This document shows positions 1-64,000 of a stretch of 64,000 nucleotides of DNA, in pieces (positions within the stretch are counted from its first letter, which is position 1; the number at the start of each line of letters is the position of its first letter). The notes beneath the pieces were generated by a model. It was not told the origin of the DNA. It saw nothing but the letters and a program-made list of their open reading frames with translations, and ran no database searches. Where the stretch lies: positions 1-64,000 of the forward strand of contig JANXBD010000004.1 of the NCBI GenBank assembly GCA_025057635.1. The letters are read 5' to 3'. Both the position numbers and the translations under genes were made by a program. The stretch is from Thermoflexus sp. (GTDB lineage: Bacteria > Chloroflexota > Anaerolineae > Thermoflexales > Thermoflexaceae).

Positions 1-1044
1 CATTTCCTTCGTCCCCACCACCCGTGCCTCGCCGTCCGCGATGTCCTGGGTGCGGTATCCGGCTTCCAGCACCGCCGCCACGGCTTGTTCAATGGCCCGG
101 GCCTCCGCCTCCAGTCCGAAACCGTAGCGCAACATCAGGGCGCCGCTCAGGATCGCCCCAATGGGGTTGGCTAGATTGCGCCCAGCGATGTCTGGTGCGG
201 AGCCGTGCACCGGCTCGAAGAGGCCGGGCGGCGCTTCCCCCAGCGAGGCCGAGGGGAGCATCCCCATAGACCCCGCCAGCACCGCCGCCTCATCGGTCAG
301 GATATCCCCGAACATGTTTTCCGTCACCACCACATCGAAGACCGCTGGACGCCGGATCAGGTGCATGGCGAAGGCGTCCACCAGGATGTGCTCCAGGGCG
401 AGGTCGGGGAATTCCCGCCGGACCACCGCCTCGGTCACCCGGCGCCAGAGGCGGGAAGCCGCCAGCACATTCGCCTTGTCCACAGAGGTCAGCTTCTTGC
501 GGCGGCCACAAGCTAGGCGGGCCGCCAGCCGCACCACCCGTTCGATCTCCGGCCGGGTGTAGCGCATCGTATCGTAGGCCTCCTCGCCGTCCGGCCCAGC
601 TTCCTGGCGGGGGCCGAAATACAGGCCCCCCGTCAGCTCCCGGACGAAGAGGATATCTACCCCCTGCACGATCCCTGCTTTCAGTGGGGTCGCATGAACC
701 AAAGAGGAGAAGACACGGACCGGGCGGAGGTTCGCAAACAGGTCGAAGGCCTTGCGCAGGCCCAGCAGGCCCTGCTCCGGCCGCATGGGAGCCGCGGGAT
801 CATCCCACTTCGGCCCCCCCACGGCTCCCAGGAGGATCGCATCGGAACGGCGGCAACGCTCCAGGGTTTCCGGGGGAAGCGGCGAGCCGGTGGCATCGAT
901 CGCCGCTCCGCCCACCAGGGCCTCATGGAACTCGAATTGATGCCCGAAGCGATGCTCCACCGCCTCCAGGACCCGCAGAGCCTCCGCCGTCACCTCCGGC
1001 CCGATCCCATCCCCTGGCAATACAGTGATCACGAAGCGTCCCAT
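1..1044 (-). CDS. leuB: 3-isopropylmalate dehydrogenase, 3' end truncated by window edge
   Basis: Manual reverse-strand translation from ATG at 1044: [29 protein letters not shown]... through ...[15 protein letters not shown]..., [64 protein letters not shown]. Not in the ORF track because no stop lies inside the window. Confidence 0.95.
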
Positions 1045-1219
1045 GGAGAAGCCTCGTTCCATCGCAAGATTCTGGGCAGGCAGCGGCCTGCCCTCAAGGA
1101 GCGCGCTGCGGCATCGGCTGATCCGCCAGATCCTCCCAAAGCGGCAGCGCCCCCTCAAATGGAATGGGGGGCAGGTCGTTGCCTAGTCGGCCGGAAACCC
1201 ATCCCTGCGGACGCTCTAC

Positions 1220-1250
1220 AAAAAAAGGGGCGGCGCGGGGCCACCCCTTT
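1220..1250 (-). terminator. Intrinsic terminator between cimA and leuB
   Basis: Minus strand: AAAGGGGTGGCCCCGCGCCGCCCCTTTTTTTG, a GC stem followed by a 7-T run just downstream of the cimA stop. Confidence 0.8.
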
Positions 1251-1272
1251 GAAAGGCCTGTCCGGGACGACC

Positions 1273-2832
1273 TCAGTCGACCCACAGACCGAACTCTAGG
1301 CCGTCCTCTAGGGCGAGCCGGCTGGCCTCCAGGATGTTGGTGGAAGCCCCCACCGTCCGCCAGATGCGCTGGCCGTCGGTGCTCTCGATCCATACCCTCA
1401 CCCGGGCCGCCGTCCCGGCATCCCCGTTTAGGATATGGACCCGGTAATTGGTCAAATGAACGCGGGACAGAACGGGATAGCGAGGGAGGAGCGCCTTGCG
1501 CAGCGCCGCGTCGAGGGCGTTGACCGGGCCGTTGCCCTCCGCGGCCGTGTGCACGGTCTCCCCGTCCACCCGAACCTTCACTGCGGCTTCCGCAACCGGC
1601 TCGCGGCCGTCCCGTCGCTCCACCATCACGACATAATCGAGGACCTCGAAGGGCGGGGTGTAATCCGGCCGCGCGCGCCGCAACATCAGGATCACCGAGG
1701 CCTCCGCGTCCTCGAAGTAGAAACCTTCGTTTTCCAGAGCCTTGATGCGACGCACCACCGCCTGCACCGCCGGATCATCGGGATCCAGCCGCAGCCCGAA
1801 CTCCATCGCCTTGGCGACGATGTTCCCACGCCCGGAGAGCTCAGAGACCAGAACCCGCTTGACGTTGCCCACGCGGGCCGGATCGATGTGCTGATAGCTC
1901 TCTTCCACTTTCAGGATGGCCGCGACGTGGATACCACCCTTGTGGGCGAAGGCGCTGGCCCCCACATAAGGCTGATGGGAATCGTGAGGAAGGTTGGCCA
2001 CCTCCGCCACAAAGCGAGAGATCGCTGTCAGACGGGCCAACTGCTCGTCAGTTACACAATCGATCCCCATCTTAAGCTTCAAGTTGGCAATGATAGAGAT
2101 CAGGTTCGCGTTGCCCACCCGCTCTCCATACCCGTTAATGGTGCCCTGCACCTGTCGGACACCCCGGCGGATCGCCGCTAGGGAATTGGCCACTGCCAGC
2201 TCACTGTCGTTGTGAGCGTGGATGCCGAGGGGAACGGAGACCGCCCGTTTGGCCGCTTCCACCCCGTCCTCAATCTCCCACGGCATGGAGCCGCCGTTGG
2301 TGTCGCAAAGGACGATCCAGTCCGCCCCACCTGCCTGCGCGGCCCGCAGGGTGGCCAGGGCATAATCCGGATTCCGCTTCCAGCCGTCGAAGAAGTGCTC
2401 GGCATCGTAAACGACCTCCCGCCCATGGGCCTTCAGGAGAGCCACGCTCTCCCGGATCATCGCCAGGTTCTCCTCCAGCGTGGTCTCCAGCACGTGATGA
2501 ACGTGGAGGTCCCACGACTTGCCGACCACGGTGACCACTGGGGTCTCCGCCTCCAGCAACGCCCGCAGGTTCTCGTCGTCCTCCGCCCGGCGGCCCGGAC
2601 GTCGGGTCATGCCGAAGGCGGCGATGCGGGCATGGCGAAGCGGCCGATGGCGGACCCGACGGAAGTATTCCGCATCCTTCGGGTTAGAACCTGGCCATCC
2701 ACCCTCGATGTAATGAACACCCAATTCGTCCAGCTTCTCGGTGATCCGGAGCTTATCCTCAACAGTAAAAGAGATCCCTTCCCGCTGACTGCCGTCGCGC
2801 AGCGTCGTATCGTAAAGCCAGACAGATTCCAT
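1273..2832 (-). CDS. cimA: (R)-citramalate synthase
   Basis: MESVWLYDTTLRDGSQREGISFTVEDKLRITEKLDELGVHYIEGGWPGSNPKDAEYF... is typical of the CimA branch of the IPMS/HMGL family, with a LeuA-dimer-like C-terminus. Likely ATG at 2832 preceded by GAGGAGG. Confidence 0.88.
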   Translation of the reverse strand: MESVWLYDTTLRDGSQREGISFTVEDKLRITEKLDELGVHYIEGGWPGSNPKDAEYFRRVRHRPLRHARIAAFGMTRRPGRRAEDDENLRALLEAETPVVTVVGKSWDLHVHHVLETTLEENLAMIRESVALLKAHGREVVYDAEHFFDGWKRNPDYALATLRAAQAGGADWIVLCDTNGGSMPWEIEDGVEAAKRAVSVPLGIHAHNDSELAVANSLAAIRRGVRQVQGTINGYGERVGNANLISIIANLKLKMGIDCVTDEQLARLTAISRFVAEVANLPHDSHQPYVGASAFAHKGGIHVAAILKVEESYQHIDPARVGNVKRVLVSELSGRGNIVAKAMEFGLRLDPDDPAVQAVVRRIKALENEGFYFEDAEASVILMLRRARPDYTPPFEVLDYVVMVERRDGREPVAEAAVKVRVDGETVHTAAEGNGPVNALDAALRKALLPRYPVLSRVHLTNYRVHILNGDAGTAARVRVWIESTDGQRIWRTVGASTNILEASRLALEDGLEFGLWVD

Positions 2833-3026
2833 CGCGCACCTCCTCGACCGGTATAAGTAGCATAGAATGGAAAGTAAAGGATACCGTCCGGCCGAAAACG
2901 GCGGCGATGGCGCGGGCAACCCCGCTTAGGAACCCTATCCAGCGGTTCCAGCGCGGGGCAACCCGGGTCCACCTCCTGTTCCGACGATCCATAGAAACCT
3001 CCCTCGCAACCAGATTCCCTTCCTGG

Positions 3027-3067
3027 GCTTGACCGCTGGTGACGATCATCCTAGCAAACGGTCAAGC
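3027..3067. repeat. 9-bp inverted repeat in the leuD-cimA gap
   Basis: GCTTGACCG (3027-3035) and CGGTCAAGC (3059-3067), perfect arms. Confidence 0.5.
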
Positions 3068-3110
3068 GCAAAATCAGCCAAGCATTCCCCGAACGCTATT
3101 CCCCCGAACC

Positions 3111-3623
3111 CTATACGGTGCTTGGTTGAGACTTCGCCAGCCGAGCGCGAGTGTAGGGGATCAGCCCGCCAGCTTGGATCAGCTCAAGCATGAAACGCGG
3201 ATAGGGCTTAGCCCGAAAGGTCTGACCAGTCCGGCAGTTGTGGATCTCCCCAGTGTCCAGGCGAACCTCCAGCTCATCTCCGGGTGCGATCGCCTCCACC
3301 GCCTCCGCGCATTCCAACACAGGGAGGCCAATGTTGATGGCATTGCGGAAGAAAATCCGGGCGAAGGATTTAGCGATCACACATGAAATCCCAGCTGCCC
3401 TCAGACTGATCGGCGCGTGTTCCCGCGAGGATCCGCTCCCGAAATTGCGCCCGGCCACCATGATATCGCCCGGCTGCACCTTGCGGGGGAACTCCGGATC
3501 CACCCCTTCCATACAGTGGGCGGCGAGCTCTTTCGGATCGGTGGTGTTCAGATATCGGCCCGGGATGATCACATCTGTATCAATGTTGTCCCCGAAAACC
3601 CAGGCGCGTCCGCGGAAGCGCAT
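3111..3623 (-). CDS. leuD: 3-isopropylmalate dehydratase small subunit
   Basis: MRFRGRAWVFGDNIDTDVIIPGRYLNTTDPKELAAHCMEG...GRNFGSGSSREHAPISLRAAGISCVIAKSFARIFFRNAINIGLPVLE. Confidence 0.93.
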   Translation of the reverse strand: MRFRGRAWVFGDNIDTDVIIPGRYLNTTDPKELAAHCMEGVDPEFPRKVQPGDIMVAGRNFGSGSSREHAPISLRAAGISCVIAKSFARIFFRNAINIGLPVLECAEAVEAIAPGDELEVRLDTGEIHNCRTGQTFRAKPYPRFMLELIQAGGLIPYTRARLAKSQPSTV

Positions 3624-3681
3624 AACCCCTCCTCCTTGAGATTCCTCAAGTTCAGAAAGGACAAGAAACGAAATCTGCTTG

Positions 3682-4968
3682 CTAACCAGCAAAGGCCTCA
3701 GCCCGGATTTGAATTTCCTCCGGGCTGGCGATGCGACCCAAGATGGCGCTGGCGGCCGCCACAGCGGGATTAGCCAGATACACCTCGCTGGTCGGATGAC
3801 CCATCCGGCCTACAAAGTTACGATTGGTGGTAGAGACACAACGCTCCCCTGGCCCTAGCACCCCGGAGTATCCGCCCATGCATGGGCCACAAGAAGGCAA
3901 GCCCACCACTGCACCTGCTTCCACAAAAATATCGATCAACCCTTCATCTAGCGCCTGACGATACGTAGGCCCACTGCCTGGGATGATGATGCACCGAACC
4001 TCGGGATGCACCCGCTGACCACGAAGGATATGGGCTGCCAGCCGCAAATCCTCAATCCGCCCGTTGGTGCACGAGCCGATGAACACCTGATCGATCCGAA
4101 GATCGGCCAGCTCCCCCACCGGCCGCACATTCGAAGGCAGGTGCGGCACCGCGATCGCGGGCTCCCACTCGCTTACATCGAAATCCAGATCGATCTCATA
4201 TCGGGCATCGGGATCGTCCTTGTAAACTGTGAAGGGCCGCTTCGCTCGAGGGCGGACGTAATCGAGGGTCTTCTCATCGACCTCCATCAGTCCGGCTTTT
4301 GCCCCTGCCTCAATAGCCATGTTCGCGATCGTGAACCGCCCATCCATGCTGAGGGCCTGGATGATCGGTCCGGTGAAGAACATCGCCATATACAGTGCGC
4401 CATCAACGCCGATGCGACCGATGGTGTGAAGGATGAGATCCTTCGCCGTCACCCAGGGCCGGAGTGTGCCGTGATAGTACAAGCGCATGGTGGAGGGCAC
4501 CTTCAGCCAGAGCCGGCCGGTGGCCATCGCCACGGCGGCGTCGGTGGAGCCAACGCCGGTTGAGAAAGCCCCTAGAGCCCCATATGTGCAGGTGTGAGAA
4601 TCCGCCCCGATGATGATCTCCCCGGGCAGCACTAACCCCTGTTCCGGCAGCACAATGTGCTCAATCCCACCGTCCCGCCCGCCCTCAAAGTAAAGGATAC
4701 CCTTGCGACGGGCCCAGTTCCGGACGGCCATGCACTGTTCAGCCGCCTTAATGTTGGGCGGGGGCACAAAATGGTCAGCCACGAAAGCCACCCGTTCCCG
4801 GTCGAAAACCTCTTCGACCTCGAGCTTTGCGAACTCCTGGATGGCCAGGGCAGCCGTAATATCGTTGGCCATCACAAAATCCACCTGCACTTCCACCAGC
4901 TCCCCTGGTTCCACGCGATCCAACCCAGCATGAGCAGCGATGATCTTCTCCGCCATAGTCATCCCCAT
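3682..4968 (-). CDS. leuC: 3-isopropylmalate dehydratase large subunit
   Basis: 428 aa; MTMAEKIIAAHAGLDRVEPGELVEVQVD...GADSHTCTYGALGAFSTGVGSTD...FIGSCTNGRIEDLRLAA...PSCGPCMGG aconitase-family Fe-S motifs. Confidence 0.95.
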   Translation of the reverse strand: MGMTMAEKIIAAHAGLDRVEPGELVEVQVDFVMANDITAALAIQEFAKLEVEEVFDRERVAFVADHFVPPPNIKAAEQCMAVRNWARRKGILYFEGGRDGGIEHIVLPEQGLVLPGEIIIGADSHTCTYGALGAFSTGVGSTDAAVAMATGRLWLKVPSTMRLYYHGTLRPWVTAKDLILHTIGRIGVDGALYMAMFFTGPIIQALSMDGRFTIANMAIEAGAKAGLMEVDEKTLDYVRPRAKRPFTVYKDDPDARYEIDLDFDVSEWEPAIAVPHLPSNVRPVGELADLRIDQVFIGSCTNGRIEDLRLAAHILRGQRVHPEVRCIIIPGSGPTYRQALDEGLIDIFVEAGAVVGLPSCGPCMGGYSGVLGPGERCVSTTNRNFVGRMGHPTSEVYLANPAVAAASAILGRIASPEEIQIRAEAFAG

Positions 4969-5034
4969 AGGTGATCCTCCAGATTAGGTTCTGGCCGTAT
5001 CGGGATCACTCCGATCGAAACAGGATTTGGTCTG

Positions 5035-6621
5035 TCATGGGACCGGGATAGAGATTTTCTCGGTCATGGCAGCCTGAGGCGCGTGACTTAACCGTAGGAG
5101 CGCATGGAGATAGGCCTTCGCAGCTGCCACGACAATATCCGTATCCGCGCCGAATCCGCCAGCGAGGCTACCAGTATGGGGATCCTCCACCTGGACGAAG
5201 ACACGGCCCATTGCATCGCGCCCGGGAGTCACCGCATGGACATTGAATTCCAACAGGCGGGCCTGAACCCCTAAGGCGATCTCAATGGCTCGATAGGCCG
5301 CATCCACTGGCCCGTTTCCGGTTCCCGTGCCCAGACGGATCTCCCCATCGGGTCCTACCAGTCGGACGGTAGCGGTGGCAATTAACGGTGTGCCACAGGT
5401 CACCTGCAGGGTATCCAGCCGCCAGGCCTGGCCGCTGTTCTGAGTGAAATCTGCCATCAGCGCTTCCAGGTCAAAATCCGTCACATACTTCTTGCGGTCA
5501 CACAGCGCTTTAAACCGGCGGAACGCTTCCTCGAAGACGTCCGGCGGGAGGTGATAGCCCATCTGCTCCAGGCGGACCCGGAAGGCGTGCCGCCCGGAGT
5601 GCTTCCCTAGGACTAGCCGGGATTCCGGCACCCCCACAGTCTCCGGCCGCATGATCTCGTAGGTTAGGGGGTTCTTTAGCATCCCATCCTGGTGGATGCC
5701 AGCCTCATGAGCGAAGGCGTTCGCCCCTACGATAGCCTTGTTGGGCTGGACGGGGATGCCAGTGAGGGCGCTCACCAGACGGCTGGTGCGGTAGATCTGG
5801 GTGGTGTCGATATGGGTGCGCACCCCGAACACATCCCGTCGGGTATGAAGGGCCATCACCACTTCCTCGAGAGCCGTATTCCCAGCTCGCTCCCCAATCC
5901 CATTGATGGTGACCTCCACCTGGCGGGCACCGTTGCGGATGGCGGCCAGGGTGTTGGCCGTGGCTAAGCCCAGGTCGTTATGGCAGTGGGCGGAAAGGAT
6001 CACCCGTTCCACTCCAGGAACCCGAAGGCGGATCTCCGCGAAGAGGCTTCCGAACTCCTCTGGGGTAGTGTAACCCACAGTGTCAGGGATATTCAGGGTG
6101 GTCGCGCCAGCTTCCACCGCCACCGTCAGCGCCTGCATCAGAAAATCACGATCAGTTCGTCCTGCATCCTCCGGAGAGAACTCTATATCCTCACACAGAC
6201 GGCGGGCATAGGCCACCATCTCGCGGATCCGAGCTAAGCACTCCTCGCGGGTCATCCGCAGTTTGTACTGCAAATGGATATCAGAGGTCGCTAGGAAAAC
6301 ATGGATTCGAGGGCGAGGAGCTTCCCGCACCGCTTCCCAACACACATCAATGTCCTCGCGATTGGCCCGGGCGAGCCCCGCGATCACTGGAGGGCCGTTC
6401 GGGCGGTCTTTCCCCAGGGGGCCGATCTCCTGGGCGATCCGCCGCACCGCCTCGAAATCGCCCGGCGAGGCGATGGGAAAGCCCGCCTCGATGATGTCCA
6501 CCCCCAGGCGGACCAGCTGCCGGGCGATCTCCAGTTTCTCCTCCACGGTGAGCGTTGCACCGGGTGATTGCTCGCCATCCCGCAGAGTGGTATCGAAAAT
6601 CCGAACGACATCGTCCCCCAT
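5035..6621 (-). CDS. leuA: 2-isopropylmalate synthase
   Basis: 528 aa; [44 protein letters not shown]...[37 protein letters not shown]. Confidence 0.96.
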
Positions 6622-6633
6622 TGAGCCCTCCTT

Positions 6634-7635
6634 TCAAACCTCCTTGGGGTTCAGCCAGGGCATCATGGCCCGCAGGCGACGGCCCACCTGCTCAATCGGA
6701 TGCTGTCGTTCCTCCTCCCGCTTGGCATTAAACCACGGCCGTCCCCTCGCATTCTCCTCAATCCATGACTCCGCATATGATCCGTTGCGGATCTCCTCCA
6801 GGATCTGTTTCATCGTGGCCCGCACGCGCTCATCGATGACTCGTGGCCCGCTTACATAATCGCCGTGCTCTGCGGTGTCGCTGACGGAGTATCGCATATA
6901 AGAAAGCCCGCCCTGATATATTAGATCCACGATCAATTTGAGCTCGTGCAGGCACTCGAAATAAGCAACCTCCGGCTGATAGCCCGCCTCTACAAGGGTC
7001 TCGAAGGCCGCCTTAATCAGATGACTGACCCCACCACACAGCACCACCTGCTCCCCGAAAAGATCGGTCTCCGTTTCCTCCGCGAAGGTCGTCTGGATCA
7101 CCCCCGCTCGGGTGCAGCCGATCCCCTTGGCATAGGCTAAGGCGATGTCCATGGCCTTCCCTGTTGCATCCTGGTGCACAGCCACCAGAGCTGGAACTCC
7201 CCCACCTTCCCTGAACACCTCCCGCATCCGATGACCTGGGGACTTGGGAGCCACCATACTGACGTCCACATCCGGCGGCGGGACGATCTGGCCGAACCGG
7301 ATATTAAAGCCGTGGGCGAACATCAGGGTCTTGCCCGGGGCCAAATTCGGAGCCACCGCTTCCCGATAGAGAGCCGGCTGAGCAGGATCCGGCACCAGCA
7401 TCACAATAATGTCGGAGCGCCGCACCGCCTCGGGGACTTCGTAGACCGGCAATCCATCCGCCTGTGCCTTCGGCCAGGATTTGCTGCCCGGATAAAGGCC
7501 CACGCACACGTCGCACCCGCTGTCTTTCAGGTTCAGCGCATGGGCGTGGCCCTGACTGCCGTAGCCCAGAACAGCGATCCGGCGGCCGTTGAGAAGGCCA
7601 AGATCGGCATCAGCATCATAGTAAATGCGCGCCAT
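6634..7635 (-). CDS. ilvC: Ketol-acid reductoisomerase
   Basis: 333 aa; [47 protein letters not shown]... Confidence 0.97.
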
Positions 7636-7725
7636 CGGGATGCCTCCCGTTAAAAGGTCTGCTCAGACGAGGGCCGAATCGCCTTTCCGTGCGCAGGATC
7701 GCGACCTGATTTTAGAAAACCGATT

Positions 7726-8244
7726 TCAAGCAGCTGCCTCGGTCACTCGATCGGCTAGCGCCGCCTCAGCCTGTCCTCGGACCATCGCCATCGGCCCGGA
7801 ACGGATTACCTCTATCACACCGAACCGCTCCAAGCGGGCGATGCATGAATCCACCTTCTCCCTCGAGCCTGTGACTTCCACAATGAGGGTCTCCGCGCCC
7901 ACATCCACGACCCGCGCTCGATAAAACTCCGCTAGCTGGGCAATCTCTACCCAAGTCTCCGCTGGCGCTCGAACCTTCACCAGGGCCACGTCGCGGACCA
8001 CCAGTGTGCACTCTCTCCAATCCTCCACAGCCTTCACGCAGAGCAATTTCTCCAAGTTAGTCCGAACCCGATAGGGATCCACTCGGGCTGGATCCACCTC
8101 GATCAGAAGGCGAAGATCCTGAGGATCCCCAGTCCGATGCATGAAGATCTCACCGACCGGGAGATGGCGTCGGCGCAGCAGATGGAACACACGATTCAAA
8201 CTTTCCACTGAGTTCTCAACAGTCACCGCCAGCCAGTGTGGCAT
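7726..8244 (-). CDS. ilvN: Acetolactate synthase small (regulatory) subunit
   Basis: MPHWLAVTVENSVESLNRVFHLLRRRHLPVGEIFMHRTGDPQDLRLLIEVD..., ACT-domain family. Start at ATG 8244 rather than the ORF-track start. Confidence 0.85.
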   Translation of the reverse strand: MPHWLAVTVENSVESLNRVFHLLRRRHLPVGEIFMHRTGDPQDLRLLIEVDPARVDPYRVRTNLEKLLCVKAVEDWRECTLVVRDVALVKVRAPAETWVEIAQLAEFYRARVVDVGAETLIVEVTGSREKVDSCIARLERFGVIEVIRSGPMAMVRGQAEAALADRVTEAAA

Positions 8245-8388
8245 CTCGCCTCCTCGCATCCCAAACATCCCCTGCTCTACATGCAATATGCCTAAGTGAG
8301 CCGGTGGGAAATCCACCGCTTGCGCTTGGGCGCGTTATCTCTCATTGGCTCTGACGCTAGCCGATGAGGCACGCACTTCCCCACAGGC

Positions 8389-10146
8389 CTATGGCACAGC
8401 CTTGACGCCAGGGGCAATCATCATGTCAAACACCGTCATCCCGGAGGGGATCATCGGGAAGCAGTTCTCCTCCGGATCCACGAGAATATCGACCACCACC
8501 GGCCGATCGGTGATGGCCAGGGCCTGCCGGACTGCTGGCTCCACCTGATCCGGCCGCTCCACCCGGATCCCGGCAGCACCCACTGCCTCCGCCAGACGGG
8601 CGAAGTCTGGGTTGGCCAGGTAGACGGCAGAGTAGCGCCGGTTGTAGAACAGCTCCTGCCACTGGCGGACCATGCCCAGATACTGGTTGTTGATGATAAA
8701 GACCTTGATCGGCAGCCGCCATTCCACAGCGGTGATGAGGGCCTGGAAGGTCATCTGGAAGGACCCGTCGCCGTTGATGTTGATCACTAGGCGGTCTGGG
8801 CGTCCGAACTGGGCGCCGACCGCCGCGGGCAGGCTGAAGCCCATCGTCCCCAGCCCACCGGAGGTGATGCAGGTCCGCGGCTCCGTCCACGTAAAGAACT
8901 GGGCAGCCCACATCTGGTGCTGGCCCACATCCAGCGTCACAATCGGCCGATAATCCTTTGTCAACTCATAGATCATCTCGATGGCAAACTGCGGCTTGAT
9001 CACATCATCCCCCTGCCGGTAGCGCAACGGATATCGGGACTTCCACTCCTCGATCTGTCGCCACCAGGCCTCGGTGTCAGGCGGACGGACTAGCGGCAAC
9101 AATGCTCGGAGCACCTGTTTAGCATCCCCAATCAGTGGGACATCAGCTCGGCGGTTCTTGTGGATCTCCGAAGGATCGATGTCGATGTGAATCACCTTCG
9201 CATGGGGAGCGAAGGCGGAGAGCTTGCCAGTCACCCGATCATCGAAGCGGGCGCCGACGGCGATGATAAGATCGGAGAAATTGATGGCGAAGTTCGCGTA
9301 AACCGTCCCATGCATTCCCAGCATTTTGAGAGCATAGGGGTGATCCTCGGGGAAAGCCCCGAGGCCCATCAGCGTGGTGGCCACCGGGATGCGGGCCTTT
9401 TCCGCCAATGCCCGGATCTCAGGGGCCGCGCCGGAATGAATAGCTCCACCGCCTACATAAAGGATGGGACGTTTGGATTCAGCGATGAGATCTGCGGCCT
9501 GTCGAAGCGCTAACTCACTGGGGAAGGGAGAGCGAGAGCGTGAGGGCCGAAACGTCTCGGGGTCTTCGAAGACGAAATCCGCCTCCATGAGGAGCACATC
9601 CCGCGGGATATCCACCAGGGTCGGGCCGGGCCGCCCATCGGTAGCCAGGCGGAAGGCCATGTGAACGGCCTCGGGAGCCTGGGCGGGCTTTCTCACCAGC
9701 CAGTTGTGCTTGGTGACCGACATCGTGAGGCCGATCACGTCCGCTTCCTGGAACGCATCGCCGCCCATAAAGAACGTGGGAACCTGACCGGTGATCGCCA
9801 CCACCGGCGTGGAGTCCATCATCGCGTCTGTGAGGCCGGTTACCAGATTCGTTGCCCCAGGCCCTGAGGTCGTGAAGCACACTCCAGGTTTCCCAGTGGC
9901 TCGGGCGTAGCCCTCGGCCATATGGACGGCGGACTGTTCATGGCGGACGAGGATATGGCGGATCTGAGGATAATCACAAAGCGCATCATAGAGGGGCAAA
10001 CAAGCACCTCCAGGGAGGCCGAAAGCAACGTCCACACCCTCACGGACTAAGGCCTCCATCACGGCCCACGCCGTCTTCATCCGACGGCGCTCCCGTCGGA
10101 ACGTGCGGGAGATCACCGAAGTCTGAGCAATGGTCGCTGCTTCCAT
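8389..10146 (-). CDS. ilvB: Acetolactate synthase large (catalytic) subunit
   Basis: 585 aa ThDP enzyme; MKTAWAVMEALVREGVDVAFGLPGGACLPLYDAL...TSGPGATNLVTGLTDAMMDSTPVVAITGQV... Confidence 0.96.
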   Translation of the reverse strand: MEAATIAQTSVISRTFRRERRRMKTAWAVMEALVREGVDVAFGLPGGACLPLYDALCDYPQIRHILVRHEQSAVHMAEGYARATGKPGVCFTTSGPGATNLVTGLTDAMMDSTPVVAITGQVPTFFMGGDAFQEADVIGLTMSVTKHNWLVRKPAQAPEAVHMAFRLATDGRPGPTLVDIPRDVLLMEADFVFEDPETFRPSRSRSPFPSELALRQAADLIAESKRPILYVGGGAIHSGAAPEIRALAEKARIPVATTLMGLGAFPEDHPYALKMLGMHGTVYANFAINFSDLIIAVGARFDDRVTGKLSAFAPHAKVIHIDIDPSEIHKNRRADVPLIGDAKQVLRALLPLVRPPDTEAWWRQIEEWKSRYPLRYRQGDDVIKPQFAIEMIYELTKDYRPIVTLDVGQHQMWAAQFFTWTEPRTCITSGGLGTMGFSLPAAVGAQFGRPDRLVININGDGSFQMTFQALITAVEWRLPIKVFIINNQYLGMVRQWQELFYNRRYSAVYLANPDFARLAEAVGAAGIRVERPDQVEPAVRQALAITDRPVVVDILVDPEENCFPMIPSGMTVFDMMIAPGVKAVP

Positions 10147-10175
10147 TGGATCCCTCCTTTCATGGGACAGGGATA

Positions 10176-10210
10176 AAAAGGAGGGGGCCTCCCGTTTGGG
10201 AGGCCCCCTC
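10176..10210 (-). terminator. ilv attenuator terminator hairpin
   Basis: Minus strand: GAGGGGGCCTCCC-AAAC-GGGAGGCCCCCTCCTTTTT, an 11-bp perfect stem plus T run, ~30 nt before the ilvB start. Confidence 0.92.
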
Positions 10211-10247
10211 TTGATTTACCGATATGCTATGCAGAGCGCAACCCGGG

Positions 10248-10358
10248 CTACTCAGGGATGGTTCCCTCCCAAACGGGCATCGCCTCTCCGAGGCGAAGGA
10301 TGCCCCGAAGGATAAGGACGACTAGGACGAGGGAGAGAACCACCAGACCCATAAACAT
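10248..10358 (-). CDS. ilv operon leader peptide (attenuator), 36 aa
   Basis: ATG TTT ATG GGT CTG GTG GTT CTC TCC CTC GTC CTA GTC GTC CTT ATC CTT CGG GGC ATC CTT CGC CTC ... TAG = MFMGLVVLSLVLVVLILRGILRLGEAMPVWEGTIPE. There are 13 Leu/Val/Ile among codons 5-17 and 20-21 apart from S9. It lies between a consensus promoter and an intrinsic terminator ahead of ilvB. Confidence 0.85.
   Translation of the reverse strand: MFMGLVVLSLVLVVLILRGILRLGEAMPVWEGTIPE
10265..10305 (-). promoter_or_regulatory. Attenuator antiterminator and protector arms
   Basis: Plus-strand CCTCCCAAACGGG (10265-10277) is the perfect 13-nt reverse complement of CCCGTTTGGGAGG (10191-10203) in the terminator. Protector hairpin: GGGCATCGCCTC (10275-10286) pairs with GAGGCG-(AAGG)-ATGCCC (10290-10305). 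Confidence 0.85.
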
Positions 10359-10394
10359 GGGAAATCATTCCTGAGCATTCAGAATCTGAACCTA

Positions 10395-10423
10395 CTTATA
10401 ACACAGACTTAGAATTTTGTCAA
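10395..10423 (-). promoter_or_regulatory. Sigma70-type promoter of the ilv-leu operon
   Basis: Minus strand TTGACA (10423-10418), 17-nt spacer, TATAAG (10400-10395). Confidence 0.88.
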
Positions 10424-10537
10424 GATCTCGACCCAGGAACGCCAAAGGTGCACAGGGGGATCCGAACGAGGATCTCGCGTCTCTTTCGGTGATGTAGAGG
10501 ATACAGGAAGGCGAGCTTTCCAAGAAAGTCCACGCTA

Positions 10538-11263
10538 TCAGCTCCTCCGAAAGCAGATCCACCATTGCGGGAGGGTCTCCTTGACCGGGCCGCGCCAGAT
10601 CTCAGCCATCAGAGGCGTCAGCAAGGTATCCTCGAGGTTGAATTCCACCAGATAAGCGCCATGAGCTCGGGCCAGACGGGGGAGGCTGGCCGCCGGTTCC
10701 ACGATCCCCGAGGTGCCAATCACTAGGAAGATCTCGGCCTCGCAGGCCGCTTCCATCGCATGCCGCCACTCCTCGGGAGGAAGGGGCTCGCCGAACCACA
10801 CCACATCCGGCCGCAAAAACGCCCCACACGTCGGGCAGCGCGGTGGCAGCTCCGGGAGCGGGACATGATGATCTTCCCATACATGCCCTTCTCGAGGACA
10901 CCGAACCCGCCACAGGTTCCCATGGAGCTCGACCACCCGGCGGTTGCCGGCCCGTTGGTGCAGGCCGTCCACGTTCTGGGTGATGAGCAGAAAGCCGGGC
11001 AGGACGGCTTCCATCTCCGCCAGGGTCTGATGAGCGGGGTTCGGCTCCGCGCGGGCGATGAGCTCCCGACGCCATGCATACCACTCCCAGACCCGCAAGG
11101 GATCGCGGGCGAAGGCTTCCGGGGTCGCTAGCTCCTCTAGGCGATACCGTCCCCAGAGGCCATCAGGCCCCCGAAAGGTCGGCACCCCACTTTCCGCCGA
11201 GATCCCCGCTCCGGTCAGCACGACCATCCGAGGTCCGAATTCCGCGAAGCCCTTCATCCACAT
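10538..11263 (-). CDS. NAD-dependent protein deacylase (sirtuin)
   Basis: [28 protein letters not shown]...[27 protein letters not shown]...VVWFGEPLP, Sir2 motifs. Likely ATG at 11263 rather than the longer ORF start. Confidence 0.93.
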
Positions 11264-11424
11264 CTCCCCCTGTTCCACCCGCAAGGGCGCTACGGCTTTG
11301 CTGACCTGAGGGATTTTGAGGATAGGAGTGGGGCCGCTGAATGCGACCCCACCCCGCCTCGAAATATCCAACCTCCATAGGGCGGCAGAGCCCTGCCCTT
11401 GCCGCGGATGCGAAAATCGCCCCT

Positions 11425-12012
11425 TCAATGCGGCAACCGCTGCCCACGAGTTTGAACCACTGTCCACAGCAGACCCACATTTCGAATCAGCACCACCAGC
11501 ATCACAGCGAAAGCGATGGCCAACCGTTCCGGAGGAACCTTCCACCACAGCATGAAGATCAGGCTGAGCGGCAAAGCGACAATCCCTACGCTGGGAAGCC
11601 AGCGGAAGCGATAGGCGGCTAAAGCGCCCAGCACATACGCGGGGACCACCTCCCGGAAGGCCAGCGCGAACAACGCTCCCGTTGCCGGCCCCAATCCTCG
11701 CCCCCCTCGATCCAGGCGGATGACCTTATAAAACGGCCAGCAGTGGCCGATGACCGGGGCGACGGCGACCGCAATCAATTCCCACGGGCTGAGCCCAGCC
11801 CGGAGCGCGATCCAGGTGGGAACCGCGCCCTTCCCCAGGTCAAACAGGATCGTGATCATGCCGGCCACTGGTCCCGCCAGACGCCACGCCCCGCCGCCGC
11901 CCGGGTTGTCTTCGAACTCATGAGGGCTACGACCGGTCTTCCATCGCACGAAGATCTCCGCTGGGAGGATCGAGCCCACCAGATACGCTGCCAGAGCCAG
12001 CCCTAGCCCCAT
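11425..12012 (-). CDS. PlsY-like glycerol-3-phosphate acyltransferase, divergent
   Basis: Polytopic, 195 aa; AAYLVGSILPAEIFVRW, DNPGGGGAWRLAGPVAG, GHCWPFYKVIRLDRGGRGLGPATGAL align with the three PlsY motifs but are altered. Confidence 0.72.
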   Translation of the reverse strand: MGLGLALAAYLVGSILPAEIFVRWKTGRSPHEFEDNPGGGGAWRLAGPVAGMITILFDLGKGAVPTWIALRAGLSPWELIAVAVAPVIGHCWPFYKVIRLDRGGRGLGPATGALFALAFREVVPAYVLGALAAYRFRWLPSVGIVALPLSLIFMLWWKVPPERLAIAFAVMLVVLIRNVGLLWTVVQTRGQRLPH

Positions 12013-12134
12013 GGCCCCTCCCCTTGCAACCGGTTCTATACTGAACCGGATTGCCAGCCTAAAGAGTTAGAAAGCGAGAGCATGCATGGCCGATCATCCT
12101 TCATTCCGGCCTGCCCCCGTGTTTTGCCACCGGT

Positions 12135-15100
12135 TTACAGAACAGACAAAACCCGAACAGAACCCGGGCCCAGGAGGCTCTCCAAGCGAGCCAGCAACTC
12201 CGGGGAATAGGTGGTGCCATGATGGGGGAACCGCAGACGCACTTGTCGCCGATCCGGATACACCACCACCACGCTGAAGGGATCCGGACCCGGCCGCTCC
12301 GTCAACACCCGATGGACTTCCTGAAGACGACGGAGATCCTCTTCGAATTGTTCGGTTCGATGGAAATAGATGAGAAGATGTCGCGATGCCGTCGCTCTCG
12401 GACCGGAGGAAACAGGCGGCCCTCCGGACGTCATCTCCCCTGCCGCGGGGCCGGAGGAATCCAGGGTCCAGCCTCCCCAATCCGGAGCGCGCGCCGCCTG
12501 ACCAGCCCTTTCCGCTGAGTGCCTGCTTGAGCCCTCCGGAGAGGATAGGGCCTCTGCCGTGGAAACAGCGAGCATGCGGGCGGTTTCCTCATCCTCTGAC
12601 CCCTTGAAGTCCAGATCCTCGCAGAGGACACCCGAGGGCTCGTTCTCACGGGGGAGAGGGGGATGCGTCGCAATCCGTTCATTCCCCTCGCCCTGTGAGA
12701 TACCAGATCCTGGAGGCTCCACCTGGGATTCCGGATGGCCCCACGAAGGATTTGGATCGGGCGAAGGGGCGCGTTGCCCTGCATCCCTCTCCAGGATCGA
12801 ACTTGTCGGGGTCTCGCTTTTCTCCAGGCTCGCCCCAGCGGAGGGTAGCTTCTCCATGTCCTCCCAAGGCATGGCCAGGTCTTCTTCCTCCCCCTGATCC
12901 TCCAGCGGCCGCACCAGTATGTCCTGATCCCGCAGATCCTCCGCGATGATCCGGGGCTCCCGTCCGCTCACTTCCGCCCGGCCCACGACGATCAGGATCG
13001 CCTCGGGACGCGCCAGGTGGCCCTTCTGCTTCCAGAGCCGCGGGAAGACCACCACCTCCACCATCCCTTGGATGTCCTCCATCGTCACATAGGCCATGGT
13101 CTCTCCGCTCCGGGTGGTGGCGGTGCGCACCCCCCGAACGATCCCGGCAAGCTTGACGGTCTGGCCATGGAGCTCCTCGCCCAGATCCGCTGTGGTATGG
13201 CTGATCAGCTGCTGGAGCACCGGCCACTGTCGGGTGAGCGGGGTCTCGGAGAGATAGGCACCGACGAGATCCTTCTCCCACTCCAGGATCTGGTTTTCCT
13301 CCACTTCGGGAAGCGTGGGGAGCGGACCGATCAGGGAGGCCGCTTCCATCGAGATGCCGCTCAGTTCGAAGAGGCTGAGCATGCCCTGCTGGCGTTCCCG
13401 GTGATAACGGGCACTGGCCTCCATCCAGCGATCCAGGATCTCCAGAAGCTGCGCCCGGTTTCCGAAAGCCCCCAGGGCTCCCACCCGGATCAGTGATTCC
13501 AGCGCCCGCCGGCCGATCTCCTTCAGATCCACCCGCCGGGCGAGATCATCCAGATCTCGGAACGGCCCGCCCTCCCGACGGGCGGCCAGGATGCGAGCGA
13601 CCGCCCCCTCCCCCACGTTCTTCACCGCCGCCAGCCCGAACCGGATGGCCTCCTGGCCGTCGGGTGTCCGCTCAATGGTGAACGTCGCTTCGCTCCGATT
13701 GATATCCGGTGGCAGGAGCGGGATCCCCAGCCGTCGGCACTCCGCCACGTAAAGGCCGATCTTCTCGGTTTTATCCCGGTCCACCGTCATCAGGGCGCAC
13801 AGATACTCCACCGGGTATTTCGCCTTCAGGCAAGCCGTCTGGACGGTGATCACGGCGTAAGAGGCGGCGTGGGCGGCATTGAAGCCGTAGCGGGCGAAGA
13901 ACTCGATGTCCCCCCAGATCGTCTCGGCGGTCTCCTGCGGGATGCCGTTGCGAACGCAGCCCTCTAGGAATTTCGCCCGTTGCTTCGGGAAGGCCTCGCC
14001 CTTCTTCTTGGCCACCACCTTCCGCAGCTCATCCGCCTCAGAAGGCGTGTAGCCGGCCAGGTCGATGGCCACGCGCATGATCTGCTCCTGATAGACCAGG
14101 ATCCCCATCGTGCGCTGGAGGATGGGCTCCAGTCGGGGGTGGCGGTATTCGATGGGCTCCTGGCCGCGCATGCGGCGGATGTAATTCGGCACATATTCCA
14201 GCGGTCCTGGGCGATAGAGGGCCAGGGCGTCCATCACATGGGAGAAGGCGCGGGGCTTCAGATCCCGCATCATCCGGCTGAACCCGCGGCCTTCGACCTG
14301 GAACACCCCGATGGTCTCGCCCCGACCCAGCAGCGCGTAGGCCTCCGGCGCGTCCGTGGGGATCGTCTCCAGATCCAGCCGGATGCCATGTCGACGGGCG
14401 ACTAAATCACAGGTCTCCCGCATCACGGTGAGCGTGGAGAGGCCCAGGAAGTCGATCTTCAGCAGTCCTAGGGCCTCCAGGGCCTCCATATCGAACTGGG
14501 TGACCGGCAAGAGGGCCTCCCCGCCCCCCTCCCCCTCGCCGTTTTCCTCCCGGGCGCTTCCTTTCACCCCGGTGGGCCGGTGCAGGGGGACATAATCCAC
14601 CAGCGGCCGGTCGGCAATCACCACACCGGCGGCATGGGTTCCGGCGTGGCGCACCGTCCCCTCCAGCTGCATCGCCAGATCCAGCAATTCCCGGATATAG
14701 TCCTTCTCCTGATACAGGCGGCGCAGCTCGCGTCCCTCCTCGTTGGAGGGATCCAGGAGATCGCGGATCGAAACCTCCTTGCCGGGGATGGCCGGGATCA
14801 GCCGGGCCACGCGATCCACCTCCGGCAGGGGGAGATCCAGCGCCCGCCCCACATCCCGAACGGCGGCCCGGGCCTTCATCGTTCCGAAGGTGATGATCTG
14901 GGCCACCCGATCCGCCCCATACCGGCTCACCGCATAGCGGATCATCTCGTCCCGCCGGTCGTCCGGGAAGTCGATATCGATGTCCGGCATGGACACCCGA
15001 GCGGGGTTCAGGAAGCGCTCGAAGATCAGATCCAGCTCGATGGGATCCACCCGGGTGATCCCCAGGCAATACGCCACCAGGCTCCCTGCGCCGGAGCCCC

Positions 15101-16166
15101 GCACATTCCACCAGATCCCCCGTTCCCGGGCGTAGCGGATGAGGTCCCACACAATCAGAAAGTAAGCGTCGAACCCCATCCGATGGATGATCTCCAGCTC
15201 GTAGTCCAGCCGCTCCCGATAGCCGGGTTTGGGCTGGGGGAAGCGCGCCCGGAAGCCTTCCTCCGCCAGATGGCGGAGATAGGCCGCCGGATCCGGGAAG
15301 CCGGGCGGAGGCGCAAACTGGGGCAGACGTTGCCGGCCCAGCTCCAGCGTCAGCGAGCACATCTCCGCCACCCGGAGCGTGTTGGTCAGGGCCTCCGGGA
15401 CCTCGGCGAAGACCGCCTTCATCTCCTCCGGGGGGCGGAGATAATACGTCTGATCGCTCATCCGCATCCGGCCGGGCTCTTTCAAGCGCTTCCCTGTCTG
15501 GATGCACAGCAGGATATCTTGGATCCCGGCGTCCTCTGCTCGGACGTAGTGGACATCGTTCGTGGCCACAAGCGGAAGGTTCAGACGTCGGGAGAGAGCG
15601 ACCAGCCCTCGATTGATGTCGTTCAGCTCCGGGATCCCCGGGTGGGATTGCAGCTCCAGAAAGAACCGGCCGGGGAAGCGCTCCGCGAACCAAGCGGCGA
15701 CGGCCTCGGCCTCCTCCATCCGCCCCTGGGCCAGTAGGCGGGGGATCTCCGCGGAGGGACATCCGGAGAGGACGATCAGGCCGTCCGCGTGGCGTTCCAG
15801 AAGGGCTTTGTCGATGCGCGGCTTATAGTAGAAACCCTCCAACTGGGCGATGGTGGCCAGCCGGATCAGGTTGCGCCACCCGGTTTCATCCATCGCCAGG
15901 AGGGTCAGGTGGTAGAGGCCCCGGTCATCCGGCTCCCGATCGTGAATGGTGCGACGGGCCATGTAGGCTTCCATCCCCAGGATCGGCTGGATCCCCGCTT
16001 CCCGGGCTTTCTGATAAAATGTGACGGCCCCATATAGGACGCCATGGTCCGTCAGGGCGATCGCTGGCATGCCCATGCCCGCCGCCTGATGGACCAAGTC
16101 GTCGAGCCGGCTGAGCCCATCCAGCAAAGAATACTCGCTGTGGACGTGCAGGTGGACGAACGACAT
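12135..16166 (-). CDS. dnaE: DNA polymerase III subunit alpha
   Basis: 1343 aa; FVHLHVHSEYSLLDGLSRLDDLV (PHP), VRGSGAGSLVAYCLGIT, PDIDIDFPDDRRDEMIRY, plus OB-fold and C-terminal domain. Confidence 0.96.
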   Translation of the reverse strand: MSFVHLHVHSEYSLLDGLSRLDDLVHQAAGMGMPAIALTDHGVLYGAVTFYQKAREAGIQPILGMEAYMARRTIHDREPDDRGLYHLTLLAMDETGWRNLIRLATIAQLEGFYYKPRIDKALLERHADGLIVLSGCPSAEIPRLLAQGRMEEAEAVAAWFAERFPGRFFLELQSHPGIPELNDINRGLVALSRRLNLPLVATNDVHYVRAEDAGIQDILLCIQTGKRLKEPGRMRMSDQTYYLRPPEEMKAVFAEVPEALTNTLRVAEMCSLTLELGRQRLPQFAPPPGFPDPAAYLRHLAEEGFRARFPQPKPGYRERLDYELEIIHRMGFDAYFLIVWDLIRYARERGIWWNVRGSGAGSLVAYCLGITRVDPIELDLIFERFLNPARVSMPDIDIDFPDDRRDEMIRYAVSRYGADRVAQIITFGTMKARAAVRDVGRALDLPLPEVDRVARLIPAIPGKEVSIRDLLDPSNEEGRELRRLYQEKDYIRELLDLAMQLEGTVRHAGTHAAGVVIADRPLVDYVPLHRPTGVKGSAREENGEGEGGGEALLPVTQFDMEALEALGLLKIDFLGLSTLTVMRETCDLVARRHGIRLDLETIPTDAPEAYALLGRGETIGVFQVEGRGFSRMMRDLKPRAFSHVMDALALYRPGPLEYVPNYIRRMRGQEPIEYRHPRLEPILQRTMGILVYQEQIMRVAIDLAGYTPSEADELRKVVAKKKGEAFPKQRAKFLEGCVRNGIPQETAETIWGDIEFFARYGFNAAHAASYAVITVQTACLKAKYPVEYLCALMTVDRDKTEKIGLYVAECRRLGIPLLPPDINRSEATFTIERTPDGQEAIRFGLAAVKNVGEGAVARILAARREGGPFRDLDDLARRVDLKEIGRRALESLIRVGALGAFGNRAQLLEILDRWMEASARYHRERQQGMLSLFELSGISMEAASLIGPLPTLPEVEENQILEWEKDLVGAYLSETPLTRQWPVLQQLISHTTADLGEELHGQTVKLAGIVRGVRTATTRSGETMAYVTMEDIQGMVEVVVFPRLWKQKGHLARPEAILIVVGRAEVSGREPRIIAEDLRDQDILVRPLEDQGEEEDLAMPWEDMEKLPSAGASLEKSETPTSSILERDAGQRAPSPDPNPSWGHPESQVEPPGSGISQGEGNERIATHPPLPRENEPSGVLCEDLDFKGSEDEETARMLAVSTAEALSSPEGSSRHSAERAGQAARAPDWGGWTLDSSGPAAGEMTSGGPPVSSGPRATASRHLLIYFHRTEQFEEDLRRLQEVHRVLTERPGPDPFSVVVVYPDRRQVRLRFPHHGTTYSPELLARLESLLGPGSVRVLSVL

Positions 16167-17338
16167 GAGGCCTTTTGGACTAAATCAAAAACCTTGGGAA
16201 GATGCAAAACCCGTTCAGTAGCCTACTTATACCACCGCTTTGGCAGGGAGGGGAGACGAGAGGGTTGGCTTTAACCTTTGCGCAGCCCACCGGCGAACGC
16301 CGTATCGATAGCAGAGATCGGAAGACCTGCTCGCCTCGATCATGAAAAAGCCTCCCGGAATGCTATTCTCCAGACTGCAGCGAGGAGAACGCAAGAGACC
16401 AGCTCGACCCGCGAACAGGAGAACCTAGGTTGTTGCATCGTCCACCAGCACTCATTAAATCAAGATCTCCGCCATCTCAAGATGATGTGCCATAAAGTCT
16501 CGGAAAGCAAGGGGAAATTCACCTGCTGACGGGCTTGTCGAGCAGTCGCCCAGACACGCTCTAATTTCGGCGGCTTCCCGCGCCGGATGTGCTCCACCCC
16601 CTTTGCCACACTGGCATGGGTGCCATCCCGCCATCAGCAAAGTGGTGATTCGCACCTAGTAGCGGGCCTTACCCGGATGATGAAGCGTCACCTTATTGCA
16701 TTCCGGCAAGACCATGTCACCCAGCAACACGCTATCCACCCTCTCACCTGCTAGCTCCATCTTCTGCTCGGCGATCGCTCCGATACGAATTCGGCGTATT
16801 GCACGCCCAGTTTGACAATAATTGAAGAATCCACTCGCTGGTCACCACTTCCGATTTAACCCCGACCTTAAAGGCCCGTAGCATCCTAGTGGGCACCGAT
16901 GCCCCTGATCATTACGATTCCAAGCCTGAACCAGCTCGATAGAATGGCATAGACAGCCATCAGCATGACCACGCTGAGCACCAAACGGGATTGAGGGGGC
17001 TGGGCGATCTTTGAGCCATATCCTCCCATTACTGGACACAGCGCACTGCTTTCCGAAAAGCTGGAGTGTTCCGAAGGCAAAGAGCGACATGCTACATGCT
17101 ATACGCATGGGAACCTACTGGCAGCGAAGGCCGCTCATGCTTCCTGATAAGGAGACCATCGGTTCGCATCCAAGCCAATTTTGCACGGCGAACTGAAAGG
17201 CTTGAGTCCCGAGAAGCTCTGAGCCGTTTCCCCATCCGACCGAATCTGAAAACATCAGCTTCCAAGAACGTAATGAGGGCACAGTAAAAATCAGACGACT
17301 GTCGCAAACGCATGGCTCCGACCCGTAGAACAGGATGG

Positions 17339-18214
17339 CTATGGTGACCGAGACTCCAGGAAGTGCTCCAGCACGCGGCCGACCGCCTCTAGGGTATGGG
17401 GGGAAACGCGATCCAGGGTGTCCGCAGTGGTATGCCACGCCGGATAATCGAAATCGATGATATCTACCGCAGGAATGCCCCGCTGCAGGAAGGGGAGATG
17501 ATCATCGATCAGCGCCCAGCGGGGTTCCGGAATAAACCATTCTCGATAACCCAGCTCCGCCGCGATCCGCCAAAGCCGTTCGCGCAACACGGGATCCGAA
17601 TGCCGCTCGTAATAGAACTGTGGGTCGGCGTCCCCGACCATGTCCACCAGGATCATGGCGGTGGGGGTCGTCGTGAGCGTGGCCGCGAAATGCGTGGAAC
17701 CGATAATCCAGGGAAGGCCGTCCAGCTCCCCCTGATCCTCCGCGTCGAAGAACACCAGCCAGACCTCATGCCGCATGCGCGGGCGATCCAGCGCGCGGGC
17801 CAGCTCCAGCAGCACCGCCACACCGCTCGCTCCGTCGTTGGCCCCGAGCACCGGATCCTCTGGGCGTTCTGGATCCCGATCCGCCCGGCGACGGGTATCA
17901 TAATGCGCCCCCACTAGGATCACCGGACCATGGCCGGTGCGGGCGATCAGGTTGCGCCCGGAGATCCCCGAGGCAACGAAGGGCTGAACCTCAAAGCGCC
18001 AGCCCTCACGGATCACATGGTCCTGAATATAGCGCTGAACCTGTTCCCAGCCGGGGCTTCCGGGATAACGCGGGCCCATGGCCAGCTGGGCCTGGATATG
18101 GCGGAACGCTGCCTGACCATCGAAGCGGCGTTCCACAGCAGGAGGCGATGGGAGGCATGCGATGAGCAACAGCAGGAAAATTCCCACGCTCTCGCGCAAT
18201 GCGTTCATCCCCAT
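17339..18214 (-). CDS. M28-family zinc peptidase, predicted lipoprotein
   Basis: MGMNALRESVGIFLLLLIACLPSPP (lipobox LIAC); VILVGAHYDTRR...VLGANDGASGVAVLLELARAL...VFFDAEDQGELDGLPWIIGS. Confidence 0.82.
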   Translation of the reverse strand: MGMNALRESVGIFLLLLIACLPSPPAVERRFDGQAAFRHIQAQLAMGPRYPGSPGWEQVQRYIQDHVIREGWRFEVQPFVASGISGRNLIARTGHGPVILVGAHYDTRRRADRDPERPEDPVLGANDGASGVAVLLELARALDRPRMRHEVWLVFFDAEDQGELDGLPWIIGSTHFAATLTTTPTAMILVDMVGDADPQFYYERHSDPVLRERLWRIAAELGYREWFIPEPRWALIDDHLPFLQRGIPAVDIIDFDYPAWHTTADTLDRVSPHTLEAVGRVLEHFLESRSP

Positions 18215-18604
18215 AATCGGAGATTTCGAGAGGCTAGGAAGGCCCTTCTTTTCGGCCCCTCTCTCTAGGAGAGCCGATCGGGGTTCCTCGAGGTCTGGAG
18301 ACGGGCAGAGCCGCCTTCGACGGTTCCACCCGCTCCAAAACCTCGCCCTCCCCTCTTGCTGGCGAGACCGGAAGCCCAGCCGTTCCCGTTGCGAACGCGT
18401 GCGGTGAATTCGAAGCCGCTCGCGCGAACCATCGATCTCTTCATAGTGGCTCGGGGGCTGGCGGCCCTCCAGCGCCCTCCCAAAGGCTTGCCAGGTCCTC
18501 ACAGCTGGAATTCACGGCGCACGTTTGCCCATCTGAAATCACAGGGCCGGCAGCGAAGCCGCCCACTCTGCTTTCGCCTTACCCCCTATGCATTCACGAA
18601 GGCC

Positions 18605-19816
18605 TCACGCTCCCAGCCGGGAAAGGCGGCCGGCGTGGGCCAGGATTAGGGGCATGAGATCTGTCGCTGCGAAGATCCCCAGCCCTCCCGTCCGGCACGC
18701 TCGCTCCCCAAAGCCGGGCGCGCCATCCGGTCGGGCAGTCCGCGGCGCCCAGAGGAGCACCGGGACTGGGTGCCAGGTATGGGTTCGCAGGGCCGCTGGC
18801 GTGGAGTGATCGCCGGTAATCACCAGGACATCCGGCTGCCGCTCCAACAGGATCGGCAGGGCGGCGTCCACAGCCTCAATCACCCGAACCTTGGCCTCGA
18901 AATCCCCATCCTCCCCCCGGCTGTCTGTGGGCTTGATGTGGATGAAGAAGAAATCGAAGCGATCCCAGTGGGCGATGGCTTCCTGAAAGATCTCGGCGGG
19001 GGTATCGCCATGGACATCGAGGGTTTCCATCCCCACCAAGCGGGCCACCCCGCGATACATCGGGTAGACGGCGGCAGCGACGGCGCGGAGCTTGTAGACG
19101 TCCCGAAAAGACGGCAGGCGCGGGGGACGATCGAACCCGCGCAGGGTGACCATATTGGCCGGATGGGCATCGGCTAGGAGCGCCCGCGCGTGCTCGATCC
19201 ACTGGTTGACCAACGCGGCGGTCCGTTCCGCTTCGGGCTGAAGCGGATGGACGGGCATCGGCGGCACGCCAGTCCTCCCCGGATCGGTCTCCGTCAGCGC
19301 GGGGGAAAGCCCTTCTCCGCGCAGCACCAGGATGAAGCGATGCTCTTTTACTGGCTCCACAAATATCTCCACACCCTCCAGGCGAATAGACCGCAAGCGC
19401 TCCACGAGGCGGGCGTTCACCTCCGTCGGGATCCGGCCAGCGCGCCGATCCGTAATTCGGCCTTCCGCATCCACGGTAACGAAGTTGCCCCGGGCAGCCA
19501 CATCGTGAGGCTCCAGGGGGAAGCCGATTCCGACCGCCTCCAGCACTCCCCGTCCGACTGGGTAGGCCAGCGGATCGTAGCCAAAGAGGGCCAGATGGGC
19601 ATATCCGCTTCCAGGGGCTATTCCGGGCCGCACCGGGATGTGGAGGCCCAGCGTGCCCTCCGCCGCGAGGCGGTCCATGTTCGGCGTATGGGCAGCCTCC
19701 AGCTCCGTCGGCCCTCCGGGCTTTACCGGCATCCCGCCCAGGCCATCCATGACCAGTAGCACGATCTTGGTCGCGCCCTCGGTGGCAAGCTCCGCAATCA
19801 GCCTAAGATCCGCCAT
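18605..19816 (-). CDS. apgM: Cofactor-independent phosphoglycerate mutase, archaeal type
   Basis: 403 aa; KIVLLVMDGLGGMPVKPGGPTELEAAHTPNMDRLAAEGTLGLHIPVRPGIAPGSGYAHLALFGYDP...VLVITGDHSTPAALRTHTWHPVPVLLWAP. Confidence 0.9.
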   Translation of the reverse strand: MADLRLIAELATEGATKIVLLVMDGLGGMPVKPGGPTELEAAHTPNMDRLAAEGTLGLHIPVRPGIAPGSGYAHLALFGYDPLAYPVGRGVLEAVGIGFPLEPHDVAARGNFVTVDAEGRITDRRAGRIPTEVNARLVERLRSIRLEGVEIFVEPVKEHRFILVLRGEGLSPALTETDPGRTGVPPMPVHPLQPEAERTAALVNQWIEHARALLADAHPANMVTLRGFDRPPRLPSFRDVYKLRAVAAAVYPMYRGVARLVGMETLDVHGDTPAEIFQEAIAHWDRFDFFFIHIKPTDSRGEDGDFEAKVRVIEAVDAALPILLERQPDVLVITGDHSTPAALRTHTWHPVPVLLWAPRTARPDGAPGFGERACRTGGLGIFAATDLMPLILAHAGRLSRLGA

Positions 19817-20093
19817 TGGGCCTTCCTCCGTTGTAGAGGATTTCGGAAGTGGAAGCGAGCGAGCCGCTCGATGGTTGAGAAAGAGCCTAGTGGTTCAAAC
19901 ACGACTTCCAATCCTTAGCCCCGAAAAGATTTTTCCCCTTCCTCATCTCAGAGGCCCTAGAGAGAAGCCTATCCTACTTCTTCTATCGCAGGAGCTTAGA
20001 TCAGCGCTGCTGCCCGAGGTTGCCCAAGGTGCATACCCCGTTTGCCTGAAGTCAAATACTAAAGTCGAATACTAAAATGGCTTGGGGCGAAAT

Positions 20094-20498
20094 TCACTCC
20101 GCTTCCAAGAAGCGCTGCAAAGCCTCTTGAAGCCGTCGGGCGAGCAGGAGAACCTCCTCCGGAGCGGCGCGACCCGCCGTCCGATCCTGAAGCCTCTGGA
20201 AGTCCGCCTGCAATTGTCGCACTTCGACCGGACGGGTCAACGCCAGATGCCCTGCCGCCTGATCAAACGCGGAGCGCGCCCGCTGCAGCGCTCCCTGCGC
20301 CTCATCGGGCGCGGTCGGATAGGTTTGCAGGAAAAGATCGAGCTGGCGGACGGCCTCTTGAAGCTCCCGGCGCGCGAGCCGTGCGGTTTCCGCTTCCGTG
20401 CGGGGCCGTATGGCCCAAGCCAGGCCCCCCAGGAGACCCACGATGGTGGCTGTGCCCAGCAGGATGGGCACCCAGTGAGCTCGAAGCCAGAGTATCAT
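20094..20498 (-). CDS. Hypothetical protein, one N-terminal TM helix plus coiled-coil-like helical region
   Basis: MILWLRAHWVPILLGTATIVGLLGGLAWAIRPRTEAETARLARRELQEAVRQLDLFLQTYP... Confidence 0.6.
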   Translation of the reverse strand: MILWLRAHWVPILLGTATIVGLLGGLAWAIRPRTEAETARLARRELQEAVRQLDLFLQTYPTAPDEAQGALQRARSAFDQAAGHLALTRPVEVRQLQADFQRLQDRTAGRAAPEEVLLLARRLQEALQRFLEAE

Positions 20499-20623
20499 AG
20501 TTCCTCCGAAGCCAATGTCGCAGCAGGGTGATGGGGTTGAGAGACGGATGGGGCCGCCGAAGACGGCCTCGCCCACTTCTCCCTGAGCAGTTATCTTAAC
20601 CCGTTTGACCGAGAGTTCCAACC

Positions 20624-22837
20624 GTGAGAAGGCTGGGATTATTGCTGCTCTCCTTTTTAATGATCGGGCTTCTCTTCCAGCTCACCGTGCCCCTCTTTGA
20701 GACGCCAGATGAGATCTGGCATATCGGCCTAGCCGCCCATCTGGCGCGAGGAGGATCATTGCCGATACAGGTGCCAGGGGAGGACACACCCTGGCGTCAG
20801 GAAGGAAGCCAGCCGCCCCTGTATTACATGCTCCTGGCTGCCCTCACCCGCGTGCTCCATCTGCCCCTGGAGGATCTGGATCGGGTTCTGATCGTGAACC
20901 GTCATCCGTCCCCCGGCAACGCTGCTCTTCCGGACAACAAGAACATGGCCCTTCACGGATCGTGGGAGCGCTTTCCCTGGCAGGGAGCTGTCCTCACCCT
21001 CCATCTCTGGCGGCTGTTCTCGCTGGTCCTGGGGATGATCGCCCTGGTCGCGATCTACGGTGCCCTTCGGACGATGGCCCCGGATCGGCCGCGCTGGGCC
21101 ATCGGGACCGCTGCCCTGGTGGCGTGGAACCCGATGTTTCCCTTCATCATGGGCGCAGTGAACAACGATGTCCTGGTGAATACACTCTCCGCGGTTGCCC
21201 TCTGGCTGCTGGCCCTGATCTGGCGAAAAGGACCTTCAGGGTTTCGCCTGATCCTGCTGGGGCTGATCCTGGGGATGGCGGCCCTGAGCAAACTCAGCGG
21301 GCTCGCCCTCTGGATCTTCACTCCAGGCGTCCTCGTCTTGCTCTGGAACAGGCATCGATGGAGCCGATGGGGCCTTCTTCAAGCCCTCGCCCTAATCTAC
21401 GGGCTGGCCGGCCTGGTCTCCGGATGGTGGTTCGCGCGCAACTTCATGCTGTATGGGGATCCCACCGGATTGAACGTCATGCTGGAGATCTTCGGCCGCC
21501 GATCCCCTCCCCACAACCTGGCAGAGCTGCTTTCGGAGATGCGCGGGCTGATCTGGTCGTTCTGGGGAGTATGGGGATGGTTCAACATCGTCGCCGATCC
21601 GCCGGTTTACTTGTTCCTGGAGCTTTGGGGCGTCTTATCCGTGATGGGCGCCATCTTCACGGGGGCCAGGGCCTGGCGTCAGCCGGACCGCGAGCTTCGG
21701 GCGCTGTGGGCGGGCGCGCTGGGCTACACCGGCCTGGTCCTCCTCGGGCTGCTTCGGTGGACCTCGTTGACCTCTGCTTCCCAGGGGCGGTTATTGTTCC
21801 CGGCGATTGGGCCGATCGCCTGGATGCTCTGGGCCGGTTGGGAATACTGGGTCCGTCGATGGGCCCGGGGCAAGTCCGCAGGATGGGTGTGGGCTCCAGC
21901 GGTGATCTGGATGGGGATCGCGTGGATAGCGCCCCTTCGCTACATCTGGCCGACCTATGCAGGGCCATCCACGTGGACAGCGCTCCCGGCTCAGGCCCGC
22001 ATGGTCGATGGGGTGTTCGGAGATCATTTGCGGCTGGTGGCCTATCTTCCGGGCTCTGCCGCGCCCGGACAGCGCCTTCCGTTCACGCTGTTCTGGGAAT
22101 GCCTGCAACCCACGGAGCGGCCCTGGAGCGTGTTCCTCCATCCGGTCCAGACTCCCCGTGTGCATGATGTTCGGCAGGTGGATCGCCATCCAGGCCGGGG
22201 CCTGTTTTCCACCACCGACTGCCGGCCGGGCTTCCGGTTCGTGGATCCCTACTGGGTGACGGTGGGCTTCGACAACGAGGTTCCGGCCGTCCTCCGCTTG
22301 CGCATCGGGATGTGGGATCTCGACAGCGGTTGGATCGCCCCGATTCGGGATGGCCAGGGGCAGCCCATCGATTACCTGATCCTGGAGGCCGGGAAGATCC
22401 GGGGGCGGACGCCGCTCTCGCCCACCCAGTTGATCGACGCGCGTGTCGGCCCGGCTCGCCTGATCGGCGTGGATCGCCCGATGGAAGTCCGCCCGGGGGA
22501 GACCTTCACCGTCACACTTTACTGGGAGGTGGAAGCGGCGCCCGTGGAGGACTGGCGGGTGTTTGTGCATGTGGGGGATCCCGATCGCCCGCCGCTGCTC
22601 CAGCATGACGGCCCTCCCGTGCAGGATGATCTTCCCGCCCGCTGGTGGGAGCTGGGGGATCAATTCGCGGACCCTCATCCTTTGAAGATCCCACCCGATT
22701 TCCTACATGGGGTTTACGCACTGCGGGCCGGCCTCTACCGCCCAGATGGGCTACGGGCCGAAGTGACGGGCCCGCAAGGCGAGCGCCCGCCTCACCGGGC
22801 CGTGGAGCTGGGGATCCTTCGTGTAGTCTCTCCCTGA
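20624..22837 (+). CDS. Polytopic membrane protein, GT39/DUF2142-like glycosyltransferase with C-terminal beta-rich domain
   Basis: 737 aa; FETPDEIWHIGLAAHLARGG...EGSQPPLYYMLLAAL... PMT/ArnT-like N-terminus, many TM helices. Confidence 0.7.
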   Translation: MRRLGLLLLSFLMIGLLFQLTVPLFETPDEIWHIGLAAHLARGGSLPIQVPGEDTPWRQEGSQPPLYYMLLAALTRVLHLPLEDLDRVLIVNRHPSPGNAALPDNKNMALHGSWERFPWQGAVLTLHLWRLFSLVLGMIALVAIYGALRTMAPDRPRWAIGTAALVAWNPMFPFIMGAVNNDVLVNTLSAVALWLLALIWRKGPSGFRLILLGLILGMAALSKLSGLALWIFTPGVLVLLWNRHRWSRWGLLQALALIYGLAGLVSGWWFARNFMLYGDPTGLNVMLEIFGRRSPPHNLAELLSEMRGLIWSFWGVWGWFNIVADPPVYLFLELWGVLSVMGAIFTGARAWRQPDRELRALWAGALGYTGLVLLGLLRWTSLTSASQGRLLFPAIGPIAWMLWAGWEYWVRRWARGKSAGWVWAPAVIWMGIAWIAPLRYIWPTYAGPSTWTALPAQARMVDGVFGDHLRLVAYLPGSAAPGQRLPFTLFWECLQPTERPWSVFLHPVQTPRVHDVRQVDRHPGRGLFSTTDCRPGFRFVDPYWVTVGFDNEVPAVLRLRIGMWDLDSGWIAPIRDGQGQPIDYLILEAGKIRGRTPLSPTQLIDARVGPARLIGVDRPMEVRPGETFTVTLYWEVEAAPVEDWRVFVHVGDPDRPPLLQHDGPPVQDDLPARWWELGDQFADPHPLKIPPDFLHGVYALRAGLYRPDGLRAEVTGPQGERPPHRAVELGILRVVSP

Positions 22838-22920
22838 TGGGTTATAATTTCTTTATAGCCATAATCGATAATACCAGCGAATTACGCAGGGCATCCCATT
22901 TCGGCTGGGCGGAAGATCTC

Positions 22921-22971
22921 CTCACCCCATTCCCTCTCTCCCACAAGAAGAGAGGGGAAAGGGGGTGGGGC
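22921..22971. repeat. GC-rich imperfect palindrome
   Basis: ctCACCCCaTTCCCTCTCTcccacaagaAGAGAGGGGAAagGGGGTGggg, intergenic. Confidence 0.55.
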
Positions 22972-23207
22972 GGCAGCTTCCCTGTCGTCCCTAAATTTCT
23001 CCTTGTCCTTTGCCAGAAGAGAGAAGAGGCGAGGGAGATGAGAGGAGCAGATCCGCCCTCCAGGTTATTCCTGCCGCGGGACCACTGCAATCCGTTTCCG
23101 TCTATTTTTGTGCGAGGTATATAGAGCTTCGGCTAGTCGGTGATCTACCAAGCTCCGAAAAGGGCCTTGCCCGCTACGATACGGACACTACTCAAGGGGA
23201 TCTCGAG

Positions 23208-23678
23208 ATGGATCTCACGGATTTGATTTTGCTTCCGGTGGCTTTCCTGGGTGCGACGGTAGCCGCCTTCTGGCTAAGCATGGTGATCTGGACGTTCCGG
23301 GACATCCGATCTCGGACCCGGGATCTACCCACCCAATTTTTAGCTACGTTGCTGGTGGCCGTGCTGAACGTTCCGGGATTGCTGATCTATCTGATCCTGC
23401 GGCCTCAGGAGACCCTAGCCGAAGCCTACGAACGGGCGCTGGAGGAGGAATGGATCCTGCAGAGCTTAGAGGAAATCGAGCAGTGCCCAGCTTGCAGTCG
23501 GCGGGTGAAAGCAGACTTTATCGTCTGTCCTTACTGCCACACCCACCTGAAACAACCCTGCCCTCGCTGCCAGCGGGCGTTGCGCATGGAGTGGAGCCTG
23601 TGCCCGTATTGCGGCATCACATTAGGTGCTCCCACCCCATCGCCAACAGCATCCACTTCAGCGCGCGGGCACCAGTGA
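23208..23678 (+). CDS. Membrane protein with C-terminal double zinc ribbon
   Basis: MDLTDLILLPVAFLGATVAAFWLSMVIWTFRDIRSRTRD..., then CPACSRRVKADFIVCPYCHTHLKQPCPRCQRALRMEWSLCPYCG (four CxxC pairs). Confidence 0.75.
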   Translation: MDLTDLILLPVAFLGATVAAFWLSMVIWTFRDIRSRTRDLPTQFLATLLVAVLNVPGLLIYLILRPQETLAEAYERALEEEWILQSLEEIEQCPACSRRVKADFIVCPYCHTHLKQPCPRCQRALRMEWSLCPYCGITLGAPTPSPTASTSARGHQ

Positions 23679-24787
23679 AGGGATTGTGTCAGAATCACCG
23701 AGCTTTACTGACTTCCGCGGCTGGAAACCTTGGGATAAACTTCCGACAGAGCCCAAGGAGGCCGATCTGCCGATGAGAGGAGGGTGATCCAGCTGGCATG
23801 ACGGCGCTGCTGGCTGTCGACGTGGTTTACGAAGGCTCAGCGCTTCTGGCGGCCTGACGCCGAGATGGTCTGCCTCGCGTTGCGCTCTTAGGTGCCCGAC
23901 CAGAAGGTCTCTGAACGGCGGGGATGATCAACAAGTGAATGCGACCTAAGCATTCGTGCTCGTTCAGGAATGATCCCCACATGATGGCGACGCTGACGGC
24001 GATACTTCCTCCCTGGGGCTTCACACAGCTTGATCCTCGGGATCGATCGTTGTCTGCAAGTTATCGGCTTCTCATAATGAAAGCCCCATCCGTCTCGCCG
24101 AAGGGGGATCTTAGAGCAAGGAACGTTCTAACCCTCATATTGTAGTAAGCCACACCCAGTGATGCTCCCGCACCACTCCCCAGATCCCAGAGAACCACAC
24201 AGGGGATGTCCAGCCTTCTTGCGAGCTGAAGAGCGGCCCGCTCCATCGCTAGCAAGGGCACGATGGCACGGTCTCCCTCGGCGGATGAGCTATAGTGGAT
24301 AGCCCCCGGTGCCAGGCGGAAAATACCTAGACCCCAATGGCGGTTCAAGCAAGGCGACCGATCCCAAACTGGACTTAGATCCTTAAAACGCTGCGGCTTC
24401 CGAATTGGAGCTGAAATATCGGCGTTCGCTTATGGAACATCCCCTTATGGAACATCCCCTCTGGCTGCTCTCGATTTGGATCCCAGCCAGACTCTGAGGA
24501 ATGGCGATTATACGACTGAGATTTCATAGGTCTGGGATGGAGCAAGGCCATTGGCGCGACTCAAGATGCCCTTGGACCCATCCGATTCGTGGCTTTCCCA
24601 AGAGCACACGCCGGGCCTCAGGCCTCGCGCTGAATTCTTGCTTGCGGCTCACTGTGGGAACAAGGCCGAAACTCCTTCAACAGCCAATGGGGCCTCAGAA
24701 GAGCTGATGCTGAATCGACTTGGAAGGAGAAATCTGAGGTCTACCGAATCCAGATTATAATAAACAAATAGGAAAGGCGGTGGCGAC

Positions 24788-27001
24788 ATGGTGGGCGTCC
24801 AGAATCCTACGACCCTCGAGTTCCTACTGGAACGGATTCAGGATCCCCTGAGCCCTTCGGATCGAGAGCGGATCGAGCGGGCTTATCAGTTCGCGGGATG
24901 GGCTCATGCTCATCAGACCCGCGCCTCGGGAGAGCCGTATTTGTATCATTGCTTAGCCGTGGCGAGCATTCTGGCCGAGCTCCGCATGGATCCTCCAGTG
25001 ATCGCGGCCGGCCTGCTCCATGACGTCGCTGAAGACACAGGGGTCACCCTGGAAGATATCCGGCGGGAATTTGGAGAAGAAATCGCCCGTCTGGTCGATG
25101 GGGTCACCAAGCTGAAATACATCGATCGCCTCCGCGCCCAGCCGGAGGATGGGGAGGCCCGTCGCACCGCTCGAGATGAGCAGAGCGCTGAGAACATCCG
25201 CAAAATCTTCTTCGCTATGGTAGAAGATCCCCGGGTGGTGCTGATCAAGCTGGCGGATCGCCTCCACAACATGCGCACCTTAGGAGCGCTTCCCCCTGAG
25301 AAGCAACGGCGGATTGCCCGTGAGACGCTGGAGATCTATGCTCCTCTGGCCAACCGCCTAGGGATCTGGCAGCTGAAGTGGGAACTAGAGGATCTGGCCT
25401 TCCGCTACTTGGAGCCGGAGAAGTATCGGGAGATCGCCCGGGCCATCGATGAACGCCGAGCGGAACGGGAGCGTCATATCCGGCAGATTGTCGAGCGGAT
25501 CAAAGCTCGCCTAGCCGAAGAAGGGATCCAGGCCGAGGTCACCGGCCGGGCCAAGCACATCTACAGCATCTACCGCAAAATGCTCCGCAAGGGGGTCTCC
25601 TTCGACCAGGTCTACGATGTGCGGGCCGTCCGCATCATCGTGAACACAATCCCGGAATGCTACCAGGTCCTGGGCATCATCCACTCCATGTGGCGACCCA
25701 TTCCGAAGGAGTTCGACGACTACATCGCCAATCCCAAGGATAACTCCTACCGTAGCCTGCACACGGCGGTGATGCTGGAGGACGGCAAAACCTTAGAGGT
25801 GCAAATCCGCACTTGGGAGATGCACTGGGAGGCCGAATACGGTATCGCCGCCCACTGGATCTATAAGGAGCGCGTTTCCCGACGCGACCTCGCTTACGAG
25901 CGCAAAGTGGCCTGGTTGCGCTCCCTGATGGAATGGCGTAACGAGGTGGCCTCTGCTCGCGAGTTCGTGGAGTCTCTCAAAACCGACGTCTTCGAGGATC
26001 GAATCTATGTGTTCACCCCCAAAGGGGACGTGATCGACCTGCCCCGGGGGAGCACTCCCATCGATTTCGCCTATCATATCCACACTGAGCTCGGGCATCG
26101 CTGTCGCGGTGCCCGAGTGAACGGCAAATGGGTTCCCCTGAACTATGTCCTTCAAATGGGGGACCAGGTGGAGATCATCCCGGCTAAGCACGGCGGCCCC
26201 AGCCGAGACTGGCTGGATCCGGCCAAGGGCTACGTCAAGACCTCTCGCGCCCGACAAAAGATCCGCCAGTGGTTCAAGCAACAGGGTCGAGCCCAGAACA
26301 TCCTCCACGGTCGGGAGATCTTAGCCCAGGAAATCCGACGCTTAGGGGTCCCCTTCTCGGTCGACGAGGCCCTCCGACGGCTGTTCGATGAGTTCCGGGA
26401 GTCCGGTTATAAGGAGCCCGATGATCTGCTAGCGGCCATCGGGTGGGGGGATATTTCTCCTGAGCAACTGGCCCCTCGCCTGATCCGGATGGAAGAAGAA
26501 CGTCGTCGGGAGGAACAAAAGTCCACGTCCGAACTTCCCACCCCTACTGAGCGCTATGAGGCCTCCCCGCCCGTGCTGGTGGAGAATAACCCTCAGGGCC
26601 TTCTGATGCAACTAGCCCGCTGTTGCAACCCGGTGCCCGGGGATGAAGTAATCGGATATATCACCCGCAACCGGGGGATCACCATTCACCGCCGCAATTG
26701 CCCCAACGTTCTGAACATCCGCATCCCCGAGCGCCTCATCGAGGTGCAGTTCCCTGCCGGGGAGAAGGGATACCCCGTTGAAATCGAGATCGTGGCTATC
26801 GACCGGGTGGGCCTGCTTCACGAAATCAGTGGCGTGTTGAAGGACGAGCAGATCAACATCGCCCGGATTACAGTGGACACACGGAACGGCTTCGCGGTCT
26901 TCCAGGCCACTCTGGAAGTCCGCTCGGTGGCCCAGCTACATCGAGCGCTGACCCGAATCGAGCAGATCGCAAATGTCCGCGAGGCTTATCGCCGTCGCTA
27001 A
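24788..27001 (+). CDS. Bifunctional (p)ppGpp synthetase/hydrolase (RelA/SpoT)
   Basis: 737 aa; HDVAEDTG hydrolase HD motif, synthetase region, TGS (RIYVFTPKGDVIDLPRGSTPIDFAYHIHTELGHRCRGARVNG), ACT. Confidence 0.95.
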   Translation: MVGVQNPTTLEFLLERIQDPLSPSDRERIERAYQFAGWAHAHQTRASGEPYLYHCLAVASILAELRMDPPVIAAGLLHDVAEDTGVTLEDIRREFGEEIARLVDGVTKLKYIDRLRAQPEDGEARRTARDEQSAENIRKIFFAMVEDPRVVLIKLADRLHNMRTLGALPPEKQRRIARETLEIYAPLANRLGIWQLKWELEDLAFRYLEPEKYREIARAIDERRAERERHIRQIVERIKARLAEEGIQAEVTGRAKHIYSIYRKMLRKGVSFDQVYDVRAVRIIVNTIPECYQVLGIIHSMWRPIPKEFDDYIANPKDNSYRSLHTAVMLEDGKTLEVQIRTWEMHWEAEYGIAAHWIYKERVSRRDLAYERKVAWLRSLMEWRNEVASAREFVESLKTDVFEDRIYVFTPKGDVIDLPRGSTPIDFAYHIHTELGHRCRGARVNGKWVPLNYVLQMGDQVEIIPAKHGGPSRDWLDPAKGYVKTSRARQKIRQWFKQQGRAQNILHGREILAQEIRRLGVPFSVDEALRRLFDEFRESGYKEPDDLLAAIGWGDISPEQLAPRLIRMEEERRREEQKSTSELPTPTERYEASPPVLVENNPQGLLMQLARCCNPVPGDEVIGYITRNRGITIHRRNCPNVLNIRIPERLIEVQFPAGEKGYPVEIEIVAIDRVGLLHEISGVLKDEQINIARITVDTRNGFAVFQATLEVRSVAQLHRALTRIEQIANVREAYRRR

Positions 27002-27064
27002 AGAACGCGAAAGAAGAACGCGGCTTCGCTCCATCTGCCTACCCTCTCGATCCTTTCCACAGCG

Positions 27065-27092
27065 CCCCTCCGGTTTTAGGAGGGGATCTTTT
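27065..27092 (+). terminator. Intrinsic terminator downstream of relA/spoT
   Basis: CCCCTCC-GGTTTTA-GGAGGGG followed by ATCTTTTC. Confidence 0.7.
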
Positions 27093-27886
27093 CATTTCAC
27101 CAGCCCTCGCTGACGAGCTACCTCGTAAAGAAGAAGGGCCCCGGCCACTGCAACGTTTAAGGACTCCATCCCCCGAGCCATTGGGATCCGCACGGTGCGA
27201 TGGGGCATGGATTGCGCCTCCGGCCCTGGACCAGCCGCTTCGCCCCCGAGGATCAGAGTCACGGGCTTCCGCCAATCCACCTCGAAGTAAGAGTAGATGC
27301 CTGTGGGCATCGCCAGCCAGATCGCAGTGCCCTCCAGGAGACGGGAGATGTCCATCCACGAGGCCTGACGCACCGGTAGAACGAAATGGGCACCTGCCCC
27401 AGCCCGCACCGCCTTCGGATGCCAGGGATCTGCGCTGCCTGGAGAGATCACCACACCCTCCACACCGGCCGCCGCCGCGCTGCGCAGCACTGCCCCGATA
27501 TTCCCCGGCTCCTGCACCCGATCCAGAAGGACTAGAAAAGTCAACCGCTCCGGCCAAGGAAGCTCTGGGATCGGTGCCACCGCAATCAACCCTTGAGGAG
27601 TCTCCGCCTCCGTGCACATTCGTAGAATCGCGGGAGCGACCTCATAACAGGGCACTTCTGCGGCCCGAAGGCGGGCCAGAGTCTCTTGGGCGCGAGGGGT
27701 GGGATTCCCATAGAAGGCGAAAACGGGCCGACAATCCGGATGCTGGGCGCTGAAACGCAACGCCTCGTCGATCAGGCGGGGGCTCTCCAGAACCATCTGC
27801 CGATACTCCCGACGCGCTTTCCGATGCTTTAGCAGCGCCCGCACCCGCTTGACCTTTTGGTTGGAGGGACTGGCAATTCGGAGCAT
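27092..27886 (-). CDS. TrmH/SpoU-family RNA 2'-O-methyltransferase
   Basis: MLRIASPSNQKVKRVRALLKHRKARREYRQMVLESPRLIDEAL...LVLLDRVQEPGNIGAVLRSAAAAGVEGVVISPG...LILGGEAAGPG...RIPMARGMESLNVAVAGALLLYE. Confidence 0.92.
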   Translation of the reverse strand: MLRIASPSNQKVKRVRALLKHRKARREYRQMVLESPRLIDEALRFSAQHPDCRPVFAFYGNPTPRAQETLARLRAAEVPCYEVAPAILRMCTEAETPQGLIAVAPIPELPWPERLTFLVLLDRVQEPGNIGAVLRSAAAAGVEGVVISPGSADPWHPKAVRAGAGAHFVLPVRQASWMDISRLLEGTAIWLAMPTGIYSYFEVDWRKPVTLILGGEAAGPGPEAQSMPHRTVRIPMARGMESLNVAVAGALLLYEVARQRGLVK

Positions 27887-28062
27887 CGCCGAGAGGCAAA
27901 CGCACATCTTTAAGAAGCAGGCGGGTCATTTTCAAGTAGCCCACCCCACCTTTCAACGTCGCGGGCGCGTAGTCTTACGCCCGGTCCTCTCAGACGGAGA
28001 GCACCCGCTTCTCCCTCCCCCTCCATCCGGCTCAGATGCGTGGGGGAAAGCCGAGAGAAGGA

Positions 28063-28434
28063 TTAAGCGGGCTCCAACGCCTGCAACGCCTGACGCGCAG
28101 TTTCAGCCAGCTGGGCAAAGGTTGCCGCATCCCTCACTGCTAGATCTGCTAGGATCTTACGGTTGATCGCGATCCTAGCAGCCCGCAACCCTGCGATCAA
28201 CCGGCTATACGAGAGACCATTCTGACGCGCTGCGGCATTGATCCGCATGATCCAGAGGCGGCGAAAATCCCGCTTGCGTTCCCGCCGGTGGCGATAGGCA
28301 TAAGCTAAGGATTTAATCATCGCCTCGTGGGCTCGTCGATAATGCCGACTGCGAGACCCTCGTTGGCCCTCAACATGTTTCAAAACCTTCTTGTGGCGAC
28401 GGCGATTGGTCACACTGCTTTTTACACGAGTCAT
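28063..28434 (-). CDS. rplT: 50S ribosomal protein L20
   Basis: [80 protein letters not shown]. Confidence 0.97.
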
Positions 28435-28529
28435 TGCGACTTTCCCCCGATCGTTTATGCCCATGATTCCGTTCGACTGCGCTGGGCCGCAGCAAGAGGG
28501 CAAATCCCTTTCAGCGCGCGCCGGCCCAT

Positions 28530-28565
28530 AAAGAAGGCTGGGGCGCCGTGTTTAGGCGGCGCCCC
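28530..28565 (-). terminator. Strong hairpin with T-rich 3' flank between rpmI and rplT
   Basis: Minus strand GGGGCGCCG-CCTAAACA-CGGCGCCCCAGCCTTCTTT, 9-bp perfect stem. Confidence 0.65.
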
Positions 28566-28610
28566 GGTCGTGAAATTCAGACTAAGATTCATAGCCAGGA
28601 AGCTTAGATC

Positions 28611-28636
28611 AAAAAGGCAACCAGCCAAGCTGTTCC
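28611..28636 (-). terminator. Second terminator-like hairpin immediately after rpmI
   Basis: Minus strand GGGAACAGC-TTG-GCTGGTTGCC-TTTTT; stem has a G bulge and one mismatch, and a 5-T run. Confidence 0.6.
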
Positions 28637-28643
28637 CTCTGAT

Positions 28644-28847
28644 CTAGTCTAGATACGGGGCCAGCCGCTTCACTTGTTTATAAACAGAAGGCTCGTTCAC
28701 CGTCAACATCTCATCGTAGAGCCGCTTCGTGCGTTTCGCACGCTTGCGACGCAGATGGCTGCGGCCAACTTTTGCACGCAACAGTTTCCCGCCTCCAGTA
28801 TACCGAAGCCGCTTAGCGGTCGCCTTATGTGTCCGAATTTTTGGCAC
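28644..28847 (-). CDS. rpmI: 50S ribosomal protein L35
   Basis: MPKIRTHKATAKRLRYTGGGKLLRAKVGRSHLRRKRAKRTKRLYDEM. Confidence 0.96.
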   Translation of the reverse strand: MPKIRTHKATAKRLRYTGGGKLLRAKVGRSHLRRKRAKRTKRLYDEMLTVNEPSVYKQVKRLAPYLD

Positions 28848-29415
28848 TTTCGATTACCTCCGAACTGGATTCCGCCTTTCGTTCCACGGATAGCCCTCCC
28901 TTCCGGCGCAGAGGGGCCAGCACCATCACTATGCTCTGCCCTTCCACGCTAGGTGGCGTCTCCATCGTTCCCACATCGGCCACCTGTTCTGCAAAACGCT
29001 GCAACATCTCTATTCCTAGTTGCAGGTGCATCATCTCCCGCCCACGCATCCGAACCTGAACCTTCACCTTATTTCCATCATTAAGAAAGCGCCGGGCATC
29101 CCGCACCTTGAATCCTATATGATGAGGATCCGTAGTCGGGCGCAGGCGAATCTCTTTCACCACGATCTGCTTAAGCGCTTTGCGAGCCTCCCGTTCCTTC
29201 TTGGCCTGTTCGTAGAGGAACTTGCCGTAGTCCATAATGCGGCAGACCGGCGGATCTGCCTGGGGAGCTACCTCCACCAGATCCAAGCCATGTTGACGCG
29301 CGGCAGCGAGAGCCTCTATCAGGGAAACCACACCCATCTGCTTTCCATCCGGGCCGATCAACCGAACCTGCCGCGCCCGGATTGCCTCATTCACACGATG
29401 CTTTCGCGCCGAAAT
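28825..29415 (-). CDS. infC: Translation initiation factor IF-3 (AUU start)
   Basis: Family N-terminus xHRVNEAIRARQVRLIGPDGKQMGVV. The ORF-track 'M' at 29394 is an internal GTG (the V of RVNE). Seven codons upstream is ATT (29415-29413), 5 nt after AGAGGAGG. Confidence 0.9.
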   Translation of the reverse strand: MSARKHRVNEAIRARQVRLIGPDGKQMGVVSLIEALAAARQHGLDLVEVAPQADPPVCRIMDYGKFLYEQAKKEREARKALKQIVVKEIRLRPTTDPHHIGFKVRDARRFLNDGNKVKVQVRMRGREMMHLQLGIEMLQRFAEQVADVGTMETPPSVEGQSIVMVLAPLRRKGGLSVERKAESSSEVIESAKNSDT

Positions 29416-29450
29416 ATGATCCTCCTCTTGGAAACAGGATCTGGCAAAAG

Positions 29451-29479
29451 ATCATAGCATAGGGCTGCCCGAGCGTCAA
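29451..29479 (-). promoter_or_regulatory. Promoter of infC-rpmI-rplT
   Basis: Minus strand TTGACG (29479-29474), 17-nt spacer, TATGAT (29456-29451). Confidence 0.8.
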
Positions 29480-29524
29480 ACCCAACACCCTCTCTCCCCA
29501 GTAAGGACAACGCATATGGCAAAC

Positions 29525-29830
29525 CTACCAAACAACTCGACTACCCCCGCCAGCTGGGATCTGCTGGCCTAGGTCTGGTTGAATTAATCCGACAGACCCG
29601 ACTTGGAAAGGGGAACCTTTATTAGTTACGATCTGCTCGATCTGCTGGGCTTGCTCCGCCCACTCCATCGGGACTGGAACCTCCACCCAATGGAAGGACG
29701 CTGCGATCAGCGCTCAGCGCTATAGATGGCCTCATAATGAAGCCAGGGATGGATTCCTTTCCGCTCCAGTCGGGCTCGCACTATCTGATCCTCGATCGGA
29801 TCCCCCACCTCATAAGATCATCATCCAGTC
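29525..29830 (-). pseudogene. Probable remnant of an unidentified gene (frame-disrupted)
   Basis: Two adjacent protein-like reading frames: ...GDPIEDQIVRARLERKGIHPWLHYEAIYSAER*, then a shifted frame LIAASFHWVEVPVPMEWAEQAQQIEQIVTNKGSPFQVGSVGLIQPDLGQQIPAGGGSRVVW*. Confidence 0.35.
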
Positions 29831-29856
29831 CGCGTGGAATCGCAAGGCGTGCTCCT

Positions 29857-30237
29857 TCAGGCCGCAGGTCCCTCTGTGAACGGTTCACCTGTTGTTGGCG
29901 ACGCTTCACCTCGACGCTGAGCCATTATTTGCTCGAACTGGGCCCGACTTTCCTCCAGCCATTTACGGAGCTCCTCCGCACGGCGGCGTGCTTCCGCCGC
30001 GGCCTCCTCAGCCCGTCGACGGGCTTCGATCAGCGCGGCCTCGGCATGCGAGCGGGCCTCAGACGCCACCTCCTCAACATGCGTTTTCAGCGCAATCCCC
30101 TGCTCCTGCAATAACCGTCGAGTCTCCTCACCCGAGCGAGGCGCAAACAAAAGGGCCGCTACCGCGCCTACTAGGGCTCCGGTCAGGAACCCAGCTAGAA
30201 AGGCCCCGAACTCTCCCCCATGCTCGTGCTCCGCCAT
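29857..30237 (-). CDS. YtxH-domain protein
   Basis: FGAFLAGFLTGALVGAVAALLFAPRSGEETRRLLQEQG then a long Ala/Arg/Glu helical region. Confidence 0.85.
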   Translation of the reverse strand: MAEHEHGGEFGAFLAGFLTGALVGAVAALLFAPRSGEETRRLLQEQGIALKTHVEEVASEARSHAEAALIEARRRAEEAAAEARRRAEELRKWLEESRAQFEQIMAQRRGEASPTTGEPFTEGPAA

Positions 30238-30523
30238 TTGTCACCTCCATTTCTAAGATCAAGAATCGAAGCGAAAATCCTGAATGATGATGCGTGTCCC
30301 TGCAGAGATCTAGAAGCGGGACTGCAAGCCCTTCGCTGCCGAATAACTGCAATCTCCCATCGATTAAGAAGCCAGCATCCCAGCAACCCTTAAGCTTGCA
30401 TGCAGATACGCTTCCCCGCGGGAAACGTCTAAGCCCCAGTGAGGTGGAAAGCACACTCCTCCTTTCTCACCTCTCACCCAGGCACCAGAATGAAGCTGGG
30501 CACCGCCCGGAGCGCGCCTGATA

Positions 30524-30913
30524 TCAACGACCGCGCAGCAAACGGATTACAGTTCGCGCCACTTGAGCGAGCCCCGCTATCACACTAGCCGCTTCAATTG
30601 TCGGACGAGCCATGTGTCGGCCTAAGAAGACACTCGTCCCATGCACCGTATCCACCGTTTCCCGAGCCCGTTGAAGGATAGGTTGGATCTCCTGCTGGAA
30701 CCAATCCAAGAGGCGGATCACTCGATAAATCAGAAAGATCCCTACGGTGGTCAACAAGAACAACTGAAGAGCAAGAGCAACGATCAGCACATCCCGCAGA
30801 ACTGCAGCGGTGGCTGGGTGCATGTAAAGAAAGACCAAGAAGACCACCATCAGGGCCAGGGCTGCCGCGCTCACAAGGATCCAGCTGACACGAGGCCAGC
30901 GATGCAAACCCAT
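30524..30913 (-). CDS. Hypothetical membrane protein (two TM helices, amphipathic C-terminus)
   Basis: MGLHRWPRVSWILVSAAALALMVVFLVFLYMHPATAAVLRDVLIVALALQLFLLTTVGIFLIYRVIRLLDWFQQEIQPIL. Start uncertain (alternative 30953). Confidence 0.55.
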   Translation of the reverse strand: MGLHRWPRVSWILVSAAALALMVVFLVFLYMHPATAAVLRDVLIVALALQLFLLTTVGIFLIYRVIRLLDWFQQEIQPILQRARETVDTVHGTSVFLGRHMARPTIEAASVIAGLAQVARTVIRLLRGR

Positions 30914-31256
30914 AGGAAACACCTGTTCTGGGATTAGTGGGCAAAAAGCCATCGTTCTGTAATACCACCCGCCAAATAGATTATAGCCGAAATATCCCCA
31001 GGATAAATGCGCCACGGCGAGTGCCTCGCGGGGGAGATCAGGCTGCCCTCTTAGCAACACGATGGATCTGATCCCCTCAGCCGGATCGGCAACTCCTGCC
31101 CCCTCACATGGATTTCACGGATTCTAGAACTGCAACATCGTCGAGCGTAGTTCCTTCAATCCAAAGAGCAGTTGAAGCAACTCCCAGCTACGTTCCAGTT
31201 TCTCAGATTTGACTGCTACGAACAATCCAACCCGTTGCGAATTCTGCGCGGAGCAG

Positions 31257-31285
31257 TTGTGCAGGGAAAGGCTTTTTGATATAAT
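31257..31285 (+). promoter_or_regulatory. Promoter upstream of the bpsA-AdoMetDC fusion
   Basis: TTGTGC (31257-31262), 17-nt spacer, TATAAT (31280-31285). Confidence 0.65.
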
Positions 31286-31555
31286 AAGCCATTGCGGATT
31301 GGATCGCATGCAGTCATGGTTTTGTTAGGATCGGCACAGCCTGCTCAGCCGCCACGCATCCATGATTGCGGGAATAGGGGGAACAGCCTGGAGGATTACC
31401 GAGTCCTCAGCATGAAAATGTCCCGTGCTGCTTCACGGCGTAGGCCAAGCAAGTATCCCGGGCGAAGGGTATGGCTTCTTTAGCTTTCGTCTTTTGACGA
31501 ACCGGTCATCACCTTGCATTGAGGTCATCTCCTCAGAGCTATTAGGTTCGCCAAC

Positions 31556-31691
31556 CAAATAGGCAGCCGTTCCGGCTTTTGGCATGCGTCGGGCGCCTCC
31601 GATGATGCCGGGTGCGGAACCCGTGCTGCCTATTTGCTTTGTAGGGAACGGTGCGTGCGGAGCCGTTTCCCTTCAGGCGCTGGAGGGCGCC
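31556..31691 (+). ncRNA. Candidate structured 5' leader RNA
   Basis: CAAATAGGCAGC (31556-31567) pairs perfectly with GCTGCCTATTTG (31625-31636). Inside it, GTTCCG (31569-31574) pairs with CGGAAC (31615-31620), and GGCATgCGTCGG (31581-31592) pairs with CCGATGATGCC (31599-31609). Further hairpins at 31644-31671 and 31676-31691. Confidence 0.55.
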
Positions 31692-31720
31692 GATCACATT
31701 CCGGGGAAAGGAGGTGAACG

Positions 31721-33244
31721 ATGGCGGGGGAGATCCTGACCCTGGGACGCTCGGAGCTGGCCCGGCTCCTGCGTGCGATCCTGCGGGAGGGGAACCCCTG
31801 GCAGGCGGCGGGCACCGCTGGGCTCCCCTTTCCACGGGTGGTCGAGGGCATCAAGCAGCTCCTCGATGCCGGAGCCCTTGCCTTCGATGGGAACCGCCTG
31901 CAACTGACCCCACGGGGCCAGGATCTGGCCCGGGATCTGGGGATTACGGTGGCCCCGGACATCCGGTGCCTTGCCTGCCAGGGGAGCGGGATCGATCTGA
32001 GCTTCTTCCAGAAGGTGACCCGGCGCTATGAGGAACTGGCCCAGGGGCGCCCCGAACCTTTGGCGGCTTACGACCAGGGCTATCAGACCATTGACTCGGT
32101 GATGCGCCGGGTGGCCCTGATGATCGCCCAGGGGGATGTGGAGGGCAAGGACGTGGTGGTGCTGGGAGATGATGACCTGGCCAGTCTCGCCTTGGCCCTG
32201 ACCGGGTTACCCCGCTCGGTCGTGGTCATCGAGATCGATCAGCGCCTGTGCGCGTTCATCGAGCAGGCCGCTCGCCGCGCCGGCCTGAACGTCACGGTCT
32301 ACTGCCGTAGCCTGACGGATCGCCTTCCCCCTGAGCTCCTGGGACAATTCGATACCTTCCTGACCGATCCGACGGAGACGGAGCATGGCCTCCTGTTGTT
32401 CCTGGAAAAGGGGTTCATGTGCCTGAAGAAGGGGGAAGGCCGCGCGGGTTACTTTGGCATCACCCGCATTGAGTCCAATATCAGCAAGTGGCACATCTGG
32501 CAGCGGGAGCTACTGAACCGGAATGCCATCACGTTCACCCACATCCTGCCCGACTTTAGCCTCTACGCCAACTGGGAGGAGCCCGAAGAACAGCCCATCC
32601 CAGACCTTCCGCCTTTCGCCCGTCCTTCCCCTGTGCCTTGGTATCGCTCGACGTTCTTCCGGGTGGAGACCCTGCCTGAGTTCCAGCCGCCGGCGGATTA
32701 TGTGATCGAAGGAGGGCAGGAACTTTACGAGGATGAGGACGCCATCGACAAGGTGTGGCGCAGTCTGGATGTGGACACTGCGATCGCTGCCTCGGTGATG
32801 ACGCCCGCTCCGACCCCCTTCCCCACCCAGCTGACCTTGGGGCGGCACGTGATCGCGGAGTTCTGGAAGTGCCGGAACCGGGAGCCCTTACGGAACCTCA
32901 AGCAGGTTCTGGAGCTCACGGTGCGCAGGGCCGGCGCCACCTTGCTGAACATGAAGATCCATCGCTTCGTCCCCGATGGCTTCTCGGCCATAGTGTTGCT
33001 TGCCGAGTCGCACATCTCCCTGCACGCCTGGCCGGAATACGCGTATGTGGCGGTCGATGTGTTCACCTGCGGGGGAGCAGATCCGGAGGTGATCGTTGAG
33101 ATGCTTAGGGACTATCTACAACCTACCGAGTCCGCTCAAATCGCCTTGGAACGTGGCTTAGGGCCCTTGTTCGTCTTGCCAGCTCTCCCTCCGGAAACTA
33201 AGGCAGCTTCTCTGGGCTCCCCACCACTTTCTAGGGGATTTTGA
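31721..33244 (+). CDS. Fusion: branched-chain polyamine synthase (BpsA/DUF43) plus S-adenosylmethionine decarboxylase (SpeH type)
   Basis: N-terminal winged-helix-like region then AYDQGYQTIDSVMRRVALMIAQGDVEGKDVVVLGDDDLASLALALTGLPRSVVVIEIDQRLCAFI...DTFLTDPTETEHGLLLFLEKG (BpsA). C-terminal LTLGRHVIAEFWKC...GATLLNMKIHRFVPDGFSAIVLLAESHISLHAWPEYAYVAVDVFTCG (AdoMetDC with ES/H cleavage site). Strong SD AAAGGAGGTG. Confidence 0.9.
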   Translation: MAGEILTLGRSELARLLRAILREGNPWQAAGTAGLPFPRVVEGIKQLLDAGALAFDGNRLQLTPRGQDLARDLGITVAPDIRCLACQGSGIDLSFFQKVTRRYEELAQGRPEPLAAYDQGYQTIDSVMRRVALMIAQGDVEGKDVVVLGDDDLASLALALTGLPRSVVVIEIDQRLCAFIEQAARRAGLNVTVYCRSLTDRLPPELLGQFDTFLTDPTETEHGLLLFLEKGFMCLKKGEGRAGYFGITRIESNISKWHIWQRELLNRNAITFTHILPDFSLYANWEEPEEQPIPDLPPFARPSPVPWYRSTFFRVETLPEFQPPADYVIEGGQELYEDEDAIDKVWRSLDVDTAIAASVMTPAPTPFPTQLTLGRHVIAEFWKCRNREPLRNLKQVLELTVRRAGATLLNMKIHRFVPDGFSAIVLLAESHISLHAWPEYAYVAVDVFTCGGADPEVIVEMLRDYLQPTESAQIALERGLGPLFVLPALPPETKAASLGSPPLSRGF

Positions 33245-33307
33245 AACTCACGTCCTCCATGTGCCCGCAGGGAGAGAAGATATCCCATTTTTAGTTCCAT
33301 ATAGTCT

Positions 33308-33338
33308 CCGGGAAGGCTGCTAGAGACAGCCTTCCCGG
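33308..33338 (+). terminator. Hairpin terminator after the polyamine fusion gene
   Basis: CCGGGAAGGCTG-CTAGAGA-CAGCCTTCCCGG, 12-bp perfect stem followed by pyrimidine-rich CTTCTCC. Confidence 0.6.
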
Positions 33339-33477
33339 CTTCTCCATCTCGGCAAGTTGTGACACAAGCCTATACTAGCCTTAAATAGCAAGCATGAGAG
33401 CCTAACAGGTAGTGCGACCTCCCATTCAGACCGATTTTCCACGACCAGCTGGCCTGTCCCTCACAGAGGTTCTCACC

Positions 33478-34407
33478 TTATCTCACCTCGGCCTCTCCCG
33501 TAGCCGATGGAGAGGGCAGGCGCTCCAGCGCATGTCGCAACAAAGAGATTCGCTCCTCAATCCCTAGCGGTCGTGCTGGAAGAAGAATACTGATCATCGT
33601 TCCCTGCTCCTCTCCACCGCGAAGGAACAAATCCCCACCTAGGGCTTGCGCAGTGCGCTTGGCGATGACCAGCCCCAGCGCCGCCGGATCAATATGAGAT
33701 CGGGCCCGCTGCAGATAGAAGCCCTCCATCATGCCCTCGTTCAGCCAGGCGAGGATCTCCCGAGATAGACTCAGACCAGGATCCACGATCTCGATCAGCA
33801 AAACTGGCTCCTTCACCTGTCCATGGATCTCAATCTTTCCTTCCTCAGGATGAATGGTGAGCAAGAAATCCAATAGGGTGCGCAGGATGTAAGAGGTATA
33901 AGGCCCATCTACCGCGGCTTGAGCCGCTTCCGGCGATAAATGAACATGGAGCTCAATCTTTTTTTCGGACATGCGGGACTCATACGCCCGGAGGAGAGCT
34001 TGAATCAGATGAGTTAGGGGAAGAGGATCTACAAAAGCAATCGGTTGGCGCTGGAGCTCCGCAAAAGCGGCCAAGGGGACGATGTACTCCAGCAGCCGAT
34101 ACGCCCCCCGTAAAGCCGCATGGAGCATGGCAACGGACTCTAGATCGCTCCGATCCTTCAGATGCCCTAAGGCAGCCTCCAAGAAACCGATCACTAATCC
34201 CAGCGGCTGGCGGAGCTCTGCCCCCGCCCGGGCGATGAAGGAAGTCTTTAGCTCATCCAAATCCCTCAATCGGCGATAGGCATGTTCCAATTCCTCTCGC
34301 TTCGACCGCTCCTGTTCGTAGAGCCCTCGAAGCTCCCGAAAGGCGGAGAGCACCTGATGCTCTAGGCGAGACAGCCACTCGTCAGGTGTCAAATGTGGGT
34401 AACTCAT
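33478..34407 (-). CDS. Degenerate sensor-histidine-kinase-like protein
   Basis: 309 aa; SFIARAGAELRQPLGLVIGFLEA resembles the H-box but lacks His; C-terminal HATPase-like fold IDPAALGLVIAKRTAQALGGDLFLRGGEEQGTMISILLPA. Confidence 0.75.
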   Translation of the reverse strand: MSYPHLTPDEWLSRLEHQVLSAFRELRGLYEQERSKREELEHAYRRLRDLDELKTSFIARAGAELRQPLGLVIGFLEAALGHLKDRSDLESVAMLHAALRGAYRLLEYIVPLAAFAELQRQPIAFVDPLPLTHLIQALLRAYESRMSEKKIELHVHLSPEAAQAAVDGPYTSYILRTLLDFLLTIHPEEGKIEIHGQVKEPVLLIEIVDPGLSLSREILAWLNEGMMEGFYLQRARSHIDPAALGLVIAKRTAQALGGDLFLRGGEEQGTMISILLPARPLGIEERISLLRHALERLPSPSATGEAEVR

Positions 34408-34955
34408 CGATCGCTCCTGCTATGAAAAAAGATCCGCCTCTATTCGAAATCAGATCAGCTTGTGGGAGCTCAGGGGACGATTGAAGACAATCCGCCTAAC
34501 CTCCAAGAGCCGTAACACAAGGGCATGGGTCCTCGCCTCAGGGTCCAATGCGCTCACGTGACGGGGTTCGCTTCATAAGCATGTAGTTCCTTACTTCAAA
34601 TTTTATCCTCTTATTTTTGGAAAGAAAAAACCGAACGTCATCCGGTGACTGCTGACTTCTATCCTTTATCTCTAGGCACAAACGGCCAAAGAGGATAACG
34701 CCACAATATGATCGCCTCATCGTCTCCTAAGGGGAGCCGCCGCGTTCGATAGACAGGCGATCAGGTGATGAGTCAAAATTCCCTTGTTGCAAAGCCGAGA
34801 CTATGAGGATGCAGAGAGAGGCCGACATGGCCTATGATTCCTTTTCGCACATTGGTTGCCGCTCTTCAACAGAAGAAGCAATAGGAACCCAACCGGAGGA
34901 TCCATATTGACTAACAGGAAGGCACAGCATTCCTGAGGGAGGGAACGGGAAGGGG

Positions 34956-36542
34956 ATGAGAGCTCACAAACGTCTTCAGAGGTTGATGCAGCGGCTTTCT
35001 CCATGGGAGATTGAAACGCTTCAGTTCGCCCGCGATGCGTTGATCATCGCGTTAGGAAATATCGTTAGCCGTCTGATTGGGCTGTTTCGGGAGACGGTCA
35101 AAAGCGAACTGTTCGGATCGAGCGGGCCGCTAAGCGCCTTCGAGGCCGCAGCGGTCGTCCCGATCCAGCTTTATGATCTCCTTGTTGGAGGAATGGTGAG
35201 CTCCGCTTTGGTACCGGTGTTTCGGGAGTATGCCGACCGCCTTGCCGAACTCCGCCGTCTTGCCGGCGCGGTTCTCACCTGGGTCTGGCTGATAATGGGA
35301 TGCGCCGTGTTAATCGTTCAGCTCGCCGCAAAGCCAGCGGCCTGGCTGCTCGCGGGCGGTCTGGAGCCTGAGCTGCTGGAGCTTACAGCCAATCTGCTCC
35401 GCTGGACGATCCTATCAGTCTGGTGGATTGCGACAGCCGGGGTGCTCGGCGGGCTCCTGCAAGCATGCCAACGGTTTGCTCTCCCTGCCTTCACTGCCGC
35501 AATCTTCAATGCCGCGATGGTCACGATAGCGATCCTGTTCGGAGCGCAGCTGGGCGTCACCGCCTTAGCCCTGGGCATGGTGGCTGGCGCCCTCCTCCAA
35601 GTCCTGTTGCAGCTCCCAGCTCTATATGGCCTGTGGCCAAAGCTGTCTTGGTATCATCCCGCTCTGCTTCGCATCGTTCAACTGTATTCCCCCGTAGTGT
35701 TCGGATTAGCTGTCAATCAGATCGCTATCTTGCTCAGCTACCATCTGGCCTCCCATGCCGGCCCCAACAGCATCGCTTGGATGCGGTATGCGACCACATT
35801 GATCCAGTTCCCCTTAGGCCTGATCGTGACGGCCATCTCCGTGGCCATTCTCCCTCGGCTCTCTCGCCTGAGCGTGGAGGCCCGCCAGGGGAAAGAAAGT
35901 CTGGAGCCCTTCCGCGCCACCTTGATGGCCGGATTGCGGATGGTGATCGCCCTGATCATCCCTGCTGCCTTTGGCCTGTATGTGCTGGCAGATCCAGTGA
36001 TCGACCTTCTTTTCCAGCATGGGCACTTCACGGCCACTGACACTGTCGTTGTAGCAGGAGTATTACGCGCTTATCTTCCCGGACTGATCTTTGCTGCAAT
36101 TGACCAGCCACTGGTTTTTGCCTTCTATGCCCGTCAGGATACTCTCACCCCCGCCATGGTGGGTTTGATTTGCAACGTAGGGATTTATTTGGCGGCGGCC
36201 CTAGCACCCACCCTCTTTCGCCCGCTCCAGGTGACAGATTTGGCAATAGCGAATTCAGTGCAATGGGCTGCGCATGCGCTGCTAATGAGCATATTGCTCC
36301 TCCGTCAGATCGGGCCTATGCACTCCTACGGACTGGGTCGATGGACGGCCCATGTCCTGATTGCCTCGCTCGTGATGGCCCTGGGCATTGCGCTCGTCTG
36401 GTCTAGGCTCTCCTCTCCTATCTCTCCTTCTACGCATCTTGAGGAGGCGACCCGCCTGTTCACGGTCGGAGGCTGCGGCTTGATCATCTACGGTTTCACC
36501 TTGGGAGGCTTAAGCCGGCTTTCGGTTACCCGCTGGTCTTAA
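34956..36542 (+). CDS. murJ: Lipid II flippase MurJ/MviN
   Basis: 528 aa, polytopic; LIIALGNIVSRLIGLFRETVKSELFGSSG...DLLVGGMVSSALVPVFREY. Confidence 0.9.
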   Translation: MRAHKRLQRLMQRLSPWEIETLQFARDALIIALGNIVSRLIGLFRETVKSELFGSSGPLSAFEAAAVVPIQLYDLLVGGMVSSALVPVFREYADRLAELRRLAGAVLTWVWLIMGCAVLIVQLAAKPAAWLLAGGLEPELLELTANLLRWTILSVWWIATAGVLGGLLQACQRFALPAFTAAIFNAAMVTIAILFGAQLGVTALALGMVAGALLQVLLQLPALYGLWPKLSWYHPALLRIVQLYSPVVFGLAVNQIAILLSYHLASHAGPNSIAWMRYATTLIQFPLGLIVTAISVAILPRLSRLSVEARQGKESLEPFRATLMAGLRMVIALIIPAAFGLYVLADPVIDLLFQHGHFTATDTVVVAGVLRAYLPGLIFAAIDQPLVFAFYARQDTLTPAMVGLICNVGIYLAAALAPTLFRPLQVTDLAIANSVQWAAHALLMSILLLRQIGPMHSYGLGRWTAHVLIASLVMALGIALVWSRLSSPISPSTHLEEATRLFTVGGCGLIIYGFTLGGLSRLSVTRWS

Positions 36543-36896
36543 CTCCGTCCACAAGAGCCCATTTCATCATAATCCAGTGCAGAAGAGCCAGAAGGTTCAG
36601 CGCCTGCCAGGCGCAGTGGGACAACTCTCACATCTCCCCCTCTGTTTTCACCAGCTCGCTTGAATCCGTCTGCTGATTGTTCAGCAACGCGATGCTTCCC
36701 CCACCAGATCAACATTCCTTCGAAGATCCTCAGCCTGGGGATATACCATTCACAAGCTCCTCGATGGCTCTCGTCGGGAACTTCCTATCCGCCACGGACG
36801 TCTTCTATATCGGAACGGCTCCTTAGGGGATATCGACCCGATGAGGCTACCCGAGGGGCTGTCGGCTGAGAAAAACTCATCTTGTAGGAGGTCACC

Positions 36897-37664
36897 ATGA
36901 AAGGCTCGCGATGGTTGATCGGTTGGGGGGGAATGATCGGATTGTTGCTGATCAGTGCATGCCGTCCAGTCATTGCTCCATCTAGCACCGAAGCCCCGTT
37001 GACATCCGACGTTCGGGCTGCTTTCGCGGCTTCGGCGGGCAATTCCGCGGGGCTCAGCGTAATCGGCGTAGGAACCGTGCGAGCGCGGCCGGATCAGGCG
37101 GTGGTGACACTGGGGGTGGAAACGGAGAGCGAAGCCCTCGCCACCGCCCTAAAGGAGAACAACGAAAGGGCCTCAGCAGCACTGGCAGCACTCCGAGCGC
37201 ACGGGGTAGACGAGGCAGACATCCAGACTGCTTCCTTTCAGATCCAGATCGAGGAACCCCGAGATCCGCAGACTGGCCGACGGATTGGCCCCCCAGTCTA
37301 TCACGTGACCCATATATATACCGCTGTCTTTCGGGATTTGGATCGCGTGGGCGCTGGGGTGGATGCGGCGGTTGCAGCAGGGGCCAACCGGGTCGACTCG
37401 ATCGCCTTTGAGATCGGGAATCCGGACCGCTTAGTGACAGAGGCGCGGCGGCTAGCCGCCGAAGACGCAAAAGCACGAGCGCAAGCGCTGGCCAGCGCCT
37501 TGGGAGCCCAGTTGGGTCGCATCATCAGCATCACAGAAATCACGAGCCCGCAGCCAGTGCCGCTGGCCCGCGCTGCCGCCTTCGCCGAAGCCACCGCCGT
37601 CCCAATAGCCTCCGGACAGCTGGAGATCACCGTCCAGATCCAAGTAACCTGGGAGCTGCGATAA
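36897..37664 (+). CDS. SIMPL (DUF541) domain lipoprotein
   Basis: Lipobox LLISAC; LSVIGVGTVRARPDQAVVTLGVETESEALATALKENNERASAALAALRAHGVDEADIQTASF. Confidence 0.88.
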   Translation: MKGSRWLIGWGGMIGLLLISACRPVIAPSSTEAPLTSDVRAAFAASAGNSAGLSVIGVGTVRARPDQAVVTLGVETESEALATALKENNERASAALAALRAHGVDEADIQTASFQIQIEEPRDPQTGRRIGPPVYHVTHIYTAVFRDLDRVGAGVDAAVAAGANRVDSIAFEIGNPDRLVTEARRLAAEDAKARAQALASALGAQLGRIISITEITSPQPVPLARAAAFAEATAVPIASGQLEITVQIQVTWELR

Positions 37665-37884
37665 TCCCGCTGCAGATTGGCTGGGCTGCTGTCCATCCGG
37701 ATGACCCTCGTCCACCCTGAATCCTAAGGGCGCCTGAAGAAGCTGGGAGGGAAGAGAAGAGCGAGCTTAGGCTCAGCGATCCTCATCGTCATGGCATTTC
37801 TCAATTCGGAGGCATGATTTTCAATCCGGAGGTTCGTCCCGCATTGGGCAGCCCGGAGAGCAATGGAGAGAGCAACACGGTCAG

Positions 37885-37919
37885 AGGGTGCAAGCTGCTT
37901 CAGCGGCTTGCACCCTTTC
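37885..37919. terminator. Hairpin between convergent genes
   Basis: AGGGTGCAAGC-TGCTTCAGCG-GCTTGCACCCTTT, 10-bp stem. Confidence 0.6.
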
Positions 37920-37930
37920 AAACCTGGATG

Positions 37931-38386
37931 TTATGTGGAGGCCTCCGCCAGAAGGCGACGCACGATCTCCTGGACCTCTCGACCATCCGCCCGGCCGCGG
38001 ATCCTAGGCATTAACCGCTTCATCACCTCCCCCAAATGAGCTGGAGAAGCAGCACCGATCTCCGCGATCGCCTCTCGCGCTATCCCTTCGATCTCCTCCC
38101 GGGTCAGCGGCTGTGGAAGGTAAGCCAGCAGGGCTTCTAGCTCTGCCCGTTCCGCGGCAAGACGATCGGGGCGATGGGCCCTTTCTAACTCCTCTAGCGT
38201 CTCGCGACGCCGCTTAACCTCACTCTGGAGCACCCTTAGGATCTCATCCTCGCGGAGCGGACGTGCCGCTTCTACCTCCGCCATACGAATCGCGAGCAAC
38301 GCCATCCGGATAGCGGTCTTGCGGGCCTCATCTCCCTTGCGCATAGCTTCCTTCAGATCTTCCTGCAGTTGCTCCTTTAAACTCAT
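37931..38386 (-). CDS. GatB/YqeY domain protein
   Basis: MSLKEQLQEDLKEAMRKGDEARKTAIRMALLAIRMAEVEA... Confidence 0.92.
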   Translation of the reverse strand: MSLKEQLQEDLKEAMRKGDEARKTAIRMALLAIRMAEVEAARPLREDEILRVLQSEVKRRRETLEELERAHRPDRLAAERAELEALLAYLPQPLTREEIEGIAREAIAEIGAASPAHLGEVMKRLMPRIRGRADGREVQEIVRRLLAEAST

Positions 38387-38767
38387 CCCGATTTTCCTCC
38401 CATGAGCTCGTTGCGCTACGCAGAGGATTCAGGCATCTCTGGAGGTTGAGGCATGGCTCTCCGCCACCAACGGGATATCTGCTACCTTCAGTCTGGGAAA
38501 AGAAGCGCAGAGAGCATCCTCTTATCTCATCTGAGCTTCGATCCGGTTGAGGCGTGGAGCCCACCCGCACCCTGCCCGAGACATGCGTGCCGCAGTAGGC
38601 AGTAGAAAGGCCCCGCTCCGCATTGAAGATCGTTCGTTGCGCTTTTAAAGACGAGCGGAGCGAAGAGATAATCAGCTTGGTCACTCATTGTTCACGATTA
38701 TTATCTCGATGCTCTCAGTTACGGACAAGTGAAGTTCGAGGAACCCTGGGTTCCGAGGTGAAGGGGA

Positions 38768-39574
38768 ATGATGAAGGAAAATTCAGCAGCAGTGCTCCGA
38801 ATGGCTGGGAAGATCCCTTGGATCCGAGATCTCTATCTCTATGAGGAGGTGGATTCCACGAATGATGTGGCACGAGATCTGGGAGAAAGAGGAGCCCCGG
38901 AGGGGATTGTGGTGTTGGCCGATGCCCAGCGAGCCGGGCGTGGGCGGGCTGGACGTTCCTGGTGGACTCCACCTGGCATGGCGCTGGCGGTGTCGATCCT
39001 GGTGCGTCCACGCCGCCCCCTGAAAGACTGGCCTCAACTGATGATGATCGCCGGGCTAGCCGCCGTGGAAGGGATCGAGAGGGTTGATTGTCCCGCTGGT
39101 CTGAAATGGCCAAATGATATTATGATCCCTCCAAGGCCAAATCGCGAGATGCCAGCGATCGCCTGGCGGAAAGCAGGCGGGATTCTGGTAGAGTCTGTGC
39201 TCCCGGCGTTTGCGGTGGTAGGAATCGGGATGAATGTGAATATCCCCACGGAGATGGCACCCTCCGAACTTGCCGAGATCATGGGCAGCATCTGCGATAC
39301 GGTGGGGCGGCCAGTCTCTCGGCTTGAAGTTCTGGAAGGCCTGCTACAGGCCTTTGCGGATCTGTATACGAAATGGAACGAGGGAATGAGTGTGCTCGAG
39401 CGCTGGGCGGCTCGCCTGATCATGCTGGGTCAACACGTCCAAATCCACACTCCTGGGGGAATCCAAGAAGGGATTGCGGAATCCGTCAGCGCCGAGGGTG
39501 GGCTCTGGTTGCGTCTTCCAGATGGGCGTCGGGAATACTTTGTGGCAGGCGACGTCTCTTTGCGCTGGATGTAG
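38768..39574 (+). CDS. birA: Biotin--[acetyl-CoA-carboxylase] ligase
   Basis: EEVDSTNDVARDLGERGAPEGIVVLADAQRAGRGRAGRSWWTPPGMALAVSILVRP...GLKWPNDI...GIGMNVN. Confidence 0.93.
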   Translation: MMKENSAAVLRMAGKIPWIRDLYLYEEVDSTNDVARDLGERGAPEGIVVLADAQRAGRGRAGRSWWTPPGMALAVSILVRPRRPLKDWPQLMMIAGLAAVEGIERVDCPAGLKWPNDIMIPPRPNREMPAIAWRKAGGILVESVLPAFAVVGIGMNVNIPTEMAPSELAEIMGSICDTVGRPVSRLEVLEGLLQAFADLYTKWNEGMSVLERWAARLIMLGQHVQIHTPGGIQEGIAESVSAEGGLWLRLPDGRREYFVAGDVSLRWM

Positions 39575-39860
39575 GAGGAATCAGGATCCGTTCTCATCCC
39601 TTCAGGCAGCTTGGCTGTCTATCCATGCTCCCCTTCGGATAAGATGCGGGCGGCCCTCGGCAGCTTTTGACCTGCGAAAAATTCTGCGGAAGCGAAATAA
39701 GAACGTCTTGAAACCCTGAGGCGAACCCGAGGAGCAATCCCTTTGCCGAATCTCACCCGCCTGACTATAATTGAGGAAAATCCCTTGCTGGAAGCTGAAA
39801 TACTTAGAGAGTCTCAACAGAACTGGACCCACCCTACATGCCGCCGGGAGCATACCTAGG

Positions 39861-41069
39861 ATGAATCGCGAAGAGGCCCAGCAGGATCACCCTGAGAACA
39901 TTAGCGCGATGGCCGAGATGGGCGAATGGCTAGAGATGTCTCCCTCTCCGCTTCGGCGGGGGGATATTGTGCGGGGGACAATCGTCCGGATCACCCCCAC
40001 GGAGATCCTGGTGGATATCGGGATGAAAGCAGAAGGGGTGATTACAGGCCGTGAGCTAGAGCGAATGCCCCGGGAGATTCGCGAAGTCCTACGGGAGGGA
40101 GATGTGATTCAGGTTCAGGTTGTGAACCCCGAAGATCGCAGCGGCAATATCTTGCTTTCGCTCCAGCGAGCCCTTATGGAGGAAGATTGGCAACATGCCC
40201 GCCGATTGATGCAGGAAGAGGCAATCTTGGAGCTCACGGCCAACGGCTACAACAAGGGCGGATTGGTGGTGAAAGTGGGTCGACTGCGTGGGTTCATCCC
40301 GGCGTCTCACGTTGCTCCTCAAGAGGCAGGGGAGGAGAAGCTTCCTGTAGAGCAGCGGCTGAAGCGTCGCGTGGGTCAGCGGATTTATGCCCGGATTATC
40401 GAAGTGGATCCGGAGGCCAATCGGCTAATTCTCTCCGAACGGGTGGCCCAGCAGGATCTCCGACGTCGCCAAAAGGAAGAGCTGTTGGCTCGCCTTGAGC
40501 CGGGGATGCGCGTGAAGGGGCGCGTGATCAGCCTAGCTGACTTTGGAGCGTTCATCGATCTAGGCGGCGCGGATGGTCTGATTCACATTAGCGAGCTCTC
40601 TTGGCATCGGGTGAGCCATCCCCGGGAGATTCTCTCGGTAGGCCAGGAGATCGAAGTAGAAGTTCTCAGCGTGGATCGGGAGCGCAAGCGGATTGCGCTA
40701 AGCCGAAAACGGGTGGAGCCAGATCCCTGGCAGCAGATGGTATCTCAGCTACGGGAAGGTCAACTGGTCGAGGCAGTGATCACCCGATTGACCAACTTCG
40801 GGGCCTTCGCGGCGCTGAAGGAATTCCCCGGCGTGGAGGGCCTGATCCACATCTCCGAGCTGGCTGAACGTCGGGTTCATCATCCTAAGGAAGTGGTTCG
40901 GGAGGGAGAGGAGCTGGTAGTACGCCTGCTCCGGATCGACCCAGAGAACCGACGACTGGCCCTCAGCCTGCGTCGGGTCACGTCCCCCGAGTATGCAATG
41001 CTAGACTGGGAAATGGCCCGAGCTCGCCTCCAGATGAGTGAAGAAAAAGGTTCGGAGAAGCCCACATAA
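39861..41069 (+). CDS. S1 RNA-binding domain protein (ribosomal protein S1-like)
   Basis: Multiple S1 repeats: GDIVRGTIVRITPTEILVDIGMKAEGVI, GMRVKGRVISLADFGAFIDLGGADGLIHISELSW, GQLVEAVITRLTNFGAFAALKEFPGVEGLIHISELAE. Confidence 0.92.
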   Translation: MNREEAQQDHPENISAMAEMGEWLEMSPSPLRRGDIVRGTIVRITPTEILVDIGMKAEGVITGRELERMPREIREVLREGDVIQVQVVNPEDRSGNILLSLQRALMEEDWQHARRLMQEEAILELTANGYNKGGLVVKVGRLRGFIPASHVAPQEAGEEKLPVEQRLKRRVGQRIYARIIEVDPEANRLILSERVAQQDLRRRQKEELLARLEPGMRVKGRVISLADFGAFIDLGGADGLIHISELSWHRVSHPREILSVGQEIEVEVLSVDRERKRIALSRKRVEPDPWQQMVSQLREGQLVEAVITRLTNFGAFAALKEFPGVEGLIHISELAERRVHHPKEVVREGEELVVRLLRIDPENRRLALSLRRVTSPEYAMLDWEMARARLQMSEEKGSEKPT

Positions 41070-41464
41070 GTTGCTTCAGTCCCCCCTTGAACGCCCTTCT
41101 CCGCAAGACGCCTGCCCCTAAATTTGAACGCACACGCGTATAAAACATCATGTAGCGCTCGATCCATGAACGGAGCATTCAGTAGAGAGGATTACACAGC
41201 CGGTTCAGATATTCCCAAACCAACACCCTTGCCGCTGGATTCAGCAAGGGGGCGTCTCAAGCGCCCCACCTCTATCCTCCAGCTCCCTCAGGGTGGATCC
41301 ATCACCTTCCCCTCAAAGCGATGGGGTTGGGCTTGATGCCTAAACCCAACCAACAGTGCACGCCCCAAACTCACCCAAAAAGGGAACAGCATGTTATACT
41401 AAAAGCAGAACCGGCTGTGCCCTTATCTACAGAAACCTTAGCAGTCGGTTTCAAGGAGGATGCG

Positions 41465-43933
41465 GTGTCTAGCAAGCTGGATCGGTTTACGCAGCGGGCC
41501 AGGCGGGTGTTGGCGTTGGCTCAGGAGGAAGCCGAACGCCTGAACCATACCTACATTGGCACTGAACACCTGCTCCTAGGCCTAGTCAAAGAAGAGCATG
41601 GGATTGCCGGTCAGGTGCTCCGACGCCTAGGAATAACCTCCCAGAGGGTGGAGGAGATGGTCCTTCGGATGTCAGGGCCTGGCCGTCGCACCCCCCACAG
41701 CAAGCCGGATCTGACGCCTCGGATCCGCCGGGTGATTGAATTGGCCGTCGATGAGGCCCGTCGAATGGGTCATCATTACATTGGCACGGAACACCTTCTC
41801 CTCGGGCTAGTACGCCTAGGAGACGGAATGGCAGTGGACATCCTTAAGAACCTAGGGCTATCCCTAGAGCAAATCCGGCGGGAAACCAACCGGGCCATCC
41901 AAGAGACGACTGCAGCGACTCGACCCCGGCGAGAACGTCCCAAGACGCCCCTACTTGACCAGTTGGCGATTGATCTAACGGGGCTGGCGGAGGAAGGAAA
42001 GTTGGATCCGGTGATTGGCCGGGAACGAGAGATCGAGCGGGTGATCCAGATCCTCTCACGTCGAACGAAGAATAATCCAGCCCTGATTGGGGAGCCCGGG
42101 GTGGGTAAGACCGCGATTGTGGAAGGGCTTGCCCAGCGTATCGTGGCCAGTGAGGTCCCTGAGCCCCTCCTCAATAAGCGAGTGCTGCAGCTAGACGTAG
42201 CCTCGTTGGTGGCGGGAACAATGTATCGGGGCCAGTTTGAGGAACGCCTAAAGCGGGTGCTAGAGGAGTTGAAGAGCGCGGACTGCATCCTATTCATTGA
42301 TGAGATGCATATGTTGGTCGGCGCCGGAGCGGCTGGCAGCGCGGTGGACGCCGCCAACATCTTAAAGCCGGCCCTAGCTCGAGGGGAGATTCAATGCATC
42401 GGGGCCACCACCTTCGATGAGTATCGCAAGTATATCGAGAGCGACGCCGCTCTAGAGCGTCGGTTCCAGCCCGTGGTGGTGGAGGAACCCACGATCGAAG
42501 AAACAATCGAGATCCTGCGAGGCATCCGCCATCGCTACGAGGAGCACCACAAGCTAGCCATCACGGATGAAGCCATCGAAGCCGCTGCTCGCCTCTCCGC
42601 CCGGTATATCCCTGAACGTTATCTTCCGGACAAGGCCATTGATCTGGTCGATGAGGCAGCGGCCCGAGTGCGAATGTATAAAGCCTCCCGCTGGCCCAGC
42701 CTCCAGAAAGTCTACACGGAGCTGCGAACCGTGCAGCGTGAGCGGGAGGAGGCCCTGGCTGAGCGCCGCTACGAGGACGTAGCGGATCTAAAGGCTCGAG
42801 AGGAAGAACTGCAGACGCAGCTTCAGCAACTCCGCATGCGCAGCGAGATCGACGAAGGCCCTAAGGTCACCGCTGAGGACATCGCTGAAGTCGTCGCGAT
42901 GTGGACGGGGATCCCGGTGAGCCGCATTGCCGGAGATGAATCCCAGCGCCTGCTCCAAATGGAAGAAGAGCTGAAGAAGCGCATTGTGGGGCAGGATGAG
43001 GCCATCAGTGGGATTTCCCGAGCCGTTCGGCGGGCCCGTGCTGGCCTGAAGGATCCCCGCCGACCAATCGGCTCCTTTATTTTCCTCGGGCCTACCGGGG
43101 TGGGCAAGACTGAGCTTACCAAGGCCTTGGCGGAGTTCCTCTTCGGCTCTGAAGACGCCTTGCTCCAGCTAGATATGTCCGAATTCATGGAGCGGCACAC
43201 CGTCTCGCGTTTGGTGGGGGCACCTCCGGGCTATGTGGGCTATGAAGACGCCGGGCAGCTCACCGAATATGTCCGCCGCCGGCCGTATTGTATTATCGTC
43301 TTCGACGAGATCGAGAAGGCCCACCCTGACGTTTTCAACATGCTTCTACAGATTATGGAAGAAGGCCGGCTGACGGACGCTCGGGGCCGCAAGGTAGACT
43401 TCCGCAATACGATTGTGATTATGACCTCCAACATCGGTGCAGAAACCATCCGAAAGGCCCACTTAGGGTTCCCGACCCAGAAGCAAGAGGAGGTGGATCT
43501 AGAGCGGCGCTATCGGGAGATGCGGGAGAAACTGCTGAACGAGCTGCGCAAGGTCTTCCGGCCTGAGTTCCTAAACCGGGTAGACCAAGTCGTGGTTTTC
43601 CGACCGCTCAGTCGGGAGGATATCCTCAAGATTGTAGATCTGGAACTGGGCAAGGTGGAGGCCCGCCTGAAAGAGCACCGCTTGAGCCTTAAGGCCACCC
43701 CCGCCGCCAAGGCCTTTCTGGCTGATAAGGGGTATGATCCTGAATATGGCGCGCGACCATTGCGTCGAGTGATCCAGAACTTGGTGGAAGACGCCCTTTC
43801 CGAGGGGATGCTGGCCGGAAAGTTCCAGCCGGGAGATACGGTGGTGATCGATCTGGAAGGAGACCAGCTGGTCTTCCGCTCAAAGGGGATCGAAGAACTC
43901 ACTCCGCCACCCGTCCTGATCGTGGAGGGGTGA
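41465..43933 (+). CDS. clpC: ATP-dependent Clp protease ATP-binding subunit ClpC
   Basis: Likely GTG start after [45 protein letters not shown], two AAA+ modules ([30 protein letters not shown]), UVR region. Confidence 0.95.
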
Positions 43934-43964
43934 TAGATTTCTAAATCATCGTCATACGGCCGGG

Positions 43965-44003
43965 CCGGGGCGGTGTGTTCAAGCGCGCCGCCCCGGTTAT
44001 TTT
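43965..44003 (+). terminator. Intrinsic terminator after clpC
   Basis: CCGGGGCGG-TGTGTTCAAGCGCG-CCGCCCCGG followed by TTATTTT. Confidence 0.85.
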
Positions 44004-44227
44004 CGGGGCATCGTATTCCGAATCTCTAGGTGTGCGCCTTCGGTGACGGACTCGATTAAAATGCCTTCGGGATGAAAGAGCTCCCGCCCTCCAATTCTCA
44101 AGCTCTCAAGAGCATACGGAATTTGCTTGGCGTCTCCGCAAACCGCTGCATAGGTCGACTCGACCCAGTCAATCCCGCTTGGCCTCAAAGGGCCCAGGGT
44201 TGGCAGGGAACAACGGAGTAGGATCCG

Positions 44228-45694
44228 TTATTCCAGCCCATACTCTGCCCACCGCCGATCCACGAGCGCTCGGATCTCTGGACTCATCTCGATTCGCTCC
44301 GGCCAGCCCCGCGGATGTCCTTCCGCTGGCCCCTTGGCGGTAGCATCAAGGCCGATTTTCCCCCCATATGCTCGCAGCGGTGCCGCATGATCTAAGTGAT
44401 CGACCGGCCCTTCCACGATCACGACATCTCGCTTCCAATCCACATTCCCCAGCACTTGCCATGCTACCTCTGAGAGGTTATAAACGTCCACCCACTCATC
44501 CACCACCACGATGCATTTCGATAAGCTGAGTAACCCCAGACCCCACAACCCAAAGATCACCTTGCGGGCGTGGCCGGGGAACCGCTTGCGGATGCTGACG
44601 ATCACTAGGTTGTGGAAAACCCCCTCGGCGGGCATATGGTAATCCACCACTTCAGGAAGGAACAGGCGAACGAGCGGAAGGAACAGCCGCTCTGTGGCCT
44701 GGCCCATCCAGTAATCCTCCATGGGCGGCCGGCCGACAATGGTAGTAGGGTAGATGGGATCGCGCCGATGGGTAATTGCGGTGATATGCATCACTGGGAA
44801 GAGCTCCGGGGGCGTGTAGTATCCTGTGTGATCCCCGAAGGGCCCCTCCAGGCGTTGCTCGCGGGGATCGATGTAGCCCTCGATAACGATCTCCGCGTAG
44901 GCAGGGACCTCAAGGGGTTGCGTCACACAGCGAACCATTTCGACGGGCCGTCCCCGAAGCCATCCAGCAAGCAGATATTCATCAATGTCTGGAGGAAGGG
45001 GCGCGCTAGCCGCCCACATACAGGCCGGATCGCCCCCTAAGGCGATCGCGATTGGGATCCGCTCTGCACCGGCCTCCCGAGCAACCCGCTCATGCTCCGC
45101 ACCCCCCTTGTGAATCTGCCAGTGCACCCCTAGGGTGCGCTCATCGTGAACCTGGAGGCGGTATAGCCCCACGTTGCGCTTTCCCGTGCGCGGATCGCGG
45201 GTGATCACCTGACCTAGGGTGATATAACGGCCAGCGTCCTTCGGCCAGCATTTTAAGATCGGCAAGAACTCCAGGGAGGGACGCTCTGCCTCTACGATCT
45301 CCTGGCATGGGGCCTTGGAAATCCGTCGCGGGCCCAGGCCGACTCCCCGAAGGGCCTGCAAAAAGCTTCCTAGGCGCGCGAATGCTTCGCCAAGGCTCTG
45401 AGGAAACTCCGGACGGATTAGCGCCTCCAGTCGCCTTCGCAAGTCTTCCAGTTCTTCCACCCCCAGCGCCCATGCCATTCGCCGGGGAGATCCGAATAGA
45501 TTGATAACGACTGGGATCCTCTTGCCGTCCACGTTTTCAAAGAGAAGCGCCTTGTTACGCGCGGACGGGCCCTTCATCACTCGATCCGCAATTTCAGTGA
45601 TTTCTAGCTCGGCTGAGACTGGGGTGCGAACGCGGATCAGCTCTCCTTCCCGCTCCAGACGATTGAGGAAATCCCGAAGGTCTCGATAAGCCAT
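44228..45694 (-). CDS. UbiD-family decarboxylase
   Basis: MAYRDLRDFLNRLEREGELIRVRTPVSAELEITEIADRVM...GPFGDHTGYYTPPELFPVMHITAITHRRDPIYPTTIVGRPPMEDYWMGQATERLFLP. Confidence 0.93.
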   Translation of the reverse strand: MAYRDLRDFLNRLEREGELIRVRTPVSAELEITEIADRVMKGPSARNKALLFENVDGKRIPVVINLFGSPRRMAWALGVEELEDLRRRLEALIRPEFPQSLGEAFARLGSFLQALRGVGLGPRRISKAPCQEIVEAERPSLEFLPILKCWPKDAGRYITLGQVITRDPRTGKRNVGLYRLQVHDERTLGVHWQIHKGGAEHERVAREAGAERIPIAIALGGDPACMWAASAPLPPDIDEYLLAGWLRGRPVEMVRCVTQPLEVPAYAEIVIEGYIDPREQRLEGPFGDHTGYYTPPELFPVMHITAITHRRDPIYPTTIVGRPPMEDYWMGQATERLFLPLVRLFLPEVVDYHMPAEGVFHNLVIVSIRKRFPGHARKVIFGLWGLGLLSLSKCIVVVDEWVDVYNLSEVAWQVLGNVDWKRDVVIVEGPVDHLDHAAPLRAYGGKIGLDATAKGPAEGHPRGWPERIEMSPEIRALVDRRWAEYGLE

Positions 45695-46038
45695 CGCATG
45701 TGCTCCTCTAAAACGCTTTGGCACATTCCTCGAGCAAAGACATCCCTTTGCTGACTAGAACGAACCGGATTCATGATATCGCACCCCTTTCCGCTATAGA
45801 GGTATAGAGGCGATTGTCCAAGCAAGGAATGGAGGCTATCGCGAATTTCCATTCCCTCCCAGAGCTTGGAAAATACAACATTTCCTTCGGTGTTTCCCAG
45901 CCATCCATCATCTTCTTGTTGATTCGTTAGAGCAGGAGAACCTCGTTATAATCGATGTCGAAGGGAATTCGAGATTGAGCGCGCGCAGCTCCGCTTTATC
46001 GGGCTTTACCATCTGATCGCCGATCAGGAGCACCCTTC

Positions 46039-46749
46039 ATGATGGGAAAGCCGTTACGAATCGCCATTGACGGGCCAGCAGCGTCGGGGAAGAGCGCGCT
46101 TGCTCAGCGTTTAGCGGCTCACTTAGGATACGCGTATGTCGATACAGGAGCGATGTATCGGGCTGTCACGTGGGCTGCTCTAAACAAAGGTATCCCCCTC
46201 ACGGATGAGGATGCCATGACTCGTCTGGCGGAGAGCCTAGATCTGGACATCCTGCCTCCCACCGTGGCCGATGGCCGCCCATACACTGTGCAGGTGGAGG
46301 GCATGGATGTCACGTGGGCGCTTCGCAGCCCTGAGGTGGAGGCAGCCGTCTCCCAAGTGTCGGCCTATCCAGGCGTCCGCCGCGCCCTCGCCCATCGCCA
46401 GCGTCAGATCGGGCTGCGAGGTCGGGTAGTGATGGTCGGACGAGATATCGGCACCGTCATCCTCCCTGAAGCGGATTTGAAACTCTATCTGGACGCCGAT
46501 CTGAAGACGCGAGCGCAGCGTCGCTACCAGGAGCTTCGGGATCGAGGGGAGATCGTATCTTTTGAGGAGATCCTGGAGGCTATACAGCGACGGGATGCGT
46601 TGGATCAGGGACGAGAGGTCGCGCCGCTCCGTCCGGCCCCTGACGCGATTGTCCTAGATACTACGGCGATGAATATCGAGGAGGTATTCCATCGAGTGCG
46701 ATTGCTAATCGAAGAGCAGTGCCAGGAGACAACTCATGTGGCGGGTTGA
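46039..46749 (+). CDS. cmk: Cytidylate kinase
   Basis: LRIAIDGPAASGKSALAQRLAAHLGYAYVDTGAMYRAVTWAAL...MVGRDIGTVILPEADLKLYLDADLKTRAQRRYQEL. Confidence 0.95.
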   Translation: MMGKPLRIAIDGPAASGKSALAQRLAAHLGYAYVDTGAMYRAVTWAALNKGIPLTDEDAMTRLAESLDLDILPPTVADGRPYTVQVEGMDVTWALRSPEVEAAVSQVSAYPGVRRALAHRQRQIGLRGRVVMVGRDIGTVILPEADLKLYLDADLKTRAQRRYQELRDRGEIVSFEEILEAIQRRDALDQGREVAPLRPAPDAIVLDTTAMNIEEVFHRVRLLIEEQCQETTHVAG

Positions 46750-47386
46750 ACTGCATGCCCACACGCTTTACTCCCCCGATAGCTTGGTTTCCTTAGAGGA
46801 CTTCCTCACGGCCTGCCGCCGAAAAGGCCTGGATCGTGTGGCGGTAACTGATCACAACACAATCGAAGGAGCGCTGCGACTGAAGGAGCGAGCTCCAGAC
46901 CTCATTATCATTGGGGAGGAAATTCGAACCCAAGAAGGCGAGGTGCTCGCTTATTTCATCGAACGGGAGATCCCTAAAGGCCTCCCCATGAGGGAAACGG
47001 TTGAACGAGTTCGGGAGCAAGGTGGGATAGTGGCGCTCCCACATCCATGCGACCGGGCTCGGGGCTTGGCGATGGGGCAGGAGATCATACAGGCGATGAT
47101 CCCTCTGGTGGATGCCATAGAGGTCTTCAATGCGCGTTGTGTGTTCCCACGCGATAATGCACGTGCGGCTGCGCTGGCTGCACGGTTCAACAAGCCAGGT
47201 TTCTCTGGCAGCGATGCCCATACCCTGGAAGAGCTAGGCCGGGCATGGACAGCCCTTCCGCCTTTTGAGGACGCAGCGGGTTTTTTGCAGGCTCTATCTC
47301 AGGCTCAGCCCACACGCCGCCTGAGCCCCTTTTGGGTGCATCTGATCTCCCTGTGGGCGAAGTGGCACCGCACCCATAGGAGATAA
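46736..47386 (+). CDS. PHP-domain phosphoesterase
   Basis: WRVELHAHTLYSPDSLVSLEDFLTACRRKGLDRVAVTDHNTIEGALRLKE...GIVALPHPCDRARG...GSDAHTLEELGRAW; start overlaps the cmk 3' end. Confidence 0.88.
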   Translation: MWRVELHAHTLYSPDSLVSLEDFLTACRRKGLDRVAVTDHNTIEGALRLKERAPDLIIIGEEIRTQEGEVLAYFIEREIPKGLPMRETVERVREQGGIVALPHPCDRARGLAMGQEIIQAMIPLVDAIEVFNARCVFPRDNARAAALAARFNKPGFSGSDAHTLEELGRAWTALPPFEDAAGFLQALSQAQPTRRLSPFWVHLISLWAKWHRTHRR

Positions 47387-47401
47387 CGGCCAACTTCCCA
47401 G

Positions 47402-48166
47402 TTATCCGGGCCAGATCAACCACCCAGCCTCCGGATGTCGGTCCACCCGCATTGGAATCTCATAAGCCGCTTCCAGCAGAGCCGGCCGAAGGACCTTCTC
47501 CACAGGGCCCAAAGCAAGGGCTCGGCCGCTTTTAAGCAGCAGAAGCTGATCACAAAAGCGGGCTGCTAAATGGAGATCGTGGATCGCCAGCACCCCGGCC
47601 ATCTTCTCCGCCTGCAACGTTTGACGGATCAACTGGAGAAGGCGGATCTGATATTTCAGATCCAAGTGGGCAAAGGCCTCATCTAGCAACAAGACGCGAG
47701 GCGTCTGAGCGAGAGCACGAGCGATGAGCAGGCGCTGACGCTCTCCTCCTGAAAGCATCCCTACCCGCTGTTCTGCGAAGGCTTGAGTCTCCGTCCGGAT
47801 CATCGCTTGCTCAATATGCATGCGATCCGCTTCGGAAAGCGTCGACAACCAAGAGAGATAGGGAGTGCGCCCGAAGCTCACCACCTCCTCCCCGGTGAAC
47901 GCTTCGGGTAGAGAGGCCCCCTGGGGCACCACGGCGATCCATCGGGCCCGCTGCTCAGGGGAAAGCCGATAAAGCGGCACATCCTCCCAGAAAATTGTGC
48001 CTCTCTGGATCGGGATCACGCCACTTAGGGCCCGAATGACTGTCGTCTTTCCGGCCCCGTTGGGACCGATCAACCCTAACACCTGTCCAGGCTCCACACA
48101 GAAGCTCAAGCCTGCGACAATCACTCGGTTCTCGTAAGCAACCTGCAGGTCCTCTACTCGGAGCAT
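47402..48166 (-). CDS. ABC transporter ATP-binding protein, FecCD/BtuCD-type
   Basis: LRVEDLQVAYENRVIVAGLSFCVEPGQVLGLIGPNGAGKTTVIRALSG...MLSGGERQRLLIARALAQTPRVLLLDEAFAHLDLKYQIRLL. Confidence 0.93.
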   Translation of the reverse strand: MLRVEDLQVAYENRVIVAGLSFCVEPGQVLGLIGPNGAGKTTVIRALSGVIPIQRGTIFWEDVPLYRLSPEQRARWIAVVPQGASLPEAFTGEEVVSFGRTPYLSWLSTLSEADRMHIEQAMIRTETQAFAEQRVGMLSGGERQRLLIARALAQTPRVLLLDEAFAHLDLKYQIRLLQLIRQTLQAEKMAGVLAIHDLHLAARFCDQLLLLKSGRALALGPVEKVLRPALLEAAYEIPMRVDRHPEAGWLIWPG

Positions 48167-48279
48167 TCCGTGCTACACCACCCCTCGTGAAGGCCGCTCG
48201 TTCGAAGATTAACTTCATTCGATCGGATCGCTTTTGCGGCGCTTCCTTCAGCCTAGGCTTCCTGCCCGACACGATCAGA

Positions 48280-48768
48280 TCAGCCTGAACGGGATAAGAG
48301 CTCCTCGAACGTATGGATTTGATCAGGATTTAGCGACCGGATCAGACGCAGAAGGGCTTCAAAGCCCTCAGAAGTAATTCGGAAGACCGTGCCATGGCGA
48401 ATACGGAGAAACTCAAAGTGAGCGCGAGCGTGGGGGATCTGCTGCACTAGAAAGAGCGGGATGGGCTCGTGGAGCCTCGCGATAGGGAAAGGGGCTAAAT
48501 CAAATGTATCGTAAGGCCCTCCCTCGATCTCCGGGTAACCATCGGAAGCCAGACAGGCCAAGCCGATAATCCCCTCACCCGCCTGGTAGGCCACCACAAT
48601 ATCACCTCTGCGCATCTCTCGGATCCGCGCCCATGAGACCGGCGAACGAATCCACTCCCGACCTCCCCAGTTCCTTCCCTCTTCAGCCGGGTTCCGGAAG
48701 AAATCCAACCAGTGCCAACGCCCGACTGCAGCATTAGCGACCACCCACCATGCTCGGCGAGGATCCAT
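48280..48768 (-). CDS. EVE-domain protein
   Basis: AWWVVANAAVGRWHWLDFFRNPAEEGRNWGGREWIRSPVSWARIREMRRGDIVVAYQAGEGIIGLACLASDGYPE. Confidence 0.72.
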   Translation of the reverse strand: MDPRRAWWVVANAAVGRWHWLDFFRNPAEEGRNWGGREWIRSPVSWARIREMRRGDIVVAYQAGEGIIGLACLASDGYPEIEGGPYDTFDLAPFPIARLHEPIPLFLVQQIPHARAHFEFLRIRHGTVFRITSEGFEALLRLIRSLNPDQIHTFEELLSRSG

Positions 48769-48922
48769 GGCCTCTTCTGTAGATTTCGCGGATACGAGAG
48801 AATGGAGCCATCCCTTCGCGCGTTCTGAAGCGTAGAAGCTGACTTCGGCAGCGTTCCCGAATTCCGATCTTCACCAGCCGACAGCCTCATTAGCCCGAGC
48901 ATGAAAATCCCAGATCATCCGG

Positions 48923-49543
48923 CTATCTCGACACCAATGGATGATCCCGAATATAGAACCGCCAAGGCCGGGTGCGAGCAAGGAGGTCTCCTCGCACCCG
49001 AATGCGAGGGCTGCTGGCCACCTGATCGTTGGGAATCGGTTTCCCCCACTCGACCCAGAGCTGGGAGTCCGGCGCGCAGAGGTCATGGCCGTTCAACGCC
49101 CGATGGATCCCCAGCCCAGCGCATACCCTGCCCGGGCCGCGAAGCCAGTCCTGAATCCGAATCCCACGTCGCCGCCGGGCGATCCACGAGAGGCCCTCCT
49201 CTGGCTCCAGAGCCCGAATCAAGATGGCAGCTGGGAAACCCTCTGGCTCGGTGACGATATTCAGACAGCAGTGCCGGCCGTAGAGCATGTAGACATAAAT
49301 ATGACCGGGGGGGCCGTACATGGCCGCATTGCGTGCAGTTCGACCGACGGAAGCATGAGAGGCAAGATCGTCCTCTCCGATGTAGGCCTCCACTTCGATG
49401 ATCCGCCCGGAGATCCGGTGCCCACGGATCAGACGCACCAGGCGCCGGCCCAACAGATCTCGCGCCACTTCCAAGGTGGGCCGCTCGAAGAAAGAACGGG
49501 GCAACCGCCTCATGGACTTCGAGACAGGCCGCCGAAGATCCAT
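48923..49543 (-). CDS. DNA-3-methyladenine glycosylase (MPG/AAG family)
   Basis: SFFERPTLEVARDLLGRRLVRLIRGHRISGRIIEVEAYIGEDDLASHASVGRTARNAAMYGPPGHIYVYMLYGRHCCLNIVTEPEGFPAAILIRALEP. Confidence 0.93.
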   Translation of the reverse strand: MDLRRPVSKSMRRLPRSFFERPTLEVARDLLGRRLVRLIRGHRISGRIIEVEAYIGEDDLASHASVGRTARNAAMYGPPGHIYVYMLYGRHCCLNIVTEPEGFPAAILIRALEPEEGLSWIARRRRGIRIQDWLRGPGRVCAGLGIHRALNGHDLCAPDSQLWVEWGKPIPNDQVASSPRIRVRGDLLARTRPWRFYIRDHPLVSR

Positions 49544-49566
49544 CGATCCATCCGCCTTGATTGTTT

Positions 49567-50397
49567 TTACGATCTAAAACCTAACTTGTGATATTGGATC
49601 ACCGGGTCATTAGCACCAAGCAAGGATTCCTCTAGGATCACCGCATGAAAGCCGAGGGCTCGAGCTTCCTCGATCTCCTGAGGGCTGGAGATGTCACCAG
49701 CTACTACGCGGATGGCAGCATCCGGAAGGAACGGACGCAACTTGGCGGGCAGGGCACGATCGATCTCGAAGGTTCGCCAATCTCGCCGCTGGACGATCAA
49801 AACCCTTAGGCCCGCCTTCCAAGCGGCTTCTATCTCGGTCTCCGTCCGAACCTCGGCTAACACCTCTAGTCTGTATTTGGCGGCGGTGGCCAAAAGATCC
49901 CGGAGCGCGGAGGGACTTAAGATCCCCAGATTGATCCAGATGGCATCTGCTCCAAAGGCCCGGGCCTCCAACACTTGGAAGGGATCGAGAAAGAAGTCAT
50001 GACAAATCAATGGAATGTTGATTCGCTGGCGGAACAAAGCCCGTTTCACTTCCATCAAGTGCCCCATACGGCCCTGATAGTAGCGGGCATCCGTCATCAC
50101 CGCGAAGGCAGCTACCCCATGGAAGGCGAAGGAGAGGGCAAGTCGAGCCGGATTATAGGTTGGGCGTAACAGGCCTTGAAAGGGAGCCGCCCGCATCAGG
50201 GCGACCACCGGCCGGAGTCGGCCCTGAGGATCCAGCAGGGCAGTTCGCAAAGCGATCGGGCTGGGCCACAGGCAGGCCAACAGGCGCAACGCTCCTTCGT
50301 TCAGAGCCCGTCGCCGCCTCGCCAACTCCCGCCGTTTATCCTCCAAGATCTGATCCAAGAAACGACCACGTCGTCGAGCTCGGTCCCAGGCACTCAC
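49567..50397 (-). CDS. Indole-3-glycerol-phosphate synthase-like TIM barrel, catalytic motifs altered
   Basis: FLDQILEDKRRELARRR..., AFAVMTDARYYQGRMGHLMEVKRAL, IPLICHDFFLDPFQVLEARAFGADAIWI, LEVLAEVRTETEIEAAW, DWRTFEIDRALP, FHAVILEESLLGANDP follow TrpC collinearly. Confidence 0.78.
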   Translation of the reverse strand: MSAWDRARRRGRFLDQILEDKRRELARRRRALNEGALRLLACLWPSPIALRTALLDPQGRLRPVVALMRAAPFQGLLRPTYNPARLALSFAFHGVAAFAVMTDARYYQGRMGHLMEVKRALFRQRINIPLICHDFFLDPFQVLEARAFGADAIWINLGILSPSALRDLLATAAKYRLEVLAEVRTETEIEAAWKAGLRVLIVQRRDWRTFEIDRALPAKLRPFLPDAAIRVVAGDISSPQEIEEARALGFHAVILEESLLGANDPVIQYHKLGFRS

Positions 50398-51290
50398 GAT
50401 ACTTTAGAGGAGCGTGAAGAGGATTTTGTCGCCCGCACCTTATAGGCCAGGTCCGTTTCTGTTCTCAAGCGCTGGTAGAGCGCGAGCAGATTGCGATGAT
50501 GCAACTGGGGAGCTAAACCGCCCAAGGCAATCCGCGAGATCCCACAGGTCTCGACATCCAACTCCCGCAAGGCTTCCCGAGACTTCCCCTGCTGCAGATA
50601 GCGCCAGACCTCCCGGGTGATGGTATTCAAATAGTTGATGCTCGTCTGGATGGCATCGGAAACCTCGCCACGCAGGATCGGCTCCCCATGACCAGGGACT
50701 AACGTTTCGATCTGAAATTCCCGAAAGCGCTGAAGCGTAGCGATCGCCTGCTCCACATCCCCATCCACAATATAGGGGATAGGCATCATCACATCCCCAG
50801 CGAAAAGGATCCGATCTTCACGAACATAAACGGCCAGCCCGTCCGAAGAATGACCGGGCGCATGGAATAGATGCAGAGTTTTATTCCCTAAGCGTAACAC
50901 TAGATCGCCTTCCTCTATCACCACATCTGGCAGGCGAAGGCTCAACGTAGCAAAAGCCGTGTCCTGGGCTATCGTCTCTCGAAGGGCTCGCTCTCCGTGC
51001 TCCTCCATACGCCTTCGACAAAGCGCGTGGGCGATCACGATCGCCTTAGGAAACAGACATGCGCCCAGCGTGTGATCGGTGTGATAATGGCTAAACACCA
51101 AATAAATCGGACGTCCCCCTGCTTCCCTCTCCACCAGTGCAATGATCTCTCGGGTCTCTTCGGGGAATGGAAGGGTGTCAATCACCACAACTCCATCGGA
51201 GGCAGAGATGACCCCTGCGTTCACCTGAGCATACAGATCGCTGGTGAAGACGTAGATGTCATCGGTGATCCGATCCCGCTGCATAGGCAA
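50394..51290 (-). CDS. MBL-fold metallohydrolase
   Basis: VFSHYHTDHTLGACLFP, HAPGHSSDGLAVYVREDRILFAGDVMMP, LVPGHGEP. Confidence 0.9.
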   Translation of the reverse strand: MPMQRDRITDDIYVFTSDLYAQVNAGVISASDGVVVIDTLPFPEETREIIALVEREAGGRPIYLVFSHYHTDHTLGACLFPKAIVIAHALCRRRMEEHGERALRETIAQDTAFATLSLRLPDVVIEEGDLVLRLGNKTLHLFHAPGHSSDGLAVYVREDRILFAGDVMMPIPYIVDGDVEQAIATLQRFREFQIETLVPGHGEPILRGEVSDAIQTSINYLNTITREVWRYLQQGKSREALRELDVETCGISRIALGGLAPQLHHRNLLALYQRLRTETDLAYKVRATKSSSRSSKVS

Positions 51291-51487
51291 ACGCTGTCTC
51301 CTCGGAAATCGACCGCTCCCCCCAGGTTCACTTTAGTATCATGAAGGGGAACTCCATGCTCGAGATTCTATTGATCATCTTCCGAACCGTCAACTAGTCC
51401 GTTCTCATGACGATCCCCAACGAATTCCAACGGGAGCTGCCGGTGTCTGATCAAGGATCGATCTGCTCTAAATCCGAGGAGGAGGGT

Positions 51488-52348
51488 ATGAAGATGCAAA
51501 CCGTGCTGATCACAGGAGCGAGCAGTGGGATCGGAGCGGCCACCGCTCGATGGCTGGCCCGCCAGGGGATGCGGGTTGTCCTCACCGCTCGGCGTCAGGA
51601 TCGTTTAGAGGCCCTAGCTCGGGAGATCCGCGCCCAGGGGGGGAGCGCTTTAACAATCCCAGCAGATCTAGCGGATCCATCGGCCCGCCGACGTTTAGTG
51701 CATCAGATCGAAGAGACATGGGGACCGGTGGAGGTTCTCGTGAATAATGCGGGCTTCGGTTATTACGCCACTTTAGAGGAAACCCCTTGGGAAGTGGTCG
51801 AGCGGATGTTTGCTGTGAACATCCTGGCGATGATTCATCTGGTTCAGCTTGTAGTGCCAGGCATGCGACGTTTAGGACGAGGACACATTATTAACATCGC
51901 CTCGGTGGCCGGATATATCTCTACGCCACCCCTTACGGTGTATTCCGCCACCAAGTTCGCTGTAGTCGGGCTTAGCGAGGGCCTGCGTCGCGAGCTCAAG
52001 CCCCATGGCATTCACGTAACTGTCATCAGCCCTGGCCCAGTGCGCACGGAGTTCGGACGAGTCGCTAGCGGGCTGGCGGTGGATCCCGGAGAGGTGCCGG
52101 GTGGGCTGCATCCTGAGGCCGTTGCTCGGGCGATCGCGCGGGCATTGCGCCGGCCCGTGCGCGAGATCGTGATCCCTGCTCGATATCGCCCAGCGATCTG
52201 GATCAACCGGGCGTTGCCCCGACTCGTCGATTGGGGCGCTGCTCGGCAGGGTCAGGCTTGGCTACGCCATATCGAGGAGGCACGTCGTCGTCATAAACGC
52301 GAAGCCAAAGAAACCGCCTTAAATGACCCCAATCGCTTAATCCCTTAG
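51488..52348 (+). CDS. SDR-family oxidoreductase
   Basis: [36 protein letters not shown]...[11 protein letters not shown]...[26 protein letters not shown]. Confidence 0.93.
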
Positions 52349-53008
52349 ATCCCCATTCCGCTCCGAGAGCAAACGTTGGATCAACGGCTCAATCGCCAGG
52401 ATATCCGGCACTGAGAAGACCTCCTCATCTTCTTCTGAATCGCCATCCACGAGGATGGTGATCATGCCCAGTGCTCGCGCGGGGCGGAGATTACGAGTGG
52501 AGTCATCCACAAAGATACACTCTGGGCCCTGGGCGTTCAGATGCCGAAGGATCCGCCGGTAGGCCTCCGGATCCGGCTTGTTGGAATACTCCAAGCGGCG
52601 AACGTCTAAGATGATCGGGAAATGTGAGGCCACCCCCAGCCGCTCCAGCACCCGTCGGGCGTGCTCCTCACTGGCATTGGTGAAGATCACCTTCGTTAAA
52701 GGAATGCGGCTCAGCATTTGATCGAGGGCAGGATTAGGCTGGAGATACGCATCCAACGGCACATCATGAACATATGCGAGATAGTCCTCAGGATCAATTC
52801 GATATTCCTCCATCAGCCCTCGCATGGTAGTGCCGTAACGAGCGTAATATTCCCGCCGCAACGCTTCGGCGTGATCTGGAGAGAGGCCTAAGCGTTCCGT
52901 CATATATTGACCGATCCGCATGCTGATAAGATCCATCAAACCAGAGCGACGAGGATATAAGGTGTCGTCCAAGTCTAAAATTAGGTAGCGCAATCGGAGG
53001 CCGCCCAT
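52337..53008 (-). CDS. HAD-family hydrolase, pyrimidine 5'-nucleotidase-like
   Basis: [36 protein letters not shown]...[21 protein letters not shown]...[18 protein letters not shown]. Confidence 0.9.
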
Positions 53009-53410
53009 CTCCTACCCCACTTGAATCATTCTCATCCTTTCGGGGATATTTAGTTTACATCGGAACTGGGATTTCGCAAAAATTCAATCATCCATTGCAA
53101 TCCGTCCCCGCTCTAAGCCTTCTATTGATTTTTAAGAGTAAGATATAAACAAAAAGCTCCGATTGCGTTATCCGCTTTTAACGCTCCACAAGGCTGAGGG
53201 AAGCGGGGTATGCTGTTTCAAATCGACACTGCAGTCGAGACGTCACGTCGTCCCACAAGGTCTCAGATCGCTCCCTTCTTATCTCTAACTCGCAAATAAC
53301 AAAAGGGCCGTCAACAAGAGGGAAAAAGTCGTGGTCTTCTGGAACGGCTGAGGTTCTTCACGATGGGCGGAAAGGATCCGCCCCGATGTCACAACCCGTC
53401 TCCGGATGGA

Positions 53411-54817
53411 CTAGCGAGGGGAACCATTCGGAGGTGAAGAAGGGAAGGAAGTCTGCTCGTGAGCGGATAGAGAAGCCTCCACCACACCTATCAGGTCATA
53501 CGTCATGGCCCCAGTAATACGAACTGGGAGCAACTGACCAACTGGCCACTCCCCTTCCACCAGCACCAGCCCATCGATCTCAGGTGCATCCCGATAGGTC
53601 CGTCCAACGCTCAAGCCATCCCCCACGCCTTCGATCAGCACCTCCAGGGTCTTCCCCACCAGGGCCTGATTCTTGCGCAGGGAGATAGGTTGCTGAGCAG
53701 CCATCAACCGCTCATAACGTTCCCGCTTGATTTCCTCAGGGAGATGCCCAGGCTGCCGAGCCGAGGGGGTTTCCGGCTCATACGAATAGGTGAAACATCC
53801 GATCCGGTCGAACTCCAGATCCTGGATGAACCGAAGCAGCGTTTCGAATTCTTCCTCGGTCTCCCCGGGATAGCCCACGATGAAGGTGGTGCGGATGGCG
53901 ATATCGGGCATCGCCCTCCGGAGCTTCTCGATGGTGCGATAGACCCACCCAATGTTCGCCGGGCGACGCATCCGGCGCAGCACCGCGGGATGTCCATGCT
54001 GAAGCGGTAAATCGAGATAGTGCGCCACCTGCGGATAGCGGGCCATCGTCTCGATTAGACGGTCGGAGACAGCGCCGGGGTAGGCATACATCACCCGGAT
54101 CCACTTCACCTCTGGGACCTGCTGCACCAGGCCCTCGATCAGGATAGGCAGCCCATCCCGCATCCCGAGATCGTGACCGTAGTCCGTGGTGTCCTGCGCG
54201 ATCAGGATCAGCTCCCGCACCCCCCGATCGACTAGGCGACGGGCCTCCGCCCAGATGACCTCCGGCGGACGGCTGACAGCGGGGCCTTTAATGAGAGGAA
54301 TAGCGCAGAAAGCGCACGGACGGCGACAGCCGTCGGCGATCTTCAGATAGGCGCTGACCCCCTGCACCGCGGCCCGCAGCACACCCCGCTCCTCCCGGTG
54401 GATCGGCCCATCCTCTGGGATATGGAAGAGGGGCTCCGGAACTATGCGCCCTCGGAGCCTTTCAATGAACTCGAGGATGTCCATCCACCGCCGGGTGCCG
54501 ATTACCCCGTCGATCCCGGGCACCTCTTCCACCAGGCGGGCTCCCCAGCGCTGGGCGAGACATCCCGCCGCAATGAGCAACTGCCCCTTCTTCTTCCGCG
54601 CCGCCAGCTCCCGCAGGGCCCTCAGGGATTCCTGACGGGCGGCCTCGATGAAGCCACAGGTGTTCACAATGAGCACATCCGCCCGGACCGGTCGATCCAC
54701 CGATTCATACCCGGCCCTCTCCAACAATTCGGCCATGCCGGCGGAGTCCACTGCGTTCTTCGCACAGCCCATCGTAATCAGATAGTAGCGCTTGCTCGAT
54801 CCGGAGGTCTTGGACAT
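53411..54817 (-). CDS. rimO: Ribosomal protein S12 methylthiotransferase
   Basis: YYLITMGCAKNAVDSAGMAELLERAGYESVDRPVRADVLIVNTCGFIEAARQESL...KIADGCRRPCAFCAIPLIKG, radical SAM plus TRAM. Confidence 0.94.
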   Translation of the reverse strand: MSKTSGSSKRYYLITMGCAKNAVDSAGMAELLERAGYESVDRPVRADVLIVNTCGFIEAARQESLRALRELAARKKKGQLLIAAGCLAQRWGARLVEEVPGIDGVIGTRRWMDILEFIERLRGRIVPEPLFHIPEDGPIHREERGVLRAAVQGVSAYLKIADGCRRPCAFCAIPLIKGPAVSRPPEVIWAEARRLVDRGVRELILIAQDTTDYGHDLGMRDGLPILIEGLVQQVPEVKWIRVMYAYPGAVSDRLIETMARYPQVAHYLDLPLQHGHPAVLRRMRRPANIGWVYRTIEKLRRAMPDIAIRTTFIVGYPGETEEEFETLLRFIQDLEFDRIGCFTYSYEPETPSARQPGHLPEEIKRERYERLMAAQQPISLRKNQALVGKTLEVLIEGVGDGLSVGRTYRDAPEIDGLVLVEGEWPVGQLLPVRITGAMTYDLIGVVEASLSAHEQTSFPSSPPNGSPR

Positions 54818-54941
54818 TCCGCCTACTCTCGCATGAATATTCCGAATACAAATCCGAACAGCGAGGACAAAATCCTAGAGGGTCTGTGCCGTGTCAGCTG
54901 CGGATCGCATGGCCTCAACAAGCCATTTGGCTCGATTACAG

Positions 54942-57521
54942 TTACAGAACATCCAACGGATCCACATCCACCCGCCAATCCGGAGGGATTGGGAAATCCC
55001 GAAGCCATGATACAGGATCCGGGCCTCGAAGGAGAAGCTGCCATCGATAAAGCCCCCGCAAGCGGCTAAAGTAACATGGTGCCGGGCCGATGAGGGCCAT
55101 GGCGGGGGCTCCCTTTTGCTCCAGATGATGACGCAAAGCTTCTCCCAGCCGCTCGGCCGCCTCCCGAGCCCGGTTTGGATCCGCGTGCCAGTAAAGCAAC
55201 CGCACCAGACGGTTGAACGGCGGATACCCATGGGCTTTCCGGAAGGCCCGCTCCCTCCGGTAAAATCCATCCCAATCATACTGCGCGGCGGCCGCGACGG
55301 CGGGATGATCCGGTCGATAGGTTTGCAGGATCACCCGCCCCTCAAAGAGGCCCCGTCCCGCCCGGCCTGCGACCTGCACCAGCAGCTGGAACGTCCGCTC
55401 TGCGGCCCGGAAGTCTGGCAGTCCCAGCCCCACGTCCGCCAGGATCACCCCCACCAGTGTCACCAAGGGGAGATCTAGCCCTTTGGTTAACACCTGGGTG
55501 CCGATCAGGATATCCGCTTCCCTATTTGCAAAACGCTGCCAGATCAGGGCATGGGCCGCTCGGGTCGGAGCTGTATCCAGATCCCATCGCAACACACGAG
55601 CTTCCGGCCAGCGCTGGCGCACGGACTCTTCCACTGCTTGAGTGCCGATGCCCATCCCCTTCAGCCGCCGGGATCCACATCGTGGGCATCGTGCGGCGGG
55701 CTTCTCGACGGCCCCGCAATGGTGGCAGACCCACCGGGTCGGCTGATGATGCTCTGCGAGAGAAAGATCGCAATGGGCACACTGGATTAAGTGGCCGCAA
55801 TCCCGACAAAACACGAACGGCGCGGCACCCCGACGGTTCAGGAACAGGATGGCCTGCTGCCCATCGCGGAGCACCTGGGCAAGGGCCTTCTCCAGCGCCC
55901 GGCTGAAGATCCCGGTGTTCCCCGCTTTCAGCTCCTGCCGCATATCGACAACTTCGATTGAGGGCAGGTCACTCTCTAAAGCTTCGCTTCCGACTTCCGC
56001 AAACCGATCGAGGGAAGCGCCGAACTGTCGGGCTTGCTCCATCAGACGCTGGCGATAGCCCCTCAGGCGGCGGGGAAGGCGCAACTCCTCCAGCATCCCC
56101 CGTTCCACCCGATCGCGCAGCTCCACTCCCGGCGTCGCCGTGCCTAAGATGACCACTGCCTCCAGATAGCGGGCCAAGGCCAGCGCGGCATCCACGGCAT
56201 GGTAGGCAGGCAGGAGATACGAGATCTGAGGCTCAACGCCTTGTTTATAGCTAGCGTCGTGGGCCTCATCGATGACGATCAGCCCAAGATCCGGCATCGG
56301 GACAAACAGGGCAGAGCGGGTGCCCACAATGACTCGGGCCTGACGACGGCGCACCCGCTCCCACAGCGCTCGCTCCTGCGCGGGAGACATCCCACCTGTC
56401 CATACCGCAACCTGACCCGGGAAGCGAGCTTGAAAGCGCCGCGCGGTCTGAGGCGTCAGAGCCAGCTCCGGCACCAAAACAATAGCTCCTTTCCCTCGAC
56501 GCAGGATCTCGGCCACCGCCCGCAGATAGAGCTCCGTCTTTCCACTGCCGGTGATCCCCCAAAGCAGAAACGCATGGAAGCGACGTGCCTCGATCGCGCG
56601 CGCAATCGATTGCCAGGCAACGGCTTGATCCGACGTCAGGCTCGGCGGCTCCTCCGGCACCGGATAGGGATCCACCATCTCCCATGCAGGCTGTTCAAAG
56701 AGTTCCAGGAAACCCCAGCGAGCAAGCTGCCGTAGATCTTGAGCGCTACAGCCTGTCTCCATCCGCAGCCAATCCGCTGGCAGCGGCCGCCCCGTGGCCT
56801 CGAGGCGTTCCAGCAGCTGTCGTCGCCGCTCCACCACTGCCCGGCTCCGCCCCAGGCGGAAGGCCGGGTCCGGCAGGGCTTTCAGCCGAACCCAGCGGAG
56901 CATCGGGAGACGGCGTTCGCGGACCCACCAACCCCGTCGGATCCATCCCCGCTGGAGCAGGAACTGGATCGCCCGTCGCCGCTCGACGAGCGGGAAATCC
57001 CGCAAAATGGCCTGAACCTCGCTGTGGGTCAGGGGTCCCTCTGCGAGCGCAGCAAGCAATACCTGTTCAGCGAACGACACAGCCACGGCCTGCTTCAGAT
57101 CTTGGTCGGTGAAGGCCGCTGTCACCTGCCCCAGCTCATACATTGATTCTCGACGGGGGATTAGGCCAGAGGGGATCATTAGGCGAAGGCATTCATTGAT
57201 TGGGGCCAGATACGTCTTGCTGAGCCAGGCCGCCCACTCCAGACGCGGCGGATCTAAAATCGGGTCGGGTTCCAGGCCCCGCAATACCGCCTTGAGAGGA
57301 CGATCGTCCTCAATCCGCTTCCGATCGTGGGGATGCGCGATCCACGGATCAACAATCCGGCGCAACACAACTCCCGGTTCGGGTCGATCGCTTCGTCCGA
57401 ACGGCACCAATACTAAATGCCCAGGCCGGAGATGGCCATCCAGTCCCTTGGGCTCCTTATAGGTGAAGACGCCGCCGGCATAGGCCGCGCCAGCAGCTAG
57501 AACAGCGATCTCCAGAGCCAT
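54942..57521 (-). CDS. priA: Primosomal protein N' (PriA helicase)
   Basis: 859 aa; LLWGITGSGKTELYLRAVAEILRRGKGAIVLVPELALTPQ, DEAHDASYKQ, zinc-binding CRDCGHLIQCAHCDLSLAEHHQPTRWVCHHCGAVEKPAARCPRCGS. Confidence 0.94.
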   Translation of the reverse strand: MALEIAVLAAGAAYAGGVFTYKEPKGLDGHLRPGHLVLVPFGRSDRPEPGVVLRRIVDPWIAHPHDRKRIEDDRPLKAVLRGLEPDPILDPPRLEWAAWLSKTYLAPINECLRLMIPSGLIPRRESMYELGQVTAAFTDQDLKQAVAVSFAEQVLLAALAEGPLTHSEVQAILRDFPLVERRRAIQFLLQRGWIRRGWWVRERRLPMLRWVRLKALPDPAFRLGRSRAVVERRRQLLERLEATGRPLPADWLRMETGCSAQDLRQLARWGFLELFEQPAWEMVDPYPVPEEPPSLTSDQAVAWQSIARAIEARRFHAFLLWGITGSGKTELYLRAVAEILRRGKGAIVLVPELALTPQTARRFQARFPGQVAVWTGGMSPAQERALWERVRRRQARVIVGTRSALFVPMPDLGLIVIDEAHDASYKQGVEPQISYLLPAYHAVDAALALARYLEAVVILGTATPGVELRDRVERGMLEELRLPRRLRGYRQRLMEQARQFGASLDRFAEVGSEALESDLPSIEVVDMRQELKAGNTGIFSRALEKALAQVLRDGQQAILFLNRRGAAPFVFCRDCGHLIQCAHCDLSLAEHHQPTRWVCHHCGAVEKPAARCPRCGSRRLKGMGIGTQAVEESVRQRWPEARVLRWDLDTAPTRAAHALIWQRFANREADILIGTQVLTKGLDLPLVTLVGVILADVGLGLPDFRAAERTFQLLVQVAGRAGRGLFEGRVILQTYRPDHPAVAAAAQYDWDGFYRRERAFRKAHGYPPFNRLVRLLYWHADPNRAREAAERLGEALRHHLEQKGAPAMALIGPAPCYFSRLRGLYRWQLLLRGPDPVSWLRDFPIPPDWRVDVDPLDVL

Positions 57522-57738
57522 TGGGATCCCGCACGAATGATATCATGCCTAAGGATCGCTTCTGACCTCTCCCGCGGATTTGGAGGATGAGGCGTTCCCG
57601 TCGACAGCACTTTAGCCCCAAAACGATTCTTCCCTTATGGCCTTGAAAGCCCTTAAGGAAGAGCCCGACCGAACTCCTTCCAAGACGCTTGGATCGAACA
57701 GGTCGCCGTATCGCCGGAAGACTTCGACGGGCCCGGAT

Positions 57739-59976
57739 TCATGCACTCGCGCCCCTATTCACGGACGGATCCTTCCCCGGCACCCGGTCAGGATATAATC
57801 CGGCATACACCCGATCTGGGGTTAGGGGAAACGCATGGAACCATATCCCAGTGGCCTCATGGACAGCAGCGAGCAGCGCAGGAGCTAAAGGTAGAAAGGG
57901 CATCTCCGCCATCCCCCGCACCCCCCACGGGCCCAGGGGGTCCGGGTGCTCGAGGATCAGGCTTTCCACCTCATTGGGAATATCATAGATTCCGGGGATC
58001 AAATAGGTGCTGAGATGGCGGGTGAGGATACGGCCCTGCTGCACGATGAAATTCTCAGTGATAGCATAACCCACCGCTTGCACCACTCCGCCCTCGATCT
58101 GCCCTATCAGACCGATTGGATGGATGGCCCGACCCACATCGTCGGCGCAGATCACCTTTACTGGCCGCACCTGCCCGGTCTCTACATCGACCTCCACGAG
58201 AACGGCCTCGGCCACGTATCCGTAGGTCACATTCGGGCGTTCGGAGAAACCCGTTTCTGGATCGAAGGGGAAGGTGCGCACGGGCCGGTAAGTGAACTCG
58301 CCGACGGCTGGGCGCTCTTCGTTGCGCCAGGCGGCCAGGGCCCGTTCCGCCGCGCCCCGAATCGCGTGGCCGGCCATGAAGGCCATCCGGGAAGCTGAGG
58401 AGCTCCCAGAGCTCTCGGTAAATGCAGTGTCCGAGGCCCGCAGCTCGATCCTCTCCGGCGGCACCCCTAGCGCCTCAGCGGCCATCTGGACGATCACCGT
58501 GTGCGCTCCTTGCCCCACCTCTGCGCCTGCATGAAAGACGATCGCCTTCTCGATATGGGCGTCCCCGTGGATCTCGATGCGAGCCCAGCAATGCTCCGGG
58601 AAGCCAAAGCTGTAGCCGACGTTCTTGAACCCACAGGCGAATCCCCAGCCATAGCGCTTCGCAGGATCCGGGGAGGAGGGCGCTTCCGGTCGAACCCATC
58701 CCCTTTCCGTCGGACGCCAGCCAGCTGCTCGGGCGCATGCTTTGATGACTTCCTCGATGCTCACCCCCTCCGGCACCATCCCCCCTGTGGGCATGCGAGA
58801 GCCCTCCCGCCAGACGTTCTTCAGTCGGATCTCCACTGGGTCCATCCCCAGAGCCTCCGCGAGCTTGTTCATCTGGGTCTCGGCGACGAAGAGGGCCTGA
58901 GGTGCCCCGAAGCCTCGCATGGCTCCGGTCGGCGGATTGTTGGTCAGCACTCCCCGGATATCCGCCCGGACATTTGGGACCTCATAAGGGCCACAGAGGG
59001 ACATCGTGATGTTGCTCAGCACCTGGCTGGAAGTGTACGCGTAAGCGCCCACGTCCGCGATCACGTCCGCCTCCACCGCCAGCAGCCGCCCCTCTCGGTC
59101 TGCCGCCCAGCGCGCCCGGGCCACCACCGGATGGCGCTTGTGATGGCCGATGATGGATTCCTCCCGGCTCCAGACGATCTTCACCGGTCGACCGAGCTTC
59201 CAAGCGGCCAGCCCCAAAAGGATCTGCACCGACATATCCTCTCGGCCGCCGAAAGCTCCACCGATCGCCGCATAGATCACCCGGATCCGATCCTCGGGAA
59301 GTCCCAACGCATGGGCAATCTGACGACGATCCTCGTGGATCCACTGCCCCGCGGTTACCACCGTGATCCGGCCTTCCTCATCGATGTAAGCGACCCCCGC
59401 CTCGGGCTGGAGGTAGGCGTGCTCCTGGAACGGCGTCCGATAGGTTCCCTCGACGATCACCGCCGCCTCCCGGAAGGCGGCCTCCACATTGCCCTGGCGG
59501 ATCCGGTAATGGCAGAGCAGGTTCCCCGGATAATCAGGGTGAACCTGCGGCGCACCGGGACGCAGCGCTTCCTCGGGGTCGTAAACCCCCGGCAGGTCCT
59601 CATACTCCACCTCAATCAGCCCCACGGCCTTCGCCGCGATCTTTTCACTCTCCGCTGCCACCAGGGCGACGACGTCCCCTTCGTAGCGCACTACGTCCGC
59701 ACCGGGCTTGCTCCCCGGCCCGCAGATCACCGGCTGATCGAAGTAGACTAGCCCATATTCATTGACAGGCACATCTTTCGCCGTGAACACCGCCACCACG
59801 CCCGGCAACGCCTCTGCCCGGCTCGTGTCGATGCGACGGATCCGGGCAGGGGCTCGCCCAGCCCATTTGACCTTCAGGTAAAGCTCCCCCGGCAAATCCA
59901 GATCCCCTGGATAGGGGGTTCGACCGGTAACCTTCCCTTCTGCATCGATCCGCGGGATGGAGATCCCAACGGCCAC
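57739..59976 (-). CDS. Xanthine dehydrogenase-family molybdopterin-binding subunit
   Basis: GTG start at 59976 after [77 protein letters not shown]...[12 protein letters not shown]...[10 protein letters not shown]. Confidence 0.92.
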
Positions 59977-60251
59977 TCGCTCACTCCTCCACTTAGGAAG
60001 CTGATCCGGTTGCCTTGCGCGGCGCGCGAACGAACGAGATGATACATCGCTTAAGGAAACCGGAATTGTGCTCGTAGCGCCTTCTATTGGTTTTCGGGCG
60101 AGGGGAAACGACCTTCCGAATCGGCTTTGGTTTCTCAACCCCCCAATTTGTAGCCAGGCATGGTGAAACACGCAAGCGCCCGTTAGACATCCTCAAAAGA
60201 GAGAACGGGAGCTCATGCGACCGACCGCGAAAAAGATCCCCCGCCGGGATT

Positions 60252-61706
60252 TCATCCCAGCGAACCGCCGGCGGCTTCCTGCACCGCCCGGATGATGCTG
60301 TAATAACCGGTGCACCGACAGAGGTTGCCGGCGAAGGCCTGACGGATCTCCTCGAGAGTGGGCCGGGGCACTTCTTCTAACAGCACCACTCCGGACATGA
60401 TAAACCCGGGCGTGCAATACCCACACTGGACAGCGCCCTGATGGATGAACGCGGCTTGGAGGGGATGAAGGGCGTCCCCAGGGGCCACGCCTTCCACGGT
60501 CACAATCTCCGCCCCATGCGCCCGGGGCGCCGGGACCAGACAGGATAACACTGCCATGTCGTCCATGATCACAGTGCACGCTCCACACTCTCCCTCGGCG
60601 CATCCCTCCTTCGTGCCCACCAGCCGAAGATCTTCTCGCAGCATGCGCAGGAGGGTTTTATCGTTCGCCCCATGCACCACATAGCGGCGTCCGTTCACGG
60701 TCGTGAGGATCGGCGCGGGGCCTTCCTCCCGATGACGAATCCGGCCATCCCAGGTAGCCAGCTCGGCCGGAACCTGAGGCCAGGACCGAGGTCGCCCATC
60801 GGAGGGCTTCCAGAGCAGCACCGGACGCTCCGGAAAGCCCGCACGCTCCATTCCATCCCGCAGCTGACGCAACGCGCGCATCGTGAGCACCCGGACCATC
60901 TCGGCGCGATACCAAGCCGGCCCGCGGATGTCGTCGATCGGACGAGCGGCAGCCTGGGCCAGCTCCCCAGCCTGAGCAATGACGTCCTCGGTCAGACGCT
61001 GCCCTTGCAGAACCGCTTCCGCTTCCGGAGCCCGAACGATGGTCGGTGCCACCGCTCCCAAGGCGATCCGGGCCCGAGTGACCCGGTCGCCTTCTAGGGC
61101 GACCACCGCCGCCACGCTGACCACGGAGATTGCCTGGAACCGACGCAGCCCCAGCTTCAGGAAGATGCCCCGCTCGTTCGACCTCAGGGGTTCGAACGCA
61201 ATATCCACTAGCATCTCATCCGGAGCCATGGCGGTCTGCCGAACCCCTTGATAGAACTCCTCCAGGGAGAGGGTGCGCTGGCCTCGGACGCTCCGGAGCG
61301 TCACCGTGGCGTCCATAGCCCGTAAGGGGACAATCGTATCGTTCGCCGGGGAGGCCGTGATCAGATTGCCCGCCACCGTGCCTCGGTTACGGATCTGAGG
61401 AGAGCCGACCTCCCAGCATGCTCGAGCCAAGGGGAAAGCTCGCTCCCGGCAGAGCGAGGAGGCCACCACCTGGTTGTGGGTGACCAGAGGCCCTAGATGC
61501 AGGCGTCCGTCCGCTCCAATCGCAATGGCATCTAGACCGGGGATCCGAGTGATATCGATCAGGACCTCCACGCCAGGGCGTTGGCCTCGTTCGAGCTCCA
61601 GGAGGAGATCAGTGCCGCCAGCGATAATCCGCGCTCGGCTACCGTATTCGGCCAGCAAGCTTAGGGCTTCCTCTAGAGACGTTGGCGTATAATATGCTTT
61701 CCACAT
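60252..61706 (-). CDS. Fused FAD-binding (CoxM-type) plus [2Fe-2S] (CoxS-type) subunit of molybdenum hydroxylase
   Basis: N-terminal [45 protein letters not shown]...[24 protein letters not shown]-terminal [42 protein letters not shown]...[49 protein letters not shown]. Confidence 0.92.
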
Positions 61707-61997
61707 CGATCTCCCCTCTAGCGAATAGATGGGCATATCGATCCCACAACAACTGCTCTTCTACCCCCTAAGTTTAACGGGATTTAGAGCGTTACTCCAG
61801 AAAGCTCAGTGAGCCCCTTCATCCCTTAATCGTCCGTTGTCTATCGGATTCGCCTCATCTTCGTGGGCTGACTCCACCAACCGTTCTTAATCCTCTTCCT
61901 CCCGCTCATGGGCTGCTTTGCGCCGGATTGATAACCGGTTATTATTTAAAAAACAGGAGATCCGAAACTATGAGCCAGATCCCACGTGGAACATTCG

Positions 61998-62612
61998 ATG
62001 GGGAAGCAGCCGATCCTAATTGGTCTAACCGGGAACATCGCTTGCGGCAAAAGCACAGTGGCCCGCATGCTGGCGGAAAAAGGGGCCTATGTCATCGACG
62101 CCGACGCGATCGCCCATGAAGTGATCCGGAAAGGCACGCCTGCCTACGAGGCCATCCTCCGCCGTTTCGGAGAAGGGATCCTCGGACTAGATGAGGAGAT
62201 CGATCGTCGACGTCTTGGAGCGATTGTTTTCCGGGATCCGAACGCCCTGCGGGATTTAGAAGCGATCGTTCACCCAGCTGTGCTGATGGAGATTCGACAA
62301 CGGATCCACGCCCATCCCGAGGCTCCCGCAATCGTTGTCGAGGCCATCAAGCTTATCGAATCCGGATTCGCCGAGGCCTGCGATACCATATGGGTAGTCA
62401 CATGTCCCGAGCCTGAGCAGATCCGTCGGCTGATGGTCGAGCGGGGGTTACCTGAAGAAGAGGCCCGCGTTCGAATCCAGATCCAATCCTCTCAGGCCGA
62501 GAAGATCCGACATGCCGATGTCATCATTGACAACAGTGGAGATTTGGAAGCCACGCGTCGTCAGGTGGAGCAGGCTTGGCGAGCGCAGGTGGAGCGAGAT
62601 GGGGCCAGTTGA
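61998..62612 (+). CDS. coaE: Dephospho-CoA kinase
   Basis: MGKQPILIGLTGNIACGKSTVARMLAEKGAYVIDADAIAHEVIRKGTPAYEAILRRFGEGIL. Confidence 0.94.
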   Translation: MGKQPILIGLTGNIACGKSTVARMLAEKGAYVIDADAIAHEVIRKGTPAYEAILRRFGEGILGLDEEIDRRRLGAIVFRDPNALRDLEAIVHPAVLMEIRQRIHAHPEAPAIVVEAIKLIESGFAEACDTIWVVTCPEPEQIRRLMVERGLPEEEARVRIQIQSSQAEKIRHADVIIDNSGDLEATRRQVEQAWRAQVERDGAS

Positions 62613-62730
62613 GCAGTCTGTCAAGGTCTGCCGAGACACGCTGCGACGTTTGCGACGTAATCAGAACACTGTGCTCGAGGCCATCGATGGTATAGGATCC
62701 ATCGCCAAATTCTAGATCGAGGAGGACAGG

Positions 62731-63225
62731 ATGAAGCTTACCATCCGCCGAGCACGGCCTGCTGATGTTGATGCAATCCGGGATCTGGTTCGACGGGCCA
62801 CTCGAGGCCGCATAAACCCCTCCACTGATGAAGTCTTTGATCGCATGGCTGAGCGCGGGATGTTGCTGGCCTTTAGCCCGGAACGCGAGCTGGTGGGCCT
62901 GATCAGTTGGCGGGTGGAGAACCTGGTTGCCCGGATCTTAGATTTTCTGGTCCATCCCCACAACCTTCGACCGGTGGTGGGCCGGCAACTGATCGAGGCA
63001 GTTGAAGAGGAGGCGCGCCGTTTAGAGTGTGAAGCTTGCTTTATCTATGCTTCTCCCGAGATGTCCTCAGAAGCTCTTGCCTTTTACATTGGGTTGGGGT
63101 ATATCCGGTGGCCGGAGGAAAGTCTTTCCGAGCCATGGCGCGAGGCTGCTCATGAATTCGACGCCCTCGGGCGTGTGGCATTGATCAAGCAAATTCGCGC
63201 CGAGCGAGTCACGCAACCGATTTAG
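62731..63225 (+). CDS. GNAT-family N-acetyltransferase
   Basis: MKLTIRRARPADVDAIRDLVRRATRGRINPSTDEVFDRMAERGMLLAFSPERELVGLISWRVENLVARILDFLVHPHNLRPVVGRQLIEAVEEEARRLECE. Confidence 0.82.
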   Translation: MKLTIRRARPADVDAIRDLVRRATRGRINPSTDEVFDRMAERGMLLAFSPERELVGLISWRVENLVARILDFLVHPHNLRPVVGRQLIEAVEEEARRLECEACFIYASPEMSSEALAFYIGLGYIRWPEESLSEPWREAAHEFDALGRVALIKQIRAERVTQPI

Positions 63226-63254
63226 TGGCATTCTTCCTTAGGAGGGAACACGAG

Positions 63255-63494
63255 ATGTGGACAGCGATCAAGGGATTCACCGAGCGACATCCACGTCTGA
63301 CCGCGTGGATCGCCCTCGCGATTGGGATGGTGGCTATCCTGTTATGGTCGGCCCGAGATGTCGGCTTAACTCCCTCTCAGCTCCTGGCCCTTGTGATCGC
63401 GACCATCGTGCTGGCCGGGCTGTGCGTATGGATCATCAGTTGGGAAGACGATGAAGAAGAAACCGGCTCTCAGAGTTCATCATCGAAACCATAG
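63255..63494 (+). CDS. Small membrane protein, two predicted TM helices
   Basis: MWTAIKGFTERHPRLTAWIALAIGMVAILLWSARDVGLTPSQLLALVIATIVLAGLCVWIISWEDDEEE; SD AGGAGG. Confidence 0.65.
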   Translation: MWTAIKGFTERHPRLTAWIALAIGMVAILLWSARDVGLTPSQLLALVIATIVLAGLCVWIISWEDDEEETGSQSSSSKP

Positions 63495-63577
63495 GCCCCG
63501 CCGCGCCAATCGGGCGATGGACGGAAATAGACCATGAACATCGGGCAGGGAACACCTGAGTGGCAAACGCGCTAGAC

Positions 63578-63777
63578 TGAAAACAAAATGCCCCGCCGTG
63601 CCGTGGGCCGCTGGGCTGATGCACCCGCTCGCTTAGGTGGGGGTCTCCTGCTGGTTGCCGCCTTGACGTGCCCCGCGCGCAGGCCGTCTAACGCGTCCCC
63701 ACGCTAGAGTCCGACCCCCCTTTGAAAAGGTGTTGGCGCAAGCCGCTGAACACGACCTCACGCACACAGCCGGGCTA
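63578..63777 (-). ncRNA. Candidate ~200-nt structured small RNA (6S-like shape; family not established)
   Basis: Minus-strand promoter TTGCCT (63812-63807)/18 nt/TAAAAT (63788-63783). The 5' end GCCCGGCTGTG pairs with the 3' end CACGGCGGGGC, followed by ATTTTGTTTT. Several internal stems; no convincing ORF. Confidence 0.4.
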
Positions 63778-64000
63778 ACCTTATTTTAACCAGAGCCCCC
63801 CCCGAGAGGCAAGAAAAGTCAATCCGAAAATCCTTTCATCGGGGGTTGTTGACACCTCATCAGAGACCCGCAAGCGAATGAGGCGCCTCAGCCAGGTCTA
63901 AAACATCCCGATCAAGTGGCATCAGGAGCGTAAAAGCGTTATGATCATAATAAGGAACTACACCGTCTGACCTCTAACCGGGAGATCGGGGCGCACATTC

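Follow-up and report, generated by a model that had tools for sequence, protein, structure and literature searches.

A predicted leader-peptide attenuator ahead of the ilv-leu operon of Thermoflexus and related leaders across its class

This study indicates that the ilvBNC-leuACD-cimA operon of Thermoflexus sp. is, with high probability, controlled by a classical ribosome-mediated (leader-peptide) transcription attenuator. The element lies on the minus strand of the window, by which we mean the whole stretch of 64,000 nucleotides that was analysed. This reading is based on the anatomy of the region, its conservation, the covariation of its pairing strands and the mutual exclusion of its pairings in equilibrium models. 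The use of the promoter, the translation of the leader, the stalling of the ribosome and the control of readthrough by amino-acid supply are predictions from the sequence and from modelling. An initial annotation, made from the window sequence alone, had proposed an ilv-leu attenuator following the logic of Escherichia coli, and the anatomy, the conservation, the cross-family covariation and the fold modelling all support that proposal. The mechanism itself is not new, while the lineage and the RNA family apparently are.

The element is situated between a sirtuin-like gene, which ends at 10538 on the same strand, and ilvB, which starts at 10146. A predicted promoter, TTGACA-17-TATAAG (10395..10423, minus strand), can be read directly, with TTGACA at 10423-10418 and TATAAG at 10400-10395. 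It is followed by a predicted leader ORF of 36 codons plus TAG (10248..10358, minus strand; ATG at 10358, TAG at 10250-10248), likewise read directly, which is shorter than the length limits of ordinary ORF listings. The encoded peptide, MFMGLVVLSLVLVVLILRGILRLGEAMPVWEGTIPE, contains a dense run of Leu, Val and Ile at codons 5-17 (10346-10308), referred to here as the control run. Further along the ORF, within Pro-Val-Trp-Glu-Gly codons, lies the antiterminator 5' strand, CCCGTTTGGGAGG (10265..10277, minus strand). Over 13 bp it is a perfect complement (10277-10265 with 10203-10191) of the antiterminator 3' strand, CCTCCCAAACGGG (10191..10203, minus strand), which comprises the 5' arm of the terminator, its loop and 3 nt of its 3' arm. 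The predicted intrinsic terminator (10175..10210, minus strand) consists of a 13-bp G+C-rich stem (10210-10181) with an AAAC loop, followed by CTTTTT. The ribosome site of ilvB is located 3' of the terminator and takes no part in the switching pairs. The promoter, the 36-residue leader, the 13-nt complement and the terminator were each found on the minus strand where the initial annotation had placed them.

The genes downstream, all on the minus strand, were assigned with TIGR models and scored above the respective cut-offs. The first gene of the operon is ilvB, the acetolactate synthase large subunit (8389..10146; TIGR00118, 764 bits, cut-off 538). It is followed by ilvN, the acetolactate synthase small subunit, whose start is uncertain (7726..8316; TIGR00119, 106 bits, cut-off 57), ilvC, ketol-acid reductoisomerase (6634..7635; TIGR00465, 450 bits, cut-off 226), and leuA, 2-isopropylmalate synthase (5035..6621; TIGR00973, 712 bits, cut-off 599). 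The 3-isopropylmalate dehydratase is represented by leuC, its large subunit (3682..4968; TIGR02083, 637 bits, cut-off 611), and leuD, its small subunit (3111..3629; TIGR02087, 221 bits, cut-off 109; the start is our choice). The last gene is cimA, citramalate synthase of the isoleucine branch (1273..2841; TIGR00977, 740 bits, cut-off 450; the start is again our choice). Given this gene set, the operon serves valine, leucine and, via citramalate, isoleucine. In G001, G003, G004, G005 and G006, a further gene of the pathway, ilvD, follows ilvB on the same strand at a distance of about 8-10 kb, and no leader was found ahead of ilvD in the same-genus genomes. Elsewhere in the window, a 6S RNA (RF00013) was matched at 63586-63778 on the minus strand with 48.1 bits, just above the curated cut-off.

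With regard to the folding of the leader RNA, its energy lies 6 sd below that of its own shuffles. The minimum-energy fold comprises the terminator and a long-range stem of 14 bp, 10344-10331 : 10270-10257, which we regard as the protector. Its 5' strand, GGTGGTTCTCTCCC (10331..10344, minus strand), is formed by the codons Val6, Val7, Leu8, Ser9 and Leu10 and is supported by the minimum-energy and centroid folds and by a cross-family pairing test. Its 3' strand, GGGAGGGAACCATC (10257..10270, minus strand), is supported by the fold and by the same test, and has 6 nt in common with the antiterminator strand. In the fold models the protector of the window shares nucleotides with the control codons as well as with the antiterminator strand, and its pairing probability at equilibrium is 0.99 without a ribosome. 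The initial annotation had instead assigned the protector role to a local hairpin at 10275..10305 (minus strand). This hairpin does form in isolation (-19.7 kcal/mol), but we rejected it as the main protector, as no more than 3 nt (CCC) of it fall within the antiterminator strand and its probability in the full-length leader is near zero. It is at most accessory, and may have a transient or pausing role.

The proposed mechanism is as follows. Judging from the promoter, transcription would begin some 30 nt before the leader ORF. When no ribosome is present, or when it has passed and gone, strand 1 (10344-10331) would pair with strand 2 (10270-10257). This pairing would hide the antiterminator strand, the terminator (10210-10181) would fold, and the polymerase would stop before ilvB. 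A shortage of tRNA charged with Leu, Val or Ile would stall the ribosome on codons 5-17, where it would cover strand 1. Strand 2 would thereby be freed, 10277-10265 would pair with 10203-10191 as soon as the latter is transcribed, and the terminator would be pre-empted, allowing the operon to be read.

We modelled this competition at equilibrium with an assumed ribosome footprint masked and the polymerase halted once the antiterminator 3' strand had just emerged. The probability of the antiterminator was 0.003 without a ribosome and 0.91-0.99 with the A site on codons 3-19, in line with the earlier proposal that stalling on Val, Leu or Ile codons frees the antiterminator, once the protector arm is corrected. 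It then fell to 0.54 on codon 20 and about 0 on codons 21-22, rose to 0.90 on codon 23, and was 0.38 on codon 24 and about 0 over codons 25-36, with 0.54 for a ribosome at the stop codon. When the ribosome was instead modelled more simply, as removing all RNA as far as its leading edge from pairing, the probability was about 0.9-1.0 on codons 3-24 and 0 from codon 27. The control run lies within the antitermination window in both ribosome models. The initial annotation had supposed that a ribosome at TAG covers the antiterminator; this position gave only a partial block, and the block was close to complete with the ribosome on codons 25-36. In these models, termination is better explained by a default protector together with ribosomes crossing codons 25-36 than by a ribosome at the stop codon. 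The completed terminator wins in every state at equilibrium, which makes co-transcriptional timing essential; the models used here are equilibrium models only.

Eight genomes of the same genus have the locus, and all of them retain the promoter, a leader in frame, both antiterminator strands and the terminator, whereas the flanking DNA has diverged. The TTGACA-17-TATAA(A/G) promoter is found in 8/8, although the DNA farther upstream diverges, and the ATG and TAG of the leader are in frame in 8/8. Several exchanges among Ile, Leu and Val are observed inside the control run. The antiterminator pairing is maintained, with a single mismatch in the terminator strand of L008. As a separate observation on codon usage, CTG accounts for 1 of 8 Leu codons and GTG for 1 of 6 Val codons in the leader, compared with 50% and 57% in the neighbouring genes, these being few codons that are constrained by pairing.

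Covariation, which the initial annotation had suggested checking, was assessed in 44 genera of 23 families, each genus being represented by a single locus. The antiterminator pairing score between the end of the leader and the 5' half of the terminator averaged 13.3 within genomes and 9.2 when terminators were swapped between families; 0 of 5,000 permutations reached the observed mean, and shuffled leader ends gave 7.5. Among the 36 genera scoring at least 10, most core positions of the antiterminator are occupied by two to four Watson-Crick types across families, with few mismatches. As the best pairing was chosen for each genome, the high paired fraction is partly due to construction, and more weight should be given to the swap test. 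Covariation is weaker for the protector pairing (10.9 versus 8.86 between families, 0/5,000; 8.9 with the 5' strand shuffled). Its overlap with the antiterminator strand amounts to at least 4 nt in 31 of 44 genera, and is weaker across the class than in the window.

The distribution of the element was examined with a strict scan, which required three things: a leader in which I/L/V make up at least 7 of 10 codons, a terminator behind it, and an antiterminator complement. Class, family and genus refer here to groupings from a genome kinship listing. Of the 110 ilvB loci in the class, 55 (from 38 genera and 19 families) carried the three-part design, compared with 0 of 440 dinucleotide shuffles of these loci, 0 of 110 on their reverse strand and 0 of 80 outgroup ilvB loci from named genomes. 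These three rates are the fair yardstick, because the thresholds were chosen after the genus alignment and a first scan of the class. As the loci cluster by family, 55 loci do not represent 55 independent events, hence the tests at the genus and family levels. Orthologous ilvB leaders, which the initial annotation had named as a comparison able to refute its proposal, retain the ORF and the competing hairpins in all same-genus genomes holding the locus and in half of the class loci. Beyond the class, the same scan was passed by 10 of 60 ilvB loci that belong to the phylum's other classes.

The loci of the class that did not pass can be largely accounted for. At 59 class loci ilvB is apparently the first gene; 44 of these satisfy the strict scan, and 55, all but four, have a BCAA-rich leader. 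At L014 and L024, ilvD is actually first and the leader lies ahead of it (L253, L256); L020 and L025 have no BCAA-rich leader, though ilvB appears to head the operon. At 20 class loci another gene precedes ilvB, and a leader, terminator and antiterminator were found ahead of that gene in 15 of them (reading 2-3.7 kb upstream, with an antiterminator threshold of 8.5 instead of 10), which indicates that the element goes with the first gene of the operon. Identified by eye from its protein sequence, the preceding gene is mostly ilvD, and resembles a branched-chain aminotransferase gene in L267 and L270. In four of the 20, the BCAA-rich leader is not accompanied by a qualifying terminator, and L255 lacks both. 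A real loss of the element in half of the class loci was therefore mostly rejected, since ilvB is preceded there by a gene with the attenuator ahead.

The leaders themselves are diverse. Runs in the class reach 9-10 I/L/V in 10 codons, and the peptides vary widely between families outside this run and the codons of the antiterminator strand. In family f31 (L155, L160, L172 and others), the ORF encodes a local hairpin, GCTCCTTG...AAGGAGC, immediately 5' of the antiterminator strand (peptide ..LLVI.KEP..), which may be a pause hairpin to judge by its sequence. Candidate leader peptides before ilvB in other classes were noted at L207, L226, L231, L238, L240, L242, L243, L246, L249 and L250; L207 has the same antiterminator core as the window, CCGTTTGGGAGG, and the leaders of the f72 loci L231 and L238 are much longer. 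A Val/Leu-containing short ORF followed by a terminator was also seen at -191 to -46 from the ilvB match of L079, an uncultured member of the named set, below the threshold of the strict scan. The state of the leader without a ribosome likewise differs: the antiterminator probability is 1.0 for L141 and L112, and between 0 and 0.2 for L161, L021 and L027. In L141 and L112, a ribosome finishing the leader would be needed for termination, as modelled from single sequences.

Four other explanations of the region were considered. The short ORF could encode a functional small membrane protein, with the terminator acting as a plain attenuating or processing site unlinked to translation. The hydrophobic run could indeed span a membrane, as judged from the sequence. 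However, the runs of up to 9-10 I/L/V in 10 codons, together with peptides that diverge between families outside the run and the antiterminator codons while keeping complementarity to their own terminator, make this very unlikely. We consider it highly unlikely that a regulatory RNA binding a small molecule or a tRNA directly, such as a riboswitch or T-box, controls the terminator and that the ORF is incidental. T-boxes do occur before ilvB in other classes of the phylum, but the I/L/V-rich ORF is found class-wide and the window leader has no Rfam match even at a permissive threshold. At the curated scores of Rfam release 15 (4,227 families) the leader likewise had no match, the best of leader type being Phe_leader at 16.9 bits against a cut-off of 55, which is attributable to chance, and the T-box covariance model (RF00230) did not match it.

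Action of the leader through ilvB translation or Rho rather than the intrinsic terminator, as known in some other attenuators (PMC1262725, PMC9413887), appears extremely unlikely here, given that a 13-bp hairpin with T5 ahead of ilvB is kept in the genus and that the ilvB ribosome site is downstream of the terminator and apart from the pairs that switch. That the hairpin merely terminates the sirtuin-like gene, which does end upstream on the same strand, and that the remainder is coincidence, can be practically dismissed: a conserved promoter separates that gene from the hairpin, and the arrangement, being class-wide and absent from shuffles, already refutes this explanation by its conservation. 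Leader-peptide attenuation thus remains the preferred reading.

The ilvGMEDA, ilvBN and leuABCD operons of E. coli and Salmonella are controlled by leader-peptide attenuators. The element described here resembles them in the type of operon, in a leader peptide rich in the end products and in three mutually exclusive pairings (protector, antiterminator and terminator). It differs in phylum and sequence, in that the leader ORF itself contains the antiterminator strand, ahead of the stop codon, and in that the protector 5' strand consists of control codons. Among ilv leaders outside the Proteobacteria, that of Staphylococcus aureus ilvD also combines an Ile/Leu-rich leader peptide with a terminator before an ilv-leu operon (PMC5794164). 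There, however, the proposed antiterminator pairs with the U tract of the terminator rather than with its 5' arm and loop, and CodY acts as well (PMC5794164). Actinobacterial ilvB leaders, such as that of Corynebacterium glutamicum ilvBNC (PMC11857589, PMC1262725), similarly have a BCAA-rich leader ORF and a terminator before ilvB. In contrast to the present case, where ORF, antiterminator and terminator are separate and covarying, the ORFs in a 2005 comparison overlapped the terminator, and that study did not settle how regulation works (PMC1262725). A similar ilvB leader of Streptomyces coelicolor gave no response to codon mutation (PMC1262725), which calls for caution in reading such leaders as attenuators.

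T-box leaders of BCAA genes (RF00230) share with the present element the sensing of tRNA charging and, in other classes of the phylum, the control of ilvB; unlike it, they read uncharged tRNA directly and have no leader peptide. Above the cut-off, a T-box was found upstream of ilvB in 10 of the 60 loci from other classes (L192, L208, L217, L219, L221, L224, L227, L236, L241 and L248). Within the same genus, a T-box-like leader lies upstream of trpE (L281:3005-3337, minus strand; 63 bits, E 2.6e-13, below the cut-off of 93), and no convincing Trp- or His-rich leader was found ahead of trpE or hisG. In this genus, trp thus appears to be under T-box control and ilv-leu under that of a leader peptide. 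CGTCCC-type terminators before trpE were also noted in L280 and L282-L287. T-boxes had been reported earlier in the same phylum, in Dehalococcoides, for Ile-tRNA ligase and trp genes (PMC2494555).

Most of what is known of leader-peptide attenuation comes from Proteobacteria, and cases exist in Actinobacteria and Firmicutes. According to a 2010 survey of premature terminators, which added cases in Firmicutes, only Proteobacteria and Actinobacteria had until then been known to have leader-peptide systems (PMC2965389). We found no earlier report of leader peptides in Chloroflexi or Anaerolineae among open-access full texts, a scope that does not prove priority. On balance, we favour the view that these leaders form a family of BCAA leader-peptide attenuators that is class-wide and in part phylum-wide, with the antiterminator strand inside the leader ORF (PVG, PFG or PVW codons). 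Its default without a ribosome would vary by lineage, with termination in the genus of the window and readthrough elsewhere. The family would alternate with T-boxes on the same operon, the sensors replacing each other within the phylum, and one genus would combine a leader peptide for ilv-leu with a T-box-like leader for trp. With leader peptides as the common predicted control of BCAA operons throughout a deep class of a further phylum, Chloroflexota, the mechanism may be older, or may have evolved more frequently, than assumed so far. The alternation of the two sensors, T-box and leader peptide, at a single gene offers a natural series for how RNA sensors replace each other.

Follow-up and report, generated by a model that had tools for sequence, protein, structure and literature searches.

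A conserved structured leader upstream of the bpsA-speD polyamine gene in Thermoflexus, a candidate cis-acting regulatory RNA

The bpsA-speD locus and its upstream region

The window, a 64,000-nt stretch of a Thermoflexus genome (contig JANXBD010000004.1), contains a gene in which a branched-chain polyamine synthase is fused to an S-adenosylmethionine (AdoMet) decarboxylase, recognized by a Pfam match to BpsA_C (PF01861, 1.9e-67) followed by one to AdoMet_dc (PF02675, 1.7e-29). All six genomes tested possess one AdoMet_dc gene each, and it is always the bpsA-speD fusion. A separate Spermine_synth gene was seen in four other Thermoflexus genomes tested and as a weak match in G030, and was not found in the window genome, which is incomplete. 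The neighbor on the 5' side of bpsA-speD has the opposite orientation, leaving an intergenic space of ~660 nt. For comparison, we used the window genome, eight more Thermoflexus genomes (protein identity 84-95%), and G030, a member of another family of the same class with a BpsA-SpeD protein being 74% identical. The features of the locus are as follows.

31257 to 31285, + strand: sigma-70-like promoter TTGTGC-17-TATAAT, read directly from the sequence
31286 to 31555, + strand: variable 5' part of the leader, aligning poorly in relatives and probably dispensable
31556 to 31567, + strand: 5' strand of stem P1, perfect 12-bp pairing with 31625-31636
31569 to 31574, + strand: 5' strand of stem P2 (GUUCCG), pairing with 31615-31620 in the minimum free energy (MFE) fold
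31574 to 31580, + strand: 5' strand of the internal loop (RGCUUNN), GCUU invariant in 10/10 genomes
31581 to 31592, + strand: 5' strand of P3/P4 (GGCAU, bulged purine, CRUCG), its changes preserving pairing (G-U to A-U, U-A to U-G)
31593 to 31598, + strand: apical loop of changing length and sequence
31599 to 31609, + strand: 3' strand of P4/P3 (CCGAUG-AUGCC), from the MFE fold and the ten-genome comparison
31610 to 31615, + strand: 3' strand of the internal loop (GGGUGN), GGGUG invariant in 10/10 genomes
31625 to 31636, + strand: 3' strand of P1, from the MFE fold and the exact inverted repeat
31644 to 31671, + strand: second hairpin P5 (GGGAACGG / CCGUUUCCC), kept within Thermoflexus
31676 to 31691, + strand: third small hairpin P6 (GGCGCU-GGAG-GGCGCC), kept within Thermoflexus
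31698 to 31717, + strand: Shine-Dalgarno (SD) block AUUCCGGGGAAAGGAGGUGA, identical in 10/10 genomes
31721 to 33244, + strand: bpsA-speD fusion gene, 507 aa

An initial sequence-only reading of this region had proposed a consensus promoter. Its two boxes exist (TTGTGC at 31257-31262 and, 17 nt further, TATAAT at 31280-31285), with the -35 hexamer agreeing with the consensus at just three of six positions, which is why the promoter was not listed by the scanner. The promoter is retained in relatives: a -10 box (TATAAT, TAAAAT, or TACAAT), usually accompanied by TTGT at -35, lies 5' of the hairpin in all nine genomes with sufficient upstream sequence, at distances of 82, 83, 83, 83, 106, 107, 264, 268, and 280 nt. 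As a consequence of this variation, the first ~270 nt of the window leader appear dispensable, and the stretch from 31286 to about 31555 is probably outside the conserved function, with 31556-31717 representing the conserved unit. The long leader starting at 31286, originally regarded as the functional unit, is not supported as such, since its ~270 nt ahead of the hairpin are variable and reduced to ~80 nt in relatives. About 160-200 nt of 31286-31555 are missing in G001, G008, G004, G005, G007, and G030.

In parallel, a length polymorphism within the genus was observed. The window genome, G002, and G006 carry ~160-200 nt of sequence between promoter and hairpin (31286-31540) that G001 and G008 lack, and the sequence after the -10 box (..TTTGCGG) is shared by both groups despite the length difference. 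This represents an insertion or loss inside the genus Thermoflexus; the stretch is not repeated elsewhere in the window's own genome.

Architecture of the leader

The core of the leader is a hairpin of 81 nt (31556-31636), whose perfect 12-bp outer stem was confirmed as initially described. From the original succession of 12-, 6-, and 11-bp stems, P1 (12 bp) and P2 (GUUCCG/CGGAAC, 6 bp) were retained, and the 11-bp stem was replaced in the MFE fold by the internal loop followed by P3 and P4. MFE folding of the 186-nt leader yielded -88.4 kcal/mol (z -3.35, equaled by 0/200 shuffles), and the hairpin alone reached z = -5.0 (0/1000 dinucleotide shuffles equal), ranking third among 6392 sampled 81-nt windows from both strands of the 64 kb. 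Including P1, the predicted stability of the hairpin amounts to -44 kcal/mol at 37 °C and about -21 kcal/mol at 70 °C. The inner nine pairs of P1 are identical in all ten genomes, the outermost pair being lost in three, and the P2 helix is retained in G030 as GUUCC/GGAGC, shifted by one base.

Both of the smaller hairpins and the SD sequence AAAGGAGGTGA are likewise present as initially reported. Within Thermoflexus, one P5 pair is seen in three forms (A-U, G-U, and G-C), and the changes in P6 are one-sided (C-G/U-G and G-C/G-U). Neither P5 nor P6 (31644-31691) is recognizable in G030, where the spacer is ~56 nt longer.

Conservation and distribution

Each of the nine Thermoflexus genomes, and likewise G030, has the hairpin directly 5' of its bpsA-speD orthologue, so that conservation upstream of orthologues, on which the sequence-only reading had made its proposal depend, was found for 10/10 close orthologues. 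Of the 78 hairpin columns, 7 are variable across the nine genomes of the genus, compared with 153 of 223 fourfold-degenerate sites. Stretches of 80 nt in the coding sequence have at least 11 variable columns, with a median of 23, and no 80-nt coding stretch matches the conservation of the hairpin. Divergence from the window at fourfold sites amounts to 15-42% in the genus and 61% in G030, and that of the hairpin to 1-5% and 23%, respectively. Judged from these alignments, the hairpin is under strong purifying selection.

A covariance model (R1) was built from the hairpin and used to scan the ten genomes. Each genome contains exactly one strong copy (84-111 bits). Second matches of 16-33 bits come from the opposite strand of this hairpin, which resembles a palindrome, the model scoring 110 bits on the plus and 32 bits on the minus strand. 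The remainder is near chance. Because of this single copy per genome, the hairpin is not a dispersed inverted-repeat element, an explanation named from the beginning as refuting the proposal; congruently, the 435-nt leader matches only itself within its own genome. Scanning genome contigs for the internal-loop core returned 29 stretches, five of which are of the Thermoflexus type (110-111 bits). The others were dismissed as chance matches (best 18.8 bits, mostly coding sequence), and the viral sequence collection contained no match to the core. Copies of AATAGGCAGCC standing alone at other places in the genome, as well as one in L011, were also set aside, lacking the rest of the hairpin.

Extension of the scans, with stricter filters, to 396 genomes of the class and 400 of the phylum retrieved the element in Thermoflexus and G030 only. 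It is absent from the distant bpsA-speD fusions of family f43 (46-49% identity), in several genomes of which the fusion gene closely follows another coding sequence, from the examined upstream regions of separate bpsA or speD genes, and from relatives in the order of G030. Being confined to the orthologues of Thermoflexus and G030, leader and gene have therefore, as far as their distribution indicates, been co-inherited or transferred together. In summary, the comparative data show a single-copy hairpin that folds strongly and whose internal loop, RGCUUNN / GGGUGN, is invariant. It always lies behind a promoter and ahead of the bpsA-speD start codon, and it is always combined with the invariant SD block, the core 16-mer of which (TTCCGGGGAAAGGAGG) has a single exact match per genome, at bpsA-speD, in 10/10 genomes.

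RNA or DNA element

Covariation was one of the checks suggested by the sequence-only reading. In the ten sequences, 0/27 hairpin pairs have changed on both sides because the sequences are too similar, and covariation therefore speaks neither for nor against the fold. On the other hand, three stem changes preserve RNA pairing (A-U to G-U, U-A to U-G, and G-U to A-U), and pairing that tolerates G-U is not needed by a DNA site. The higher score of the model on the plus strand (110 against 32 bits) is a further strand-specific sign of an RNA. Together with the P5 pair variants, the position behind the promoter, and the SD block, these changes, although few events, favour an RNA.

A DNA-level element, e.g., the binding site of a transcription factor or a mobile inverted repeat, would account for the perfect and nearly invariant 12-bp inverted repeat. 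Nevertheless, we consider it very improbable: a single copy per genome is not dispersed, the promoter lies 82-280 nt upstream with no fixed phase, the arms are 57 bp apart with loop and SD block also being conserved, and the stem changes tolerate G-U.

The translation initiation region

The initial proposal included a switch in which CCTCC (31596-31600) pairs with the SD or with TGGAGG (31681-31686). Both motifs exist at these positions, but neither is conserved. The apical loop differs in length and sequence (GCGCCT, ACT, AATGTTAAA), on which grounds the CCTCC-SD switch was rejected, and TGGAGG reads CGGAAG in some species and is missing in G030. An exhaustive search for pairing between hairpin and SD in all ten genomes revealed just 4-5-bp helices (CCGGG/UCCGG, UGCCU/AGGUG, and UAUUU/AGGUG), and none of the leader segments conserved in the ten genomes outperforms shuffled sequence in pairing with the SD block. 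Comparing SD accessibility with and without the 5' strand of the hairpin showed small and inconsistent shifts. For the local SD helix (UUCC/GGAG), the free energy predicted at 70 °C is close to zero.

On the level of single genomes, the spacer of G030 itself beats most shuffles in SD pairing (fraction 0.03), and the P5 strand of G007 is borderline (0.07). The longer G030 spacer contains ACCUCCU (L011, about 1427-1445), an exact complement of the SD. The SD of G030 is predicted to be mostly paired, masked by this sequence; the Thermoflexus leaders do not contain an ACCUCCU anti-SD.

An open frame starting with MMPGAEPVLPICFV extends from 31602 in the hairpin to 31739, i.e., to +19 of the gene, and was judged not to be a gene. 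Its translation as an attenuator peptide overlapping the gene start would be in line with a frame open to +19 in 8/9 Thermoflexus genomes and a start kept in G030. This explanation was rejected as extremely improbable, since no SD precedes its ATG, the differences between close species are nearly all amino-acid-changing, G004 and G005 use a different middle frame by shifts that cancel, and its ends vary, extending 452 nt into the gene in G007 and stopping 49 nt before it in G030.

Proposed regulation and alternatives

Based on these data, our best reading is a cis-acting structured leader RNA of the Thermoflexus bpsA-speD mRNA that controls translation initiation, to which we assign an even chance. 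From the original suggestion of a riboregulator, the conserved structured leader and its probable cis-acting role are hereby maintained, whereas the CCTCC-SD switch is abandoned. The leader would be transcribed and fold as predicted, and the rigid hairpin would present the internal loop RGCUUNN / GGGUGN as recognition site for a signal. This signal would most likely be the state of the AdoMet/polyamine pathway, i.e., AdoMet, decarboxylated AdoMet, spermidine, or a branched polyamine, because the gene encodes the sole AdoMet decarboxylase of the cell. A polyamine or AdoMet as ligand is plausible from the gene context; a pathway metabolite ranks as the likeliest signal, followed by a protein. 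No terminator-like site was found in 30400-32000, by which an attenuator of the terminator type was rejected, so that the output would be at translation, through ribosome access to the SD block. What speaks against such cis-regulation is that the hairpin, its sequences being too similar, shows no two-sided compensatory change, that no SD-pairing partner conserved across the genomes exceeds the shuffles, and that the distribution is very narrow; moreover, opening of P1 as the switch is unlikely because of its predicted stability.

A more specific form of the cis-regulatory reading, which we put forward tentatively, is a new riboswitch class of Thermoflexus and one other Chloroflexota lineage, in which a single-hairpin aptamer binds a compound of the polyamine pathway, such as decarboxylated AdoMet, spermidine, or N4-bis(aminopropyl)spermidine, and thereby sets the translation of the sole AdoMet decarboxylase at ~70 °C. 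A P1 sequence conserved almost throughout is not usual in a simple aptamer stem, and would fit a protein site equally. A leader bound by a regulatory or ribosomal protein, or by the BpsA-SpeD enzyme itself, which represses or activates translation, has to be weighed. Its P1 sequence is frozen even in G030, beyond the needs of pairing, such a very stable hairpin is suited to a static protein site, and the element is confined to one gene; a second genomic site, as usual for a global RNA-binding regulator, is missing, as is likeness to any Rfam leader. We regard this protein-bound leader as rather doubtful.

The growth range of Thermoflexus hugenholtzii is 67.5-75 °C (PMC8129789). Such temperatures in the host genus would also suit a static element without ligand. 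This could be a 5' mRNA-stabilizing hairpin or a translation-standby structure, of use at 67-75 °C, or else an RNA thermometer acting via the weak SD helix, and the folding energies at 70 °C, with a hairpin remaining stable and a local SD helix near zero, agree with this. However, a pure stabilizer needs no invariant loop bases, bulged purine, or linker, while GCUU, GGGUG, and the SD block are invariant, and no other gene in the genome has the hairpin. We therefore consider a static element unlikely.

Regarding the leader as a cis-acting regulator, its position gives it particular relevance: in this thermophile, AdoMet is committed to linear and branched polyamines through a single gene, and the leader preceding that gene has no known relative. 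The gene fuses the enzyme making the aminopropyl donor with the branching enzyme. To our knowledge, convincing natural polyamine-sensing RNAs are few. If a polyamine or decarboxylated AdoMet were sensed, the leader would represent a second, independent solution beside the spermidine class of 2023 and would raise the question of how cells adjust their polyamine levels at high temperature. A protein-bound leader, too, would be a compact and directly testable regulatory RNA.

Relation to known RNA families

The described spermidine riboswitch is a variant of SAM-I with a four-stem junction, which acts by transcription termination in Gram-positive bacteria (Salvail, Balaji, Roth and Breaker 2023, PMC10853860). 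Common to both systems are a 5' leader RNA in front of polyamine genes including speD, here the BpsA_C and AdoMet_dc fusion, and a control point at the committed step of polyamine synthesis. The Thermoflexus leader differs by its single long hairpin with internal loop and its Chloroflexota host. Neither the SAM-I aptamer consensus nor a four-stem junction was recognized in the window and G030 leaders, both lacking an Rfam match and folding as a single hairpin, and a ligand-dependent intrinsic terminator is likewise missing within the interval examined for terminators. With the SAM-I to SAM-VI, SAH, and SAM-SAH riboswitches, the leader shares the format of a small cis-acting RNA, AdoMet being the substrate of the encoded decarboxylase; in contrast, the Rfam models of these classes have no match in either leader.

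Orphan structured-RNA motifs are similar in combining a conserved structure and an invariant internal loop adjoining one metabolic gene, as well as in their discovery by comparative sequence analysis. Most described motifs of this kind have a wider phylogenetic spread and clear covariation, whereas the Thermoflexus leader is known from one genus plus one further genome and its hairpin shows no covariation. The words riboswitch, fusion, untranslated, and Chloroflexi do not occur in a review of branched-chain polyamines from 2026, and among the papers searched none combines Thermoflexus and riboswitch. The leader element is real, conserved, and apparently undescribed.

Screening against Rfam 15 bore out the initial impression that riboswitch consensuses such as SAM-I, THF, guanidine, and preQ1 are not matched. 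Neither the window leader (E<=10) nor the G030 leader (E<=5) gave a match, and at gathering thresholds the whole window returned nothing at the bpsA-speD leader. Elsewhere in the window, a 6S RNA (RF00013) was recorded on the minus strand at 63586-63778, its 48.1 bits being slightly above the gathering score of 46.4.
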